Shown: piece by piece, positions 1 to 64,000 of the stretch | How the letters are laid out: every line of letters begins with the position of its first letter | Numbering within the stretch: position 1 is the stretch's first letter | Origin: Limosilactobacillus avistercoris | GTDB taxonomy: Bacteria > Bacillota > Bacilli > Lactobacillales > Lactobacillaceae | Assembly (NCBI RefSeq): GCF_014836425.1 | Contig: NZ_JACSQW010000006.1 | Location: 1 to 64,000, forward strand | Length of the DNA stretch: 64,000 nt | Reading direction: 5' to 3' | Notes under the pieces: generated by a model | What the model saw: the letters and a program-made list of their open reading frames with translations, nothing else | What the model was told of the DNA's origin: nothing | Database searches by the model: none | Made by a program: the position numbers and the translations under genes

Positions 1-145
1 TAACTGGCGCACACCAATCGAGATCTTCCTGCTTAATTTACGTCATTAAATTCGTTCAAGTTATTTCTTGCAATCTGTCATTTTGTTTATCAGTACTTCT
101 TGACGAAGAACCTTTCGTTTAGTGATGAAAAGTGTTGATATATCC

Positions 146-180
146 TAAAAAATAAGACTAGCCTGCTGGCTAGTCTTATT
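146..180 (-). terminator. Intrinsic terminator of the LPXTG surface-protein gene
   Basis: A perfect 13-bp inverted repeat (151-163 with 168-180, loop TGCT) is followed in the minus direction by a short U-run. It lies about 70 bp past the surface-protein stop. Nothing gene-like is seen in bases 1-145. Confidence 0.8.
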
Positions 181-250
181 GATATTGTTGCTGGATTTGC
201 TTTTTGGCTTTTCTTTTTCGACGGTAAGGCCGTTGAAGTAGGAAAAATCC

Positions 251-3200
251 TTAATTGCGTTCTCGGCGCTTAGCAGCTAAACCGAAACCAAAAAGTCCAG
301 TAATTGCACCTAATACAGCAACTGCTACATTATTGTGGTTACCAGTTTGTGGCAATTGTTGAGCAGTTTGGCGAACTTGTTCACGGGTGGTAAACGTTGG
401 TGTTGCCGTAGTTGCTACTGGAGAAGTAGTAGTAACATTAGCTGAAGCGCTATTGTTGGCTGTTACTGATGTAGCAGGGGTAACGTTGTCGTTATCACGG
501 TTGTCTACCTGGTGGTCATTCTTGTTTGCTGAAGTTTGATCAGCGGACTTGTCATTAGAATTGCTTACTGGAGTGTCACCCTTGTCGGTCTTGCCTTGAT
601 CGGACTTACTATCTTCAGGCTTGCTTACTTGAGTGTCACCCTTGTCAGTCTTGCCTTGATCAGACTTACTATCTTCAGGCTTGCTTTCTGGAGTGTCACC
701 CTTGTCAGTCTTGCCTTGATCAGACTTGCTGTCTTCTGGCTTGCTTGCTGGAGTGTCGCCCTTGTCAGTCTTGCTTTGATCAGACTTGCTGTCTTCTGGC
801 TTGCTTACTGGAGTGTCACCCTTGTCAGTCTTGCCTTGATCGGCCTTGCTGTCTTCTGGCTTGCTTACTGGAGTGTTACCCTTGTCAGTCTCGCCTTGAT
901 TAGCCTTGCTGTCTTCTGGCTTGCTTGCTGGTGTGTTGCCTTCATCAGTCTTTCCAGCTGGCTTTTGACCTGGCTTGACAGCAGCTAAGACAGATAATTC
1001 AGCACTTAACTTGGTAGTTGAGCCATCAGGGAAGGTAACCGTAATGTCTTCAGTGTAGTTACCGACGTTCTTGATGTCGTTAGCAACCTTCTTAGCATCT
1101 GCCCAGTCAGCCTTGGTTCCTTCTGGAATGGTGTCAAGCTTGGATGAAGCCATCTTTAAGAAGGCTGAAGCGATGAGGCTTTGAGTTGGATCCTTAGCCA
1201 TTGGGTTAGCAATTTCAACGACTGGTGCGGGATCACCAACATGGATGGTAACAATTGGCTTGAGGGATACGGACTCACCGTAAACCTTGGCGTCTGTGAT
1301 CAAGGCATCCTTAGCCTTTTGTAAAGCAGCCTTGGTTTCCATTGCCTTAGTTTGCGCCGCCTTAAGATCCTTAGCGGTTTGTTCAGCCTTGGCCTTGGCA
1401 TTCTTTAGGTCAGTGTTAGCTTGACTAAGCTTTGCTTGAGCGTCTTTGAGGGCTTTATTCGCAGCTTGAAGCTTGCTATCAGCATCCTTAACGGCCTTGT
1501 TTTGATCAACTAAAACAGTTGATTGGTGTTGAACCTTGCTTTGAGCATCTTGAAGGCTCTTGAGCTTGTTTTGAGCAATTTCAAGAGCGGTCTTGGCATT
1601 CTTTTGGGCGTCAGTAGCTTGCTTGAGAGCGGTTTGATCACTAGCTTGTTGCTTGGTTAAGTTAGTAACACGATCTCGATTCTTGTTTAATTGAGCTTGG
1701 AATTCTTCAATGTCATGTTGCAATTGAACTGGATTTCCAGCTTTTTGTTGTTCTTCGGCTAACTTGTTTTGCGCACTCTTTAGATTATCTTGTAAGTCAG
1801 CTTGCTTGCTCTTAGCTTGTTCAAGGACGTTGTTAGCTGCCTTCAAAGCATCGTTTGCTTGATCAGCCTTTGTTTGGGCAGTATTAAGGGCGGTCTTGGC
1901 ATCATTGATTAACTTAGTGTGATCATTAGTTGGAATAGCAATTTCAACCCGGTTAGCTGGTTGGTTAATCAGTGTTGACGGGTCATCAAGACTAATAATG
2001 AAGTGGTGGGCTTTCATGTACTTCAGGTAAGCGGAGTTTGGATCCCCTTCAGAATCAAAGTGGAAACCACCTTCGTGCAAGTTCTTTTGGCCTGCCCAGT
2101 TGCTTACGTGATTTGTCGTGTCGTAGGTGTAAGAAACACCAAGGAAGATTCCACCGTTGTTAGGAGAAAAGTCAGACTCTGTCTTTGGATCAGCATAGTC
2201 AGCTGGGTAACGGATGCCTAAGATATCAGTGGTGTGACCAAATCCTTGATCGGCGTCATTAAAGAGTAAGCCCTTCAAAGCGTCGTAGATTCCATGTTGT
2301 AAGTCATCACGATTTAAGCCGTCATATGATGATACCCAAACACCGTCATCATTAAAGTTGACCTTGGCCATGGACATATCACCGGCCCATGATTCAAGGA
2401 CGTTAGCACCCCACTTTTGACCAACCTTTTTAAGGCCATTGAAGTCGTGAGATGATTCCCATGGGTTCCACTTGTCAGTCCGATATTGGTTAACGACGTC
2501 TTGAGCAATGTCAACAGAAGCTTTGTTAATTTGATATAGTGGTGTTCCAAGTTGTTGACGAAGTGGGTTTACTAATTGAGCAGCGTATTGGCTAGCGTAA
2601 ACCACATCATCATGAGAAAGGGTACCGTTGCTGTTAAAGTGAATAGCAACTTGCTTAGCTGCCGGATCAGACTGATATTGGTTGAGCTGCATGCTATCTT
2701 TAGATGCCTTAGCTAAGCCGTTGAAGTCAACGCCTTCGGTCTGGTCCGTGATGAAGGAATTGCCCTTGGCATCTTTCATCTTGTTGATGTAATCGGAGGT
2801 TGCTTTAAGGGTATTAACAGCGCCTTGCTTGTTTTCAATTTGCTTTAAATTGTTCTTAGCATTCTTTAAATCAGCGTTAGCTTGTTGAGCGTTTGCACTG
2901 GCAGTATCTACCTTGCCTTGAGCGATGGTAACTGCGTTGTTGGCTTCCTTCAAGTTTGCTTGATCTTGGTCAATTGTCTTTTGGATACTTTCAATAGTGT
3001 TTTGATGCTCTTTAACATCATTAAGATCTTTCTTTGCTTGATCCAGCTTATCAGTATCCTGTTCAACGGCCGTGTTGGCATTATCTAGATCAGTATTAGT
3101 TTGATTAAGGGCCTCTTGGGCTTTAGTAACATCATTAGTGGCCGTGTCAACCTTAGCTTGGGCATCGGAAACGGCTTGTTCAGCTTGGGCTTGAAGCTGG

Positions 3201-3616
3201 TTGATAGAATCAGTGTCGGCGTTATTCTTCTTAGCATCTTTAACAGCGGTATCGTAAGCGGATTGCGCTTGCTTTTGGTTAGCATTAGCCTTGTTAACAG
3301 CGTCCTGGGCCAGAGATTGTGCTTTAGTAGCTGAAGCAAGGTTGCTTTGTGCTGCTTGATCCGCACTTTGGGCCTTATTCAATTCAGCTTGAGCGCTCGT
3401 GTTAGCTTGATCGGCATTTGCATAAGCTTGCCGACTTTGGTCTTGTGCTTGCTTTAGGGTGCTAGCAGCTGGGCTAGGTTGTTGACTATTGTCACTGGTA
3501 TTGTTAACAGTATCAGCATGAGCCGTGGTATTAGCAACAGCTCCAGCGGTAACTGCCATGGCAGCAACTGCGGTGGTGGTTAATGTTGACTTAATAAGTT
3601 TCTTTTTTGAAGACAT
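251..3616 (-). CDS. LPXTG-anchored SEC10/PgrA-type surface protein
   Basis: A cell-wall-anchored surface protein of 1121 residues. A Sec signal peptide with basic start MSSKKKLIK is followed by a Thr/Ala-rich core and an AHAD cleavage region. An Ala/Gln/Lys-rich coiled coil follows (about residues 50-270), then a globular part resembling SEC10/PgrA surface-exclusion proteins (about 270-560), a second long coiled coil (about 570-790), a short Rib-like beta domain ending VTFPDGSTTKL, 20-residue acidic/basic repeats, and a sortase signal LPQTG with hydrophobic segment and KRRERN tail. An upstream in-frame Met would add 14 residues. The start at 3616 is preferred because AAGGGGAG lies just upstream and the signal peptide begins there. 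PgrA relatives act in surface exclusion or aggregation, but the role here is unknown. Confidence 0.85.
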   Translation of the reverse strand: MSSKKKLIKSTLTTTAVAAMAVTAGAVANTTAHADTVNNTSDNSQQPSPAASTLKQAQDQSRQAYANADQANTSAQAELNKAQSADQAAQSNLASATKAQSLAQDAVNKANANQKQAQSAYDTAVKDAKKNNADTDSINQLQAQAEQAVSDAQAKVDTATNDVTKAQEALNQTNTDLDNANTAVEQDTDKLDQAKKDLNDVKEHQNTIESIQKTIDQDQANLKEANNAVTIAQGKVDTASANAQQANADLKNAKNNLKQIENKQGAVNTLKATSDYINKMKDAKGNSFITDQTEGVDFNGLAKASKDSMQLNQYQSDPAAKQVAIHFNSNGTLSHDDVVYASQYAAQLVNPLRQQLGTPLYQINKASVDIAQDVVNQYRTDKWNPWESSHDFNGLKKVGQKWGANVLESWAGDMSMAKVNFNDDGVWVSSYDGLNRDDLQHGIYDALKGLLFNDADQGFGHTTDILGIRYPADYADPKTESDFSPNNGGIFLGVSYTYDTTNHVSNWAGQKNLHEGGFHFDSEGDPNSAYLKYMKAHHFIISLDDPSTLINQPANRVEIAIPTNDHTKLINDAKTALNTAQTKADQANDALKAANNVLEQAKSKQADLQDNLKSAQNKLAEEQQKAGNPVQLQHDIEEFQAQLNKNRDRVTNLTKQQASDQTALKQATDAQKNAKTALEIAQNKLKSLQDAQSKVQHQSTVLVDQNKAVKDADSKLQAANKALKDAQAKLSQANTDLKNAKAKAEQTAKDLKAAQTKAMETKAALQKAKDALITDAKVYGESVSLKPIVTIHVGDPAPVVEIANPMAKDPTQSLIASAFLKMASSKLDTIPEGTKADWADAKKVANDIKNVGNYTEDITVTFPDGSTTKLSAELSVLAAVKPGQKPAGKTDEGNTPASKPEDSKANQGETDKGNTPVSKPEDSKADQGKTDKGDTPVSKPEDSKSDQSKTDKGDTPASKPEDSKSDQGKTDKGDTPESKPEDSKSDQGKTDKGDTQVSKPEDSKSDQGKTDKGDTPVSNSNDKSADQTSANKNDHQVDNRDNDNVTPATSVTANNSASANVTTTSPVATTATPTFTTREQVRQTAQQLPQTGNHNNVAVAVLGAITGLFGFGLAAKRRERN
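541..954 (-). repeat. 60-bp coding repeats in the surface-protein stalk
   Basis: Six full copies and one degenerate copy of a 60-bp unit encode a 20-residue block of the form TDKGDTPxSKPEDSKSDQGK. They form a hydrophilic spacer just before the sorting signal. Copies differ by single codons, mainly at the P-x-S position and the final D/Q/K residues. Copy number is expected to vary between strains. Confidence 0.9.
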
Positions 3617-3669
3617 AAAAAGAATTCTCCCCTTCTGTAATGGATGCCAGATCCACAAAATACGCCATT

Positions 3670-3735
3670 ATTGTAGCATAAAGTTTGTTAATCAACTAGG
3701 AAAATTGTGGATTAATCCTAGTCTAATAGGATTAA
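3670..3735 (-). promoter_or_regulatory. Promoter and nearby dyad upstream of the surface-protein gene
   Basis: On the minus strand a TACAAT -10 lies at 3670-3675 with a poor -35. Immediately upstream is a 9-bp perfect inverted repeat, TTAATCCTA at 3712-3720 and TAGGATTAA at 3727-3735. GGATTAATCC within it is itself palindromic. The spacing suits a regulator site near the -35. The divergent XRE gene at 3929 is a possible but unproven partner. Confidence 0.45.
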
Positions 3736-3928
3736 AGGAAAAGTAGTGGGTAATTGAACTGTTACTTGTAGAAAAAAATCAACGTTTTTAATATTACCAC
3801 TATAATCATCTAAGAATAATCATTATTCATATATTACCATAGTAATTAATAACTATATTTAATGCACATATGAACTTCTATCGTGTAAAAATCTTTCTTA
3901 TTCTTAAGTAAGAACGGAGGACGCACGA

Positions 3929-4261
3929 ATGAAGTCACTTCTAGGTAGCAATATACAAAAGCGGAGAAAGGCTGTTGGTATCTCTCAAGCTGAACTAGCC
4001 GAGAAGGCCGACATCTCAATCAACTTTCTTAGTAAACTAGAACGCAATAAATCAACTAGGGTTAGTAGTGATACCCTATACCTGATTGCTAAGGCACTGA
4101 ACACTAGTATGGAATCATTAGTCGATAACATGCCCGCTCCCGAGAAGCAGGCAACTGGCCCTAAACAATCAGAATTAAACGCGCTATTAAATACTTATCC
4201 ATTAAACGAAAGAGAAATGCTAAGTAGTTACATTATTGGTATATTAGAGAAGCGTCATTAA
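3929..4261 (+). CDS. XRE-family HTH transcriptional regulator
   Basis: A 110-residue Cro/C1-type DNA-binding protein. The HTH occupies about residues 6-65, with RRKAVGISQAELAEKADIS and FLSKLERNKSTRVSSDTLY giving the two helices and the typical 'Lxxia.al' tail. The C-terminal 40 residues are a short helical extension ending EKRH. The start has GGAGG about 8 bases upstream. The gene diverges from the surface protein and converges on the relaxase gene. It probably belongs to the plasmid-like module, where such proteins act as copy-control, immunity or toxin-linked repressors. No partner toxin is visible. Confidence 0.8.
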   Translation: MKSLLGSNIQKRRKAVGISQAELAEKADISINFLSKLERNKSTRVSSDTLYLIAKALNTSMESLVDNMPAPEKQATGPKQSELNALLNTYPLNEREMLSSYIIGILEKRH

Positions 4262-4271
4262 TGACATAAAT

Positions 4272-4303
4272 AAAGGATCCTGACTAACAGGATCCTTTTC
4301 TTT
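4272..4303. terminator. Bidirectional terminator between XRE and relaxase genes
   Basis: An 11-bp perfect stem (AAAGGATCCTG at 4272-4282 with 4288-4298, loop ACTAA) is followed by TCTTTTT on the plus strand. An A-run on the other side also suits the convergent minus-strand gene. Confidence 0.85.
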
Positions 4304-4306
4304 TTA

Positions 4307-5563
4307 TCAACTTTCTGGAGCAGATTCCTTTTCCAGTTCCATTTCCTTTTTCTTGCGACGCCAGACCTCTTTCTTGGTTTCCCCGACAAAGAATGCTGAC
4401 TCCAGCTCACTAACCGCTTGTACCACGCCGGGCTTAATCTTTTCAAGGTACTCACGCTTTGATTTTGGTAGTTTGGGATCAGACAATTGCTCATTAATCT
4501 TAATCAGTTCACGATACTTTTCATTTAAAAGTTCTTGTAGGTTAAGATGCGGTTTTGGCAGTACCGTCTTAGTAACTGTCTTAGCTTTAGGCTTAACAAG
4601 TTTAAGACTATGAAACTTAACCTTTGGTTGTTTGTGTTGATGAGTATGTTGAATTGGTACTGATAACTGTTTCTGGTTTTGATTTTGCTTTAGCTTAGCA
4701 TTCCATTTAAGCCGCTGGTCAATCTGCTCCAGGCTTAATCCAAGTAACGTTGCTGTACGACCTGGCGTACCTCGGTACTCAAATGATAATGACTTGCGGA
4801 AGCCACCATCATGCCGTATCCATAAGTCATCACTGGACTTATTGGCATCACGATTGAGATAAATATTTTGCTGTAGGATTAGCTGTAGGAATTCCTGACG
4901 AGAAGTAGCTTGTTTTAAAGCAGACATCATTGTTTTCTTCATGTACTCCTTATTATCCACCGTTTTAGCATTTGCCTTAGATTTACCATAATGCTGCTTA
5001 CCAACAGATGCTCCCATTGAATTGTGATCATGTTGCTTCTTGTTTGCCATTAATCGATCTTGAATAGCGGTACTACGATCATGTTTCAACATGAATTTCC
5101 TAGTCACCCTGTCATTTAAGTCTTGCATCTTCAGAGCGGATACACCTTTAGGAATACCTTTTCCATTAGCTCCTGGATTGCAGATATAAATGTGAGTATG
5201 AAGTAATCCAGACTTGCCATCAGCTTGTAACGCGATCACATACGGACGGTTAATCTTCTTTTCTTTTAACCAGGATTCAACAAATTCTTTACTAAGGTCA
5301 AAGGCTAAATCTTGGTCAGCTGCTTGTGTTGGATCAAATTCATCACGACTAAAACTAAGCCGAACTGAGTACAAGTGGTTCCGCAAACGATTAGCCTTGG
5401 CAATACGGCGCTCAGTTTCGGCGAAAAAGCTGCTTATATCAGGATAATTTGAGTCCACCATCAAATTTCGATCAGGACACTGGTCAGGGTTATGGCTTTG
5501 CTCACCAAGATACCCCATTGCTTGAATCAATGAGGTAGATGGTTCTACAAAGAGTACCGACAT
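4307..5563 (-). CDS. Plasmid mobilization relaxase (MobP-like)
   Basis: A 418-residue relaxase that would nick at oriT and pilot the strand during conjugative mobilization. The metal-binding signature HTHIYICN (His122-x-His124 with Asn129) follows a typical 'DGKSG' strand. Tyr18 in AMGYLGEQ is a plausible nicking tyrosine. Residues from about 290 onward are basic and Gln/Lys-rich with a predicted coil, as in other Mob C-termini. The start codon overlaps the 3' end of the MobC-like gene, so the two are probably translationally coupled. Length is complete, with no frameshift seen. The exact relaxase family was not verified by alignment. Confidence 0.8.
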   Translation of the reverse strand: MSVLFVEPSTSLIQAMGYLGEQSHNPDQCPDRNLMVDSNYPDISSFFAETERRIAKANRLRNHLYSVRLSFSRDEFDPTQAADQDLAFDLSKEFVESWLKEKKINRPYVIALQADGKSGLLHTHIYICNPGANGKGIPKGVSALKMQDLNDRVTRKFMLKHDRSTAIQDRLMANKKQHDHNSMGASVGKQHYGKSKANAKTVDNKEYMKKTMMSALKQATSRQEFLQLILQQNIYLNRDANKSSDDLWIRHDGGFRKSLSFEYRGTPGRTATLLGLSLEQIDQRLKWNAKLKQNQNQKQLSVPIQHTHQHKQPKVKFHSLKLVKPKAKTVTKTVLPKPHLNLQELLNEKYRELIKINEQLSDPKLPKSKREYLEKIKPGVVQAVSELESAFFVGETKKEVWRRKKKEMELEKESAPES

Positions 5564-5898
5564 AGCTGCTCAACTCCTTCCTTTACTTGCTTCATGTCAT
5601 GTTGAACATCCAGTAAGATTGATCGATCTTCATCAGTAAATTGACCAGTTGCTTGGACATTCTTCAGTAAGGCAAAAATAGCTTGGTCAATACGAGTTAA
5701 AGTCAGGATGTCCACTCGCTTGGTAAATTCCTTTAATAACTGCTCCAACTGTTCATTGGACATCTTGTACTTCGGTTCCAATAGTTTTTTCTTTAAATAG
5801 GTAGAAAGACTTTCACCGTTTGCTTTAGCAATTGCTGAAGTGTACAGGAAGTCTTGATTGGACAACCGGGTTGATACCCGTCTCTTTTCATCTTTCAT
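5545..5898 (-). CDS. MobC-like relaxosome accessory protein
   Basis: A 117-residue protein. The N-terminus RRVSTRLSNQDF followed by ANGESLSTYLKKKL resembles the ribbon-helix-helix of MobC/relaxosome proteins, which bind oriT and help the relaxase. The rest is helical. Its last 19 bases overlap the relaxase start, giving the usual mobC-mobA order. A good ribosome site (AAGGAGATATGACC) precedes the ATG. Confidence 0.75.
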   Translation of the reverse strand: MKDEKRRVSTRLSNQDFLYTSAIAKANGESLSTYLKKKLLEPKYKMSNEQLEQLLKEFTKRVDILTLTRIDQAIFALLKNVQATGQFTDEDRSILLDVQHDMKQVKEGVEQLCRYSL

Positions 5899-6000
5899 TG
5901 GTCATATCTCCTTAAATTCTTGACTACTATGTTCTAGCAAGCAGGGCTAACTTGGAGCCACCTTTCAGTGGACATCCAGTAGCCATAATGTACAAAGGGC
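5899..6000 (-). other. Candidate origin of transfer (oriT)
   Basis: The 100-bp gap directly upstream of mobC holds short imperfect inverted repeats. One example is CCTTTCAGTGGACATCCAG with flanking GGAGCCACC. On the minus strand there is a GCTTGC motif of the kind found at some MobP nick sites. Position is typical of an oriT. No nick site can be proven from sequence alone. Confidence 0.35.
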
Positions 6001-6648
6001 TTACGCCCCTTGACCCTTATCTTGACCACTTCCTTTTTTCTTATTCTTAGTTTGCTTACTAGCTTGTCCATTACCTTTGTCTTGTTGCTTACTGGTCATC
6101 TTCATAAACTCTTCAGCGTTAATCTTGGCCATCTTCCGATAGTTAAAATTACGCATGTTATGAAGTAGTCGGTCGTAAAGGCTATCTACTTTATCGTCCA
6201 ACCGATGAATCTCAGCCACTAGTTCATCATGTTGTTGATCAATGATTCGTCCACGATTGACTGCTACCGTGAGTAAACTGATTGCCTTATTCACACTAGT
6301 GTCTGATTTCAACATCTCAGTAACCTGATTAGCAATTGCTTTAGCATACTCGTCTCCAGCTAAAGTATGAGTAGACTTGTCCAATTGCTCTAATCCTTCT
6401 TGGACTTGGACTGATTCTGCTGGAGTATTGGTAGACTTCTTGATATTAGCAACCCCAGCATTTACCACTGCTTCATGCTTACTTTGCTTTGTATTAATTG
6501 AATCCTGCAAAATTGCCAAAACATGATCATCATAAAGTGACGTTTTGCCATCCTTATCGACTGGCTGGATACCGTTATTCTTCAAATGACGCCGAATTGT
6601 CTTCACTGAGACCTTTAACTTCTTGGATAAATCTGTAACTGTATACAT
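6001..6648 (-). CDS. Plasmid-type protein with N-terminal HTH (DUF536-like)
   Basis: A 215-residue protein. The first 45 residues (YTVTDLSKKLKVSVKTIRR...) form a MerR/excisionase-like winged HTH. The middle (about 100-165) is helical, with a coiled stretch DELVAEIHRLDDKVDSLYDR. The C-terminus is a Lys/Gln/Gly-rich tail. Such proteins are common downstream of theta-type rep genes on lactobacillus plasmids, where they are thought to help maintenance or copy control. Here no rep gene lies upstream. About 100 bp separate it from mobC, with the candidate oriT between them. Confidence 0.6.
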   Translation of the reverse strand: MYTVTDLSKKLKVSVKTIRRHLKNNGIQPVDKDGKTSLYDDHVLAILQDSINTKQSKHEAVVNAGVANIKKSTNTPAESVQVQEGLEQLDKSTHTLAGDEYAKAIANQVTEMLKSDTSVNKAISLLTVAVNRGRIIDQQHDELVAEIHRLDDKVDSLYDRLLHNMRNFNYRKMAKINAEEFMKMTSKQQDKGNGQASKQTKNKKKGSGQDKGQGA

Positions 6649-7240
6649 AAAACCGCTTCCTTCGTTTTTGATTATCTCTAGTTTAGTTGAATCGGAATCT
6701 TAAATGAGAAGCCAACTACTTGGTATCATTTTTGTGCAAGACAGATTGGCACACTTTTTGATATTTAAAACAGAAAAATAGCAGCTGACTCGTTGGCCAG
6801 CTACTAATACCATAAAAAGCAATTTTTTATGAAATGCACATAAAAAAATAGGCGTAAAGCCCATCAAATCAGTAGAAACAACCTTTTCCCGATGCAAGCT
6901 CATGCACACGCTTTTTCTATGTGCATAGCCGTGTGCATTATATTCCTAAATAAACAAAAATAATCCTTGATATACCTTCGTAAATCGTTGATATATCAAG
7001 GATTAATAAACTTTGTAAGTTTTAATTATGCTGACTAAAAGGCTCAAATCTACGACCTCATCCTTACACCACTGTAAGGGGTTATTCAAATTAATTATAA
7101 ATTTAATGCGTTAGTTCTTGTATTGTGCATTTAAATACCTTATGTCATTATTCTTTTTCAAGATTAATATGTACCAGTGCATAGTTCCCCTCGCATTGTT
7201 ATTGACAAATGTCGAGGTTACACAAATCTAATTTCCATTT
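6649..7240. other. Non-coding stretch with inverted repeats
   Basis: No convincing gene is present. Visible elements are TGCACACG (about 6903) inverted with CGTGTGCA (about 6930) plus further ATGTGCAT-like words; a perfect 14-bp inverted repeat, TAATCCTTGATATA at 6961-6974 with 6992-7005; and a 7-bp hairpin at 7062-7079. A minus-strand TATAAT near 6937-6942 could drive the HTH gene at 6648. The TGCACA words could be iteron or operator remnants. Confidence 0.4.
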
Positions 7241-7279
7241 CTATAAGTAAAAGCACCCAGCTTTTACACTGGATGCTTT
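7241..7279 (-). terminator. Probable terminator downstream of guaA
   Basis: AAAGCACCCAG (7250-7260) pairs with CTGGATGCTTT (7269-7279), with one non-canonical pair. On the minus strand it is followed by TTTTACTT. It lies about 115 bp past the guaA stop. Confidence 0.6.
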
Positions 7280-7395
7280 CTTCATATGGCAAACATTTTG
7301 GCAAACAAACATGTTATTTTTAATGAGTTGGTCAAGTTTTAGCACTGCCAAAATGCCGATATATCGCGCTTCCAACTCTAAGTTACATTACAATT

Positions 7396-8949
7396 CTATT
7401 CGTACTCGATCGTCGAAGGTGGCTTACTCGTGACATCATAAAGGATGCGGTTAACGTGATCGACTTCGTTTACGATCCGGACAGAGATCTTTTGCAGAAC
7501 ATCCCACGGAATCTTAGCAAAGTCAGCAGTCATCCCATCAATTGAGGTAACGGCACGAATAGCAACCGCGTAGTCGTAAGTCCGACCGTCACCCATAACA
7601 CCAACTGAACGAATCCCTGGCAAGACAGTGAAGTATTGCCAAATCTTTTCGTCTAAGCCGGCCTTCTTGATTTCTTCACGCAGGATTGCGTCACTTTCAC
7701 GAACAATTTCAAGCTTTTCAGGAGTAATTTCACCAATTACCCGAATTCCTAAACCAGGACCTGGGAATGGTTGCCGCCAGACTAATTCGTGTGGGATCCC
7801 TAACTTTTCACCCAATTCACGGGTTTCATCCTTGAAGAGCTTCCGCAATGGTTCGATCAACTTAAAGCCAAGCTTCTTTGGCAATCCCCCAACATTATGA
7901 TGGGACTTGATTGTTTGGGCAGTGTCAGTTCCGGATTCGATCACATCGGTGTACAAGGTTCCTTGAGCAAGGAAGTCCGCATCTGGAATCTTCTTCGCTT
8001 CTTCGTTGAAGACTTCAATGAATTCCTTACCAATAATCTTCCGCTTGGTTTCAGGATCGGTAACTCCCTTTAACTTACCAAGGAAGCGGTCAGAAGCATC
8101 TACCTTGATGATGTTAACACCAAGATCTTTATTTAACGCCTTCATGACTTGATCTGCTTCGTTCTTCCGCAGTAATCCGTGATCAACAAAGATACAAGTT
8201 AATTGGTCACCAATTGCCTTGTGGATCAAAACAGCAGTAACACTAGAATCAACCCCACCTGAAAGGCCAAGGATGACTTTCTTATCGCCGACTTCTTGAC
8301 GAATATGTTCAATCTGAAGATCGATAAAGTCATCCATCGTCCAGTTATCCTTTGCGCCACAAACATCAAAGGCAAACCGCCGTAAAATGTCTAAGCCGTA
8401 TTCGGAGTTCCGCACTTCAGCGTGGAATTGGATCCCGTAAAACTTCCGCTGATTATCAGCAATCGCAGAAATTGGGCAGTTCTTGCTAGTTGCAACAACT
8501 TCAAAGCCTTCTGGTACTTGAGTTACCAAATCACCGTGGCTCATCCAAACGTATTGCTTCTTTGGTAGTCCCTTGAACAAGACTGCGTTATCATCTAAGG
8601 CTTCAATGTCAGCCCGACCATATTCGGAATTATCAGCCTTTTCAACCTTACCGCCAAGGTCGTATGACATTAATTGCATCCCATAACAAATTCCTAAAAT
8701 TGGAATACCTAACTTAAAGATCTCCGGATCAACCTTAAAGGCATCTGGATCATAGACACTGTTGGGACCACCAGAGAAAATAATCCCCTTAGGGTTAATC
8801 TGCTTAATCTCATCAGCAGTAATCTTATGCGATAGAAGTTCGGAATAAACTCCAAAGTCACGTAACCGCCGAGTAATCAATTGGTTATATTGACTACCGA
8901 AATCAAGCACGATGATCTTATCGAAAGCATCCAAGTTTAATTTTGCCAC
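7396..8949 (-). CDS. guaA: GMP synthase (glutamine-hydrolysing)
   Basis: Converts XMP, glutamine and ATP to GMP, the last step of guanine nucleotide synthesis. The 517 residues have the usual order: class I glutamine amidotransferase with nucleophile Cys88 in GICYGMQL and FHAE, ATP pyrophosphatase P-loop SGGVDSS near residue 230, and the C-terminal dimer domain ending in the standard KPPSTIEYE. Translation probably begins at GTG 8949, with AAGGGAAG spaced 7 bases upstream. Its 3' end borders the plasmid-like module, in line with guaA being an integration hotspot. Confidence 0.97.
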
Positions 8950-9040
8950 GTTGCCACTTCCCTTTTCTGATTTTTTCTTATTCTTAACATCATAGTTTAC
9001 AAGCTAAACGATTAATGGTCAATGGTCATTATTAGTTCGT

Positions 9041-9093
9041 TTTTAAAATAGACAGCTCCTGGCATACTATTCAATAGATAGTGTGACAGGAGT
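9041..9093 (-). terminator. Terminator of coaA
   Basis: A 15-bp stem with G-U pairs and one mismatch (9056-9070 with 9078-9092) is followed on the minus strand by CTGTCTATTTT. Confidence 0.7.
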
Positions 9094-9100
9094 CCTTTAT

Positions 9101-10024
9101 TTATCCCCGTTTTAGGTAAATTCGATCAACAATATGGTTATTCGTTTTATGAAGGATAATGTTCGCCCGATTCCGGGTTGGTAAAATATATTCCGTTAAA
9201 TTAGGAAGGTCGACCGTTTGCCAAACCTTTTTAGCCATTTTAAAAGCCTTCTCCCGTGGGCCCTTACTGTATGAGTAATAATAATTATCTGGATCCGTAA
9301 AGGCAGAGTTTAATAGCATCCCAAACCGTTGTAAGTACCATTCTTCAATCAATTGCGGATCAGCGTCAACGTAAATTGAGGTATCAAAATAATCACTGAC
9401 GTAAATTTGTTGGTTTGATGGTAGCTGAAGTGTATTAATCCCTTCAACGATAAGAATATCAGGATGATCTATTACTAGTGGTTGATCGGGCATCACATCA
9501 TAAACCTGGTGGGAATAAGTGGGAGCCTTTACTACAGACTTTCCTGCTTTAACATCATTCATAAATTGGAGCAGTTTTTCCATATCGTATGATTCTGGAA
9601 AACCTTTACGATCTAGAATCCCTTGCCGCTTTAACTCAGCATTAGGAAAGAGGAAGCCATCAGTCGTCATCAACTCTACCCGCTTGTCTGGTAATAACTT
9701 ATTTAGCAAGATACTCAATAAACGAGCAATTGTGCTCTTACCGACAGCTACCGAACCAGCAATACCGATAATATAAGGTACGCGCTCAATTTTTTGGTGG
9801 AGGAAATTTGCCTTCTGCATCTGCCATTCCAAGTGTGTCTGGTAACGCAACTGTAATAATTTAATCAAGGGAAGGTAAATATCCTGCACATCTTCAATTG
9901 AGATTCGGTCATTAAGCGACTTAATATCATCTAGGTTTTCTTGACTCAAGCGAACAGTGTCAGTGGGAAAAAAGTTATGCCATTGCTGACGCTCAAAACG
10001 CTCATAGTTCATCCATTCATCCAT
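9101..10024 (-). CDS. coaA: Pantothenate kinase, type I
   Basis: Phosphorylates pantothenate as the first step of coenzyme A synthesis, in the cytoplasm. The 307-residue product carries the Walker A motif GSVAVGKST near residue 85, the TTDGFLFPN strand and the IVEGINTLQ segment typical of bacterial CoaA. The frame can be extended 16 codons upstream. Met at 10024 is chosen because GAAGGA lies 10-11 bases before it and the protein then starts [12 protein letters not shown], the family norm. Confidence 0.95.
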
Positions 10025-10105
10025 AGTTACTGATTCCTTCATTATATAATGTAAGCGATTAACATTAATCATACCATATTTAGACTATTTTTACTTTTTA
10101 ACGAA

Positions 10106-10146
10106 TAGGGATTCAAAGCGTGGGTTTGCCAGACTTTGAATCCCTA
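10106..10146 (-). terminator. Hairpin terminator downstream of ltaS
   Basis: A perfect 13-bp stem (TAGGGATTCAAAG at 10106-10118 with 10134-10146) lies 57 bp past the ltaS stop. The U-run after it is weak, so termination may be partial. Confidence 0.65.
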
Positions 10147-10202
10147 ATTTGAACAATCCATTCTTTAGTTTTTATGCCTGTCCTAAGTTACAAGACTTTC
10201 GT

Positions 10203-12296
10203 TTAATTACTAGGGAATGATGGTTGAGAATCTTGTAATTCTGGGGCGTCAGTTGAGTAATCATCATAAGTACTCTGATTACCATTCTGGGCCTTCACGC
10301 TTGTCTTGTGCTTCTTTTGATCCTTCTTGAGGTTCTTCAGACTCTTCTTCATGTTATAAGTATAGTCTTTCTTATTAACCTTCTTGAATCCTGGAAGCTT
10401 GTAGAAACGAAGAAGATCCCCATTCATTACCTTATCAGCCAATCCTAGTTCAGTAGTGACATACTTTTGAATCTTATCAATCTGTTTCTGTTCTTTTGCT
10501 GTCGGGTTCTTGATTTGTTTTCCGGTTGCGGTGTGGTAGTAATCACCATTGTACTTCGTATACTTAGGCGTTACCCAATCGCCGTTTCGGAACGGTACAA
10601 TTTGGTTACGATCTTTAGAAAGAAGGTCCTGACCAAATTGAATGTACTTATCAGAGCTGATTCCTAATAGATCTTCCAGCGTTGGCAGAACGTCAATTTC
10701 ACCACCATAAGTATGATCAATTCCACCCTTAAGACCAGGAGCATTAATCATAAATGGTACCTTTTGGAACATCGCTAAGTCATAATTAGTAATCTTCTTC
10801 TTACCCAAAATTTGAGCAATTGCAGGACGGTGGTTATTTGAAATCCCATAGTGGTCACCATAAAGAATAAGGACACTATTTTGCCGTAACCCAGACTTAT
10901 CCAAGTAGTCTAAGAATTCACCAATTGATTGGTCAAGGTAATGGGCGGTTTGAATATAGTGATCAACCGTGTCATCCCCAGTCTTCCAAGCTTCAATTGA
11001 AGTATTCTTCTTATCAATAATGTATGGATAGTGGTTAGTTACCGTAATTAGCTTGGCATAGAATGGTTGAGGCAACTGTTCGATATAGTGCATTGATTCC
11101 TTCATGAAGATCTTATCCTTCAATCCGTAACCCAATTCTTGGTCCTTGACCTTTGGATAATACCCCTTACTAAAGAAGTACTGGTAACCAAAGGACTTAT
11201 AGGCATTATCCCGGTTCCAGAAACTAGGAACATCACCGTGGAACGAAGCAGTAGTATAACCTAACTTTTGGTGTAACAATGCTGGTGCTGATTGGAAAGT
11301 GTTAGTGGTTCCATCAGTAACCATTGCTGAACCTTCTGGTAAACCGAATAATGAGTTTTCCAGCATCATTTCAGCATCCGCTGTCTTCCCCTGACCAACT
11401 TGGTGGAAGAAGTTATCAAACGCAAGAGTATTTGATGAGTGGTACAACTTATTCAAGTTTGGCATTACTTCTTGACCATTTTGCTTGTAGTCAATCATAA
11501 ATTGCTGCAAACTTTCCAGGTGAATAACAAAGATGTTCTTCCCCCGTATCGTCCCCTCATACTCAATGTTCGGCTTAGCGTAGTTTTGCTTTAGGAACTT
11601 TTGAACTGGTTTTAGTTGCTCCTTATTTGCCTTAGCCTTAACCACACTATTATGGGTCGTCTTAACCCCGTCATAGATTGTATATACTTGCAACCCAAGG
11701 TACTTAACAATGTAGTTATTATCGAATGTCCGAGTCAACAATTGTGAACGGTTTGATTCCGCCATTCCCAAGTTAACACCGAATAAGACAAAGCCTAAAG
11801 CAGTGATTGTCATCGCATAACGGAGCTTGAAGTACCGCATATCAACTCGGATAACATGGAATAGTAATATCAGGGCCAAAATCACCACATCAGCATAAAC
11901 CAGGAAGTCTTCAGGACGGATGATTCCTAAAATACTAGTCCCTAAATTATTAGAGGCTGCTCCTGACCCTTTAATAACATTGAAAGTGATGAAATCGGAA
12001 AATTCACGGTAGTACAAGATATTAGCAAACAACCACGTCGAAAGCAGAGCGTTAATGATTAACATTAACCAGTACGATAGCCGTCCCCTAAAATACAATG
12101 CGATCCCTAGAAACACTAAGGCACTGGGAATAGTATTAAACGCTAACAGAAAGTGCTGAACGCTTCCCTTAACCCCTAAGTTAAACTCAGTACTATATGC
12201 CCAGTAACTCTTGATTCCAAATAGGAGTACTACTAGCAGAAAAAAGCCTAGCTTGGTATTCAAGCCATGCCACAACTTCTGCAACGCTGTTTTCAT
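10203..12296 (-). CDS. ltaS: Lipoteichoic acid synthase (LtaS family)
   Basis: A membrane sulfatase-fold enzyme that polymerises glycerol phosphate from phosphatidylglycerol onto the glycolipid anchor. Five N-terminal membrane segments span about residues 15-190. The extracellular domain has IHLESLQ (metal ligand Glu) and the catalytic Thr in GQGKTADAEMM, with LYGDHYG and FHGDVPSFWNRD further on. A hydrophilic, Ser/Gln-rich tail of about 60 residues follows the catalytic domain. Start 12296 is chosen because GGAGGA lies 8 bases upstream. At 697 residues it is near the usual length. Confidence 0.93.
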   Translation of the reverse strand: MKTALQKLWHGLNTKLGFFLLVVLLFGIKSYWAYSTEFNLGVKGSVQHFLLAFNTIPSALVFLGIALYFRGRLSYWLMLIINALLSTWLFANILYYREFSDFITFNVIKGSGAASNNLGTSILGIIRPEDFLVYADVVILALILLFHVIRVDMRYFKLRYAMTITALGFVLFGVNLGMAESNRSQLLTRTFDNNYIVKYLGLQVYTIYDGVKTTHNSVVKAKANKEQLKPVQKFLKQNYAKPNIEYEGTIRGKNIFVIHLESLQQFMIDYKQNGQEVMPNLNKLYHSSNTLAFDNFFHQVGQGKTADAEMMLENSLFGLPEGSAMVTDGTTNTFQSAPALLHQKLGYTTASFHGDVPSFWNRDNAYKSFGYQYFFSKGYYPKVKDQELGYGLKDKIFMKESMHYIEQLPQPFYAKLITVTNHYPYIIDKKNTSIEAWKTGDDTVDHYIQTAHYLDQSIGEFLDYLDKSGLRQNSVLILYGDHYGISNNHRPAIAQILGKKKITNYDLAMFQKVPFMINAPGLKGGIDHTYGGEIDVLPTLEDLLGISSDKYIQFGQDLLSKDRNQIVPFRNGDWVTPKYTKYNGDYYHTATGKQIKNPTAKEQKQIDKIQKYVTTELGLADKVMNGDLLRFYKLPGFKKVNKKDYTYNMKKSLKNLKKDQKKHKTSVKAQNGNQSTYDDYSTDAPELQDSQPSFPSN

Positions 12297-12393
12297 AATC
12301 GTTCCTCCATTAAAAAATATCAATACTTACAATATTACAACAATTTCGCATGAGCAACCTTTAAAAACTTATTTCAAAAAAACTTTATAAATA

Positions 12394-12513
12394 GAGTGCG
12401 AGCCCCGACGAATTAGCACGCGGTTGACTAACCTAGCCTGATGAACGATGACTTGCATCGGAATCAGGCGTAGTTAGGCTCGAGCATGCGGTCGGGGCGA
12501 GCACGTTTCGACT
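12394..12513. repeat. Dispersed structured element, family A (copy 3, divergent)
   Basis: Shares GGTTGACTAACCTAG and TTAGGCTCGAG with the two 218-bp copies at 14.7 and 45.8 kb but has its own outer stem (CCCCGAC 12403-12409 with GTCGGGG 12491-12497) and inner hairpin (GCCTGAT with ATCAGGC). The pairing arms are kept while the sequences differ, which suggests selection on the fold. The rest of the gap (12297-12789) shows repeat-like debris with TCAGTT words and the promoter region of the next gene. Confidence 0.6.
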
Positions 12514-12789
12514 CAGTTGTCTAGAACCCTATCTCAAGGAAATTCGGGCAAGCAGTTCTTGACGCAGTTGCAGTAGAAATTCAGGTGAGCTCATTTCAAC
12601 TCAGTTTCAGTAGCTTTGCTTCTCTCACCAACAAGTTAGTAGCCAGAAAACTACTCATCCTTGCATAGGCTTTGATGAATCAATTTCTGGTTTACTCCAA
12701 ATAAATCCCTCAAATCCTTAATTTTTGGTTGTATTTGCAATAAATCAATTTATACTAAGATAGGAAAAATATTGAGAGGAGAATTCTTA

Positions 12790-13683
12790 ATGTCAAAACG
12801 GAAAGCAAACTTACTCCTATTAACAGTTGCCATTCTTTGGGGTGCAAGTTATATTTTTGTGCGAATGGCAATCAACGCCGGAATGCATTCGGGAATGATT
12901 AATGCCGTTCGGGGAACGATGTGTGTTGTTGGCTGTCTTGTGGTTTTCAGCAAGAGCATTCGTAAAATGACCTGGTTTGATTTCAAAGCTGGTCTACTAA
13001 TGGGAATCACCAATTTTATTGCCTACTACCTACAAACTGATGGCCTTCGTTTTACTACACCAGCGAAAAATGCCTTTATTACTACAATGTACGTCGCCAT
13101 TTCACCAATCCTTTTGTGGGTCTTCTGGCATGAACGGCCGCGACGGAAAACTTACTTTGTGATCCCGCTGGCTTTAGTTGGGATGGGCATTTTAACTAAT
13201 GTTACGGCTAGTGGCCTAGCTCTTAATTACGGTGACCTTCTTACCTTGATTTCATCGATTTTCTGGGCTCTTCAATTAATCTTCTTCGGCAAAATTGCTT
13301 CTAAAGCTTCTAGCCCTTGGGTAACCATCTTTATGATCGGATTAATTCAAGGTGCAGCTGGCTGGGGAGTTTCCTTTGCGACCGAAGCCCAAACCTTTGC
13401 ACATATTCACTGGCTTCAAGCCTTAATCCCGGTTGCCTTACTAGCAATCCTTGTTACCTTTATCGCCCAAGGTCTCCAAATCACCGCCCAAAAGTATACG
13501 GACGCCACATCTGCTGGCCTCCTCTTGATGCTTGAATCATTCTTTGCCAGTGTCCTTTCAGTTATTCTTGGTTATGACACGTTGACCCATTCCTTGATTC
13601 TTGGTGGGACAATCTTACTTCTTGCCAATGCCATTATGCAGACTGATCTTCACCGTCTCCCATTCCTTAAACGGGCAAATTAG
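12790..13683 (+). CDS. EamA/DMT-family transporter
   Basis: A 297-residue permease of the drug/metabolite transporter superfamily with ten predicted membrane helices in two EamA halves. The first starts NLLLLTVAILWGASYIFV and the second near GDLLTLISSIFWALQLIFFG. Substrate cannot be told from sequence, and relatives export amino acids or metabolites. ATG at 12790 is preferred over an upstream Met because GAGAGGAGA lies about 8 bases before it. It is followed after 80 bp by a close paralogue in the same direction. Confidence 0.85.
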   Translation: MSKRKANLLLLTVAILWGASYIFVRMAINAGMHSGMINAVRGTMCVVGCLVVFSKSIRKMTWFDFKAGLLMGITNFIAYYLQTDGLRFTTPAKNAFITTMYVAISPILLWVFWHERPRRKTYFVIPLALVGMGILTNVTASGLALNYGDLLTLISSIFWALQLIFFGKIASKASSPWVTIFMIGLIQGAAGWGVSFATEAQTFAHIHWLQALIPVALLAILVTFIAQGLQITAQKYTDATSAGLLLMLESFFASVLSVILGYDTLTHSLILGGTILLLANAIMQTDLHRLPFLKRAN

Positions 13684-13763
13684 TTGTTTTTTATTGGTAT
13701 AATTGATACCCTGCAACTATCTTTTTTACCAGGGATTCCCTGGATGTCGAAAGGAGGAAGCTC

Positions 13764-14660
13764 ATGAAGCTTTCCAAATCAACCGCTAACCTCTTCCTTG
13801 TTTTTGTAACAGTCCTCTGGGGAAGTACCTATATTTTCAATAAGATGGTGGTCAATGCGGGAATGCAGTCAGGAACCATCAATGCCGTCCGCGGTGCTAT
13901 GTGTGTCATCGGTGGAATCATCCTATTCCACCGTCAACTACGCCAAGCCACCCGTTTTGATATCAAAGTCGGTCTGATCGTTGGAGTGGTTAACTTCTGT
14001 GGCTACTATTTACGGACGCTTGGTTTGCACTACACAACACCAGCCAAGAGTTCCTTTATCACCGTAACTTATGTCATCCTTACCCCACTTGTCCTGTGGG
14101 CCTTTTGGCATGAACAACCAAAGTTCAAAATCATCTTTGCCATCCCCCTATCACTCGCCGGAATGGCAATCTTAACCGGGATGACAACAAGTAATTGGGG
14201 ACTCCAGTCAGGTGACCTGATCACTTTCCTCTCCGCCTTTTTCTGGGCATTCCAAATCATTATCTTCGGCAAGTATGCCAGTCGTGCCTCGAGCCCTTGG
14301 ATTATCATTACCCTTATTGGTTTGGTTCAGGTAATATGTGGAACTCCATTGGCACTAACAATGGAGCGCGCATCCCTTACCCATGTCAACTGGCTTCAAG
14401 CTCTTCTTCCCCTGTTAATTGTTGCCGTTGTAATTACCTTTGCAGCACGGGGGATTCAAATTCGAGCACAAAAATATACGGATGCTACTTCCGCAAGCCT
14501 GATTTTGATGAGTGAATCATTTTTTGCAACTGTCATTTCCGTCCTTCTGGGCTATGATCAACTTTCACCACGTTTAGTTCTTGGTGGAATCTTAATTATC
14601 ATGGCTAATGTAATCATGCAACTTGATTTCCGAAAGGTCAGACTGAAAACAGAAAATTAG
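13764..14660 (+). CDS. EamA/DMT-family transporter (paralogue)
   Basis: A 298-residue paralogue of the preceding permease with the same ten-helix plan and shared stretches such as NAVRGAMCVIGG, TPAKSSFIT, ASRASSPW and QKYTDATSA. The pair looks like an old tandem duplication and may form a heteromer or have split substrates. The ATG is preceded by AAAGGAGGAAGC. The short gap before it contains two small palindromes (GGTATAATTGATACC and CCAGGGATTCCCTGG). Confidence 0.85.
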   Translation: MKLSKSTANLFLVFVTVLWGSTYIFNKMVVNAGMQSGTINAVRGAMCVIGGIILFHRQLRQATRFDIKVGLIVGVVNFCGYYLRTLGLHYTTPAKSSFITVTYVILTPLVLWAFWHEQPKFKIIFAIPLSLAGMAILTGMTTSNWGLQSGDLITFLSAFFWAFQIIIFGKYASRASSPWIIITLIGLVQVICGTPLALTMERASLTHVNWLQALLPLLIVAVVITFAARGIQIRAQKYTDATSASLILMSESFFATVISVLLGYDQLSPRLVLGGILIIMANVIMQLDFRKVRLKTEN

Positions 14661-14667
14661 ATTTTAA

Positions 14668-14885
14668 AAGAAGCTGAGAATTAACTTTCTCGGAGGGACG
14701 ATTGACTAACCTAGAACGATGAATGATGATGAAATCATCAGAGTCGTTCGTAGCCGAATAGGTTTGCTCCGCTGCGTTAAGCTCGAGTCACTCAGTTAAT
14801 TCCCGCGATTAGACTCTATAAGTTCGGAAACTATTAGTGACAAAAAAGAGGGTGAGAAAAACAAAACGTTTTTTCTCATCCTCTT
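14668..14885. repeat. Dispersed structured element, family A (copy 1)
   Basis: About 218 bp almost identical to 45826-46043, with about a dozen differences by eye. It contains a long closing stem (GAGAATTAACT with AGTTAATTCCC), the core TTGACTAACCTAG pairing with GTTAAGCTCGAGTC, and an internal TGATGAT/ATCATCA hairpin. It ends in an intrinsic terminator. It fills a convergent gap between the EamA and HelD-like genes. Confidence 0.8.
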
Positions 14886-14886
14886 T
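14845..14886. terminator. Bidirectional terminator closing family A copy 1
   Basis: AAGAGGGTGAGAAAAA pairs with TTTTTTCTCATCCTCTTT with one bulge or mismatch. Runs of A and T on each side suit both convergent genes. Confidence 0.8.
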
Positions 14887-14890
14887 TACA

Positions 14891-17191
14891 TTATTCTCTC
14901 ACAAGTGAATACAATTCTTCTGGGACGTCCTTTAGTAATGATGTTACTTCACCAACAGAAACCATCGTTAAGGAGTGCATTGCCCGAGATGCGATAGTGT
15001 AGAGGAGTTGCCGTTCAGAATCATCTGGATACTCCTTAGCATTGGTATTCCATGCAATTACGGCATCAAATTCCAATCCCTTTGCCAAGTATGATGGGAC
15101 AATAATCACCCCATCAACTAACCGCTGATTTTCAGTCCGAATGAGAGTTGTCTTAACGTTTTGCCGTTTTAACTCATCATAGAGCTTTTCACAATCCTCA
15201 AGAGTCTTACCAATTACTGCAACAGCATCATGCTCTTTTTGGTACTTCTTTAGTGTTTTAACGACACTAGCTACTCCGGCAGCGTAATCACTAGCTTCAA
15301 TTACCGTTGGCAGATCTCCATTACGATCAAACGCTTCAATTGCTTCACCATTAGTTAACAGGTGTTTTGTAAAATCAGTAATCTGCTTTGTGGACCGATA
15401 AGACTTAGTTAGTTGAACAACCTTAGTCTTTTCCGGATCAAACATCGTACTTAACTGCCGCAATAATGAACGACTATTTTCATGAGTAAAAATTGCCTGG
15501 TTCAAGTCACCAAGAAGGGTGAACCGTGCATGAGGGAACCGGAACTTCAAGTATGCGAGCTGGTACGCGTCATAATCTTGAACTTCATCAATAAAGACGT
15601 AGCGGATATCACGCTGTCCCTTCCTCCCGGTCATTAGATCGTAGAGGTAAAGATAAATAGTGATCCCATTAGCACTAATATTTCCCTGTTTGAGTTCCTC
15701 CTTAGTCTTTTCAACATAGGCTTGCCACTCATCAACTGTAATTCCAAACTTATCTAAGTCTAAAAGCTTCGGTGTTGCCCGAAGAAGGTGGATGAATTGA
15801 GCGTTGATGTTCAACCACAAATTATGGTCAATTGCCCGTTTTACAGGTGTGAGGGCTTGCATTACAATCTGCCGAGCTAAGAACTTGAACTGTTGATCCT
15901 CATCAGCAAACTCCCGTGGTTGGTTGCCCATCATGTCATCAATCTGCTCTTTACTTAAGTTTTGGACAGCTTCTTCAACCCACTTACTACGCATTTCCAC
16001 GCTAATCCGGTGGTTTAGGTACTTAATCAATGCCTCTTTAGTACCATCGAGGCGGTTTCCAAGATTGTAATTATTATTAAATGAGTAGTAAATCTCTTTA
16101 ATCTTTTCCTTACTAATGAAGACCTTTCCCCGGAACATCAGGTTACGGAAACGCATATTTGCCTTACCAAGATGCTTAGCGTAACGGCCAGTTGCCTTGA
16201 AGTAAGCTAAACTCGTCGTTAATGCAACGGCCTTTTTAGTCGTGGGATCCTGACTACTTTCAAATCGTTGTGCCAAAGTTTGGACATGAAGTCGTGGCAC
16301 CCGCCGATTAGCAAATTGGTAGTAGGTCATTTGAACCATATTGTGTTCCCCAAGTTCTGGTAATACTTGGTCAATATAGTCATTAAAAAGTTGGTTTGGT
16401 GAGAAGAGGACGACTTGAGATGAACTTAGATTTCCCCGGTAACGGTACAAGAGCCATGCAACCCGTTGCAAGACCGCGGCAGTCTTTCCGGAACCAGCAG
16501 CCCCTTGAACAAAGAGGAGATCATCTTTAGTGTCCCGGATAATCTCATTTTGTGTCCGTTGAATCGTGGTTACGATACTCTTCATCTTGGTACTAGAGTG
16601 GTTTCCTAAGGCTTCCAAGAGCATTTGGTCCCCAACCTGTTCATCAGTATCAAAGATCGTTACGATTGTCCCGTCCTCAATCTGGAATTGTCGCTTTAAA
16701 GTCATGTTAACTTCTTGGGTCCCAACAGGAGTCTCGTAGCTGACATCCCCCAATTTACCTTCATAGTAAATTGATGAGATCGGTGCCCGCCAGTCATAAA
16801 CCAAGAAATGATCTGGTCGATCACTAAAGGACGCTAACCCAATATAGACAGTTTCGGGCTTTTCTGCCCCCTTTTCTTGGAAATCAATCCGGGCAAAGTA
16901 AGGCTTCTTCTCTAATCTCTTTAGGGTTGAAAGGTGATCGGCAGCGTGTTGCCAGCTATTTCGCCGTTCATCTAACATCTGTTGCTGGGCGCGGAACGAC
17001 ATTGCCGTATCCATCATCCCAGAATAGGTCGTGGTGTTTAGGTGAATGTCATCGATCTGCTTATTGATCCCTTTAATGTCTGTGTGGGCAGTTTGGATCT
17101 TCTTTTCGGCCTTATCCTTAGCCTGTTCGATCTTATCAATAACATGATCTAGATGTTGTTGTTCAAATTCTTGTACTGACTGTTCGGTCAC
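14891..17191 (-). CDS. helD: HelD-like RNA polymerase recycling ATPase (UvrD/Rep fold)
   Basis: A superfamily-1 helicase-like motor of 766 residues. HelD proteins pry stalled or post-termination RNA polymerase from nucleic acid. It has an N-terminal antiparallel coiled coil (about residues 1-110), Walker A GAAGSGKTAAVLQR near residue 230, DEVQDYD (motif II) near 555, LGDLNQAIF (motif III), LTKSYRST and a late 'YLAKGLEFDAVI' motif. The ATG five codons upstream lies inside the ribosome site GGAGGT, so GTG 17191, 7 bases after that site, is taken as the start. The name is by family resemblance. Confidence 0.88.
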   Translation of the reverse strand: MTEQSVQEFEQQHLDHVIDKIEQAKDKAEKKIQTAHTDIKGINKQIDDIHLNTTTYSGMMDTAMSFRAQQQMLDERRNSWQHAADHLSTLKRLEKKPYFARIDFQEKGAEKPETVYIGLASFSDRPDHFLVYDWRAPISSIYYEGKLGDVSYETPVGTQEVNMTLKRQFQIEDGTIVTIFDTDEQVGDQMLLEALGNHSSTKMKSIVTTIQRTQNEIIRDTKDDLLFVQGAAGSGKTAAVLQRVAWLLYRYRGNLSSSQVVLFSPNQLFNDYIDQVLPELGEHNMVQMTYYQFANRRVPRLHVQTLAQRFESSQDPTTKKAVALTTSLAYFKATGRYAKHLGKANMRFRNLMFRGKVFISKEKIKEIYYSFNNNYNLGNRLDGTKEALIKYLNHRISVEMRSKWVEEAVQNLSKEQIDDMMGNQPREFADEDQQFKFLARQIVMQALTPVKRAIDHNLWLNINAQFIHLLRATPKLLDLDKFGITVDEWQAYVEKTKEELKQGNISANGITIYLYLYDLMTGRKGQRDIRYVFIDEVQDYDAYQLAYLKFRFPHARFTLLGDLNQAIFTHENSRSLLRQLSTMFDPEKTKVVQLTKSYRSTKQITDFTKHLLTNGEAIEAFDRNGDLPTVIEASDYAAGVASVVKTLKKYQKEHDAVAVIGKTLEDCEKLYDELKRQNVKTTLIRTENQRLVDGVIIVPSYLAKGLEFDAVIAWNTNAKEYPDDSERQLLYTIASRAMHSLTMVSVGEVTSLLKDVPEELYSLVRE

Positions 17192-17377
17192 ACTCTCTAC
17201 CTCCATTCGTAGAATCGTCTTACTATTATATCATTGATAACGGACTGACCGAAGAAATATCGCTTCTTCGCCGACGAATGCTAAATTATCTTTAAATATT
17301 ATAGATAATCATCACTTTTGAAAACGGAATGAAGGTAAAATAGTGTAATAACTCGACTTAGAAAGGAGCCTTGTCGA

Positions 17378-18028
17378 TTGGCAAACTTATTTTATATTTT
17401 GACCCATATTGCTGAAGTCATCATTCCAATGTTTGAATGGCTCGGTCCATGGAGCTATGTTTTGCTCTTTACAATCATTTTTATGGAGACCGGGCTAGTT
17501 GTCTTTCCCTGGCTCCCGGGGGAATCACTGATTTTCCTCACCGCTTCATTCATCGCCTTTCACCCAGTTCTCAAATTAGAGATTGTGATCCCGGTCTTCT
17601 TCTTTGCGGCCTTTATTGGCGATACTGTAAACTACTTCATTGGCCGCTCACTCTCAAGGTGGCAATGGCTCTCAAAGCGGGTGAATGGCCCAGGAATGGT
17701 AAAAGCCCACCGATTGTTAGAAAAGCACGGGGTTAAAACCGTTGCCTTTGGGCGCTTTGTTCCTTTAATTCGGACTTTTATCCCACTCATCGCTGGGACG
17801 ATGCGCTTTGACTTTCGCCGATTTATGATCGGTAACCTTATCGGGGTCATTGTTTGGGTTTTAGCTGCCAGTTTAGTTGGCTATTACTTCGGTAGCATCC
17901 CATTCGTTAAGGAACACTTCTCACTCATCATCCTTATTTTTGTCGTTGCTGCCTTGTCAATTGTTGCCATACTAGCGCTCATCCGCCACTTCCGGCGAAA
18001 GATTCTTAAACGAAATAAAATGCTCTAG
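17378..18028 (+). CDS. DedA-family membrane protein
   Basis: A 216-residue VTT/DedA-domain integral membrane protein. Conserved pieces are ETGLVVFPWLPGESLIF, 'GDTVNYFIGR', and GRFVPLIRTFIPLIAGTMRFDFRRF, with Arg and Pro residues typical of the family. DedA proteins are implicated in lipid carrier (undecaprenyl phosphate or phospholipid) flipping and proton-dependent homeostasis. Translation appears to start at TTG 17378, with AAAGGAG about 9 bases upstream. The tail is strongly basic and cytoplasmic. Confidence 0.88.
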   Translation: MANLFYILTHIAEVIIPMFEWLGPWSYVLLFTIIFMETGLVVFPWLPGESLIFLTASFIAFHPVLKLEIVIPVFFFAAFIGDTVNYFIGRSLSRWQWLSKRVNGPGMVKAHRLLEKHGVKTVAFGRFVPLIRTFIPLIAGTMRFDFRRFMIGNLIGVIVWVLAASLVGYYFGSIPFVKEHFSLIILIFVVAALSIVAILALIRHFRRKILKRNKML

Positions 18029-18111
18029 CCAGCCTTTGTCATGGTTCACACTCCCCATGAAAGCATGGTAAAATAGTAGATAATTGTAATTACGTAAAGG
18101 AGCTGGTTAAG

Positions 18112-18771
18112 TTGGCAATAACTGTCTACTTTGTTCGTCATGGTCAAACCTACCTCAATCGTTACAACCGGATGCAAGGATGGTCTGACGCTCCCCTAAC
18201 TGAAAAGGGGATTGAGGATGCTAAACGTGTTGGAAAGGAACTAGCAAAGATTAAATTCGACTACATCTTCAGTAGCGATCTTTCACGAGCTGTTAACACC
18301 GCGCGCTTACTCCTCGCTGCCGACCCAAATACTGACATTAAAGAACCAATTCAAGAACCAGCATTTCGTGAAATCTTCTTTGGCTTCTTTGAAGGAGCAA
18401 ATGGTGGCGCAGTAGCAGATATTGTCGGTGGAAAGTACGGTTATCATACCTTCTCACAAATGGCTGCCGGTTGGGGAACAGATGAATTAAAGGACCGGAT
18501 TGCTAAAGCTGATCAATATGGTGATGCTGAAGATGCACAGCGTTTTTGGCAACGAATGAATAAAGGATTTAACCGGCTTCGTAACCTACCAGACGGTTCC
18601 GTTGCTGTTGTTGTTTCACATGGGGCTGCAATTCGTTCGATAGCCGATCATTACCTTGAAGGCGTCGACCAAAACGTTTCGCCACGTAACGGTAGCATCA
18701 TGAAAATGACACTAACTGATACTGATACACATGTAGACTTTTATAATCAACTTCACATTCCTGATAAATAA
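18112..18771 (+). CDS. Histidine phosphatase (phosphoglycerate mutase-like)
   Basis: A 219-residue member of the histidine phosphatase superfamily. Catalytic RHG occurs in FVRHGQTYLNRYNRMQGWSD, the acid residue in EPAFREIFFGFFEG, and the second His in VVVSHGAAIRS. It may act as a cofactor-dependent mutase-like phosphatase, with an unknown small-molecule substrate. It starts at TTG with AAAGGAG upstream. An extended -10 (TGGTAAAAT, about 18067) lies in the short gap before it. Confidence 0.85.
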   Translation: MAITVYFVRHGQTYLNRYNRMQGWSDAPLTEKGIEDAKRVGKELAKIKFDYIFSSDLSRAVNTARLLLAADPNTDIKEPIQEPAFREIFFGFFEGANGGAVADIVGGKYGYHTFSQMAAGWGTDELKDRIAKADQYGDAEDAQRFWQRMNKGFNRLRNLPDGSVAVVVSHGAAIRSIADHYLEGVDQNVSPRNGSIMKMTLTDTDTHVDFYNQLHIPDK

Positions 18772-18806
18772 AATAACTGAATTAAAAGGGGGAACACTAC
18801 TTTTCA

Positions 18807-20081
18807 ATGGATAACATACAAACTGAAGAACCAGTATTAATCACTGGATTAAATACCGAACAAGAAGACTTCGATTATTCAATGACAGAGCTTGCTGAAT
18901 TGGCTCAGGCTAACCATATGGAAGTCGTTGACCGGATCGACCAAGCAATCGATCGTCCTAACCCAGCCACTTATTTTGGGAGTGGTAAGGTAGATGAAAT
19001 CAAGGAAGCAGTTTTAGCTGAAAACATTTCAACCGTCATTACTAATGACGAATTAACACCTAGTCAATTGCGGAACTTAGAAGATGAACTTGGTTGCCGG
19101 GTTCTTGACCGGACAGCATTAATTCTTGAAATCTTTGCTGAACGTGCCCAATCAAAAGAAGCCAAGCTGCAAGTTCAAATTGCCGAACTCCAATACCGAC
19201 TACCACGTCTTCAAACCAGTGCTAACCAACGACTTGATCAGCAAACTGGTGGTGGGAGTGGCTTTACTAACCGTGGTGCTGGTGAAACTAAACTGGAAAT
19301 GAACCGGCGAACAATTCAGAATTCAATTAGTCACCTACGAAAAGAATTAAGGGCAATCGATCGTTCTGAAGAGGTTAAACGGAAGCAACGAGATAAAAGC
19401 GCGATTCCGACTGCTGCCCTTGTTGGTTACACCAACGCTGGCAAGTCAACCATCATGAATGGTCTCGTTGAAAAATATGGTGTTGGTGAAGATAAGACTG
19501 TTTTTGAAAAAGACATGCTCTTTGCCACCCTGGATACTAGTGTTCGTCAGTTAACACTACCCGACCAAAAACGTTTCCTCCTTAGTGATACTGTTGGGTT
19601 CGTAAGCAAGTTACCAACTCACCTTGTCGAATCATTCAAGTCAACATTGGCTGAAGCAGCAAATGCTGATCTCTTAATTCAAGTGATCGACGCATCTGAT
19701 CCCCACTATGAGGACATGATGAAGACTACCGAGAAGACGTTGAAACAGATTGGAATTGAAAATATCCCAATGATCTATGTTTTCAATAAGGCAGATAAAA
19801 CTGACATGGAATACCCCGTTCTGGAAGGTGACGATCAGGTCGTAATTTCCGCTAAAGATGATGAGTCACTCGATCTTCTTGTGTCTACCATTAGGAAACA
19901 CCTTTTCAAAGACTACGTTAAAACTAAAATGCTGATTCCATTTGCGGATGGTAATGTTGTTTCCTACCTTAACGAAAATACTAATATTTTAAATACTGAA
20001 TACCAAAACAGCGGGACAATTCTTACTGTTGAGCTCTCGCAAAAAGATTACGATAAATACCAAAAATACGTTATTCATTAA
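18807..20081 (+). CDS. hflX: Ribosome-associated GTPase HflX
   Basis: A 424-residue GTPase that splits or rescues stalled ribosomes. The N-terminal HflX domain contains ATYFGSGKVDEIKE, and a central coiled coil leads to the glycine-rich GGGSGFTNRGAGETKLE. The G domain starts near residue 205 with GYTNAGKST (G1), DTVGF (G3) and NKAD (G4). GGGGGAA precedes the ATG by about 13 bases, a rather long spacing. A strong terminator follows. HflX is often stress-linked, and two small stress-type genes lie convergent to it. Confidence 0.93.
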   Translation: MDNIQTEEPVLITGLNTEQEDFDYSMTELAELAQANHMEVVDRIDQAIDRPNPATYFGSGKVDEIKEAVLAENISTVITNDELTPSQLRNLEDELGCRVLDRTALILEIFAERAQSKEAKLQVQIAELQYRLPRLQTSANQRLDQQTGGGSGFTNRGAGETKLEMNRRTIQNSISHLRKELRAIDRSEEVKRKQRDKSAIPTAALVGYTNAGKSTIMNGLVEKYGVGEDKTVFEKDMLFATLDTSVRQLTLPDQKRFLLSDTVGFVSKLPTHLVESFKSTLAEAANADLLIQVIDASDPHYEDMMKTTEKTLKQIGIENIPMIYVFNKADKTDMEYPVLEGDDQVVISAKDDESLDLLVSTIRKHLFKDYVKTKMLIPFADGNVVSYLNENTNILNTEYQNSGTILTVELSQKDYDKYQKYVIH

Positions 20082-20084
20082 ATG

Positions 20085-20127
20085 AAACAAGGCTTGGAAA
20101 TTGATTTCCAAGCCTTGTTTTACTTTT
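20085..20127 (+). terminator. Intrinsic terminator of hflX
   Basis: A perfect 16-bp stem (20085-20100 with 20105-20120, loop TTGA) is followed by TACTTTT. Confidence 0.9.
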
Positions 20128-20185
20128 CTAAAACTTATAGAGTCTAATCAACCAGAGCCTTAAAGGCTAATCTTCAGCTTCTTAT

Positions 20186-20446
20186 TTATGCTGTCCTGCG
20201 GTTAATCATCCCGATAATCCAGGAGACAATTAATACTAAGACTACAGCCCCGATAATTGAAGGGACAATCGCCATTCCGGCAACTTGTGGTCCCCAGGAG
20301 CCTAAAATTGCTTCCCCGAGTGACGAACCAACTAATCCGGCAATTATATTACTAATGACTCCCATCGATCCTCCACGATGAGTAATCGCTCCAGCAATCA
20401 ATCCGATAATTCCACCAACAATTAATACCCAAATCCAGTGTAACAT
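20186..20446 (-). CDS. GlsB/YeaQ/YmgE-type small membrane protein
   Basis: An 86-residue protein with three hydrophobic segments and Gly-rich turns (VGGIIGLIAGAITHRG, NIIAGLVGSSLGEAILG). It matches the transglycosylase-associated/YeaQ family of small stress-induced membrane proteins. A strong ribosome site (AAGGAGGGA) precedes the ATG. It lies 16 bp after the CsbD-like gene, so the two probably form a stress operon. Confidence 0.85.
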   Translation of the reverse strand: MLHWIWVLIVGGIIGLIAGAITHRGGSMGVISNIIAGLVGSSLGEAILGSWGPQVAGMAIVPSIIGAVVLVLIVSWIIGMINRRTA

Positions 20447-20462
20447 TAGTATTCCCTCCTTT

Positions 20463-20648
20463 TTATTCAGCTAGTTTAGCTTTTTCCTTGGCAGCCTTTT
20501 TCTTTAATTTTTCTGCCTTTGCTTGCGCCTTACCATGTATCGCTTGGACTTTTCCTTCTGCCTCACGGACCTTGTCCTGAGTCAGCTTGCCTTCAACCTG
20601 TTTCAGTTTTCCGGCAACTCTATTTTTAATACTTTTCTTGCTAGTCAT
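20463..20648 (-). CDS. CsbD-family stress protein
   Basis: A 61-residue, very Lys/Ala/Glu-rich protein. NRVAGKLKQVEGKLTQDKVREAEGKVQ is shortened here as the typical 'GKxKqxeGkltgd' CsbD pattern. CsbD-like proteins are general-stress proteins of unknown mechanism. AAAGGAGAG lies upstream of the ATG. It is probably cotranscribed with the YeaQ-like gene. Confidence 0.85.
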   Translation of the reverse strand: MTSKKSIKNRVAGKLKQVEGKLTQDKVREAEGKVQAIHGKAQAKAEKLKKKAAKEKAKLAE

Positions 20649-20796
20649 AACTGACTCTCCTTTCGTCTATTTGAGTGACTGTGGCTAGTAACTTTATTTG
20701 ATAGTTCAATCATAACAAGAAGCGGTTTTATTGGCGACACCTTGTCACTCTACTTATGAAATCATTAATACTTATTAGCTTTTTATTAAGGAGCAC

Positions 20797-20839
20797 AAAA
20801 AGCGTAGAAATACCGTTAAAGCAGCATTCCCACGCTTTT
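20797..20839 (-). terminator. Terminator of the hydroxyacid dehydrogenase gene
   Basis: AAAAGCGT pairs with ACGCTTTT around a long, partly paired loop. A U-run (TTTTTG) follows on the minus strand. Confidence 0.65.
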
Positions 20840-20868
20840 CATCTACCATTATGTTTATCAATTATGAA

Positions 20869-21867
20869 TTAAAAACGAACTTCATTTTTAACGTTTTTGC
20901 CTTCAACAATTGCCACAATATTATTTAAACTAACCTGAACCATATTACGAACAGCCGTATCAGTCATAAAAGCAACGTGAGGTGTAACAACCACATTCGG
21001 CATCTTGACTAATTCTTTAAAATCAGCTGGAACATCTTCTGGAGCAACTTTCTTACTAAAGTAAGTTGTTTCATCACCTAATGTATCAAGGCCAGCTCCA
21101 CCAATTTCGTGGTTCTTCAATGCATCAATCAGATCGGCAGTATTGACTACCTTTCCCCGAGCCATATTAATAAGAAGAGCATTATTCTTCATTTTCTTAA
21201 ACTGTGGAGCTGCAAACATATTCTCTGTACTTGAAGTCAACGGAACGTGAAGAGTAATAATGTCGGCTTCTTTTAGTGCAGTTTCTAAGTCGACAAATTC
21301 ATCCACGTATGGAGCGTAAACGACGCTGGTTGCCCGGGTAACCGCAATCACTCGCGCGCCGAGGGCCTTATAGATTTGGGCAGTTGCCCCACCAATATGT
21401 CCAAGGCCAACAATGGCAACGGTTTGGTTATAGATTTCATCACTAACCAAGTCCTTACTCCAACGAAAGTCTGCATCATTTACCATCCGTTGCTTAAATT
21501 CGCCAATCTTCCGTAAGAGGTACATTGCGTGAGTTAACCCCATCTCAGCAATTGCCCGTGGTGAATAAATAGAAACATTGGTAATCTTTAAGCCATTTTT
21601 CTTTGCCAAATCTAGATCAAACATATCGTACCCTGCCGTCCGGGTTGATAATTGTTTAATCCCAAATTGCTTTAATTTAGCATAAATCGCTGGATCATCA
21701 ATCTTACTGGTTTGTAAAACAGAAATTCCGTCGTAACCATTAACTAAATCAACGTTTGCTGAACTAAGTTGATCCTCAACGATCTTAACTTCATTTCCTG
21801 TTTTTTCTGCCCACTCTTTAGCATAAGGGACTTCCTTATCATCGACGCCAAACATAATTAACTTCAT
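20869..21867 (-). CDS. D-2-hydroxyacid dehydrogenase (D-lactate dehydrogenase-like)
   Basis: A 332-residue NAD(P)-dependent dehydrogenase of the LdhD family. It would reduce pyruvate or another 2-oxoacid to the D-hydroxyacid. The Rossmann motif GLGHIG is at 154-159. The catalytic set is present: Arg237 in NMARGK, Glu266 in GDET, and His297 in TPHVAF. The residue after the second beta strand is Thr177-Arg178, where NAD-dependent D-lactate dehydrogenases have an Asp. This may shift the cofactor preference toward NADPH or the enzyme may not be the main LdhD. The ATG is preceded by AAAAGGATGGG. Confidence 0.85.
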   Translation of the reverse strand: MKLIMFGVDDKEVPYAKEWAEKTGNEVKIVEDQLSSANVDLVNGYDGISVLQTSKIDDPAIYAKLKQFGIKQLSTRTAGYDMFDLDLAKKNGLKITNVSIYSPRAIAEMGLTHAMYLLRKIGEFKQRMVNDADFRWSKDLVSDEIYNQTVAIVGLGHIGGATAQIYKALGARVIAVTRATSVVYAPYVDEFVDLETALKEADIITLHVPLTSSTENMFAAPQFKKMKNNALLINMARGKVVNTADLIDALKNHEIGGAGLDTLGDETTYFSKKVAPEDVPADFKELVKMPNVVVTPHVAFMTDTAVRNMVQVSLNNIVAIVEGKNVKNEVRF

Positions 21868-21903
21868 TTTGTAATCCCATCCTTTTTGTAAGCTTTTTTA
21901 ACC

Positions 21904-21935
21904 GTAAGTGCTTACATTGTCTATTTAATATTATA
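21904..21935 (-). promoter_or_regulatory. Promoter with downstream palindrome
   Basis: On the minus strand TATAAT (21930-21935) is followed by the palindrome GTAAGTGCTTAC (21904-21915) near the expected start of transcription. The wider sequence TGTAAGCACTTACG is two bases off a cre (CcpA) site, so carbon control is possible but not shown. Confidence 0.4.
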
Positions 21936-22013
21936 CAGGATTTCCTAAATAATTTAAAAAGTTAAGGATAAGCTTAAACTAATCCTCAACTTTTACATTA
22001 ATTTTTATATTAA

Positions 22014-23246
22014 TTATGCTGCATTAGTTTCACGATGAGCCACAAAATCGCGTTGAATTAATATTGAAACAGCCATCGCCAAAGCATCAATAACCACAAA
22101 AACAATCAAGGTAACGTAGTAATTATGTAACACTTGGTGGGTATAGGAGAGAAGGAGCGGTCCAACCATCCCCGCAACTGCCCAAGCGGTTAAAATGTAT
22201 CCATGAATTGCGCCTAACTCCTTAGTTCCAAAGACATCACCAAGATATGCCGGAATTACTGAGAAACCAGCACCATAGCATGACATTAAGAAGCACAGAG
22301 CCAGTGCAAAGATAAACGGTACTTTGAAGAATAGTAGAATGAAGAGCATCACAATATCAAGAATAAAAATTAAGCTATAGGTAAGTGGCCGACCAATAAA
22401 ATCAGACAAAGTTGCCCAGGCAAGCCGACCAAAGCCATTGAATAACCCAATAATTCCCACCATTACTGCAGCTGTACTAGCAGTCATCGCAGTCATATTT
22501 TGAGCCATTGGAGATGCTGCAGAAACCAAACCAATTCCCGTGGTGATGTTAATAAAGAACATGAACCATAAGAAGGCGAATGTCCTTGTTCTTAAAGCCT
22601 GATTGGCAGTTAGTTCCTGACCAGTTAAACTTACTCGTTGGGCGTTTTGAGCAATTGCTTGCGGTAATTCATGTGGCCGTGGCTTTTTAATAAACTGAGC
22701 CGCAATAATCATAACGACAAAATAAAATGTTCCTAGAATATAGAAGGTATTAACAATTCCTACATTAGCCATTAGGTTTTGGGCAACAGGTCCAGTAAGC
22801 ATTGCTGCAAATCCAAATCCCATAATAGCTAAGCCTGTAGCAAGTCCTCGCTTATCTGGAAACCACCGGACAATCGTGGAAACCGGAGTAACATAGCCAG
22901 AGCCTAAACCTAAACCACCAATTACTCCATAGGCTAAATAAAGCAGCCATAGATGATGTGATTGAATGGCCAAACCGGTTAAGGCAATTCCACTTCCGTA
23001 ACAAATACTAGAAATTGTCCCAGTAACACTAGGTCCGAACTTTTCAACCAATCGTCCCATAAAAGCAGCTGACATTCCTAAGAAAAAGATTGCCAAACTA
23101 AACGCGAATGATACTGAGGTTTCCTTCCAACCAGTATATGCTGAGATTGGCTTCGTAAATACACTCCAAGCATATACACCACCAATCATTAAATGAAGAA
23201 TTACCCCGGCAAGCGCAACACCATACCTGTTTCTTGTCCCTGTCAT
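22014..23246 (-). CDS. MFS carrier of the oxalate/formate antiporter (OFA) family
   Basis: A 410-residue, twelve-helix major facilitator. GVYAWSVFTKPI near the N-terminus and GLGSGYVTPVSTIVRWFPDKRGLATG at the 4-5 region are OFA family hallmarks, and the substrate is probably a small carboxylate. A longer frame adds 52 residues upstream. Met at 23246 is preferred because AAGGAAG lies 8 bases before it and the shorter form has the normal family length. It sits between YhgE and the D-hydroxyacid dehydrogenase. Carboxylate exchange next to a lactate-type enzyme is suggestive only. Confidence 0.82.
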   Translation of the reverse strand: MTGTRNRYGVALAGVILHLMIGGVYAWSVFTKPISAYTGWKETSVSFAFSLAIFFLGMSAAFMGRLVEKFGPSVTGTISSICYGSGIALTGLAIQSHHLWLLYLAYGVIGGLGLGSGYVTPVSTIVRWFPDKRGLATGLAIMGFGFAAMLTGPVAQNLMANVGIVNTFYILGTFYFVVMIIAAQFIKKPRPHELPQAIAQNAQRVSLTGQELTANQALRTRTFAFLWFMFFINITTGIGLVSAASPMAQNMTAMTASTAAVMVGIIGLFNGFGRLAWATLSDFIGRPLTYSLIFILDIVMLFILLFFKVPFIFALALCFLMSCYGAGFSVIPAYLGDVFGTKELGAIHGYILTAWAVAGMVGPLLLSYTHQVLHNYYVTLIVFVVIDALAMAVSILIQRDFVAHRETNAA

Positions 23247-23429
23247 CCTCTGCACTTCCTTATGATAAATTACGAACATTATTTTAAAATTTATATATTT
23301 TGTTCGCTGTTTAAAAATAACATAGAGGATCATAAGAAACAATAGGATAAATCCGAACTTTATAAAATAGCCGAAAAAAATAGCGTAGCAGCCAACTACC
23401 ACGCTATCTTATTTTGATTTTTAAAAAGT

Positions 23430-23460
23430 AAAGAGACTGGACTAAATTTCCAGCCTCTTT
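23430..23460 (-). terminator. Terminator of the YhgE/Pip gene
   Basis: AAAGAGACTGGA pairs with TCCAGCCTCTTT (one mismatch), and a U-rich run (ACTTTTTAAAAA) follows on the minus strand. Confidence 0.75.
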
Positions 23461-23468
23461 ATTTATGA

Positions 23469-26096
23469 TTAATTCTTACCGTCTGAAGTAAAGCCATCGC
23501 CCTTACCCATTGGACCATGTTGGTTAGCTTTCATGCTTTCAACAGTTGGTGCATGGAATTCGTGTGATGCAATCCCCTTCATTGTTAACAAGAGAAGGAG
23601 GTTGAAGACAACCGCGATCGCCAAGAGAACAAGATTACAGAATAATGTGTAATGTGCTCCTAGACCACCACTAATTGAATCACGAAGACCAAGAATTGAG
23701 TAAGTCATTGGTAAGTACCAGTGGATTACATTGTAGAACTTCATGGTAACTTCCATTGGGAATGTCCCACCAGAACCACCAAGTTGCAACATCAAGAGAA
23801 CCATGGCAACAAACCGTCCAGGGTTATCAAAGGTCATTGATAAGAACATCACAACGGCCATTGAAGCAAGCCCGAAGAGAATCGTGGTAGCGAAGAATGA
23901 TGGGACGTGATCAACGGTCAAACCGCACATCATCATGATTCCACATTCAACAACAGCCATGGCAATTGCTGCTAAGCCACCGACAACAACCTTGCTAAAC
24001 CACCATGCGGTTGCGGAAGCATTTTGATCGGCAACCCGCCGAATTGGGTAAACAAAGTTGAAGACCAGCATACCAACATACAAAGCAACTGATAATACGT
24101 AAGGTGCCAATGCGTGACCATAGTTTGGTACGTAACTGTAATTAGTGTGCTTTTCAACTGATGGTTCAGCAATCATCTTAGCAGTTCGTGGTGAAGTCTT
24201 AATGCCGTTAATCGTCTTCGCACCCTTACCAAGAGCAGAAGATAACTTGGAAGCACCAGCATTCAGCTTAATAATCCCCTGAACTAATGCAGGTGAATTA
24301 TCAACTAATTGTTGAGTCCCAGCAGCTAATTGGTTAACACCGGCAGTCAATGCTGGTACTTGACCGTTTAATTGGCCAAGTGCGCCGGCAAGTTGACCAG
24401 CACCAGAGTTCAATTGACCAGAGTTAGCTGTCAACTTACCAACACCGGCACCCGCTTGAGCAACACCGGCAGTATATTGGTTAATACCAGAAGTAAGTGT
24501 TCCAGCACCAGCAGCAGCGGTATCAACACCATTAGTGTATTGGTTAACACCGGCATTAAGAGTTGCAGAACCAGAAGCAATTTGACTAGTAGCATCCTTT
24601 AACTTGTTAACAGCACCAGGCATTGCAGATAGAGTACCCTTATAACCATTTAGGGTATTAAGCAATGTGTTAGCTTGCTTAATCGTTCCATCGGCATTAT
24701 CGAGAATTGCATTCATCTTTGATAGCTGGCTAAGTTGCCCTTGCATGTCATTCAAAGAACTACCTAAGCTATTTAGACTATTCAAGGTATTGCCGACACC
24801 AGCAATAGTTGTGGCACTTTCCTTAGCAGCACTTGCATTAGATGCAGCTTGTCCAGCTAATGCACCTAATTCACCTTTAATCTTATCATCACTAGTTGAA
24901 CCCGCAATAGCTTGTAGTCTACCAGCTATTTCAGCATCACTCTTAGCGACGTTACCAGCGTTAGTTGCCGCACTGGTTAATTGACCCTTAACTTGGCCTA
25001 CACCAGCTAATGCACCAGAAGCCTGTTGGAGTTTACCGGCACTTTCTTGAACGCCAGCTAAAGCAGCCTTAGCAGTAGTTAAACCGCTTTGCAATTGGGT
25101 TAATCCACTTTGAAGGTCTTGTGCTTGGTTCATGGCACCCATGATTCCATTAAAGTCAATATTACCTAATTGACTATTAATAGTACTGTTCAATTGACTT
25201 GCACCAGAAGCAAGTTGACCTGAACCACTTCGTAATTGACCAGAGTTACTACTCAACTGTCCCAAACCGCTTTGTAATTGACTTGCACCAGAATTCAAAG
25301 CAACAGAATTGGCGTTTAATTGACCTAAACCAGCGGCAAGTTGACCAACACCACCAGTGTATTGGCGGATTCCATTAGCAAGCGTTTGGCTACCAGATGC
25401 TAATTGTTGCGCACCAGCAGCTAACGGAACAACACTTACCCGAAGTTTTTGAACACCATTATTAACTTGGGTAACTCCAGCAATGTATTGGTTAGTCCCA
25501 CTTTGTAGGGTAACTAAACCGGTGCTTAGTTGATGAGCACCATTAGCGGCGGTACTCATCCCCTTACCAACAGTATGAAGGGCCTTAAACATTGCCGTTG
25601 CATAAGCTTGGGTAACTTGAGCCCGGATCTTTTCGTTTAGCTTGGTCATCCCCAATTCACTAATTACTTGACCAATGTAGTTCAATGAACCATTAGTCTC
25701 GTACTTCAGTTGCATTTGTTGAGGATGCTTATCGAGAACTGTCGTTGCGTCCTTAGAGAAGTCCTTTGGGATTGTAACAACAGTGTAATACTTGCGGTGG
25801 GTCAAACCGTAATGTGCTTTTTCGGGTGAAACGATTTCCCACTTTAATTGCTTATTCTTTCTTAGTTCTTTTACCATTCGATTCCCAACATCCATCGTTT
25901 GTCCACGATATTCAACTGGGACATCCTTATTAACAACCGCTACCGGTAAGTTTTCAGTACTCCCGTATGGATCCCAAACAGACTTCAAGAAGAAGATACT
26001 GTAAAGGAACGGGATAATACAAATAACGGTAGTGGAGATTAACAAAAGTCGATTGTGCAGAATATTCTTAAACTCCGCTTTAATCGCATTCCACAT
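23469..26096 (-). CDS. YhgE/Pip-domain membrane protein
   Basis: An 875-residue protein with one N-terminal helix, a large extracellular part and about five C-terminal helices of ABC-2 type (residues about 660-850). The extracellular part carries many short repeats of the form LxxGxxQLxxG (about residues 190-310 and 500-640), expected to form long helical rods. Relatives include the phage-infection protein Pip, YhgE and the EsaA/YueB type VII secretion proteins, some of which are phage receptors. The upstream TetR gene probably regulates it. No other type VII secretion gene is visible here. Confidence 0.85.
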   Translation of the reverse strand: MWNAIKAEFKNILHNRLLLISTTVICIIPFLYSIFFLKSVWDPYGSTENLPVAVVNKDVPVEYRGQTMDVGNRMVKELRKNKQLKWEIVSPEKAHYGLTHRKYYTVVTIPKDFSKDATTVLDKHPQQMQLKYETNGSLNYIGQVISELGMTKLNEKIRAQVTQAYATAMFKALHTVGKGMSTAANGAHQLSTGLVTLQSGTNQYIAGVTQVNNGVQKLRVSVVPLAAGAQQLASGSQTLANGIRQYTGGVGQLAAGLGQLNANSVALNSGASQLQSGLGQLSSNSGQLRSGSGQLASGASQLNSTINSQLGNIDFNGIMGAMNQAQDLQSGLTQLQSGLTTAKAALAGVQESAGKLQQASGALAGVGQVKGQLTSAATNAGNVAKSDAEIAGRLQAIAGSTSDDKIKGELGALAGQAASNASAAKESATTIAGVGNTLNSLNSLGSSLNDMQGQLSQLSKMNAILDNADGTIKQANTLLNTLNGYKGTLSAMPGAVNKLKDATSQIASGSATLNAGVNQYTNGVDTAAAGAGTLTSGINQYTAGVAQAGAGVGKLTANSGQLNSGAGQLAGALGQLNGQVPALTAGVNQLAAGTQQLVDNSPALVQGIIKLNAGASKLSSALGKGAKTINGIKTSPRTAKMIAEPSVEKHTNYSYVPNYGHALAPYVLSVALYVGMLVFNFVYPIRRVADQNASATAWWFSKVVVGGLAAIAMAVVECGIMMMCGLTVDHVPSFFATTILFGLASMAVVMFLSMTFDNPGRFVAMVLLMLQLGGSGGTFPMEVTMKFYNVIHWYLPMTYSILGLRDSISGGLGAHYTLFCNLVLLAIAVVFNLLLLLTMKGIASHEFHAPTVESMKANQHGPMGKGDGFTSDGKN

Positions 26097-26144
26097 TTAT
26101 ATTCTCCTCTTATCCCCTAAATATTTACTGTTTTGCCTCAACCA

Positions 26145-26684
26145 TCAGTTAGCCGAAAGTGATTGCATTGAACGCTTAGCAAAATCAATCACGTGATCAA
26201 TTGAGACATCATAATTTTTGCCTTGCCACCAGTAAAATGTGCCGATTAATGCACCGCTTAATACGTACGCTAGCATTTCTGGATCATCGGTTTGTTGTAA
26301 TAATTTAATAATTGGATCATTGCTTTTTTCTTGCCGACGTTCCAACATAATTTGACTTAAAATATGCATCATTTCAGCATATAGCGAATTATGGGCACTC
26401 TCAGAGGCCAAATGGCGAAAAACATTCTTATGGTCATTGACGTAATAAATCAATTGTTTGATCAAGTCATCTTCGGAATCACTACTATCAACCAACCGAT
26501 TAACCTGTGTCCGGAGTGTCTGCTCTAACAGATCGTATTTATCCCGAAAGTAGCGGTAAAAGCTGCTTCGGTGTAATAATGCCTCTTGGCAAATCTGGTC
26601 AACGGTTAAATGCTCAAAAGAATGCTCTTCAAGTAGTGTTAACAATGCATTTTGAAAATCGCGCACCGTTCTTGTGACTCGCAC
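26145..26684 (-). CDS. TetR/AcrR-family regulator
   Basis: A 179-residue regulator. The N-terminal HTH contains LTVDQICQEALLHRSSFYRYFRDKYDLLEQ, followed by an all-helical ligand domain of TetR_C type seen in YhgE-linked regulators. The annotated frame can start 21 codons earlier. GTG 26684 is chosen because GGGGGA is 8 bases upstream and the protein then starts directly before the HTH. The 48-bp gap to yhgE suggests an autoregulated operon. Confidence 0.82.
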   Translation of the reverse strand: MRVTRTVRDFQNALLTLLEEHSFEHLTVDQICQEALLHRSSFYRYFRDKYDLLEQTLRTQVNRLVDSSDSEDDLIKQLIYYVNDHKNVFRHLASESAHNSLYAEMMHILSQIMLERRQEKSNDPIIKLLQQTDDPEMLAYVLSGALIGTFYWWQGKNYDVSIDHVIDFAKRSMQSLSAN

Positions 26685-26789
26685 CAGTCTTTCCCCCTTT
26701 TCTCTAATTTTACAATAAGCATTGTAAACCGTATCAAAAATAGACAATAGAGTTAATTTGGTACATTTATATTAAAATAAGACAAAAAT

Positions 26790-26823
26790 AAACTATTGTC
26801 TCATGGAATTGAGACAATAGTTT
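26790..26823 (-). terminator. Intrinsic terminator after the 281-residue membrane protein gene
   Basis: A perfect 14-bp stem (26790-26803 with 26810-26823) is followed on the minus strand by ATTTTTGTCTTATTTT. Confidence 0.85.
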
Positions 26824-26841
26824 TACTATACAACATTTTAT

Positions 26842-27687
26842 TTAATTATGTTTAGGGGTTCGTTCACGGTAGGCAACTTGAGCCTTCAAACCATAGTCAG
26901 CAGTAGTCATAATTGTTGTGCCACTCCGGCCAGGGATCTTATTTGGTCCACCAACAACGACTAAGTTTGCCAGGTAAATCCGGTATTTTTGGTGTGCCTC
27001 ATGAACATCGGTCAAACCAATCTTCGTAATATGTCCAACAGGCCGCCGTTCCATTTGATTCATCCCCATATAGATCTCAAGACGGTGACGAAGGGTGTCA
27101 TGAACTAATTCAAAGAACGGTGGAATTGACTCAGTATTTAATGCCTGAACCGGCTTATTCGTCTCTTGGTACTGGCGGATAATCTCACGCTCTCCCATTC
27201 CATCAAAATCATTAACAAAGACTTTTTTAGCTAGGAGCTGCTCAACCACTTTCTGCAAGTTTTCCTGCTCCTTGGAATCAATTTCAACTGTCGCTGGAAT
27301 TGTATCTGCTCCAACAAAAAGTCCATTTGACTGGTTAGCCAGTCCTGTTGAATAGCGATCACCAGGACGACCCGGTTGTGTTGGGTTATTTTCCGCAAAC
27401 TTTTGTCCTGTTACCTTCGCAATTCGTGGAGATAAAAAGTCAAGCTGTGAGGTCTTTCCTAAGAAGTAGAAAACAAAGTTAACATAAATAAAATATGTAA
27501 TTGCTACCATCGCTAGACAGTATAGGAATCCCCGCATCCATGCATGGTTCATAAATAAGCGGAAGGTTACGTATACCAAGTAAATATCTCCTAGAGCCGC
27601 TAAAGCAATGTATATTCGGTTCTTTAATTTAACATCCAGATTGAAGTAACTTAGCGATGAGTTAATCATATCGAGAAAACTAAACAT
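26842..27687 (-). CDS. Conserved membrane protein of unknown function
   Basis: 281 residues. Two predicted membrane helices lie in residues 25-85 (IALAALGDIYLVYVTF and GFLYCLAMVAITYFIYVNF), followed by a soluble part with a strand-rich end. It resembles an uncharacterised Lactobacillales family (I believe DUF6681, not verified). The C-terminal region around DTIPATVEID and VGGPNKIPGRSG looks like a cytoplasmic sensor or binding domain. It lies 18 bp after the low-complexity membrane protein gene, so the two are likely cotranscribed. No function is assigned. Confidence 0.65.
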   Translation of the reverse strand: MFSFLDMINSSLSYFNLDVKLKNRIYIALAALGDIYLVYVTFRLFMNHAWMRGFLYCLAMVAITYFIYVNFVFYFLGKTSQLDFLSPRIAKVTGQKFAENNPTQPGRPGDRYSTGLANQSNGLFVGADTIPATVEIDSKEQENLQKVVEQLLAKKVFVNDFDGMGEREIIRQYQETNKPVQALNTESIPPFFELVHDTLRHRLEIYMGMNQMERRPVGHITKIGLTDVHEAHQKYRIYLANLVVVGGPNKIPGRSGTTIMTTADYGLKAQVAYRERTPKHN

Positions 27688-27705
27688 CTGTTAGGTTCAC
27701 CCCGC

Positions 27706-28134
27706 TTATTGATTATTTGTCGTGGCCTGAGTATTAGTACTCTGTCCACCATTTGATTGACCAGTCTGGTTTTGATTACCAGTTGATGTATTACCACCAC
27801 TATTTTCTTTACTTTGAGTATGCGTAGTAGTGGTTGATGAAGAACGTTCAGTATCATTCCCGGTATTACCCTGGTTCTCTTGAGTAGTTGAATTATTATT
27901 CTGACTACGAGTACTGGAAGATTGCTGATCGTCATCATCCTGTTGCGAAGAAGAACTACTAAGCGCACTACTATCATCAGAGTCCATTCGCCGGTTAACT
28001 GATGAGGTTGAACTTACTCGTGCACCTTCAGAGGTATGCGTTGCGTGGTTAACTACAACGTTTGTTGCCCCCAATGCTAAAACAATCGAAAACAAAGCAA
28101 AGGGGGTAACAATAGGTGGGATCTTATTTGACAT
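27706..28134 (-). CDS. Low-complexity Ser/Thr/Asn/Gln-rich membrane-anchored protein
   Basis: 142 residues. One N-terminal hydrophobic helix (about residues 8-28) is followed by an extracellular tail made almost only of Ser, Thr, Asn, Gln, Gly and acidic residues. The tail looks disordered and may be O-glycosylated. No domain is recognised. AAAAGGAGCA precedes the ATG. Its coupling with the next membrane protein gene suggests a shared envelope role. Confidence 0.6.
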   Translation of the reverse strand: MSNKIPPIVTPFALFSIVLALGATNVVVNHATHTSEGARVSSTSSVNRRMDSDDSSALSSSSSQQDDDDQQSSSTRSQNNNSTTQENQGNTGNDTERSSSTTTTHTQSKENSGGNTSTGNQNQTGQSNGGQSTNTQATTNNQ

Positions 28135-28205
28135 AAATAAATGCTCCTTTTCTACAACCTATCATACTCGCTTTTTTCCTCCGTAAATATTAAGGAAAAT
28201 TGAAG

Positions 28206-28646
28206 TTATTTTGTCGTTTTCTTTTTTGCTTGGCAATTAGCACAAATACCATGTAGTTCAAACGTATGGCCATTAATTTTGGCTCCTGGTAATTGCTTAG
28301 CAAAAAAGGCATAGTCAATTGGTGGCATCTGAATTTCCTGTACCCGACCACAAACATCACAAATAAAGTGGTGGTGATGGTTTGAATCACAACAGACCTT
28401 AACCTGCATTCGTTCGTCAGCTTGTCGGGTCTCAACAATCCCTAAACTCTCGAATTCTTTAAGGTTGCGGTAGACAGTTCCATAGCTAAGCCCAGGATTA
28501 TCCTTCCGCAAGCGTTGGTCAACGTCAGTAAAATCAATGTAGTGATCAGGGTGTTCTGCTAAGATCTCAATCATTTGCTGTCGTTGTTTTGTCCAACGCG
28601 AACCATTATCTTTTAATATTTTGTGAGCTTGTTCTACGAGGGTCAT
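28206..28646 (-). CDS. Fur-family metalloregulator
   Basis: A 146-residue Fur/PerR/Zur-type repressor. A winged helix covers residues about 10-80 (WTKQRQQMIEILAEHP, SYGTVYRNLKEFESLG). The metal-binding part has NHHHHFICDVCG and a second CxxC pair (CANC) for structural zinc. Whether it senses peroxide, iron or zinc cannot be decided. The frame can start at GTG 28658, but that codon lies within the ribosome site GGGGAGG. ATG 28646 (11 bases on) or a TTG at 28649 is more likely. It lies 31 bp downstream of the kinase gene. Confidence 0.85.
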   Translation of the reverse strand: MTLVEQAHKILKDNGSRWTKQRQQMIEILAEHPDHYIDFTDVDQRLRKDNPGLSYGTVYRNLKEFESLGIVETRQADERMQVKVCCDSNHHHHFICDVCGRVQEIQMPPIDYAFFAKQLPGAKINGHTFELHGICANCQAKKKTTK

Positions 28647-28689
28647 CAACAATGCCACCTCCCCAATAAGGAAATTATTCTATCATAGT

Positions 28690-29259
28690 CTACTTATTTT
28701 CTAAACTAGTTTGTTTGATAATTTGCTCTAATTGAGCAACTGTTTGCGACCACGAATCATTTACAACCACATTGGCAATTTCTTTTAAACCAGCTGGCAA
28801 ATGAAGATCACGGTGGTACTCTGCGCTCTTCAATCGCGAATGAATGGCAGATAAGTCATCACCACGTTTTATCATTCGTTGTGCTAACGAGGCAATATGA
28901 CTCACCGTTAAAAAGATAATCACTGCTTGATCGCCCAACTTTTGATGGTAGGTAAATGCTCCCTTAGTATCCAAGACAATAACGTCATCATGTCCCTTTT
29001 GCCATCCAGCAGCTAACCCTTCCAACGACGAACCATAAAGGTGCTGATCATATTCAACCGATTCTAATAAGTGAAGTTTCTTCATTGAAGTCAGCGTTTC
29101 AAAATAATAATCAACCCCATTCCGTTCATTTGGGCGTGCTTCTCTTGTCGTATGAGTAATCACGCGCTCCATACGGTAACGATCATGGAGAAACTTTGCT
29201 ACCGTTGTTTTACCTGAGCCAGCTGCACCAGCGATCACAAATACTTTTCCGGTTCTCAT
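28690..29259 (-). CDS. Guanylate kinase-like protein
   Basis: 189 residues with P-loop GAAGSGKTT, the GMP-binding pattern THTTREARPNERNGVDYYF and EYDQHLYG, as in guanylate kinases, which convert GMP to GDP. Low-similarity spacing and a shorter lid suggest a paralogue, not necessarily the housekeeping Gmk. It begins one base after the Nudix gene stop, so the two are coexpressed. A joint role in nucleotide clean-up is inferred from this pairing. Confidence 0.7.
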   Translation of the reverse strand: MRTGKVFVIAGAAGSGKTTVAKFLHDRYRMERVITHTTREARPNERNGVDYYFETLTSMKKLHLLESVEYDQHLYGSSLEGLAAGWQKGHDDVIVLDTKGAFTYHQKLGDQAVIIFLTVSHIASLAQRMIKRGDDLSAIHSRLKSAEYHRDLHLPAGLKEIANVVVNDSWSQTVAQLEQIIKQTSLENK

Positions 29260-29260
29260 T

Positions 29261-29674
29261 TTACTTTGTTAGGTGATCGTTAACTTGATCAAGCAACTGT
29301 TTCAAATTATCATACGTCAAACGCTCACGAGCATCCGCATAGTTAAACCAGCCACAGTTTTTGATTTCTTCAGCTTGCAAATGAATATCTTCACTCTGTG
29401 TTAGATCAGCGGTATACAAGGTCATTTGCTTCCGGTTACCATTGGGTAAATCATATTCCGTATAAACATGAAAACTAGTGTCGATTGGCAATACTAATTG
29501 TGTTTCTTCTTTAATTTCCCGCTTAGCGGTCTCTTCTAGCGTTTCATTTCCTTCAACATGCCCCTTAGGGAATCCCCAAAAGTGACCCTTATTTTGGCTT
29601 TCTAGTAATAAATATTCAATCTCACCATTATTTTTCCGGTAAACAACAGCGCCACTAGTAATTTCAATTGCCAT
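29261..29674 (-). CDS. Nudix hydrolase (Ap4A-hydrolase-like)
   Basis: A 137-residue Nudix protein. The box G-x5-E-x7-REIKEE is intact in GHVEGNETLEETAKREIKEET. The lead-in GAVVYRKNNGEIEYLLLES and FWGFPKGHVE are typical of bis(5'-nucleosyl)-tetraphosphatases. It would hydrolyse Ap4A or related dinucleotides. It is the first gene of a probable operon with the guanylate kinase-like gene. GAGGAG lies upstream of the ATG. Confidence 0.85.
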   Translation of the reverse strand: MAIEITSGAVVYRKNNGEIEYLLLESQNKGHFWGFPKGHVEGNETLEETAKREIKEETQLVLPIDTSFHVYTEYDLPNGNRKQMTLYTADLTQSEDIHLQAEEIKNCGWFNYADARERLTYDNLKQLLDQVNDHLTK

Positions 29675-29714
29675 AGTCGATTGACTCCTCTTAAAATTAA
29701 TTTAATTTTTCTCA

Positions 29715-29744
29715 TTGACTTTTAATATTAACCAAATGTATTAT
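29715..29744 (+). promoter_or_regulatory. Promoter of the APC-type permease
   Basis: TTGACT (29715-29720), an 18-base spacer and TATTAT (29739-29744) with an extended TG before the -10. Confidence 0.6.
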
Positions 29745-29808
29745 ATTTAGTATGCGCGACAGGTACTACTTCTGCCGCTAAATTTATTATAGCAAAGGTG
29801 GGTTAAAG

Positions 29809-31200
29809 ATGGGCTTAAACATTTTCCGAAAAGAAAGTCTTGATCGTTATCTTGGAGCGGATAAGTTGTTTGTTAAATCAATGACCGCTCGCGATTTAAT
29901 GGCAATCGGAATCGGAACCGTTATTGGTACCGGGATTTTCATTCTTCCCGGGACCATCGCAGCAAAGCAAGCTGGACCAGGGGTATCCCTTTCCTTCTTG
30001 TTGTCTGCAATTGTTTGTGCATTTGCCGCAATGTGTTATGCCGAATTTGCATCGGCGCTTCCCGTTGCCGGTAGTGCATACTCCTATGGTAACGTGGTGT
30101 TCGGCGAATTTTTCGGCTGGCTGCTTGGCTGGGCATTAGTTCTTGAATATATGCTTGCCGTAGCGTCAGTTTCAACAGGGTGGGCAGCCTACTTTAACTC
30201 TTTTATCGAAAGTTTTGGGTTAAAAGTTCCGCACGCTTTATCAGGACCTTTTGACCCCGCACATGGTACCTACATTAACATCGTTGCGGTGATAATCGTC
30301 CTCCTTGTTACAGTAATGCTGTCCCGTGGACTTCAATCATCAGTCCGAATCAATAATATTGCGGTTGTAATCAAGGTAGCAATTATCGTTATCTTCATCA
30401 TTGCTGGTTTATTCTTCATTAAGCCGAAGAACTACCACCCATTTCTTCCTTACCATATGAGTGGGGTTGTTCATGGGGCAACGATTGGTTTCTTCGCTTA
30501 CCTCGGATTCGATACCGTTTCTAGCTCAGCTGCTGAAGTTAAAAATCCTAAGAGAAACATGCCTCTAGGTATTATTGGAACATTAGGGGTTGTTACCCTC
30601 CTTTATATGGGAGTGGCAATCGTCTTAACTGGAATGGTCCATTACACACTGTTGGATGTTGCTAACCCGGTATCCTACGCTCTCCAACTAGTTCACCAAA
30701 ACTGGTTAGCCGAACTCCTATCAATCGGGGCATTAATCGGGATGTTCACCATGATGTTGGCAATGATTTACTCTAGCTCACGGTTGATCTACGCAATTGG
30801 TCGGGATGGTCTCTTACCTGCATTTTTAGGAAAGTTAGATCCAAAGAGTCATTCTCCACAAATTGCTTTATGGATTGTCGGAATTATTATTGCTGCAATG
30901 GGTGGTCTGGTTTCACTCGATCAATTAACCAGTCTAGTTAACATTGGGACCTTATTCGCCTTCACCCTTGTTTCATTTGGGATTATCCCTCTTCGGCGAC
31001 GGAAAGATATCGGTAACCGGGGAGGTTTCAAGGTCCCCCTTTACCCATTCATTCCGATCCTTTCTGGGTTCCTTTGCCTAGCAATGATGACCCAGTTACA
31101 ACTTGAAACCTACATTGGTGCAGGAATCTGGTTTACCATCGGGATCATTATTTACTTCACATACGGTTACCGTCACAGTAAGATAAACCAAGAAAATTAA
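29809..31200 (+). CDS. APC-family amino acid permease (YfnA/CAT-like)
   Basis: A 463-residue permease with twelve predicted helices. The first-helix motif GIGTVIGTGIFILPG and the region GFFAYLGFDTVSSSAAEVKNP are characteristic of APC-superfamily cationic-amino-acid-type transporters such as YfnA. The exact amino acid is not predictable. AAAGGTGGG is upstream of the ATG. A terminator follows within 50 bp, so the gene is monocistronic. Confidence 0.85.
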   Translation: MGLNIFRKESLDRYLGADKLFVKSMTARDLMAIGIGTVIGTGIFILPGTIAAKQAGPGVSLSFLLSAIVCAFAAMCYAEFASALPVAGSAYSYGNVVFGEFFGWLLGWALVLEYMLAVASVSTGWAAYFNSFIESFGLKVPHALSGPFDPAHGTYINIVAVIIVLLVTVMLSRGLQSSVRINNIAVVIKVAIIVIFIIAGLFFIKPKNYHPFLPYHMSGVVHGATIGFFAYLGFDTVSSSAAEVKNPKRNMPLGIIGTLGVVTLLYMGVAIVLTGMVHYTLLDVANPVSYALQLVHQNWLAELLSIGALIGMFTMMLAMIYSSSRLIYAIGRDGLLPAFLGKLDPKSHSPQIALWIVGIIIAAMGGLVSLDQLTSLVNIGTLFAFTLVSFGIIPLRRRKDIGNRGGFKVPLYPFIPILSGFLCLAMMTQLQLETYIGAGIWFTIGIIIYFTYGYRHSKINQEN

Positions 31201-31212
31201 ATTTTGAACGCT

Positions 31213-31250
31213 GCGGATTGCCTTTAACTTCAAAGCTAATCCGCTTTCTT
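31213..31250 (+). terminator. Terminator of the APC-type permease
   Basis: GCGGATT (31213-31219) pairs with AATCCGC (31238-31244), with an inner CTTT/AAAG pairing, followed by TTTCTT. Confidence 0.75.
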
Positions 31251-31318
31251 ATTGACTGATAGATGTTTGACAGTCTTTTTTGAACTTTGTTATGTTTTTT
31301 ATAGTTTACTTTTAATTT

Positions 31319-31365
31319 CAAGGAGGAATCTATTAATAGCCACTTTATGAAATGGCTATTACTTT
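31319..31365 (+). promoter_or_regulatory. Hairpin between Shine-Dalgarno and start codon of the MFS gene
   Basis: The only good ribosome site (AAGGAGG, 31319-31326) is 40 bases before the ATG at 31366. Between them is a perfect 8-bp hairpin, AATAGCCA (31335-31342) with TGGCTATT (31353-31360). If folded, it brings the site to about 13 bases from the ATG. A 14-codon ORF starting at 31347 overlaps the gene start in another frame. Confidence 0.5.
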
Positions 31366-32667
31366 ATGGAATATACAAAAAAGAATTATAAAAAAGCTCC
31401 ACTTAAAGCCGTTCACTTTCGCGTTCTCCTGGCAATTATCCTTGGACAGATTGCCTGTGGTTATGCCCTGGGGATTAGCGGCACCGCACTTACGCAAGCC
31501 CAAGAATACATCAAAATTAATGATTCTTGGGTCGGTTTAATTGGAGCTGGTAGTTTAATTGGGCTCATGGGTAGCGCCTTAATGGGACGAATTGCTGATC
31601 AATTTGGGCGACGAAAGATGTTAATGGTTGACATGTACCTCTTTTCGTTATTTTCAGCTCTCCAATTAGTTACTACTAACTTATTCTTACTATTTATTCT
31701 CCGGTTCCTAATTGGTTTAATGATTGCAATTGATTATACGGTGGGTAACTCCCTGTTAGTCGAATGGTTACCTACTAAGGAAAGCGGCAAACGTCAAAGT
31801 CAACTAATTGTTTACTGGACGATTGGCTTTATTCTCTCTTACATTGCCGGAATCACCATCAGTGGATTTGGGAGTCATAATTGGCAAATAATTCTTACCT
31901 CATCCCTTGTTCCCGGATTAATTGCTGGAATTTTTCGTTCAGTATCAAAACTCCCTGCTTCGCCAAGTTGGCTCGCCAGCCAAGGTAAAAATAAGAAAGC
32001 CCAAAAGCTCATCCAGAAACATATTGGTAAACGGTGGGGCCTTCCATTACGCCTTCTCAGAGCAAAGCCAGCTAATAACATTTCATGGACTATTCTATTT
32101 ACAAAAAGATACAGGCGACGGACCCTTGTCGGTGGATTGTTTTATGCATGTCAAGCATTTGCTTTTTTTGGAATTAGTATCTTCCTGCCAATTTTATTAG
32201 AAAACATGGGAATGGAAAACAGCGACCTATCAGGAGTAATCTATAACGGCTGTATGCTAATTGGTGTATTGGTCGGTAGTTGGCTTTTCAAGCGAATTAG
32301 TCGTCGAGCTTTTCTTATCGGCACATTTCTCTTTTCGGCTGCTGCTCTGATCGCAATGTTAATTGGGCCATCATCATTTGGCTTTCAAATTGGAATATTT
32401 GCCCTCTTTGCCATCATCCTTTCTTCAGGATTAACGCTCGACTATCCTTACCCAACTGAACTATTCGATATTAAAGTTCGTGCTACTGGAGTAGGAACTT
32501 GTATTACTATTAGTCGGATTGGTGCCGCAAGTGGAACCTTTCTGCTCCCCGTCCTTACTAATCTCGGTGGTGCACCATTAGCAATGCTTGTTTGTACCAT
32601 TGTCCTAATTGTTGGTGGCCTCATTTGTCTCTTCTGGGCACCTGAAACCTCGCCAAAATTCATCTAA
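31366..32667 (+). CDS. MFS transporter (sugar-porter-like)
   Basis: 433 residues and twelve predicted helices. GRIADQFGRRKM between helices 2 and 3 and WLPTKESGKRQS after helix 4 resemble the sugar/metabolite-proton symporter group. The PETSPKF end recalls the 'PETKG' motif of sugar porters. The substrate is unknown. A stop codon lies close upstream in frame, so the ATG at 31366 is the earliest ATG start, yet its ribosome site is unusually far away. A composite terminator follows. Confidence 0.8.
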   Translation: MEYTKKNYKKAPLKAVHFRVLLAIILGQIACGYALGISGTALTQAQEYIKINDSWVGLIGAGSLIGLMGSALMGRIADQFGRRKMLMVDMYLFSLFSALQLVTTNLFLLFILRFLIGLMIAIDYTVGNSLLVEWLPTKESGKRQSQLIVYWTIGFILSYIAGITISGFGSHNWQIILTSSLVPGLIAGIFRSVSKLPASPSWLASQGKNKKAQKLIQKHIGKRWGLPLRLLRAKPANNISWTILFTKRYRRRTLVGGLFYACQAFAFFGISIFLPILLENMGMENSDLSGVIYNGCMLIGVLVGSWLFKRISRRAFLIGTFLFSAAALIAMLIGPSSFGFQIGIFALFAIILSSGLTLDYPYPTELFDIKVRATGVGTCITISRIGAASGTFLLPVLTNLGGAPLAMLVCTIVLIVGGLICLFWAPETSPKFI

Positions 32668-33001
32668 AACTGATGGGGCTATGACATAAGTTATCTACAC
32701 AGTTAAAAATACTACAGCGCAGTACACAAAGGGGGTTCCCAGAGGCTAGCTTCGCGTCGAAAAACGAACTAGCAAGCTAGTTCTGTCTCACTCCCTCTTT
32801 TTTTAAATATGAATTTTCATTGAACTATTATCTAAAAATCCTTTAACAGCAACTTTCACCATCATTCATAATGGTATAATATTCTTACGAAAAATAAGAA
32901 AAGAACTGATTAAAGTAATCTAACTCAAAGTATTTTTAATATTCTTCGCGGGGATGGGAACCTGCGATATTGCTTTAGAGAAGTTATTAGAGGGGAGCAA
33001 A
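32668..33001 (+). other. Intergenic region: terminator, promoter and leader of the P-type ATPase gene
   Basis: It holds a composite hairpin (perfect GAACTAGC/GCTAGTTC at 32766-32783, with outer arms from about 32728 to 32800) followed by a run of T, which ends the MFS transcript. A TATAAT with TGG before it lies at 32874-32879. A leader of about 115 bases follows and contains a GC-rich hairpin (CGCGGG with CCTGCG near 32948-32967). No known riboswitch was recognised in it. Confidence 0.5.
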
Positions 33002-35668
33002 ATGAAAGAGAAATATCAATTAACTACGACTGAGTTGAAGAAAGAATTTAACTTAACGGACTTTACTCAAGGTTTAAGTGACGCAACGGTGAGGCAAAAG
33101 CTCGCTGAAGACGGCCGGAACGTCCTTGAAGTAAAGCCAACGCCAAAGTGGAAGATCTTTCTTCGCCAATTTAACAACATTGTGATTTATATCTTGTTAG
33201 TGGCAACCCTACTGACCGTAATCATTGGCCACTACACGGACGCCATCGTTATTGGTGCTGTGGTGATCTTGAATTCCCTCATCGGGTACTTCCAGGAAAC
33301 TAGTGCGGCCAATGCTTTAGCAAAAATCAAGGAAATGATGGCTAACCAAGCAACGGTTTACCGTGATGGCAAGCGGCAAGATATTGACGCTGCGGACCTG
33401 GTAGTTGGGGATGTTGTCTTCCTTGAAGCCGGGGATAATGTCCCAGCTGACTTACGGATCGTTTCTGCAGATAACTTGAGAATTGAGGAATCTGCTTTAA
33501 CTGGAGAAACCAATTCAGTGATTAAGGCTGATGAGGCCCTCACTGATAATGACGTTCCGTTGGCTGACCGGGTTAACATGGCTTATGCCTCAACTTCCGT
33601 AACTAGCGGGAGTGGTCTAGGTGTTGTAGTGGCAACGGCTGAACAAACTGAAATTGGGAAGATCTCCCAAGAAGTTGCCCACATTAAACCAAAGAAGACC
33701 CCACTGACAAAAGAAATCGATCACGTTGGGACCGTGGTTTCCTACATTACCATCACTACGTCAATTATTGTCTTCATCGTTGGTTTCATGTTGAAGATTT
33801 ACTCATTACCAGCATTAGCTCTTGCGGTTGTAGCAATGCTTGTTGGTGCTATTCCTGAAGGTCTTCCAGCAATTACCTCTGTAATTCTGGCATTCGGGAT
33901 TAGTAAGATGGCCAAGTTGTACAAGACAATCATCAAGTCAATGCCAGCGGTTGAAACTCTTGGTTCGGTCGACGTTATTGCGACTGATAAGACCGGGACG
34001 TTAACCAAAAACGAAATGACAGCGACCGAACTATGGGTTGGCGATCAGCTTTACCAAGTTTCAGGAACCGGCTACGCACCAAATGGTGAAATTAAGCTTG
34101 GCGGTAAAAAAGCACCACTCACTGAGCAATTGAAGCTCTTCGTGGAAGCCGGTTATCAAGCTAACGATACCGTTTTGAGTGAAAATGATGGTGCATGGCA
34201 CATTAACGGTGAACCGACTGATGGGGCCTTCTTAACGCTTTACCACAAGGCATACGGGCCTCAGCACAAGTCACAATATTCAGAAATTGACTTGCTACCG
34301 TTTGATTCTGACTACCGGTACATCGCTGAATTAACAGAAGATCAAGAAAGCCATAAAAAAGTAATCTTTATTAAGGGATCTCCAGATAAGTTATTTGAAA
34401 TGGCCCAAAAAGAAGATCCTAACTTTGACCTTGCAAAGTGGCAAAAACGGGTTAATAACTGGTCCAGTGCTGGTAAACGGGTGATCGCTGTTGGTTACCA
34501 ACCAGTGCCAAAAGGTGAAAACTTAACCGAAATTGAACACGACCACCTGTACCGCGGAATCAAGTTGCTTGGATTGGCTGCCCTTCTTGATGCACCACGG
34601 GAAGAAGTTATTGAAGCCCTCAAGAAGATGAATACTGCTGGTGTTCACGTTAAGATGATTACTGGTGACGATCCACAAACAGCACGGGCAATTGGTAAAG
34701 AACTAGGATTAACTAACGGTCCAATCAATGCCATTACTGGTGCTGAATGGGACAAGTTATCAAGCAAGGAACGGGAATCCGTAGCATTAAACACGCAAGT
34801 CTTTGCCCGGACAACTCCACAAAACAAGCTTGAAATCATGGAAGCTCTGCAAAATCAGCAACAGGTTACCGCTATGGTTGGTGACGGGGTAAACGATGCC
34901 CCAGCATTGAAGAAAGCTGACATTGGGGTAGCAATGGGAATCAAGGGAACCGACGTTGCTAAAGATGCAGCGGATATGATTCTCGGTGACGATAACTTTG
35001 CAACGATGGCTGCCGTAATCAAGGAAGGTCGGCGGATCTATGACAATATCAAGAAGAGTATCCTCTTCCTTCTACCGACATCCTTTGCCGAAGGGTTAGT
35101 TGTTGCCTTCTCAATTTTGACTGGTCAACAGGTACCTCTTCAACCTGCACAACTATTGTGGATTAACTTAATTGCCGCCATCACAATCCAATTCGCCTTT
35201 GTCTTTGAAAAGGCAGAGGACGGGATCATGGAACGGTCTCCACGGCCAATTACTCAACGCCTAATGAACCGCCACGACCTCTTCCAGATGGGATACGTTT
35301 CCGCATTAATGGCTATCTTCGCCTTAATCGGTTACGAATGGTTCATCCGCGCTGGTGCTAGCGAAATTAGTGCTACTACGATGATGGTTAACACAATCGT
35401 TATTAGTAAAATCTTCTACTTCTTCAGTATCCGGACTGAACAGTATGGTTTAACGCAAATTAACGATATTAGTAAAAATGCCTGGGGCGTAATTGGATTG
35501 ATGGTGATCTTCCAACTAATCCTAACTTACGTACCATTCATGCAAGCGGCCTTCCACGTTACAGGAATTAGCCTCGTTGAATGGGGTGCCGTAATTCTCT
35601 TCTCCTGCTTGATCATGATTTTCACTGAAGGAGACAAGTGGATTCGCTTTAGAACAAAAAAGGCTTAA
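33002..35668 (+). CDS. Cation-translocating P-type ATPase (P2 type)
   Basis: 888 residues with the full plan: N-terminal cation_ATPase_N region, TGE actuator loop (LTGETNSV), helix-4 motif PEGLPAIT, phosphorylation site DKTGTLT, nucleotide domain with KGSPDK, hinge TGDDPQTA and GDGVNDAPAL, and a six-helix C-terminal part. The PEGLP motif points to the SERCA/PMCA-like branch. In helix 6 the usual 'NLVTDG' calcium ligands read NLIAAI, and helix 5 has SFAE for NVGE. A calcium specificity is therefore doubtful. Met at 33002 is chosen for its AGGGGAG site. A longer frame would add 16 residues. Confidence 0.85.
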   Translation: MKEKYQLTTTELKKEFNLTDFTQGLSDATVRQKLAEDGRNVLEVKPTPKWKIFLRQFNNIVIYILLVATLLTVIIGHYTDAIVIGAVVILNSLIGYFQETSAANALAKIKEMMANQATVYRDGKRQDIDAADLVVGDVVFLEAGDNVPADLRIVSADNLRIEESALTGETNSVIKADEALTDNDVPLADRVNMAYASTSVTSGSGLGVVVATAEQTEIGKISQEVAHIKPKKTPLTKEIDHVGTVVSYITITTSIIVFIVGFMLKIYSLPALALAVVAMLVGAIPEGLPAITSVILAFGISKMAKLYKTIIKSMPAVETLGSVDVIATDKTGTLTKNEMTATELWVGDQLYQVSGTGYAPNGEIKLGGKKAPLTEQLKLFVEAGYQANDTVLSENDGAWHINGEPTDGAFLTLYHKAYGPQHKSQYSEIDLLPFDSDYRYIAELTEDQESHKKVIFIKGSPDKLFEMAQKEDPNFDLAKWQKRVNNWSSAGKRVIAVGYQPVPKGENLTEIEHDHLYRGIKLLGLAALLDAPREEVIEALKKMNTAGVHVKMITGDDPQTARAIGKELGLTNGPINAITGAEWDKLSSKERESVALNTQVFARTTPQNKLEIMEALQNQQQVTAMVGDGVNDAPALKKADIGVAMGIKGTDVAKDAADMILGDDNFATMAAVIKEGRRIYDNIKKSILFLLPTSFAEGLVVAFSILTGQQVPLQPAQLLWINLIAAITIQFAFVFEKAEDGIMERSPRPITQRLMNRHDLFQMGYVSALMAIFALIGYEWFIRAGASEISATTMMVNTIVISKIFYFFSIRTEQYGLTQINDISKNAWGVIGLMVIFQLILTYVPFMQAAFHVTGISLVEWGAVILFSCLIMIFTEGDKWIRFRTKKA

Positions 35669-35683
35669 ATAACTAACAAATTT

Positions 35684-35724
35684 AAAAGTTGTGAGATGAA
35701 AAATTTCATTTCACGACTTTTTTA
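35684..35724 (+). terminator. Terminator of the P-type ATPase gene
   Basis: AAAAGTTGTGAGATGAAA (35684-35701) pairs with the segment from 35704 to 35721 with two G-U pairs, followed by a T-run. Confidence 0.85.
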
Positions 35725-35745
35725 TATTCAATCTTAATCAGGGAC

Positions 35746-35774
35746 TTGCCAAATTAATTTTCTAATGGTATTCT
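35746..35774 (+). promoter_or_regulatory. Promoter of the serine leader and SteT-like permease
   Basis: TTGCCA (35746-35751), a 17-base spacer and TATTCT (35769-35774) preceded by TGG. Transcription would start near 35781, about 28 bases before the leader ORF. Confidence 0.65.
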
Positions 35775-35808
35775 AAGAAACATCAAGTACACGGAAGGAG
35801 AAAGTTCA

Positions 35809-35874
35809 ATGTTAGTATTCTTTAACCAATTGCAACAATCTTCCTCCTCAGCCTCTAACTCTATTCGGGGCTGA
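35809..35874 (+). CDS. Serine-rich leader peptide ORF
   Basis: A 21-codon ORF with a strong AAGGAG site 8 bases upstream. It begins MLVFFNQLQQ and continues SSSSASNS, giving six Ser codons (TCT, TCC, TCC, TCA, TCT, TCT) among eight, then IRG and TGA. It is followed by a hairpin overlapping its Ser codons and stop, an antiterminator and a strong terminator, all before a serine/threonine-type permease. This is the layout of ribosome-mediated attenuation. Translation and function are inferred. Confidence 0.75.
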   Translation: MLVFFNQLQQSSSSASNSIRG

Positions 35875-35973
35875 GTGATTTTAGTGTACCTATAAGACGG
35901 TTTAATGTAGTGCCGGGTCCACTTAATCATTTGGCAGCTTCCAGATGATTAAGATTAGACCCGGCTTTTATTA
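35847..35973 (+). promoter_or_regulatory. Attenuator with competing antiterminator and terminator
   Basis: Pause hairpin: 35847-35855 with 35867-35875 (nine pairs). Antiterminator: 35867-35873 with 35935-35941, continued by 35876-35886 with 35920-35929. Terminator: GCCGGGTC 35912-35919 with 35958-35965, inner TTAATCAT 35923-35930 with 35945-35952, then TTTTATT. A ribosome stalled on the Ser codons would block the first hairpin and favour the antiterminator. One finishing at the TGA would cover 35867-35886 and let the terminator form. Confidence 0.75.
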
Positions 35974-36000
35974 TGCCGATTTTGAATTGGAGGAATGGCG

Positions 36001-37332
36001 ATGAATAATCAACCAACAGATGAATTAAAACGGTCGTTAGGTTTTTGGTCGGCAATTTCGATTGTCGTAGGGACAATTATTGGATCTGGGATTTTCTTTA
36101 AGCAGGGTTCAGTCCTTGATAGTGCCGGCACATCAACCCTCGCCATTGCCGCTTGGGTATTTGGTGGGATTATTACCTTAACTGGTGGTCTAACTATTGC
36201 TGAAATTGGTGCCCAAATGCCATACACCGGGGGGCTTTACGTTTATATTGAGAACCTCTACGGAAGAATTCTCGGTTTCTTAGCCGGCTGGATGCAGGTA
36301 ATCGTGTATGGCCCGGCAATTATCGCATCAGTTGCTGGGTTTATGAGTATCTTAATGGCGAACTTCTTTGGCCTCGGGACTGAATGGCGAATCCCACTGG
36401 CAGTAATTACCGTTCTCGCAATCGGGATTATGAACCTTTTTGAAAACAAGGTTGGGGCAATCTTCTCCATCATCACGACTGCCGGAAAGATGATTCCCAT
36501 CGCGGCAATTATCATTTTTGGGTTAATCTTTGGGGACCAACACGCCTTTGGACAAACCGTGACTGAAGTTCAACATGCTACTGGTGGCTTTGGTGTCGCC
36601 GTTCTCGCCACCCTCTTTGGTTATGATGGTTGGATCTTAATCGCTAACCTTGGTGGAGAAATGAAGAATCCACAAAAGCTACTCCCTAAAGCGATCGTTT
36701 TGGGGATTACCGCTGTCTTGGTAATTTACACCCTAATCACAATCGGAATTCTCAAATTCTTGCCAGCTAACTTAATCCACCGTCTTGGTGAAAATGCGAC
36801 TGCCTACCTTGCAACAAAGGCTTTTGGTGCAATCGGTGGAAAGCTTCTCTCGGCCGGAATCATTATTTCAATGATGGGGACACTAAATGGAAAAATGATT
36901 ACTTTCCCCCGGATTGTTTATGCAATGGCACGCCGTGGTGATCTACCATTCTCGCGTTTTCTTTCGTTCGTTACACCAAAAGGAAAGTCACCCGTTGTTG
37001 CCACGCTATTCATTGTTGTCTTGGCTACTATGATGATGTTCTTCTTTGATCCCGACCACCTTTCGGATCTCTGTGTCTTCACTGTTTACTGCTTCTATCT
37101 CTTGGCATTCTTCGGAATATTCATCCTGAGAAAGAAAAATAAGGGACCACGCCCCTTCAGTACCCCGCTTTACCCAATTATGCCAATCATCGCAATTGGT
37201 GGTGGGATCTTTGTTCTCGTTAGTGAACTTTTCAATGATCCAGCAGGTGTCCTGCTTTTCATTGGGATCGTAATTGTTGGATTACCAATCTTGTACCTCG
37301 TTAAACGGATGGACCAACGTAGGATGGGATAA
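36001..37332 (+). CDS. SteT-like serine/threonine exchanger (APC/LAT family)
   Basis: A 443-residue permease with twelve predicted helices. GTIIGSGIFFKQGSVL in helix 1, GGLYVYIENLYGRILGFLAGW, and FGYDGWILIANLGGEMKNP match the bacterial LAT group that includes SteT, a serine/threonine antiporter. The serine specificity is supported by the Ser-rich leader upstream but is not proven. The ATG at 36001 lies 8 bases after GGAGG. The ATG two codons earlier is too close to the site. It ends at a convergent terminator shared with the pot operon. Confidence 0.82.
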   Translation: MNNQPTDELKRSLGFWSAISIVVGTIIGSGIFFKQGSVLDSAGTSTLAIAAWVFGGIITLTGGLTIAEIGAQMPYTGGLYVYIENLYGRILGFLAGWMQVIVYGPAIIASVAGFMSILMANFFGLGTEWRIPLAVITVLAIGIMNLFENKVGAIFSIITTAGKMIPIAAIIIFGLIFGDQHAFGQTVTEVQHATGGFGVAVLATLFGYDGWILIANLGGEMKNPQKLLPKAIVLGITAVLVIYTLITIGILKFLPANLIHRLGENATAYLATKAFGAIGGKLLSAGIIISMMGTLNGKMITFPRIVYAMARRGDLPFSRFLSFVTPKGKSPVVATLFIVVLATMMMFFFDPDHLSDLCVFTVYCFYLLAFFGIFILRKKNKGPRPFSTPLYPIMPIIAIGGGIFVLVSELFNDPAGVLLFIGIVIVGLPILYLVKRMDQRRMG

Positions 37333-37348
37333 TACAATTGAATAATAC

Positions 37349-37402
37349 GAATCAAAAAATGCTTGGAAATAAATTGTTTTCCAAGCATTTTTGATTCATT
37401 TT
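37349..37402. terminator. Bidirectional terminator between permease and potD
   Basis: A near-perfect stem of about 20 bp (37349-37369 with 37377-37397) is flanked by A and T runs. It overlaps the potD stop codon. Confidence 0.88.
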
Positions 37403-38469
37403 TTAAACATCTTAAATTCCAAGAACAAATCATTATACTCACCAAGAACTCGCCGAGGAAGATCCTTATAGGTCTGCAGGTGCTTCATTGTCGACTCTGG
37501 TGGATAAAATTGTTGATCAGCAGTTACAGAACGAGGAAGTAATTTTTTGGCTGCCCGATTAGGAGTTGCATACTCTACGTATTCCGCATTTTTCGCTGCG
37601 TTTTCTGGCTGGAGCATAAAGTTAATGAACTGGTAAGCCCCCTGCTTATTTTTCGCTGACTTCGGGATCACCATATTATCAAACCAGATATTACTTCCTT
37701 CACTAGGAACAACGTAATGTAAGTGGTGGTTGATACTCATCATTTCTCGTGCATCCCCAGAATAGGTCACACCAACTGCTGCCTCATCCTGTTCCATGTA
37801 CATTTTCATCTCATCCGCAATGATCGCTTTAACATTTGGCGTTAAGGCCTGAAGGTGGCGTTGGGCCTGCTTTAGCTTTGCATAACTTGTCGTATTAACC
37901 GAGTTCCCTTGTGTAATTAATGACATTGCAAAAACATCACGTGCACTATCGATCAGTAGTAAGTTATTCTTTAATCGCGAATTCCACAACTGTTCCCAAT
38001 GTTGAACATCCTGACCACTAATTTTTTGGTCATTATAGATAATTCCTAGTGTTCCCCAGAAATACGGGACCGAATATTTATTACCCGGATCAAAGTCTTT
38101 ATTCAAAAATTGGGGATCAATGTAATGCAGATTGCTTAGTTTCCGGTGATTCAATGGCGCTAGCAAGTGTTCCTTTTTCATTCGTTGAACAGTATATTCA
38201 CTTGGTACCACCACATCATAATTCGTCCCACCCTGGCGAATTTTCGTTAACATTGACTCATTACTATCAAACGTTTCATAGTCAACGTGATAACCAGTTT
38301 GTCGTTCAAACTTTTTAATTAAGGCCGGATCAATGTAATCCCCCCAGTTATAAACGGTCAGTGTTTTTCCACTACTTCCGTTACTCTGGCAGTTCATCAA
38401 GTAATCTCCTAACGCTAATACACAGCACAGTGCAATAATTCCCAGAAGGGCGCCCCAAAGTTTCTTCAT
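37396..38469 (-). CDS. potD: Spermidine/putrescine ABC transporter, substrate-binding protein
   Basis: A 357-residue extracytoplasmic binding protein. The N-terminal helix ends near a Cys (LMNCQSN), which could be lipidated, although the lipobox is poor. The mature part starts KTLTVYNWGDYIDP, the PotD signature, with YDVVVPSEYTVQRM and YFWGTLGIIYND. It is the last gene of potABCD, overlapping potC by 4 bp. Confidence 0.92.
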   Translation of the reverse strand: MKKLWGALLGIIALCCVLALGDYLMNCQSNGSSGKTLTVYNWGDYIDPALIKKFERQTGYHVDYETFDSNESMLTKIRQGGTNYDVVVPSEYTVQRMKKEHLLAPLNHRKLSNLHYIDPQFLNKDFDPGNKYSVPYFWGTLGIIYNDQKISGQDVQHWEQLWNSRLKNNLLLIDSARDVFAMSLITQGNSVNTTSYAKLKQAQRHLQALTPNVKAIIADEMKMYMEQDEAAVGVTYSGDAREMMSINHHLHYVVPSEGSNIWFDNMVIPKSAKNKQGAYQFINFMLQPENAAKNAEYVEYATPNRAAKKLLPRSVTADQQFYPPESTMKHLQTYKDLPRRVLGEYNDLFLEFKMFKK

Positions 38470-39281
38470 TGAGCATCTCCCTCCTTAACCGCCACAATCC
38501 GTTGACGGCGACCAGCATGCTTACTAACAAAGTAATAACCGATTACTAACGCCAATGAGACAAGGAACATTAACGTTGATAAGGCATTGATTTCCAGATT
38601 AACCCCTTGTCGTGCCCGAGAGTAAATTTCCACTGATAAAGTTGAAAAGCCATTTCCCGTCACAAAGAAAGTAACTGCAAAGTCATCAAGAGAGTAGGTT
38701 AACGCCATAAAATAGCCCGCCATAATTCCGGGCGAAATTGCTGGTAAAACCACCCGTGATAATGCTTGCCACCGTGTTGCACCAAGGTCATAAGCCGCAT
38801 CCACCAATGTTGGTGAAAGCTCATTAATCTTTGGCAACACCATCAAAACGACAATCGGAATTGAAAAGGCAATGTGACTAAGAAGAACCGAGATAAAGCC
38901 AAGGCGAATGCCGAGGACGGTAAAGAAGATCAAAAAGCTGGCCCCAATAATGACATCTGGTGAAACCATCAAAACATTATTTAATGATAATAAGCTATTT
39001 CTCCAGGAACCATGAGTTTCTTTAATCGCAAGTGCGCCAAGGGTTCCAATAATTGTCGCTACTAAAGATGCTAAAACAGCAACAAGGACCGTATTAATTA
39101 CAATCGTAATCATTCGTGAATCAGCAAATAGGTCAACATAGTGTTGAAAAGAAAAGCCGTGATAACGTTCCATTGTTTTTCCGGAACTAAAGGAAAAAAT
39201 CATTAAGTATAAGATCGGTGCGTACAGGATGATAAATACTAGCCCCAAGTAGATTTTGCCCCATGCAACTTTCTGTTTCAT
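38466..39281 (-). CDS. potC: Spermidine/putrescine ABC transporter, permease PotC
   Basis: A 271-residue six-helix permease. The binding-protein-dependent transport loop DAAYDLGATRWQALSRVVLPAISPG is intact and docks on PotA. The start overlaps the end of potB by one base (TAATG), indicating coupled translation. Confidence 0.92.
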   Translation of the reverse strand: MKQKVAWGKIYLGLVFIILYAPILYLMIFSFSSGKTMERYHGFSFQHYVDLFADSRMITIVINTVLVAVLASLVATIIGTLGALAIKETHGSWRNSLLSLNNVLMVSPDVIIGASFLIFFTVLGIRLGFISVLLSHIAFSIPIVVLMVLPKINELSPTLVDAAYDLGATRWQALSRVVLPAISPGIMAGYFMALTYSLDDFAVTFFVTGNGFSTLSVEIYSRARQGVNLEINALSTLMFLVSLALVIGYYFVSKHAGRRQRIVAVKEGDAQ

Positions 39282-40087
39282 TAATGTCGACCTCCTTTCT
39301 CCCGTGTATCGCCAGTAATAAACATCACAATAAACATCGCTAAGATCAGGACAACTCCAATCGTTGATCCCATCCCCCAGTTCTGCGTGGTTAAGAAGTG
39401 CTCCTCAATCGCCGTCCCTAACGTAATTACCCGGTTACCACCGATTAAACGAGTAATCATAAAGAGGGAGAGGGAGGGAATAAAGACTGCCTGGATTCCA
39501 GCTTTAACCCCAGGCATTGATAGTGGCAAGATAATTCGCCGGAATGTTTGCCAAGAAGTGGCGCCAAGATCCCTACTAGCATTCAATAGCGATGGCTTAA
39601 TTTCGATCAAGGCATTGAAGATTGGCAAGACCATAAACGGGATCTCAATATATGCCGCAACAAACATAAAACTAGCATCCGTAAAAAGAAGCTGGTGGCT
39701 ACCCAAGCCGACAAATTGTAGAAAGTGGTTAATCGAACCGGTCCGCGAAAAAAGACCGATAAAGGCATACGTTTTCAATAATAAGTTGATCCATGTCGGT
39801 AGGATCACAATCAGTAACCAAAATTGCCGGTTCTGTAATTGGGTAAGAACATAGGCAGTCGGATAGCTAATTACTAGGGTTACTAAGGTAATTAAAGCCG
39901 CATACCAAACAGAATTAAGGGTCATTTTTAGGTAGGTTGCCGATGTTAGGTAGTCACGATAATTGGCCAAGGTAAAGTGACTATTAATATCAAAAAATGA
40001 CTGATAAAAGATCAGTGCCAACGGAGCAATTACAAAAAGGACAATCCATAAGGCATAAGGGACGATGAACATTGCTTTTTGTCGCAT
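39281..40087 (-). CDS. potB: Spermidine/putrescine ABC transporter, permease PotB
   Basis: A 268-residue six-helix permease with the EAA loop NASRDLGATSWQTFRRIILPLSMPG. Its start shares one base with the potA stop. The two permeases form the heterodimeric membrane channel of the importer. Confidence 0.92.
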   Translation of the reverse strand: MRQKAMFIVPYALWIVLFVIAPLALIFYQSFFDINSHFTLANYRDYLTSATYLKMTLNSVWYAALITLVTLVISYPTAYVLTQLQNRQFWLLIVILPTWINLLLKTYAFIGLFSRTGSINHFLQFVGLGSHQLLFTDASFMFVAAYIEIPFMVLPIFNALIEIKPSLLNASRDLGATSWQTFRRIILPLSMPGVKAGIQAVFIPSLSLFMITRLIGGNRVITLGTAIEEHFLTTQNWGMGSTIGVVLILAMFIVMFITGDTREKGGRH

Positions 40088-41181
40088 TAATCTTCATCCT
40101 CCTCGTAACTGTCAAGCCGGGCATCAAAGTCTTCCTCAGATTCGTTATACCGCATTACATGGATATCTTCGGGATCAAATGTGAGGCCTACCTGCGCACC
40201 CACAGTCGTTTTATGGATCGAGTTGATCGTCCATTCATGGTTTCGTTGATCATGAGCAGTAATCTGGTAATCAACGCCCCGGAAAAGCTGCGTATCAACC
40301 GTTACCTTTAGTTTTCCCTTTTCCACTGAAGTAATATCCAGATCTTCTGGCCGAATGACAACTTCTACCTTTTCGTTTGGCTTCATCCCAGCATCAACAC
40401 ATTCAAAATCTTGACCATTAATATCAACAACATAATCCTTCTTCATTACCCCAGGAATAATGTTGCTTTCACCAATAAAATTGGCCACAAAATGATTCAG
40501 TGGTTCATCATAAATGTCTACAGGAGTCCCAGTTTGCTGGATCTTCCCATCGTTGATAATCATGATTTGATCACTCATCGCTAGTGCCTCTTCCTGATCA
40601 TGGGTAACAAAGATAAAGGTAATCCCTAGTTGCCGTTGTAACTGTCGTAATTCCCGCTGCATATCTACCCGAAGTTTATGATCAAGGGCCGACAAAGCTT
40701 CATCAAGGAGGAGGACTTTCGGTCGGTTTACAATTGCACGGGCAATCGCAACCCGCTGTCGTTGCCCACCTGACATCGCCGTAATTTCCCGATTACCGTA
40801 GCCATCCAACCGAACAAGGTGCAAAGCTTCCTTTACCCGTTGTTGAATTACCGCTTTCTTTACTCTCTTAATTTGAAGGCCAAACGCAACGTTTTCGGCA
40901 ACATTCATGTGGGGGAATAACGCATAATCTTGAAACACAGTATTTACCTGTCGCTGATTAGCTGGCACATTATTAATTTGTTGTCCATCAAAAAGGACTT
41001 CCCCACTGCTAGCCTGGTCAAAGCCAGCAATTATTCGCAAAATTGTTGTTTTTCCGGAACCTGAAGGGCCAAGAAGTGTATAAAATTTTCCGGCTTCAAC
41101 CTCAAAATTAATATCACGAAGAACAACATTATCATCGTAACGCTTACCAACATGTTTAAATTCCAAGATGTTTTTTCCCAT
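40087..41181 (-). CDS. potA: Spermidine/putrescine ABC transporter, ATPase
   Basis: 364 residues. Walker [11 protein letters not shown]-loop [10 protein letters not shown], signature [14 protein letters not shown], Walker [12 protein letters not shown] and H-loop VTHDQEEA are all intact. A TOBE domain fills the C-terminal 120 residues. It is the first gene of the operon, with its promoter in the repeat-rich gap upstream. The acidic tail (about 14 residues rich in Asp/Glu) is unusual but unlikely to matter for catalysis. Confidence 0.93.
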
Positions 41182-41311
41182 AATCTTCCCTCACGGTTTA
41201 TTTAATTCGTCCATCGTAGCCAATTAATTATACTCTTTATTTATTCTGACGATGGTTACAATGCAATGACAATTTAGATATATAATGAAAGTATGTGTAC
41301 TTGACTGGGCA

Positions 41312-41392
41312 CTGGCGAGACAGGCTACATTGTCAAAATACGCTCGCCAGGGACTTGCTAGAGCTAGTGGTTCTAGGCTACATTGTCAAAAT
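41312..41392. repeat. Hairpin and 18-bp direct repeat in the potA-pepX gap
   Basis: CTGGCGAG (41312-41319) pairs with CTCGCCAG (41343-41350). AGGCTACATTGTCAAAAT occurs exactly at 41322-41339 and 41375-41392, with related words near 41481 and 50374. It belongs to the same compound of dispersed elements as the two hairpins that follow. Confidence 0.65.
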
Positions 41393-41411
41393 GTGTTCGC
41401 CCTAACTTTCC

Positions 41412-41470
41412 TCAAGCTAACGACCTCCCCCTTCGACGACAAACTCGTCGTTCGGTGGAGAAATCGTTAG
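41412..41470. repeat. Dispersed hairpin element, family C (copy 1)
   Basis: CTAACGA (41417-41423) pairs with TCGTTAG (41464-41470), enclosing CCTCC/GGTGG and a CGACGA/TCGTCG tip. It is related to the longer element at 63447-63552. The words CGACCTCC and GGAGAAATCG are shared. Confidence 0.6.
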
Positions 41471-41502
41471 AAATTCTACTGCAGCACAGTCAAAACGTGT
41501 TC

Positions 41503-41598
41503 GCCGTGACCGCAATCTCCGCCTAAATATCCCGTCCTTGATTGTAAAACAATCATCGTCCGGGATTCCTTAGTGCTCGATTGCTAGTCCGTCACGGC
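41503..41598. repeat. Dispersed hairpin element, family B (copy 1)
   Basis: A long imperfect hairpin: GCCGTGAC with GTCACGGC, then GCAATC with GATTGC, CCTAA with TTAG, ATCCCG with CGGGAT and GATTGT with ACAATC at the tip. Near-identical copies occur at 50397-50491 and 63332-63428. The rest of the gap 41182-41627 holds only the potA promoter region and the pepX ribosome site. Confidence 0.75.
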
Positions 41599-41627
41599 TC
41601 ACACTCTCTTTTAAAAAGGTGATCATC

Positions 41628-44033
41628 ATGCGAATTAATCAATATAGTATTGCTAAAACAAGTTTGGAACAAAAATTACGTGAACTGAAAAAGTTACATT
41701 TACTAAGGGGAAACGAAGCAACGGAACTGGAGCCAACACAGATGTGGTTAACTCTTCTTGCCCGTACCCATATGGCTAGTGAACAACCGATTGCGGTCCG
41801 CCAATGGCTTCATGATTTTCTGGCTACTCCAGACCTTGCAATTGACGAATGGCTTGAACACGACCAACCACTAACCACAGAAGTTTTCTACCTCGTTGCT
41901 CTCCAGCTCCTTCATTTCGAACCAGGAGTTGACTTTGACCTTGAGCATCCTCTCGAAAGTTGGGCTCATATTGGATTACCGTTTAGTCAACATACTAGCT
42001 GGTCAACCACTGATGTTTTGGAAGCCTTCTACCTCCTCCTTAACACTCGCAATAAGGATGGTCAGTCGTTTATCGATCAACTAACCAGTGAGGGCTTCAT
42101 GGCATGGTCATACCGACTCCCGGCCTATAAAAAGCCTCTCTACTTTAACGGCAAACCCCTTGCTTCTTTTGATCCGGCAAAGTTTATCCGCGAAGTCGTT
42201 TACGTTGAAACTGACATGGATACTGATTACGACGGCAAGGCAGACCTGGTTAAGGTGGAAATTCTCCGACCAATTGATAGTAACAGCGGCTTAAAAGTGC
42301 CTGCTGTCTTCACTGCTAGTCCATATAACCAAGGAACGAACGATAAATGGGGAGAAAAGGTAACTCACCACGTTAATCATCCATTAACCCACAAAAATGC
42401 AGGAGAGGTTGCTCCTGCTGAGCCAAAGTTTCCACAGAAATTTACTCACCAGGAAAGCAAGGGTGAAAACAAACATGCAACGGAGAGTTTTGCAGAAACA
42501 CCAGCATATACCCTTAATAACTACTTAGCCGCTCGAGGCTACGCAATTGTTTATTCAGCCGGAATTGGGACTAAGGATTCCGATGGTCTTCAAACATGTG
42601 GTTCTCCTGAACAAACTGACTCCATGAAAGCTGTTGTTGAATGGCTTCACGGTGATCGGGTAGCATTTACCGATCGTCATAGCGGGATCCAAATCAAGGC
42701 CTGGTGGTGTAACGGTAACGTTGCAATGACCGGACGTTCTTACCTTGGAACTCTCGCTACAGCCGTTGCTACAACTGCTGTTCCGGGATTAAAGGCCATC
42801 ATCAGTGAAGCGGCAATTTCATCATGGTACGATTACTACCGTGAAAATGGTTTGGTTCGTGCACCAGGTGGCTTCCAAGGTGAAGATGCGGATGTCCTAG
42901 CTGATGAAACATTTAGCCGAACGAAACGTCCTGCTGACTACCACCGGATCGAGAAAACGAACAACAAGTACATTGCTGGTCTTGCCGAAGCAATGGATCG
43001 CAAGACCGGAAATTACAATGATTTCTGGGCTAGTCGAAACTACCGTCCTGCCATCAAAAACATTAAGGCTGCAGTAATGATGGTTCATGGTCTAAATGAT
43101 ACAAACGTTAAGCCAAGTAATGTTAAAGCACTCTACGATGGTCTTCAAGAACTTCCCGTAACCAGTAAACTAATTCTCCACCAAGGACAACATATTTACA
43201 TCAATGCATTCCAGTCACTCGACTTTTCAGAAATGGTGAACCTCTGGCTAGCAAATAAGCTCTGGGATCAAGATAACCACGCTGATGAAACATTGCCAAA
43301 GGTCCTCGTTCAAGATAACACACAACCAGAAACGTGGTGGACATACGATACTTGGACCGCCGGAAGTAAAAAGACCCTCTACTTTAATAAGACGGAATTA
43401 ACTGAAAATGATCCGCAACTTTCTACAGAATATAGTTTTAACGACCAGCAAACTCCAGAAATATTTGAAAAATGGTGCAAAAATATTAATGATTGGCAGA
43501 ACGCCCTAGTTAGAGACAATGGTCAGTTCTCTTACCAATTAAAGACTGAGCCAGTTGATCAAGATCTTTTACTGCGCGGAACACCAGAAGTTAACGTTAC
43601 GGTTGCTGCTTCTGCAGATCACGGAATGATCAGTGCCCAATTAGTTGATTTGGGAAATGCAAAACGGTTGACGACCTCACCAGTCTTGATGAACCGCAAC
43701 GGTCTCCAACTTGGTTTCCACTGGGCAAGCGATGATCTCCGTGAATTCAAGTTGCAAGCAAATGCAAGCGACTTTAAAGTAATTGCAGACGGCCACATTA
43801 ACCTACAAAACCGCCACAGTGCTGCCCAAGTTGATGATTTATCAGCAAACCAATTTGTGAAATTGCACTTTGAACTTCAACCAATTTTCCACCACCTGCT
43901 CAAAGGACACCAACTTGGTCTGATCATCTATAGCACTGATTTTGGTGCTACTCTCCGTGGTAATGAAGAAATTACTTATACCATTAAAACTAAGGATAGT
44001 TCACTTATGATTCCAGGAGTAAAGCCACTCTAA
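41628..44033 (+). CDS. pepX: Xaa-Pro dipeptidyl-peptidase
   Basis: An 801-residue serine peptidase that releases X-Pro dipeptides from proline-rich peptides in the cytoplasm. The PepX N-terminal domain covers about residues 1-150. The catalytic part contains the nucleophile Ser in GRSYLGTLA, Asp in HGLNDTNVKPSN and His in HQGQHIY. A beta-rich C-terminal domain ends the protein. ATG 41628 is chosen because the possible GTG at 41619 lies inside the AAAGGTG site. Together with the adjacent pepI it forms a proline-peptide degradation cluster. Confidence 0.95.
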   Translation: MRINQYSIAKTSLEQKLRELKKLHLLRGNEATELEPTQMWLTLLARTHMASEQPIAVRQWLHDFLATPDLAIDEWLEHDQPLTTEVFYLVALQLLHFEPGVDFDLEHPLESWAHIGLPFSQHTSWSTTDVLEAFYLLLNTRNKDGQSFIDQLTSEGFMAWSYRLPAYKKPLYFNGKPLASFDPAKFIREVVYVETDMDTDYDGKADLVKVEILRPIDSNSGLKVPAVFTASPYNQGTNDKWGEKVTHHVNHPLTHKNAGEVAPAEPKFPQKFTHQESKGENKHATESFAETPAYTLNNYLAARGYAIVYSAGIGTKDSDGLQTCGSPEQTDSMKAVVEWLHGDRVAFTDRHSGIQIKAWWCNGNVAMTGRSYLGTLATAVATTAVPGLKAIISEAAISSWYDYYRENGLVRAPGGFQGEDADVLADETFSRTKRPADYHRIEKTNNKYIAGLAEAMDRKTGNYNDFWASRNYRPAIKNIKAAVMMVHGLNDTNVKPSNVKALYDGLQELPVTSKLILHQGQHIYINAFQSLDFSEMVNLWLANKLWDQDNHADETLPKVLVQDNTQPETWWTYDTWTAGSKKTLYFNKTELTENDPQLSTEYSFNDQQTPEIFEKWCKNINDWQNALVRDNGQFSYQLKTEPVDQDLLLRGTPEVNVTVAASADHGMISAQLVDLGNAKRLTTSPVLMNRNGLQLGFHWASDDLREFKLQANASDFKVIADGHINLQNRHSAAQVDDLSANQFVKLHFELQPIFHHLLKGHQLGLIIYSTDFGATLRGNEEITYTIKTKDSSLMIPGVKPL

Positions 44034-44081
44034 TCTCCATTCCCTAACCCGTTATTTTTCACAAGCCACTTGGTCCTGTGC

Positions 44082-44115
44082 TAAAATGGTTTGTATATCG
44101 TATAAATATACAAAC
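44082..44115 (+). promoter_or_regulatory. pepI promoter with overlapping dyad
   Basis: An extended -10 (TGCTAAAAT, -10 at 44082-44087) is followed at once by a perfect 10-bp inverted repeat, GTTTGTATAT (44089-44098) with ATATACAAAC (44106-44115), covering the expected transcription start. It could be an operator. Confidence 0.5.
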
Positions 44116-44132
44116 AAAGGAGAGATGGAGAA

Positions 44133-45032
44133 ATGAAAACTGGAACAAAGATCATTACCCTAGATAATGGCTACCATCTTTGGACAAATACTCAGGGTGA
44201 AGGTGATATTCACCTATTAGCCCTTCATGGTGGTCCCGGTGGTAACCACGAATACTGGGAAGATACTGCCGAGCAGTTAAAGAAGCAAGGGTTGAACGTT
44301 CAAGTTACAATGTACGACCAACTTGGTTCCCTTTATTCTGACCAACCAGACTATTCGGATCCTGAAATTGCTAAGAAGTACTTAACTTATGAATACTTCT
44401 TGGATGAAGTTGACGAAGTCCGGGAAAAACTTGGACTCGATAACTTCTACCTCATTGGTCAAAGCTGGGGTGGTTTGCTTGTCCAAGAATACGCTGTTAA
44501 GTATGGTCAACACTTAAAGGGTGCCATTATCTCATCAATGGTTGATGAAATTGATGATTACGTTAAGAACGTTAATGCTCTCCGGGAAAAGACTCTTCCT
44601 AAAGAAGCAGTTGACTTTATGAAGGAATGCGAAGCCAAGAACGACTACAGCAATCCAAAGTATCAAGAATACGTTCAAGTAATGAATGAAAATTACATTG
44701 ACCGGAAACAACCTTCGAAGCTCTACCACCTTAAAGATATTGGTGGGGATGCTGTTTACAATGCTTTCCAAGGAGATAACGAATTTGTCATCACCGGGAA
44801 GCTAAAGGATTGGCATTTCCGTGATCAACTAAAGAACATCAAGGTTCCTACTCTTGTTACCTTTGGTGAACATGAATCAATGCCACTTGCAACTGGTAAG
44901 AAGATGGCAGAATTAATTCCAAACGCTAAGTTCGTTACCACGCCAAATGGTGGTCACCACCACATGGTTGATAATCCAGATGTTTACTACAAGCACCTGG
45001 CCGACTTTATTCGTGAATGCGAACAAGCATAA
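44133..45032 (+). CDS. pepI: Proline iminopeptidase
   Basis: A 299-residue alpha/beta hydrolase that removes N-terminal proline from peptides. HGGPGGNHEYW forms the oxyanion region, Ser in GQSWGGLL is the nucleophile, FGEHESMP carries the acid and GGHHHMVDNP the His. AAGGAGA lies upstream of the ATG. It is separated from pepX by 99 bp with its own promoter and followed by a terminator. Confidence 0.93.
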   Translation: MKTGTKIITLDNGYHLWTNTQGEGDIHLLALHGGPGGNHEYWEDTAEQLKKQGLNVQVTMYDQLGSLYSDQPDYSDPEIAKKYLTYEYFLDEVDEVREKLGLDNFYLIGQSWGGLLVQEYAVKYGQHLKGAIISSMVDEIDDYVKNVNALREKTLPKEAVDFMKECEAKNDYSNPKYQEYVQVMNENYIDRKQPSKLYHLKDIGGDAVYNAFQGDNEFVITGKLKDWHFRDQLKNIKVPTLVTFGEHESMPLATGKKMAELIPNAKFVTTPNGGHHHMVDNPDVYYKHLADFIRECEQA

Positions 45033-45037
45033 CAATG

Positions 45038-45083
45038 AAAGACTAGCTCATCCCTTTTTAGGTGATTAACTAGTCTTTTTATT
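45038..45083 (+). terminator. Terminator of pepI
   Basis: AAAGACTAG (45038-45046) pairs with CTAGTCTTT (45070-45078), with further pairing of TCACC-like inner arms and a T-run after it. Confidence 0.85.
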
Positions 45084-45164
45084 TATCCATATTCAATTGG
45101 TTAATCCGTGATCACATTTGTTATACAATGGGATTGGAAAACTTAAGATTGCGAGGTTTACTTT

Positions 45165-45815
45165 ATGGCACACCAAATTACTAATTTCATTTTTGATATT
45201 GATGGGACCCTCATCAACACTTACGAAAAATACATGCCACCAATGATCGATGTAATGGAAAAGCATGGCTACCATGTTCCCAAAGACCAAGTTGATTCAT
45301 TAAAGCGGAAACTCTTCGGGATTACCGGTGCCGACTCTTTGCGTCAAGCTGGGGTTAAGGAAGAGGATATTCCAGAAATGGTTGATGAATGGCGGAAACT
45401 ATCATTTCAACGTGAAGACTTGGTAACAGTTTTCCCTGGAATCAAGGAAATGATTACGGACCTTGCCGCTCGGCCAGACGCCAAATTAGCAATTGCAACG
45501 TCCAAAGTTCGGGAAGACTACCAGGATCACTTTGTAAAAGACTATGATTGGACGAAATACTTTGATGTTGCTGTAACTGAAGAATTAACTAGTAAGCATA
45601 AGCCCGATCCTGACCCAATCCTGTTGGCGATGGAAAAGATGGGTGCCCATCCCGAAAATTCAGTCTATGTTGGTGATACCATTAATGATCTGAAAGCTGC
45701 CCATAATGCTGGAATCAAATTTGCTGGTGCTTTATATGGTTCATCACAACCCCAAAGTATTCAGGATGCTGACTATCCACTTCACGAACCACAAGATTTA
45801 CTGAAAATTGATTAA
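45165..45815 (+). CDS. HAD-superfamily hydrolase (phosphoglycolate phosphatase-like)
   Basis: 216 residues. Motif I FDIDGTLINT, motif II AIATSK, Lys in SKHKPDPDP and motif IV VGDTINDLKAAHNAG are complete, with a helical type I cap between motifs I and II. Likely substrates are small phosphoesters or pyrophosphate (PpaX or Gph-like). The context gives no further clue. Confidence 0.82.
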   Translation: MAHQITNFIFDIDGTLINTYEKYMPPMIDVMEKHGYHVPKDQVDSLKRKLFGITGADSLRQAGVKEEDIPEMVDEWRKLSFQREDLVTVFPGIKEMITDLAARPDAKLAIATSKVREDYQDHFVKDYDWTKYFDVAVTEELTSKHKPDPDPILLAMEKMGAHPENSVYVGDTINDLKAAHNAGIKFAGALYGSSQPQSIQDADYPLHEPQDLLKID

Positions 45816-45825
45816 GAAAAAATAT

Positions 45826-46043
45826 AAGAAGCTGGGAATTAACTTTCTCGGAAGGACGGTTGACTAACCTAGAACGATGAATGATGATGAAATCATCAAA
45901 GTCGTTCGTAGCCGAATAGGCTTGCTCCGCTGCGTTAGGCTCGAGTCCCTCAGTTAATTCCCGCGATTAGACTCTATAAGTTCGGAGACTATTAGTGACA
46001 AAAAGAGGGTGAGAAAAACAAAAAATTTTTTCTCACCCTCTTG
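45826..46043. repeat. Dispersed structured element, family A (copy 2)
   Basis: The near-identical partner of 14668-14885. Here the closing stem is perfect (GGGAATTAACT with AGTTAATTCCC). Like copy 1 it fills a convergent gap and ends in a bidirectional terminator. Confidence 0.8.
46000..46041. terminator. Bidirectional terminator closing family A copy 2
   Basis: AAGAGGGTGAGAAAAA pairs with TTTTTTCTCACCCTCTT. It serves the HAD gene and the convergent DHH gene. Confidence 0.82.
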
Positions 46044-46048
46044 TCTAG

Positions 46049-47128
46049 TTATTTTTTAAACAACTGTGCCATTTTAGCCGCAACCTCAGGGTCAAGGTTA
46101 TCCGCAAGGGTTCCGGTATTATTCTCTGCTTTTGATTGTTGGCTATTCTTAATTACCTCAGCTAGGTTATCGGCAACGGCCTGTTCACCAATCTCAATTG
46201 GGTTAATGGTAAGACGGCCACCAGCTGCATCTGCGTGACCACCACCATTAAAGTATTTTTCAGCAAACTCTGCCACATCCAACTTTCCGTTACTTCTTAA
46301 CGAAACACTCACTGGACTAATCACCAAAGCAGCATCGACATCAGGATGCTGAATTAATAACTCGTGGGCAATTTCGGACTTATAGTCATCAGCATAAACT
46401 AACCCTAATTGGTGACCATCAATTTTAGTAATCAAGGTATCTTTTAAGTGGCTCTTCAAATACTTTGCCCGTCGTTCATTAAGGGTCTTAATTAAAAGCT
46501 GGTTCTGCTTTGCGTAATCTTCCCAACCAACATTAAATACATTTGCAACAAATGATGCTGAATCTTGGAGTGGGTAGAACCAAAATAGTTGGTCAAAGTT
46601 ATCCGCGGCAACTCGTTCTTCTTCACTGATATCAGGATCGTTTTGCCAGTCCCACGTATCATATGCCCGAATAAGTTCAACCAGGTAATCAAGTTGTTGA
46701 CGCCGTTCCTCACTTAGGTCCGTAAAGTGAGGCTGTTCTTTTAGCCAATCCCAAACAAGACTCGTTGCACTTGGATTAATTTTCGGGTTAGCAGGACTAA
46801 TACTATTGGCAGAATACTGTTCCCGTAACTCTGCTTCCGTCTCGTGGTGATCAAATACTAACCAGTGATTGGCAAAGTTAGTATTTAACTGTTTAAAGGT
46901 GTAATCACTGTCCGGTGTCATGTCCATAATATAAACATCCGTAGCGCGACTTGCTTCTGCGGTTTGCAACCACTTAGCGAACTCTTCATCGATTCGCCCA
47001 GCCCCACAATTTGTAAGATCAAACTCACAATTAGGAAACATCGTCTCTTTGACGGTTTCTAATAAGAGGGGTGCACCGAACCCATCCAAATCGTTATGTG
47101 AGAAAATTTTAATTACCTGATTTGCCAT
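46049..47128 (-). CDS. DHH-family phosphoesterase (NrnB-like)
   Basis: 359 residues. The first motif HNDLDGFG and later DMTPDSD, FDHHE (DHH) and the C-terminal GGGHADAAGG (DHHA1) are intact. This is the pattern of oligoribonuclease or cyclic-dinucleotide-type phosphodiesterases such as NrnB. It probably degrades short RNA or pAp in the cytoplasm. Met at 47128 is preferred. The ATG four codons upstream overlaps the AAAGGGA site. Confidence 0.8.
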   Translation of the reverse strand: MANQVIKIFSHNDLDGFGAPLLLETVKETMFPNCEFDLTNCGAGRIDEEFAKWLQTAEASRATDVYIMDMTPDSDYTFKQLNTNFANHWLVFDHHETEAELREQYSANSISPANPKINPSATSLVWDWLKEQPHFTDLSEERRQQLDYLVELIRAYDTWDWQNDPDISEEERVAADNFDQLFWFYPLQDSASFVANVFNVGWEDYAKQNQLLIKTLNERRAKYLKSHLKDTLITKIDGHQLGLVYADDYKSEIAHELLIQHPDVDAALVISPVSVSLRSNGKLDVAEFAEKYFNGGGHADAAGGRLTINPIEIGEQAVADNLAEVIKNSQQSKAENNTGTLADNLDPEVAAKMAQLFKK

Positions 47129-47253
47129 GATTAATACCATTCCCTTTGCTTTATCCTAATCAATTATACAAGATACCTGTACTTATGTCCTGACACTTCA
47201 CAAACTTCTTGGTATGATTATTATTAGTAAGCATTTAGAAAGGATAAAGTACT

Positions 47254-48495
47254 ATGCAATTATATGATTATCGTCATGAGCTAATTGATCTATTGGAAAA
47301 TACCAGTAACGATCAAGAAAGTCTCAAACAAACGTTACAAAGTTTAACCACTGTTATTAATATTTTAAACCACTATGAAGATGAAACGCCAAGTCCAGTG
47401 ACAAAACAGCCAAAACGCATCCCCCATTCTGAAAGTAAGGCCAAGCGACCAACTCCACGAATCCGTCAAGCAAGTCACTCTTCACTCCTTACGGGACCAG
47501 CACATGAAGTTACAACTAGTTCATTAAGCCACCCAGTTACTCCTGAACCTGTTACTGTTGAAACAGTTTCACAAGAAGAACGCCTTGCCGCTGACGATCT
47601 CTACTTGGTCCACCGGAAATTAAGTGGTGCTGAGATTAACCACCGTTACTACAACGAAGCATTAATCCACTCCCTTCACTTTCCCCTGGAAGACGGTGAT
47701 ATTGTCCAACTCGACCCACAACAAACAGTCCGCGGCCTCCCATCAATCCGTCGGGTAACTGCTGATCACCTTGACGACTATGAACCAGAGAAAATTAAGG
47801 TAATCGAATATGCTGAATTAACCAGTGTTCCTGGATCCGACGTTCTTCAGATTAATTCGACACTAAAAGGAAACTCCATCCTCGATGAAGCCTCCGCAAA
47901 CACCATTGTCGTTGATCCGTTCAAATTCCCTGGTCGAAACCTTAAAGCTGGCATGGTGATTGACTACGCCTACTTCGATCACGGTAACGGTCTTGAAGAT
48001 GCTAAGAATGGTTCAATTCGTTGGATCCACGAAAAACAAGACTTTGATACGACTAAGCAACCTGCAAAGCCAAAGCAAGTTAAAAAGGTTGCCCACCCTC
48101 GCCATGATTATGAGAAAAAATTAGATTACGATTTGAAGCAACGAATTGTTCTCGTAATTACTGGTGATCGGGAACGTTCACAAGAATTAAAGGCGGTTGT
48201 CGACAAGCACCACGGTCTTTACCACGCTCTCGATGCCTCCATGGAAGATAAGGTTTCTAGTAGTAAAATGAAACGGGAAATTCGTGACGCCGACTTTGTT
48301 GTGGTCTGCATTGATAAGATTCATCACCGGATCAGTCAACTCGCTAACCACCATGCAAAACGTTATGAAAAGCCATTGGCAATCGCTAATACAACAACAA
48401 ATACCGCTGTTGAGCGAGCAATTGCGCGTGCTTTGAATGGCGACCCTGCCTATGCACAAACAAGCGAAGATATGGCTAATTACCAGGAAAAATAA
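47254..48495 (+). CDS. DUF2325-domain protein
   Basis: 413 residues. An N-terminal helical and Pro/Ser/Thr-rich, low-complexity region (about 1-110) leads to a middle strand-rich domain (about 110-280). A C-terminal DUF2325-like domain (about 300-400) follows, with VLVITGDRERSQELKAVVDKH, KMKREIRDADFVVVCIDKI and a final KPLAIANTT. DUF2325 proteins are uncharacterised. The fold suggests a nucleotide or nucleic-acid role. AGAAAGGATAA precedes the ATG. Confidence 0.7.
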   Translation: MQLYDYRHELIDLLENTSNDQESLKQTLQSLTTVINILNHYEDETPSPVTKQPKRIPHSESKAKRPTPRIRQASHSSLLTGPAHEVTTSSLSHPVTPEPVTVETVSQEERLAADDLYLVHRKLSGAEINHRYYNEALIHSLHFPLEDGDIVQLDPQQTVRGLPSIRRVTADHLDDYEPEKIKVIEYAELTSVPGSDVLQINSTLKGNSILDEASANTIVVDPFKFPGRNLKAGMVIDYAYFDHGNGLEDAKNGSIRWIHEKQDFDTTKQPAKPKQVKKVAHPRHDYEKKLDYDLKQRIVLVITGDRERSQELKAVVDKHHGLYHALDASMEDKVSSSKMKREIRDADFVVVCIDKIHHRISQLANHHAKRYEKPLAIANTTTNTAVERAIARALNGDPAYAQTSEDMANYQEK

Positions 48496-48513
48496 AAAAA
48501 TTCTAAAAAGTTG

Positions 48514-48541
48514 TTGACTTTTATTAAAAACTATTTAGAAT
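48514..48541 (+). promoter_or_regulatory. Promoter of the brnQ T-box transcript
   Basis: TTGACT (48514-48519), a 16-base spacer and TAGAAT (48536-48541). Confidence 0.7.
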
Positions 48542-48564
48542 AATAAACAACAATTTAATTATTC

Positions 48565-48836
48565 GATCGCAATGAGAAAGAAGAGTAAATTAGCGATAGC
48601 CATTAGCGAGTCTCGTTAGGTGGAAGGAGACAGGTTCAACGTTAATCGAAAATCACTTTCGAGCTTAAGTCTTAATTCATAGTAAGACTTAATGGTAGCA
48701 CCCATTAACGTGCCAGCGTATCGCCCAGTCCCGGGCCGTACGTGTAAGGTATTATCAGTAATGATGATACGAAGATAGGGTGGTACCACGCTCGAGCGTC
48801 CCTTAACCAAAGTAATTTTGGTTAAGGGACTTTTTT
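48565..48836 (+). ncRNA. T-box riboswitch, isoleucine specifier
   Basis: Stem I carries the AGAGTA/GAAA specifier-loop elements, bounded by GAAAG/CTTTC below and ATTAGCG/CGTTAAT above. The specifier triplet is ATC (48652-48654), an Ile codon. The antiterminator core is TGGTACCACG (48781-48790). The terminator pairs GTCCCTTAACCAAA (48799-48812) with 48818-48831 and ends in a T-run. Uncharged tRNA-Ile would promote read-through into brnQ. Confidence 0.92.
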
Positions 48837-48891
48837 GTTGGGATCAAAGCAATTATTTAATGCTTTTTATATCCTAGGAGGGAATTTAACT

Positions 48892-50271
48892 ATGCAGGAT
48901 TTAACAACAAAAAAGTTAACATTTAAGCAATACTTAGTTGTTGCTTCGTTACTGTTTGGGCTATTCTTTGGTGCCGGGAACTTGATTTTCCCGCTTCACC
49001 TTGGCCAGTTAGCTGGTGCGAATTGGGGCCCAGCTGCTCTTGGTTTCTTAGTTACCGGGGTCTTACTCCCGTTACTTTCCGTTCTTGCCATCGCTGTTAC
49101 TCGTGCTGAAGGAGTTTACGATGTTGGTCGGCCACTTGGTGCAGCATTTGCCCTAGTCTTCATGGTTTTGATTCACGCTACCATCGGTCCTTTATTCGGG
49201 ACTCCCCGGACAGCAACCGTTTCGTTTACTGTTGGGGTTGCGCCATTCGTTCCAAAAGCTGCTCAAGGCTGGTCACTATTGCTTTTCTCAGCAGTATTCT
49301 TTGTCTTAGCATTTGCCTTTTCTTACAAGGAAAACAGCATTCTTTCAAACGTTGGTAAGGTTTTGAATCCTGTCTTCCTGGCACTTTTATTCTTAGTCTT
49401 CGTTGTTGCATTTGCTAATCCGTTGGGTAGCCCAGCTAGTGCACCAGTAACCAGTGCCTACGTTCACAGTGCTGTTACTAATGGTTTCCTTGAAGGGTAC
49501 AACACAATGGATGCTCTAGCAGGTCTTGCCTTTGGGGTTACTGTTGTTACCGCAATTAAGGGGATGGGCGTTCGTCGTCCAGGTGCCGTTTCAAAGGTTG
49601 TTACAAAGTCTGGTGTTCTCGCAGTTAGTGCCATCGGTTTCATCTACCTTCTCCTAATCGTCCTTGGTGCAATGTCACTTGGTCGCTTTAAGGTTTCACC
49701 TGATGGCGGTGTGGCTTTCAACCAATTAGTTAACGCTTATGCAGGTGCATTTGGTCAAGTTGTTTTAGCATTCCTATTAACTGTTACTTGTTTAACTACT
49801 GCTGTTGGTTTAGTTGCTGCTTTTGCTCAAGACTTCCACAAGCACTTCCCAAAGGTTAGCTACCATACCTGGTTAGCACTTAGCTGTCTCGCTTCATTCT
49901 TAACTGCTAACTTCGGTTTGGACCAAATCATCGCTTGGTCAACACCAATGTTAATGTTCCTTTACCCATTAGCAATGGTCCTAATCGTCCTTTCTGTTGC
50001 TTCACCACTTTTCCATCGTGATGGTGTTGTCTACTTCTTCGTTGTCCTCTTAACTGTGGTTCCAGCACTTGGTGATATGGTCGTTGCTTTCCCAGCTGTT
50101 GTAAGTCAAAGCTCATTTGGCCTCTGGGTAGCTGGTGTGCGGAAGATGTTGCCACTCGCTTCCATGGGACTCTCGTGGGTAGTTCCAGCCCTTGTTGGTT
50201 TAGTTGTTGGTCTCGCATTCCACTTCTTCCGGCACAACCAAGTTAACGTTAAGCAGACTGAGGTTGATTAA
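48892..50271 (+). CDS. brnQ: Branched-chain amino acid:cation symporter BrnQ
   Basis: A 459-residue LIVCS-family carrier. FGLFFGAGNLIFPLHLG opens helix 1, GPLFGTPRTATVSF and AGLAFGVTVVTAIKGMG follow, and twelve helices are predicted. It imports Leu, Ile and Val with Na+ or H+. ATG 48892 follows AGGAGGG at 8-9 bases. A longer frame starts in the leader and is not used. Isoleucine-specific T-box control means it rises when Ile-tRNA is uncharged. Confidence 0.95.
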   Translation: MQDLTTKKLTFKQYLVVASLLFGLFFGAGNLIFPLHLGQLAGANWGPAALGFLVTGVLLPLLSVLAIAVTRAEGVYDVGRPLGAAFALVFMVLIHATIGPLFGTPRTATVSFTVGVAPFVPKAAQGWSLLLFSAVFFVLAFAFSYKENSILSNVGKVLNPVFLALLFLVFVVAFANPLGSPASAPVTSAYVHSAVTNGFLEGYNTMDALAGLAFGVTVVTAIKGMGVRRPGAVSKVVTKSGVLAVSAIGFIYLLLIVLGAMSLGRFKVSPDGGVAFNQLVNAYAGAFGQVVLAFLLTVTCLTTAVGLVAAFAQDFHKHFPKVSYHTWLALSCLASFLTANFGLDQIIAWSTPMLMFLYPLAMVLIVLSVASPLFHRDGVVYFFVVLLTVVPALGDMVVAFPAVVSQSSFGLWVAGVRKMLPLASMGLSWVVPALVGLVVGLAFHFFRHNQVNVKQTEVD

Positions 50272-50311
50272 TCTAGTAATCGTCATTAATTAAAAACTCC
50301 AAATCTAAAAA

Positions 50312-50350
50312 GCTCAGTTCAGGATGTTATCATTCTGGACTGAGTTTTTT
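50312..50350 (+). terminator. Terminator of brnQ
   Basis: A stem of about 13 bp with one mismatch (CTCAGTTCAGGAT with ATTCTGGACTGAG) followed by TTTTTT. Confidence 0.85.
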
Positions 50351-50396
50351 ACATGATGAATGTGTTTGTTCTAGGCTACATAGCTAAGAGCTGCCC

Positions 50397-50491
50397 GCCG
50401 CGACCGCAACTTCCGCCTAGCTATCCCGTCCTTGATTGTAACCAATCATCGTCCGGGATTTTCTAGTGCTCAGTTGCTAGTTCGTCACGGC
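50397..50491. repeat. Dispersed hairpin element, family B (copy 2)
   Basis: Matches copies at 41503 and 63332 across TATCCCGTCCTTGATTGTA, ATCATCGTCCGGGATT and CACGGCTCACACTCT. The outer arm GCCGCGAC has one mismatch. It sits in the convergent gap between brnQ and the GH73 gene. Confidence 0.75.
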
Positions 50492-50498
50492 TCACACT

Positions 50499-51092
50499 CT
50501 ATTTGTCATACCTCTCCAGTCCAAACTTTTGGATGGCGTAGATGAGTTTGTTGGCATAGTTAGGATCGGTGGCGTAACCGTTCTTTTGGAGTTCTTGAGC
50601 GGCTTTTCGGTAATTGGTATTGGTGCGGACGCCATCGAAGCGGTGGTGATTATCCTTAGTTCCATTAACAATAATATTAGTGTGAGCCTTAATTGAATCA
50701 TCCCAGGTTTGGTAAACGGCAAAATACTGAGGAATGTACCGTTGCTTACCATTAATGTTTTCAATCGTGTACATTCTAACCTTATCTTCGCCCTTGCTTG
50801 CCTTCATCCCAAACAAGTTGTTGTACTTATTGCCGAGCCGACTATTCCCCCACTGGGACTCTAATCCGGCTTGAGCAATCGTGATGCTTGCTGGAATTCC
50901 ATACTTCTTTTGTTCACGCTGGGCTGCGGGTGCAACCTGGGAAACAAATTGCTTGACGGTCATGTTTTGGTCATGAATTTGTCGTGGGTAACCTGATAAC
51001 GGACTATTTTTAATTGTTAACCCACAAATCGTAAAGACGACAACAAGAAAAACGATTGTAATTGCAGAAATAATTTTGGTTTCTTTTTTCAT
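50499..51092 (-). CDS. Membrane-anchored glucosaminidase (GH73)
   Basis: 197 residues. One N-terminal membrane helix (KIISAITIVFLVVVFTICG) displays a glucosaminidase domain with TIAQAGLESQWGNSRLG (the Glu is the probable catalytic acid), NNLFGMKAS and YFAVYQTWDDSI. It hydrolyses the glycan strands of peptidoglycan. No cell-wall-binding repeats are present, so it is a minimal, membrane-tethered autolysin. Confidence 0.88.
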   Translation of the reverse strand: MKKETKIISAITIVFLVVVFTICGLTIKNSPLSGYPRQIHDQNMTVKQFVSQVAPAAQREQKKYGIPASITIAQAGLESQWGNSRLGNKYNNLFGMKASKGEDKVRMYTIENINGKQRYIPQYFAVYQTWDDSIKAHTNIIVNGTKDNHHRFDGVRTNTNYRKAAQELQKNGYATDPNYANKLIYAIQKFGLERYDK

Positions 51093-51160
51093 ATATATTC
51101 CTCTTTAACTAAAGTATTCGCGCTTATTATAAACAATCATTTATTATAAAGCGAGAGGTC

Positions 51161-51943
51161 TTAAGACTTCTTTAATAAGTCCTTCTTGACATCATTAAAG
51201 TGCTTTGTATCGGTAACCTTCATCTTTGGGAAGCTCTTAATCAGCCGCCGTTGGTTCCAAGAAAGGTGCTGGTTAAACCGTCGTGCATCTTCACTATCAA
51301 TAATCTCTGCTCGCCAATTAGCCAGCCGCTGCTTTAAGCGATGTTCTTCAGCAGGTTTGGCTTCTTGAATCAGTTGATGCAAATGTTCAAGCCGTTGATT
51401 AATCCGGTTATCCCATTGCTTAGTAGATGTATGAAGCTGGTGGACACTGAACATTGTTAAAACCGTATCAGTGCCCATTACAAGAACGATTATGACAGCC
51501 AGCCAACCGTGTGTCCGTGCTTCTTCCCAATTAATTATTCGCTGGATAAACGGTTGGATGAACTTAACTAAGAAAACAACACCGATTCCCCAAAACAGTG
51601 ATATTTCTGGAGCAACTCGTCCTTGGATGTTTCCTTTCAGTTTAGAATAATCCCAAAGTTTCATATGAAAAGCTTTCTCCAAAAAGAGACTCGTAAAATA
51701 TTCAAAGATACTAGCAACGATAAAGCCAACAATAAATAAGAGAATCAAATTATTTTTAACGGGTTCCGCTGTAATTAAAATCGTGGTAACAGCAAACCCA
51801 TAGACTGGACAATATGAGCCGAAAAGGAAGCCACGGTAGGCGTAGTGATGATCCTTAATCGAACAATAGAAGGTTTCCCATAACCAGCCAATTACTGAAT
51901 AGGTAAAAAATAAGACAATAATTTCTGAAATTGAGTAATGCAT
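51161..51943 (-). CDS. Putative membrane protein of the CmpB/ABC type IV family
   Basis: 260 residues with about five N-terminal membrane helices, including FFTYSVIGWLWETFYCS and YRGFLFGSYCPVYGF, which match the PF06541-like family of unknown function. The C-terminal 80 residues are soluble, basic and helical. Met at 51943 is preferred with GGGAGGA about 10 bases upstream. The gene is 42 bp after the ABC-F stop, so it may be cotranscribed with that gene. Confidence 0.7.
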   Translation of the reverse strand: MHYSISEIIVLFFTYSVIGWLWETFYCSIKDHHYAYRGFLFGSYCPVYGFAVTTILITAEPVKNNLILLFIVGFIVASIFEYFTSLFLEKAFHMKLWDYSKLKGNIQGRVAPEISLFWGIGVVFLVKFIQPFIQRIINWEEARTHGWLAVIIVLVMGTDTVLTMFSVHQLHTSTKQWDNRINQRLEHLHQLIQEAKPAEEHRLKQRLANWRAEIIDSEDARRFNQHLSWNQRRLIKSFPKMKVTDTKHFNDVKKDLLKKS

Positions 51944-51984
51944 AGTCCGGCATCCTCCCTTCATCAATTATTGTCTCATATTTT

Positions 51985-53526
51985 CTACTTTAAGCTAAGC
52001 TTTTCAACATTCAGGATCTTATCAAGCCAGCCTTCATAGAAACTTTGCTCGTGACTAACTAAAATTAAATTTCCCGGGAAATTTTGCAATGCCGTTTTCA
52101 ACCCTTCCTTGGTTTCATCATCAAGGTGGTTTGTCGGTTCGTCCATTATCAAAAAGTTGGACGGGGTTAACTCTAAAATAGCCAGCTTAACCTTCGTTTG
52201 TTCCCCACCGGAAAGTAAGTGTAACGGCTTCATTGTATTTGCCGCATTAATTCCTGCCCGAGCTAGCTTTTGCCGAATTGTTTTCGGTTGCATCGTTGGG
52301 AACATATTTTGAATCATCTGTAATGGGGTCAGTGATGGATCGTCCCATTCAAGATCCTGATCAAAGTAGTTAACCTTGGCAGATGGTGAAAAAGTTGCTG
52401 TTCCACCAAGTGCAGGTATCTTCTTTAGGATTGACTTAATCAACGTTGATTTCCCAACACCATTAAATCCCGTGAACAGAAGCTTTTCTCCCATCGTCAT
52501 TGAAAATGTTACGGGCGCTAACAATGGATGACCATACCCAACGGAAAGTTTTTCGACCCGAAGTGCATTGGCGGATCCGGTATTTTCGTACGGAAACTTA
52601 AAAGTTGCCTTTAAGTTATCTGCCGGTGGATCAATCCGCTTCATCCGGGCTAACATCTTTTCCCGTGACTTAGCCATTGTTGACTTTGATCCCGCCTTAT
52701 TTTTTCGAATAAACCGTTCAGCCTTTTCAATAACAACCTGCTGCTTTTCGTATTCCCGTTCCTGGGTTTCTTTCCGCTCTTCCTTTTGGCGCATTGCCTG
52801 TTCAAAGCTCCCCCGGTATTTAGTAATTTTCCCGAAAGCAACATCACAGATCGTATTCGTTACCTGTTCCAAAAAGTCGTAATCGTGAGAGATGATCATT
52901 GCTGCCCCATCGAAGTCGTTCAAGTAGTCAATCAACCACTCAATGTGGGCCGTATCAAGGTAGTTAGTCGGTTCATCAAGCAGGATTACATCCGGCTTTT
53001 CGAGTAACATCTTTGCCAGGATAATTTTGGAACGCTGACCACCACTCATCTCAGAGACAACGTGATCTTTCCCGATTTCGGTTAATCCTAACCCATTCAT
53101 CACTCGCTCAACTTCGGTCTCAATATCATAGAAATTATGAGCATCCAATTGTTCTTGGAGTCGGCCAGCCTTAGTTAGCAACTCGTCATCCATCTTTTGA
53201 GCATATTCTTCGTACAGCTTATTCATCCGGTCATTAATTTCATAAAGATCGGCAAAAGCGGTATGGAGGAACTTAATTAAAGTCATCCCCTTAGGAATAT
53301 CAACGTACTGGTCCAGGTAACCAATTTTAACGTTCTTAGCCCAAGTTACCGTTCCCGATACCGGGAGAACTTTCCCAATCAAGATCTTAATTAAGGTACT
53401 TTTACCAGCACCGTTTTGACCGACAATTCCCATATGCTCATGCTTTTCAAGCTGAAAGCTAGCGTCATTGTAGAGCTGCTTATCCGCATAACTCATTGTC
53501 AATCCCTTGACATCTAATACTGCCAT
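51985..53526 (-). CDS. ABC-F family ATPase (YbiT-like)
   Basis: 513 residues with two ABC domains and no membrane part, as in ribosome-acting ABC-F proteins. Walker A GQNGAGKST and GFNGVGKST, signatures MSGGQRSK and LSGGEQTK, and Walker B LLDEPTNYLD and IMDEPTNHLD are intact. The linker between them is long, basic and helical and would enter the ribosomal E site. Met at 53526 is chosen for GAGGAGA at 7 bases. The longer frame would add 22 residues. Confidence 0.9.
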   Translation of the reverse strand: MAVLDVKGLTMSYADKQLYNDASFQLEKHEHMGIVGQNGAGKSTLIKILIGKVLPVSGTVTWAKNVKIGYLDQYVDIPKGMTLIKFLHTAFADLYEINDRMNKLYEEYAQKMDDELLTKAGRLQEQLDAHNFYDIETEVERVMNGLGLTEIGKDHVVSEMSGGQRSKIILAKMLLEKPDVILLDEPTNYLDTAHIEWLIDYLNDFDGAAMIISHDYDFLEQVTNTICDVAFGKITKYRGSFEQAMRQKEERKETQEREYEKQQVVIEKAERFIRKNKAGSKSTMAKSREKMLARMKRIDPPADNLKATFKFPYENTGSANALRVEKLSVGYGHPLLAPVTFSMTMGEKLLFTGFNGVGKSTLIKSILKKIPALGGTATFSPSAKVNYFDQDLEWDDPSLTPLQMIQNMFPTMQPKTIRQKLARAGINAANTMKPLHLLSGGEQTKVKLAILELTPSNFLIMDEPTNHLDDETKEGLKTALQNFPGNLILVSHEQSFYEGWLDKILNVEKLSLK

Positions 53527-53622
53527 GTCTTCTCTCCTCATTTTTCCGTTTAAACTGCTTAATATGGTAACACAAATCAAATTTCTCTCCAAACCGATTA
53601 TTAAAGGAATCTCATTTTTGCC

Positions 53623-53651
53623 TTGACATCCAGATCATCCTTCGCTAAACT
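53623..53651 (+). promoter_or_regulatory. Promoter of the tryptophan-type ABC operon
   Basis: TTGACA (53623-53628), a 17-base spacer and TAAACT (53646-53651). It places the transcript start about 25 bases before the leader ORF. Confidence 0.7.
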
Positions 53652-53683
53652 ATAACCAATCTTAAATGAACGGAGAATGTTAA

Positions 53684-53731
53684 ATGATTATGTCTCGCAC
53701 CAACAAGTTAAATACTTGGCAAAGCCGGTAA
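53684..53731 (+). CDS. Tryptophan-containing leader peptide ORF
   Basis: A 15-codon ORF encoding MIMSRTNKLNTWQSR and ending in TAA. GGAG is placed 8 bases before the ATG. A single Trp codon (53717-53719) lies three codons before the last sense codon. The stop is inside the first arm (AGCCGG 53723-53728) of a large hairpin. The operon it precedes encodes a probable tryptophan importer, so ribosome stalling at Trp or at the stop is the likely control step. Confidence 0.7.
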   Translation: MIMSRTNKLNTWQSR

Positions 53732-53888
53732 TTCGGGTTGAGTTCGTCATGGATGCAACCTGAGATGACAGATTGCATCTGTGCCGGCTGAGAAGTGATC
53801 ATTTATTCAGTCTGCATGGATCCTACATGCAGGCTTTTCTTTTTTCAAAAGCGGAGAGCCCCTTGCATGTGGTTCCCCGTTTTTTCTT
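53723..53888 (+). promoter_or_regulatory. Attenuator region with tandem terminators
   Basis: Outer stem AGCCGG 53723-53728 with CCGGCT 53784-53789, with inner hairpins GGGTTG/CAACCT (53735-53740 with 53756-53761) and ACAGAT/ATCTGT (53768-53782). An alternative pairs CAGATTG (53769-53775) with CAGTCTG (53808-53814), which would break terminator 1 (53810-53818 with 53826-53834, then TTTTCTTTTTT). Terminator 2 (53851-53860 with 53871-53880, then TTTTT) follows directly before the trpX ribosome site. No T-box core is present. Confidence 0.65.
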
Positions 53889-53909
53889 TAGGGAAGGAGT
53901 TTTATCTTT

Positions 53910-54899
53910 ATGAAAAGAATGTCCGCAGTCATTATCCTGCTGCTTGGCTTTCTCGGTATTGCATTTTTCACCGAAAACGGCGGTGTTGTTAAGCAACGGG
54001 TACCAAAAGTCGGGGTATTAACCTTAATGCACCACCCTGCCTTAGATCAAATCTACAAGGGGTACGTCGATGAGCTGGCTAAGGAAGGCTACCACAACGG
54101 GAAAAACATTAAAATTGAATATGAGAACGCCAATGGTGACCAGAGTAATCTTAAAACAATGGCCAATACATTGACGAATAACAATCCAACGGTTCTCTTT
54201 GGGATTACTACACCCGCTGCTCAAGCGCTCGCTAATTCTACTACTAAAACACCAATCATCCTCGGTGGTGTTTCTAATCCTCAGGGAGCTGGCTTAGTGA
54301 AAAACAACCAGCATCCTGGTGGCAACATTAGCGGTGTCTCTGATTTAGCACCAATTCACCAACAACTAACCTTAATTAAGCAATTTGTTCCTAACCTCAA
54401 AACTCTCGGGGTAATTTATACTTCTAACGATAGTTCTGGTGTTACTGGTTACCACCAAATTGCCCGTGAATGTAAGAAGATGAATATCAAGCTTAAGGCT
54501 TACTCGATTTCAAACAGTAATGACTTGAACCAGGTTTCTCAACAAATGGTAAGCCAAGTAGATGCAGTAATTGTCCCAACTGATAATACGGTTGCTGGTG
54601 CAATGCAGACATTGGTAAAGAATGCGGATGCTGCTAATAAACCCGTCTTCCCTGCTACTGACACCATGGTTAAGCAGGGTGGCGTTGCAACATACAGTGT
54701 TAACCAATACAAGCTTGGTGTAATGGGCGCCAAAATGACCGTAAAAGTCCTTAAGGGAGAGAAAGTTGGTAACTTGCCAATTGAATACGTTCGTCGCGGT
54801 GAACCAGTCCTTAACCTTAAGCAGGCTCAAAAACTCCACTTACAAATTCCTGCCCAGTTCGAACACGAAGCACAAACAAAGGGGGAAGTATACAAATGA
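53910..54899 (+). CDS. trpX: Tryptophan-type ABC transporter, substrate-binding protein
   Basis: 329 residues of the PF04392-type binding-protein family, which includes the tryptophan-linked TrpX. One N-terminal hydrophobic helix has no lipobox Cys, so it is probably membrane-anchored rather than a lipoprotein. VGVLTLMHHPALDQIYKG, GITTPAAQALAN, GGVSNPQGAGLV and IVPTDNTVAGAMQ are family features. Trp specificity is inferred from the leader and the family. It overlaps trpY by 4 bp. Confidence 0.82.
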   Translation: MKRMSAVIILLLGFLGIAFFTENGGVVKQRVPKVGVLTLMHHPALDQIYKGYVDELAKEGYHNGKNIKIEYENANGDQSNLKTMANTLTNNNPTVLFGITTPAAQALANSTTKTPIILGGVSNPQGAGLVKNNQHPGGNISGVSDLAPIHQQLTLIKQFVPNLKTLGVIYTSNDSSGVTGYHQIARECKKMNIKLKAYSISNSNDLNQVSQQMVSQVDAVIVPTDNTVAGAMQTLVKNADAANKPVFPATDTMVKQGGVATYSVNQYKLGVMGAKMTVKVLKGEKVGNLPIEYVRRGEPVLNLKQAQKLHLQIPAQFEHEAQTKGEVYK

Positions 54900-55795
54900 A
54901 TCTAATCGTCTCATCTATCGGTCAAGGATTATTGTGGGCATTACTCGGTCTTGGTCTTTACCTTACATTCCGGATCCTTGATTTTTGTGATATGACAGTT
55001 GAAGGAACTTTCCCTCTTGGTGCCGCCACCGCAGTTACCGCCATTGCAAACGGAATTAACCCGTTTTTAGCAACGTTATTGGCGATCGGTGCTGGAATGA
55101 TTGCTGGCCTAATTACCGGTCTTCTTTATACTAAGGGAAAGATCCCAAGCCTCCTAGCTGGAATCCTGACCATGACCGCAATTTACTCCGTGGATTTACG
55201 GATCATGGGGAAATCTAACATCTCATTATTGGGAAAGCCAACACTTTTTAATGGTAATTTTCTTCGTCAACTTCCCCAATTCTTTGATAGTGTAACTGTC
55301 GGCTTAATTGTAATTATCATCGTAACGATCCTAATGATGATCTTTCTCGCCACCGATTATGGGCAAGCATTCATTGCAACCGGGGATAACCCCACAATGG
55401 CAAAGTCATTAGGAATTCACACTGACAAAATGATTAATGTTGGCTTAATGGTTTCTAACGGGATGGTTGCTCTCTGTGGTGCCCTCGTTGCCCAAAGCAA
55501 TGGCTATGCTGACGTTAATATGGGGATTGGGACCATCGTTATTGCCTTAGCTTCAATTATTATTGGTGAAGTGGCCTTTGGTGACCTCACTCTTAACCAG
55601 CGGCTCGTTGCAGTGACCCTTGGTTCAATCATCTATCGCCTAATTTTATTGGCAGTATTACAACTCGGCTTCTCCGCTAACGACCTCAACTTAATTTCTT
55701 CAATTGTCCTTGCAATCTGCATGATGCTACCACAATTGGAAAAGGTTGTTAATTTAAAAAAGCCAATCCTGAAAGGAGTGCAACCACATGAGTAA
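54896..55795 (+). CDS. trpY: Tryptophan-type ABC transporter, permease
   Basis: 299 residues with about eight helices of the branched-chain/ribose-type permease family. LLWALLGLGLYLTFRILDF, DMTVEGTFPLGAA and DNPTMAKSLGI are typical of the permeases paired with PF04392 binding proteins. It overlaps both neighbours, indicating a tight operon. Confidence 0.85.
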   Translation: MNLIVSSIGQGLLWALLGLGLYLTFRILDFCDMTVEGTFPLGAATAVTAIANGINPFLATLLAIGAGMIAGLITGLLYTKGKIPSLLAGILTMTAIYSVDLRIMGKSNISLLGKPTLFNGNFLRQLPQFFDSVTVGLIVIIIVTILMMIFLATDYGQAFIATGDNPTMAKSLGIHTDKMINVGLMVSNGMVALCGALVAQSNGYADVNMGIGTIVIALASIIIGEVAFGDLTLNQRLVAVTLGSIIYRLILLAVLQLGFSANDLNLISSIVLAICMMLPQLEKVVNLKKPILKGVQPHE

Positions 55796-56552
55796 GCCCA
55801 TTTTAGAATTAAAAAATGTCAAGACAGTTGTTAATAAGGGAACTGCAAACGAAACCACGATTCTCAAAGGAATTAATTTAAAAATTAACGAAGGTGACTT
55901 TATTACCATTGTCGGCACTAACGGGGCCGGTAAGTCAACCCTCTTCAATGTTATTGGCGGGAACCTCCATGCTGACAGCGGACAGATTCTTCATAATGGT
56001 AAGGACATCACCCGTTCAACTGAAGAACAACGAACGTCCTTTCTTGCCCGCGTCTTTCAGGATCCAAAGCTTGGAACAGCTCCCCGGATGACCGTTGCTG
56101 AAAATATGCTGCTCGCAACAAAGCGTGGTGAAAAACGTCACCTGATTTTGCGAAAACTAAAGCAAAATATGGAACGGTTCACCAAATTAGCTGCCACGAT
56201 GAATAACGGGTTAGAAAACCGAATGACCACCGCAACCGGAGCCCTTTCTGGCGGTCAACGGCAGGCGCTTAGCTTTTTAATGGCTACTCTCAAGCGCCCT
56301 GATATTCTACTATTGGATGAACATACTGCCGCCCTTGATCCGCACACGAGTCTGAACCTTCTTCATGCCACTGATGAGCGGATCAATCAGGATCACCTGA
56401 CAGCTCTGATGATTACTCATCACCTAGAAGATGCCTTAACATACGGTAATCGGTTAATTGTCCTAAAAAATGGCCAAATTAAAGCCGACTTTAAGGGCGA
56501 AGCAAAACAACAGCTCACCACTGACAAACTCTACACCTATTTTGAAGATTAA
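55788..56552 (+). CDS. trpZ: Tryptophan-type ABC transporter, ATPase
   Basis: 254 residues. Walker A GTNGAGKST, signature LSGGQRQALS, Walker B ILLLDEHTAALD and H-loop MITHHLEDA are intact. The Walker B Glu is followed by His-Thr-Ala where most have Pro, as is usual in this subgroup. It starts 8 bp inside the permease gene. Confidence 0.88.
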   Translation: MSKPILELKNVKTVVNKGTANETTILKGINLKINEGDFITIVGTNGAGKSTLFNVIGGNLHADSGQILHNGKDITRSTEEQRTSFLARVFQDPKLGTAPRMTVAENMLLATKRGEKRHLILRKLKQNMERFTKLAATMNNGLENRMTTATGALSGGQRQALSFLMATLKRPDILLLDEHTAALDPHTSLNLLHATDERINQDHLTALMITHHLEDALTYGNRLIVLKNGQIKADFKGEAKQQLTTDKLYTYFED

Positions 56553-56554
56553 CC

Positions 56555-56614
56555 TTGTAAATATTCCAAAAATGATATATATTAAAAAATGAAATATATC
56601 GTTTTTGGAATATT
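56555..56614 (+). promoter_or_regulatory. Promoter and ArsR-type operator dyad of the cadD gene
   Basis: TTGTAA (56555-56560), 17 bases and TATATT (56578-56583) overlap a 21-bp inverted repeat (56560-56580 with 56594-56614, one G-U-type difference). The arms contain TATTCCAAAAA. The ArsR-family protein encoded downstream is the natural candidate to bind it. Confidence 0.65.
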
Positions 56615-56627
56615 GGAGGTTTAAATC

Positions 56628-57203
56628 ATGAATTATTGGCTTCTTTTTGTTACCTTTATTGCCGTTAATCTAGACTTCTTCTTTATCTTGCTTTGTCTGG
56701 TCAATAAATATCCATTGCGAGACGTTATCATCGGTTACATGATTGGGGTCGCTCTCCTAGTTACTTCTAGTTTTGCTGCTGGAAAGGTGCTTGCACTCTT
56801 CTTTCCTGAATGGCTCCTTGGCTTCCTTGGGATTTTGCCAATTTACATGGCACTCCACGATAACGATGAAGATCCCAACCAACAATCAGCCACTCGATCA
56901 CCAATTCTGATCGTTCTCATAACATACCTTGCAGTTTGCTCTGGTTGTAATCTCTCGATCTTCTTACCAATCCTCACGGGAATTTCACTCAATCATTTTG
57001 GCTTGGCCTTAAGTTTCATTCTTACCCTCACCATTCTCGTTGTAATTTTGATTAAGGAAATTGGTAAACTATCACCAGTCGCCCGGTTCATGGATAAATA
57101 TAGCGAACTGCTAATGAAAATTATCTACATTGGAGTCGGAATATATGTTTTCTTCGATAGCGGACTGATCCGTCACTTGGCACAGTGGGGCGGTCTGGTA
57201 TAA
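56628..57203 (+). CDS. CadD-family cadmium resistance/efflux protein
   Basis: 191 residues and about five helices. Features are AVNLDFFFILLCLVNKY, GYMIGVALLV, GILPIYMAL and the Cys-containing SGCNLSIFLP, matching the CadD transporter family that lowers cellular cadmium or other cations. A large dyad covers its promoter and an ArsR-type gene follows, as in cadD-cadX pairs. The 3' end overlaps the promoter of the regulator. Confidence 0.78.
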   Translation: MNYWLLFVTFIAVNLDFFFILLCLVNKYPLRDVIIGYMIGVALLVTSSFAAGKVLALFFPEWLLGFLGILPIYMALHDNDEDPNQQSATRSPILIVLITYLAVCSGCNLSIFLPILTGISLNHFGLALSFILTLTILVVILIKEIGKLSPVARFMDKYSELLMKIIYIGVGIYVFFDSGLIRHLAQWGGLV

Positions 57204-57235
57204 TATTCACCAAAAAGCGATGGAGGCCTTCACCT

Positions 57236-57565
57236 GTGGAACAACCAGATGTTTTAATTAACGAAGCGGCAAAGATTTACAAAGTATTAAGCAATAGCAC
57301 AAGAATCAAAATTCTCTACTATCTCCGTCATCAAACTGATGAGGTTGATGTAAAAACAATTGTTAATGATCTTGGTCTTGCCCAACCAGTGGTTTCCAAA
57401 CAACTCGGAATCCTCCGGCGTTACCAACTGGTCTGTTCTCGTCGCTCTGGCACCCGGGTTTTCTACATCCTTGACGATCCCCACATTATGGAATTAACGG
57501 ATGACATGATTGCTCACGTTAAACACGAAATCAAAGGCGAACCCCACCCGAAGAATTTGTATTAG
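57236..57565 (+). CDS. ArsR/SmtB-family metalloregulator
   Basis: 109 residues. A winged helix contains YKVLSNSTRIKILYYLRHQ, VNDLGLAQPVVSKQLGILRRYQLV and the wing SRRSGTRVFY. The usual CVC metal site of CadC is absent, so the sensing site must be elsewhere (Asp/His residues near the C-terminus, DDPHIMELTDDM). GTG 57236 lies 9 bases after GGAGG and is preferred over an upstream Met inside cadD. TTGGCA and TATAAT with 16 bases between them lie at the end of cadD. Confidence 0.82.
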   Translation: MEQPDVLINEAAKIYKVLSNSTRIKILYYLRHQTDEVDVKTIVNDLGLAQPVVSKQLGILRRYQLVCSRRSGTRVFYILDDPHIMELTDDMIAHVKHEIKGEPHPKNLY

Positions 57566-57594
57566 AGAGAGTGCGAACCGCGACGGACTAGCTT
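57566..57594 (-). repeat. Truncated family B element, reverse orientation
   Basis: GAGAGAGTGCGAACCGCGAC reads as the reverse complement of the 3' arm of family B (GTCACGGCTCACACTCTC). Only the end is kept. Confidence 0.5.
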
Positions 57595-57629
57595 CCTTGC
57601 ATTACAATATCAATATCCTTTAAGATAAT

Positions 57630-57657
57630 AAGAGGCTAAGAGTATTCTTGGTCTCTT
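57630..57657 (+). terminator. Hairpin before the MATE gene
   Basis: A 12-bp stem with two G-U pairs (57630-57641 with 57646-57657, loop GTAT). The following tract is AT-rich but without a clear T-run, so termination is uncertain. Confidence 0.45.
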
Positions 57658-57693
57658 TAATAATTTAAACAATTTTTAACGGGAGGATTATTT

Positions 57694-59028
57694 GTGAATA
57701 ACCTATTTGAGCGTACTTCGATCAAAAAGGCCTATTTTACTCTTGCACTACCGGTAGTGTTAAGTATGGCTGTAACGCTTATTTATAATCTGGTTGATAC
57801 TTTCTTTGTTTCTAAGACTGGTAACCCTGACCTAGTTGCTGGAGTATCTCAGGGAGCGCCAATTTTTACCTTGATGATTGCGATTGGTGATATTTTCGGT
57901 CTTGGTGGCAGTTCATTAATTTCACGGCTTTTCGGTGAGCGTAAGGATCAACTTGCAAGAAACGTTTCCGGCTACGCTTTCTATTACTCAATAGCCTGTG
58001 GAATTGTTGTTACAATCATTCTATTAGTCTTTCAAAATCCAATCCTTCACCTACTCGGGGCCTCACCTAGTACCTGGAAGTACGCCCGTGAATATTACCT
58101 GGTAATTGCTTGGGGAGCGGCATTTATCATCTTTGGTTTATCGCCAACCAATATTCTTCGAACGGAAGGCCTAGCGATTCAGTCAATGATTGCCTCAATG
58201 GCTGGAACAATCATTAACATCTTCTTAAACCCGATCTTTATTTTCACCTGTGGATTAGGAGCTGCCGGCTCTGCCCTGGCAACGGTCACTTCAAGCGTAA
58301 TTGCAGATATTATCATGATCTATTACCTCAGAACGAAGAGCAAGAAACTGACGACCTCAATTCATGAAACGAAAATTAGCCGGCATTACCAACTTCAGAT
58401 CTACGCCATCGGGATTCCCGCATCAATTACCAACATCATGGTCTCCTTTGCCACTGCAATGACTAACCGCTACTTAATTTCATATGGAGCCAATAGTGTT
58501 GCTGCAATGGGGATTGCGATGAAAGCTAATTCAATCATTATTATGATCATGGTCGGTTTTGCCTTTGGTGCCCAACCATTAATTGGTTATGCCTACGGTG
58601 CCCGAAACGAAAAACGCTTTTACGAAATTATCCATTTTGATTTATTTGTTATTTCTTCAATTAACATTGTCTTAACAATCCTTCTTCTTATTTTTGCTCC
58701 TGAAGTAATTCGTATCTTTATGAACGATCCGGTAATCGTTAAAGAAGGAGCCTTGATGCTTCGCTGGTTATCTATAACAACTACTTTAGCTGGGATAATC
58801 CTGGTATTTACCACCGCTTTCCAGTCAATGGGAAAGGCTGTCCCGGCTTTTTGGTTATCATTCAGTCGTCAAGGGTTAATCTTTGGCCTAGCTATCGTTA
58901 TTTTGGCTCATTTCTTTGGTTATACGGGAATCTTAGCTGCTCAAGCATGTTCAGACGTGCTAACTTTGATTTTGGGACTAATCTTCTACAAAGTCTATGA
59001 ACCACACTTTGATAGAAAGGAAAGCTGA
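57694..59028 (+). CDS. MATE-family efflux transporter
   Basis: 444 residues and twelve predicted helices in two halves. IYNLVDTFFVSKTG, GDIFGLGGSSLISRLFGE and, in the second half, GAQPLIGYAYGARN are typical of the DinF/NorM-like branch. It exports drugs or metabolites with Na+ or H+. It starts at GTG with GGGAGGA upstream and ends near a terminator shared with trxA. Confidence 0.88.
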   Translation: MNNLFERTSIKKAYFTLALPVVLSMAVTLIYNLVDTFFVSKTGNPDLVAGVSQGAPIFTLMIAIGDIFGLGGSSLISRLFGERKDQLARNVSGYAFYYSIACGIVVTIILLVFQNPILHLLGASPSTWKYAREYYLVIAWGAAFIIFGLSPTNILRTEGLAIQSMIASMAGTIINIFLNPIFIFTCGLGAAGSALATVTSSVIADIIMIYYLRTKSKKLTTSIHETKISRHYQLQIYAIGIPASITNIMVSFATAMTNRYLISYGANSVAAMGIAMKANSIIIMIMVGFAFGAQPLIGYAYGARNEKRFYEIIHFDLFVISSINIVLTILLLIFAPEVIRIFMNDPVIVKEGALMLRWLSITTTLAGIILVFTTAFQSMGKAVPAFWLSFSRQGLIFGLAIVILAHFFGYTGILAAQACSDVLTLILGLIFYKVYEPHFDRKES

Positions 59029-59077
59029 ATAATAAAGCTTTTTAAGTTTCCGATTGGTTCTCCATAAAAAGAAGACT

Positions 59078-59121
59078 AAAAAACTTGGGGACGGAAAAAA
59101 TTTTCCGTTCCCAAGTTTTTT
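59078..59121. terminator. Bidirectional terminator between MATE gene and trxA
   Basis: A stem of about 20 bp (59078-59098 with 59101-59121, one mismatch) is flanked by A/T runs. It overlaps the trxA stop codon. Confidence 0.88.
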
Positions 59122-59434
59122 AGATTTTTCTTGAAAAGTAATGATCCAACTTTGCTTCAGGGTAGAAGCCCGTTACCTTTTCTTTAGCAACGCCATCGCG
59201 AAAAAGGATCAGGGTTGGGATGCTCATTACTTTGTATTTAGCAGCCATTTCTTTATTATCATCAACATTCAACTTCAAAAACTTAATTTTACCGGCATAC
59301 TTTTTTTCGAGGTTTTCCAATGCCGGAGCCATCATCTTGCAGGGGCCACACCAGGGAGCCCAGAAGTCAACCACCACCACTGGAGCAGAGCTAGTCAACT
59401 CAGCAAAAGTCTGGTCAGTCACAACTGTTGCCAT
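59120..59434 (-). CDS. trxA: Thioredoxin
   Basis: 104 residues with the active site WCGPCK, the cis-Pro segment SIPTLILF and the usual fold. It reduces protein disulfides. It lies 2 bp after terC, in a probable four-gene operon. Confidence 0.95.
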   Translation of the reverse strand: MATVVTDQTFAELTSSAPVVVVDFWAPWCGPCKMMAPALENLEKKYAGKIKFLKLNVDDNKEMAAKYKVMSIPTLILFRDGVAKEKVTGFYPEAKLDHYFSRKI

Positions 59435-59436
59435 TG

Positions 59437-60198
59437 CTATTCTTCCTTTCGTTTTGGTTGACGAAGATAGTGAATGATCATCGTAACGACAAAGACAATG
59501 AGGACAAATGCCCCAAAGTAACCGGATGGTATTTCAATGTCAATTGCCGGAATAGTTAAGAAGAGCTTAATTGCAATAATGAAAATTAAGACATACGCCA
59601 TTGGTTCCAGTTCTGGAATCTTCCGCATTAACTTCATAATAATTTCAGCGACACCACGCATACATGCAATCCCAATAATCCCCCCGATTAAGACGATTAC
59701 TGGATTATTTGAAATTGCCAAAGATGCCAATACGGAGTCAATTGAGAAGATAATGTCCATCATTTCAATCTGGGCAACTACCGACCAAAATAGCTTTCTT
59801 CCCGTTAAGTTTCCGCCTAAACGATGAATTAACGGTTTTTTCTCTTTCTTTTGCTTATGAGAAAACTTGGCACTGAAGAATCGGTACACTAAGTACATCA
59901 GGTAAACAGAACCAAGAACCTTAATTTCCCAAAAGTGGATCAAGTAGGTTCCTAACCCAATAACCAGGAACCGGAAAATATACGAACCCCAAATCCCGTA
60001 GAAAAGTGATTCTTCCTGTTCCTTTAGCGTTGGCAAGACTCGTGTTTGGGCAGCCAACACAATCGCATTATCGACCGAAAGCAAACACTCAATTAATACT
60101 AAGGAAAGGATAATCAACCAATCCTGTCCTGAAGTAATTACCATTGCCCAATTATGACCATCAAAGAATGGACCATAAAGCTTTTCTAAAAGTGACAA
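59437..60198 (-). CDS. TerC-family membrane protein
   Basis: 253 residues and about seven helices. DWLIILSLVLIECLLSVDNAIVLA and EMMDIIFSIDSVLASLAI carry the paired Asp motifs of TerC/YkoY proteins, implicated in manganese export and metalation of exoenzymes. There is no room for a yybP-ykoY riboswitch in the 22-bp gap before it. Transcription probably comes from the upstream genes. Confidence 0.87.
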   Translation of the reverse strand: MSLLEKLYGPFFDGHNWAMVITSGQDWLIILSLVLIECLLSVDNAIVLAAQTRVLPTLKEQEESLFYGIWGSYIFRFLVIGLGTYLIHFWEIKVLGSVYLMYLVYRFFSAKFSHKQKKEKKPLIHRLGGNLTGRKLFWSVVAQIEMMDIIFSIDSVLASLAISNNPVIVLIGGIIGIACMRGVAEIIMKLMRKIPELEPMAYVLIFIIAIKLFLTIPAIDIEIPSGYFGAFVLIVFVVTMIIHYLRQPKRKEE

Positions 60199-60220
60199 TC
60201 AATGTCCTCCTTTAATTTCT

Positions 60221-61123
60221 CTATTCTAAATGGTATTTTACCAGATCTTGACTAAAATAGTCAGGAAGCGGCGCGGTAATTGTAATTTTCTGATTACTAA
60301 ACGGCACCACTAACCGTTGCTTGTACCCGTGTAAGTACATTTTAGCTGACGAAGAAGGATTATAAATCGGATCTCCCACAATCGGATGACCGCTATATTC
60401 AAGATGAACTCTTAATTGGTGAGTTCTTCCCGTTCCTAACTTCAAATCAACCAGCGAATACTCCGAATTACTCTTAACCGTTTGATAAAAGGTTTGTGCC
60501 CGTTGTGAATGCTCACCATTAACCTTCCTTTTTCGAATATCACTTGGATCATTTCCAATTGGCCAGTCCCACTCACCGCTACCTTTGATTTGACCTTCAA
60601 CTAGTGCTAGGTACTCCCGATGAATTTTTCCCAGACTAATTAGTCGGTCTAAGATTGGCACAACAACCGGATTCTTCGCCACAATTACCGCCCCGCTAGT
60701 TTGCAGATCGATTCGGTGAACCATATATGCTTGATGGTGTAAATAGCCGGCAACATCGTTCATTAGCGTTCCGGTTTCTCCCGTCTCATTAGGGTGACTC
60801 TTTTGGCCTCGTGGTTTGTTAACAACCAGTAAATCACGATTTTCATACAGCACATCCAGCTTAGGATTGTTTGTTGGGATGTACTGATTATTACCTGGGT
60901 GGCGGAATTCATCCCCTCTAAATTGCAGCACCACCTGATCCCCAGGGTGAATTGCCGTGTTCATTGAATGGTACTTGCCATTTACCAACACTTGACGACG
61001 ACTACGGAGATAGTGAACAAACCGTTTTGGAAGAAGCCATTGTTGCTGTAATAGCTCACGAATGGAGAGCACTGGCTGATTAGCGGCTAACTGTTCCTGA
61101 ATCTGCCATTGATAGTTAACCAT
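60221..61123 (-). CDS. RluA-family pseudouridine synthase
   Basis: 300 residues. An S4-like N-terminus (LPKRFVHYLRSRRQVLVNGKY) is followed by the catalytic HRIDLQTSGAVIV, with the Asp that attacks uridine, and the downstream GRTHQLRVHLEYSGHPIVGDPIY. The target site in rRNA or tRNA is not known. Its start overlaps the stop of the upstream hydrolase gene by one base. Confidence 0.88.
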   Translation of the reverse strand: MVNYQWQIQEQLAANQPVLSIRELLQQQWLLPKRFVHYLRSRRQVLVNGKYHSMNTAIHPGDQVVLQFRGDEFRHPGNNQYIPTNNPKLDVLYENRDLLVVNKPRGQKSHPNETGETGTLMNDVAGYLHHQAYMVHRIDLQTSGAVIVAKNPVVVPILDRLISLGKIHREYLALVEGQIKGSGEWDWPIGNDPSDIRKRKVNGEHSQRAQTFYQTVKSNSEYSLVDLKLGTGRTHQLRVHLEYSGHPIVGDPIYNPSSSAKMYLHGYKQRLVVPFSNQKITITAPLPDYFSQDLVKYHLE

Positions 61124-62100
61124 TACTTAACCTCCCGAACAGTTAATTGGTCAGGGACATGATAAACTTTTGGCTTGTCCCAGCTAAGCATTTCCGGTGT
61201 TAATTGCAATTTTGTAATATCACCGCGGTGGTACGGTTGAAAGTAATAACTGCGACTCTCAGCCACCGTCACTGCGCGGTATACGGAATAGGTGCTCTGG
61301 TGACGAGTATTTTGCGGAACCGTGACGCTATCTAAGAGGTGCCACTCACTGATCACCCCATGCTTTTCATCCTGTGGGACATCTGATCGTTCCTTTAAAT
61401 AAGCAGCCCGAACAAATCTGGCACTTGGCGAATAATAACCTGGCGGATTGGTTTTCCCTGAAAGACGGCCAGTCGTTACCCGCGGTGTGTTGAGTGGGAC
61501 ACGATGTTTGTTAAAAGCTGGTGTAAATTCAACGTATTTTTCCATTTGCTGAAGCTGCTTTTCAAAATTAGGACTGTTAGTCACTACGCCTAAGGGATTC
61601 TCAATTACTCGTAACGGGTTTTGGGTTGGTTCAATCACAACAATTCTTCCCGTCCGGTCAGCAACCGCAAAGTGAAGTTCAGGATTACCATACTTGGTAT
61701 CGCTATTCTTTTCACTCATTAATTCAACTTCACCGAGGTGCTCTTCAATTTCAGCGACAGTTCGAAAGTTACCGAGAAGCCAAAAGATAAATTCATACGC
61801 TGCAAGCTGAACTTTTCCCTGATTACGCTCATCTACATAGTGTGCTCCGTTAGCAAATGTCAGTTTCTGCGCCATTAGACCATGCTCATTAACCCCATCT
61901 GATACATCAATCCGAGTTGCAGAAAGGCTTCCCCCGCCAACCATTGCATATTTATTTGTATAAATTCGGTGATCAAATGCAGTGGCCCACTTGAATTGTC
62001 GAGGAACAAATAACGGTGAGACTGCCAAGGCCGGCCAATCCATTGTTCGCGCCAATAAGTGAGTATGATCAAATGTTACCTGATAAATACTGGTACACAT
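61123..62100 (-). CDS. Choloylglycine hydrolase-family enzyme (bile salt hydrolase or penicillin V acylase)
   Basis: 325 residues of the Ntn-hydrolase family. The nucleophile is Cys2 after Met removal (MCTS). RTMDW, GVNEHGL, the VTNSPNFEKQL segment and SARFVRAAYL supply the expected Arg, Asp, Asn and second Arg. It hydrolyses an amide bond in conjugated bile salts, penicillin V or N-acyl homoserine lactones. The substrate cannot be decided from sequence. It is the first gene of the operon with rluA, terC and trxA. Confidence 0.85.
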   Translation of the reverse strand: MCTSIYQVTFDHTHLLARTMDWPALAVSPLFVPRQFKWATAFDHRIYTNKYAMVGGGSLSATRIDVSDGVNEHGLMAQKLTFANGAHYVDERNQGKVQLAAYEFIFWLLGNFRTVAEIEEHLGEVELMSEKNSDTKYGNPELHFAVADRTGRIVVIEPTQNPLRVIENPLGVVTNSPNFEKQLQQMEKYVEFTPAFNKHRVPLNTPRVTTGRLSGKTNPPGYYSPSARFVRAAYLKERSDVPQDEKHGVISEWHLLDSVTVPQNTRHQSTYSVYRAVTVAESRSYYFQPYHRGDITKLQLTPEMLSWDKPKVYHVPDQLTVREVK

Positions 62101-62193
62101 GATGGTTTACCTCCCCTTTTTTTATCTTAAGTTTATCTGATTTCCCGGGAAATAGTTATCATTTTGTCTTCAGACTGCTTTACTTTTCTCTGC

Positions 62194-62199
62194 TAAAAT
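62194..62199 (+). promoter_or_regulatory. Extended -10 promoter of the corA-type gene
   Basis: TGCTAAAAT (-10 at 62194-62199) with a poor -35, about 45 bases before the start codon. Confidence 0.5.
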
Positions 62200-62245
62200 A
62201 GTTGAATAGGATTATAAGCGATTTACGCAAGGGGGATGAACGGCA

Positions 62246-63163
62246 ATGTTAAGTACGGAGAGAATCAACGCTCATAGCTGGTGGATCAGTGTGTTTGAAC
62301 CACTCCCCCACGAGCGGCAGGATCTTATCCAAAAGTATGAGGTTACTAAGGAGCTGCTTGACTATGCCATTGACCCCTATGAAAAAGCTCGGGTTGAAGT
62401 TGATCCAGATGCTGGAGTTACTTTGCTGATCTTCGATGTCTATGTTCCAACTCACGAGGTAACTGCTCCACAGACCGCACCAATCGGTATTATGCTAACA
62501 AATAACAACCTGATCACATTCACAAATGCTAAGACTAACTTTGTTAACGGAACTATCGCTAACCAACTCAAACGTTTACAGAATCGCGATACCGTTGTTG
62601 AAAAATTAAATCTGGTTCTCGCTGTCCTGTACCGCTTGTCAACTGATTACTTTGGACCTTTACGCCGGGTTGACCAAAAGCGGCAACAAATCCAGCGCTC
62701 ACTTCAAGGGCGTACCGGTCGAAAAGCCATTACTGAATTTATGGAAATTGAAACTGGTTTGGTCTACATGCTTACTTCACTAAAAGGGAACGTTTCGTTA
62801 CTGGAAGAATTCGAGCGACGAATGAATCCGATCATGTCGACCCGTCAGAGGAATGACCTTGATGATGTTATTGTCGAAGCCCAGCAAGGACTGGAAATGG
62901 CACAAATGACTTCTGATGTCTCTGCCCGGGTTTCAAATGCATACAGCAAGGTCCTGGATAGTGACCTAAACCAAACAATGAAGTTTTTGACAATTTATTC
63001 AATTCTTCTTTCCATCCCCACCATCGTTGCCGGATTTTATGGTGAAAACGTCGCACTACCGCTGGCTAACAAGAGTTATTCCTGGATCATTACCATCGTA
63101 ATTGCAATTCTCTTAATGATCCTCTGCGCTGTCTTCCTAATTAGGAAGGATTGGTGGAAATAA
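62246..63163 (+). CDS. CorA-family divalent cation transporter, GEN variant
   Basis: 305 residues. A cytoplasmic alpha/beta funnel domain (about 1-165), long stalk helix (about 170-235) and two C-terminal helices form the CorA plan. The pore motif of CorA channels is YGMN. Here it reads YGEN (Gly266-Glu267-Asn268). The rest is intact, with IPTIVAGFYG before it and a short loop (VALPLANKSYSW) after it. AAGGGGG lies 10 bases before the ATG. Ion selectivity is therefore uncertain. Confidence 0.85.
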   Translation: MLSTERINAHSWWISVFEPLPHERQDLIQKYEVTKELLDYAIDPYEKARVEVDPDAGVTLLIFDVYVPTHEVTAPQTAPIGIMLTNNNLITFTNAKTNFVNGTIANQLKRLQNRDTVVEKLNLVLAVLYRLSTDYFGPLRRVDQKRQQIQRSLQGRTGRKAITEFMEIETGLVYMLTSLKGNVSLLEEFERRMNPIMSTRQRNDLDDVIVEAQQGLEMAQMTSDVSARVSNAYSKVLDSDLNQTMKFLTIYSILLSIPTIVAGFYGENVALPLANKSYSWIITIVIAILLMILCAVFLIRKDWWK

Positions 63164-63248
63164 GGAAGTGCAGACGAAGCACGTTATCACTATGGTTGTT
63201 GTCTATAGGGGCTTCTCTGTGAACGCGTTTTGGCTCAGCTGAAGTAGA

Positions 63249-63285
63249 AAAGCCTAAGTACAAGACTATGTACTTAGGCTTTTTT
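63249..63285 (+). terminator. Terminator of the corA-type gene
   Basis: A perfect stem of about 14 bp (63249-63262 with 63269-63282, loop AGACTA) followed by TTTTT. Confidence 0.85.
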
Positions 63286-63331
63286 GTGTGGTTAGAGATA
63301 GCGTTCTAGGCAGCTGAGTCGAGATCTGCTC

Positions 63332-63428
63332 GCCGTGACCGCAATCTCCATCTAACTATCCCGTCCTTGATTGTAAAAACAATCATCGTCCGGGATTCCT
63401 TAGTACTCGATTGCTAGTCCGTCACGGC
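63332..63428. repeat. Dispersed hairpin element, family B (copy 3)
   Basis: Same arms and tip as copy 1 (GCCGTGAC/GTCACGGC, GCAATC/GATTGC, ATCCCG/CGGGAT). It differs by a few substitutions and one extra base in the tip. Confidence 0.75.
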
Positions 63429-63446
63429 TCACACTCTACTTTAAAC

Positions 63447-63552
63447 GTGCTTTGCCCGAGTTTCCTAGAGCTAGCGACCTCCTTCCTAGGCGCAAGTCGC
63501 CTTCGTCAGGAGAAATCGCTAGCTTTCCGGAAACTCTTTGGGGCAAAGGCAC
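63447..63552. repeat. Dispersed hairpin element, family C (copy 2, complete)
   Basis: An almost fully paired structure: GTGCTTTGCCC with GGGCAAAGGCAC, GAGTTTCC with GGAAACTC, GCTAGCGA with TCGCTAGC, CTCCT with AGGAG and GGCG/CGCC at the tip. It follows family B copy 3 directly and ends next to the dipeptidase stop, so it may also act as that gene's 3' structure. Confidence 0.7.
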
Positions 63553-63556
63553 TCTT

Positions 63557-64000
63557 TTAATAATTATCCCCTCTCTCAAACTGGAACTTGGAGTTTAAGA
63601 GGGATTGGTGGATAAGACTGTTGAGAAGGTCCTTGGTAGCGTCCATGGCGTGGGTTGCGGTCTTGTCGTTTCGCTTGGTAAGGAAGTCGGTAACGGCATC
63701 TCCTTGCTTGGTTTTTGCAATGGCGGTAATCATGTCGACCCGCTTAACGGCATAGCTTTGTGAAGCATCACGGAAAGCATTTACCTCGTTAATAAATTCA
63801 TGGTAACGAGGTTCAACGATTACTTCCAATTGTTTTTGTAGCCAGTATGCACTGTCATCAACCTTGTTGCCAGCGTGATCGTATGATGCCGGCGTTGCAT
63901 TAATGTTCGTAAAGAATGGAACGTATGGGCTGTACGCAAAGAAGCCAAAGTTAATCCATTGAATTGCGGCACATTCTGCCGGAACGTTATTCCGAATTTG
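63557..64000 (-). CDS. C69-family dipeptidase, C-terminal part (truncated by the window edge)
   Basis: The open frame runs to the window edge, so only the last 147 residues are seen. QIRNNVPAECAAIQWINFGF followed by SPYVPFF is typical of C69 (PepD-type) dipeptidases, which cleave dipeptides in the cytoplasm. The catalytic N-terminal Cys lies outside the window. An internal start at 63829 is not credible because the frame stays coding upstream of it. Confidence 0.85.
   Translation of the reverse strand, partial: QIRNNVPAECAAIQWINFGFFAYSPYVPFFTNINATPASYDHAGNKVDDSAYWLQKQLEVIVEPRYHEFINEVNAFRDASQSYAVKRVDMITAIAKTKQGDAVTDFLTKRNDKTATHAMDATKDLLNSLIHQSLLNSKFQFERGDNY

Follow-up and report, generated by a model that had tools for sequence, protein, structure and literature searches.

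A predicted serine-codon attenuator upstream of a LAT-type permease gene in Limosilactobacillus, with candidate relatives re-coded for other amino acids

Leader-peptide attenuation is a classical mode of bacterial gene control, and the trp, his and thr attenuators of enterobacteria each combine a leader ORF carrying tandem control codons with three alternative pairings between RNA segments (1:2, 2:3 and 3:4) and an intrinsic terminator. T-boxes are regarded as the usual link between genes and tRNA charging in Bacillota. Attenuation by leader peptides has been shown or predicted in Firmicutes for leucine and histidine (PMC5794164, PMC2965389, PMC9413887). The Leu-rich attenuator found at the Staphylococcus aureus ilv-leu operon is an example of this kind of control in a Gram-positive organism, where it responds to leucine (and Ile) and governs biosynthetic genes (PMC5794164). 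His leader peptides are predicted upstream of Bacillus hisS*/hisZ and of the his operons of the B. cereus group and other Firmicutes, which concern a different amino acid, different genes and different lineages from those treated here, and for the his genes of Lactobacillales it is T-boxes, not leader peptides, that have been reported (PMC2965389, PMC9413887).

Two other systems respond to serine starvation or to Ser-tRNA charging. The serine-codon sensor of B. subtilis SinR resembles the system described below in that serine starvation is detected through slow UCN codons, but it acts on the translation of SinR itself and involves neither a leader ORF nor a terminator (PMC3862929). The serine T-box of Paenibacillus polymyxa serA couples Ser-tRNA charging to the terminator of a serine gene, but the RNA binds the tRNA directly and no leader is translated (PMC8002221).

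Here we describe a leader RNA in a 64,000-nucleotide stretch of Limosilactobacillus avistercoris DNA (hereafter, the window) that very probably functions as a ribosome-mediated transcription attenuator, sensing Ser-tRNA charging and turning on a downstream permease gene when charging is low. It shares the anatomy of the enterobacterial attenuators noted above, and differs from them in its predicted response to serine, in preceding a transporter gene rather than a biosynthetic operon, in its occurrence in Lactobacillaceae, in possessing an additional closing helix (P1), and in the apparent reuse of its scaffold with other control codons. No Ser or Asn leader peptide, and no Thr leader peptide from Lactobacillaceae, was found in Rfam or in the open-access literature searched (subscription journals and preprints lay outside this scope), and we provisionally regard the Ser leader and its re-coded family as undescribed.

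Architecture of the leader and its proposed mechanism

The P-type ATPase gene located upstream (ORF end at 35668; all window coordinates refer to the plus strand) has its own terminator, composed of a 17-bp stem and a T tail (35684-35721), and therefore the leader begins its own transcript. A promoter with an extended -10 element (TTGCCA, a 17-nt spacer, and TATTCT with a TG extension; 35746-35774) predicts a transcription start near 35781, and a comparison of upstream regions reveals that TTGCNN and TGNTATTCTAA are kept 5' of most orthologous leaders. A Shine-Dalgarno (SD) sequence, AAGGAG (35795-35800), which is likewise present 5' of the leaders in orthologues, lies eight bases ahead of the ATG of a 21-codon ORF (35809-35874) encoding MLVFFNQLQQSSSSASNSIRG. 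Codons 11 through 18 (35839-35862) read TCT TCC TCC TCA GCC TCT AAC TCT, such that six of eight specify serine, exactly as the initial annotation had claimed for this ORF and its ribosome site. Thus a short, translated-looking ORF with a ribosome site resides near the start of the transcript. The gene that follows (36001-37332) is preceded by the SD sequence GGAGG (35989-35993), and its start is most likely the ATG at 36001, 7 nt past GGAGG, rather than the in-frame ATG at 35995.

Three hairpins or helices described previously for this RNA can be drawn as follows. The P2 hairpin, expected to serve as a pause or anti-antiterminator structure, comprises 9 bp between its 5' arm (segment 1; 35847-35855), which lies within the Ser codons, and its 3' arm (35867-35875), within which the leader ORF ends. 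Segment 2 (35867-35880) includes this 3' arm together with the 5' strand of an antiterminator (35870-35880), whose 11-bp core is completed by segment 3 (35925-35935), a strand that is shared with the 5' arm of the terminator. The terminator itself (segments 3 and 4; 35912-35965) begins thirty-odd bases beyond P2, and is formed by pairing of GCCGGGTC (35912-35919) with GACCCGGC (35958-35965) around an inner stem of 13 bp (35922-35934/35941-35953); a U tract (35966-35969) comes next. Its predicted stability of -32.6 kcal/mol (z = -8.9 relative to shuffled sequences) identifies it as an intrinsic terminator situated ahead of the first gene. These folds had been described as mutually exclusive. 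This holds for the antiterminator, which excludes both of the others, whereas P2 can coexist with the terminator.

Our analysis also revealed a helix that the initial annotation did not include. P1 is formed by GUACAC (35787-35792), just 5' of the leader SD, and GUGUAC (35884-35889), and it encloses the whole leader ORF; it was identified in the window by folding, and covarying partners are present elsewhere. P1 and P2 are nested, and P1 crosses the antiterminator; we infer that P1 promotes termination and restricts renewed initiation at the leader ORF.

If this architecture operates as predicted, then a ribosome translating the leader when serine is plentiful would pass the Ser codons, reach the stop codon and leave. 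Segments 1 and 2 would then pair to form P2, probably aided by P1, and segments 3 and 4 would pair to terminate transcription ahead of the permease gene. With Ser-tRNA in short supply, the ribosome would stall at the first Ser codons and mask segment 1, and the resulting pairing of segments 2 and 3 would block the terminator and permit production of the serine-type permease. Leader translation, stalling and read-through are each predicted from sequence here. The first Ser codon is located 9 nt 5' of the TCA in segment 1 in 40 of 44 leaders, and as a result a ribosome stalled there would mask segment 1. When the stretch occupied by such a ribosome is blocked in silico, an RNA truncated before the terminator is complete folds as the antiterminator. 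Once the leader RNA is complete, the terminator is the more stable fold at any ribosome position, and so the switch must presumably be kinetic, or timing-dependent, as is usual for attenuators.

Conservation of serine codons and of alternative pairings

The alignment of orthologous upstream regions, which had been proposed as a check on the serine-attenuation reading, revealed that Ser codons are kept and that stems covary. A permease-based search of relatives yielded upstream regions from about 150 loci, and 44 leaders were aligned at the TCA (codon 0) that lies in frame within the P2 arm. Serine occupies codons -3, -2, -1, 0 and +2 in 40, 41, 42, 44 and 41 of these leaders, respectively, whereas the N-terminal half of the peptide drifts. 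Codon +1, which is locked within the P2 arm, encodes Ala, Thr, Ser or Val. The persistent Ser residues are encoded by both TCN and AGY codons (TCC 93, TCT 82, TCA 66, AGT 20, AGC 14), and the leader from species LL6 carries nine consecutive Ser codons (TCA TCA AGT TCC TCC TCA AGT TCT AGT). Among seven close relatives, third positions account for 7 of the 11 variable leader sites, and 6 of the 8 variable codons are synonymous, compared to an expectation of 24%. Tandem codons for one amino acid are therefore conserved as that amino acid.

UCN codons make up 88% of the Ser codons in leaders (pooled codons that are not independent of one another) versus 59% in the genes of the window. In B. subtilis undergoing serine starvation, ribosomes are slowed at UCN codons and not at AGY codons (PMC3862929). 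Part of the bias may instead come from structure, such as the pairing of CUUCCUCC with the leader SD.

This latter pairing raises the prospect that the Ser codons are kept merely as pyrimidine-rich RNA, wherein UCUUCCUCC pairs with the leader SD and P1 and P2 constitute a thermosensor-like or protein-binding structure. The lowest-energy fold does pair the SD with the pyrimidine-rich stretch, and P1 is a covarying helix that adjoins the SD. However, leaders that lack CCUCC retain serine through AGY codons (for example, TCA TCT AGC TCA AGT TCC and TCA TCC AAC TCA AGT TCC), and serine is also recurrent at codons +2 to +4, which fall outside the SD pairing. Moreover, apparently homologous leaders (see below) carry runs of ACN (Thr) or AAT (Asn) in place of the pyrimidine-rich codons. 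We consequently consider this explanation very improbable.

Comparative data also support the RNA pairings that attenuation would require. Segment 1, the partner of segment 2 in P2, overlaps the control codons, and at the variable positions 5, 6 and 7 of P2 the pairing is kept in 42-43 of the 44 leaders by several pair types each. This covariation exceeds that of all 500 shuffles, and sliding the P2 strands relative to each other reduces pairing from 98% to 27-46%. For the antiterminator, native strand combinations among 23 clades give -14.2 kcal/mol versus -12.2 kcal/mol when strands are swapped, with none of 20,000 permutations performing as well. Thus the alternative 2:3 pairing that excludes the terminator is supported comparatively, and the fold of the window antiterminator on its own is only modestly better than shuffled sequences (z = -1.9). 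The same own-versus-swapped test applied to P1 likewise gave 0 of 20,000 permutations as good, but P1 is less certain than the antiterminator because the stretch searched in a few clades took in untranscribed promoter bases. Clear covarying versions of P1 are formed by AAUGCCAA and UUGGCAUU in ingluviei and faecipullorum, and by GCGUC and GACGC in the MRS253 strain.

Loss of the Ser codons with retention of the terminator, a pattern that would speak against the proposed logic, was looked for and was not found: a terminator lies directly before the gene in all 27 leader-bearing orthologous loci checked. Terminator-like scores were obtained for 7 of 31 leaderless loci, and in the clearest inspected cases (L205 and L196) these look like terminators of the upstream gene. 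Leaderless orthologues have generally lost both leader and terminator. The arrangement is more than a chance occurrence, judging from its preservation across species, the synonymous codon changes and the covarying stems. With Ser codons and terminator conserved, and with P2 and the alternative pairing covarying, the serine-attenuation logic put forward in the initial annotation appears well supported.

The associated permease and the distribution of Ser leaders

The product of the regulated gene belongs to the APC fold family (PF13520, 9e-58), and its nearest relatives include the human LATs and BasC, the nearest solved structure (1.7e-82); its best NCBIfam match, TIGR00911, falls below the cut-off for that family. 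BasC is an alanine-serine-cysteine exchanger (PMC6472337), and by homology we predict that serine is a transported substrate of this LAT-type permease. The earlier assignment to a serine/threonine exchanger group thus stands at the family level, with serine transport itself a prediction. The window genome has no serC gene; counting that genome, 39 of the 50 Limosilactobacillus genomes lack serC, and therefore serine must largely come from uptake or from another route.

Most Limosilactobacillus species have a Ser-run leader ahead of the orthologous permease, and such leaders are also found in Lactobacillus jensenii, johnsonii, psittaci, corticis, hamsteri, agrestimuris and others. A covariance model of the Ser leader (R1) has matches of this type in about 35 of 50 Limosilactobacillus genomes. 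Ser leaders fall into a single group, with a few losses, on the permease tree, and several Limosilactobacillus lineages lack the leader. In one complete genome (L008; G017:C1, near 1469745), the promoter and leader are missing and the permease ATG immediately follows the upstream gene's stop codon. Paralogous permeases (about 38-42% identical) in the genus and in other families of the order have no Ser leader upstream. At L060 and L061, a 38%-identical paralogue lies immediately 3' of a threonine-dehydratase-like gene; the sequence ahead of the paralogue contains a hairpin and a T-run, but no Ser leader. No leader was found upstream of LAT orthologues in genera of Lactobacillaceae outside Limosilactobacillus, Lactobacillus and Weissella, and a search of the wider order with R1, whose filters lose weak matches, returned nothing outside Lactobacillaceae.

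T-boxes are widely used in lactobacilli. One occurs within this same window, and serine T-boxes are known (PMC8002221), and so a T-box or another riboswitch might sense tRNA or serine directly at the leader locus, with the ORF being incidental. Searches of Rfam at curated and permissive thresholds found no family at this locus, and the T-box covariance model was not matched, nor is any T-box sequence present. The leader ORF is also conserved as a coding sequence. We judge direct sensing of this kind to be extremely unlikely, and again favor a translated leader, for which no leader-peptide family in Rfam (such as the Thr leader) scored above the Rfam threshold. The only T-box in the window (48563-48806; 107 bits) is an ordinary one that is followed by a gene for a BrnQ-like branched-chain amino-acid permease, and its presence means that T-box control and predicted leader-peptide control coexist in one genome.

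Candidate relatives with other control codons

R1 has a second match site in most genomes of the genus, including that of the window. There, on the minus strand (L268; G000:C52:28834-29003), a homologous, Thr-rich leader (LTSTSTTTTTTVVEYL) with alternative stems and a terminator precedes a gene for an APC permease. Among NCBIfam models this permease best matches the threonine/serine transporter ThrP, with a score below the cut-off of that model. The leader peptide is MLSQYSIIQSLTSTSTTTTTTVVEYL, and its run consists of Thr codons throughout apart from TCC and a structure-locked TCA, which encode serine. Thr-rich leaders with a ThrP-like permease are also present in the g22, g30, g35 and g39 genomes, and a model built from the Thr leader (R2) recovered Thr versions (for example, NTTTTTSTTTI and ITTTSTTTIIG) 5' of the same type of permease in five genera. 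Other APC permeases of the window genome have no leaders beyond the Ser and Thr examples.

Upstream of LAT permeases in Weissella are leaders with runs of Asn (MIWNVNNNNNNNDNL..., MFDFINNNNNNRL...), of Asp/Asn or of Ser/Thr. Asn- or Asp/Asn-run leaders occur at L163, L224, L315, L225 and L227, most of them with strong antiterminator pairing, and in the Asp/Asn leaders P1 and the antiterminator both pair strongly (z = -4.0 and -5.2). Ser/Thr leaders (L317, L320, L321, L322 and L323) are located 5' of another LAT permease paralogue in these genomes, and two paralogues within one Weissella genome can differ in their leader residues. The 2:3 pairing is unconvincing in L317, L320 and L322, which we therefore treat as weaker members.

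Their common anatomy suggests that these scaffolds share an ancestor, with the Weissella RNAs being candidate homologues of the Ser leader. We think it rather likely that Lactobacillaceae possess a family of homologous attenuator RNAs, defined by the P1 closing helix, an in-frame C|UCA anchor in segment 1 and a UGAGUGAUUU-like segment 2, that has been re-coded solely through its control codons: Ser with BasC-like permeases, Thr with ThrP-like permeases, and Asn or Asp/Asn with Weissella LAT permeases. The leader would then report the cargo of the transporter. The scope of this regulation appears wider than initially described, in that the same scaffold is seen with Thr and Asn codons. Conversion from Ser to Thr requires only one base change per codon (UCN to ACN).

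These relatives also bear on whether the leader might instead encode an arrest peptide, or a general sensor of translation slowdown akin to the erm and cat leaders, with no specificity for serine. Any stall on the leader ORF would indeed favor the antiterminator. However, the peptide sequence 5' of the Ser run is unconserved, unlike that of arrest peptides, and the control residues track the transporter family, with Ser accompanying the BasC-like permease and Thr the ThrP-like permease. We therefore assign this possibility a low likelihood, and retain attenuation in response to the charging of a specific tRNA as the preferred reading.

In common gut and food lactobacilli, serine and threonine uptake is apparently controlled through translated leaders, beside T-boxes in the same genome. 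The apparent re-coding of one scaffold amounts to a natural experiment on how the specificity of an attenuator changes. Finally, leader residues may offer a sequence-based means to predict the substrates of amino-acid permeases, which are hard to assign by homology alone.
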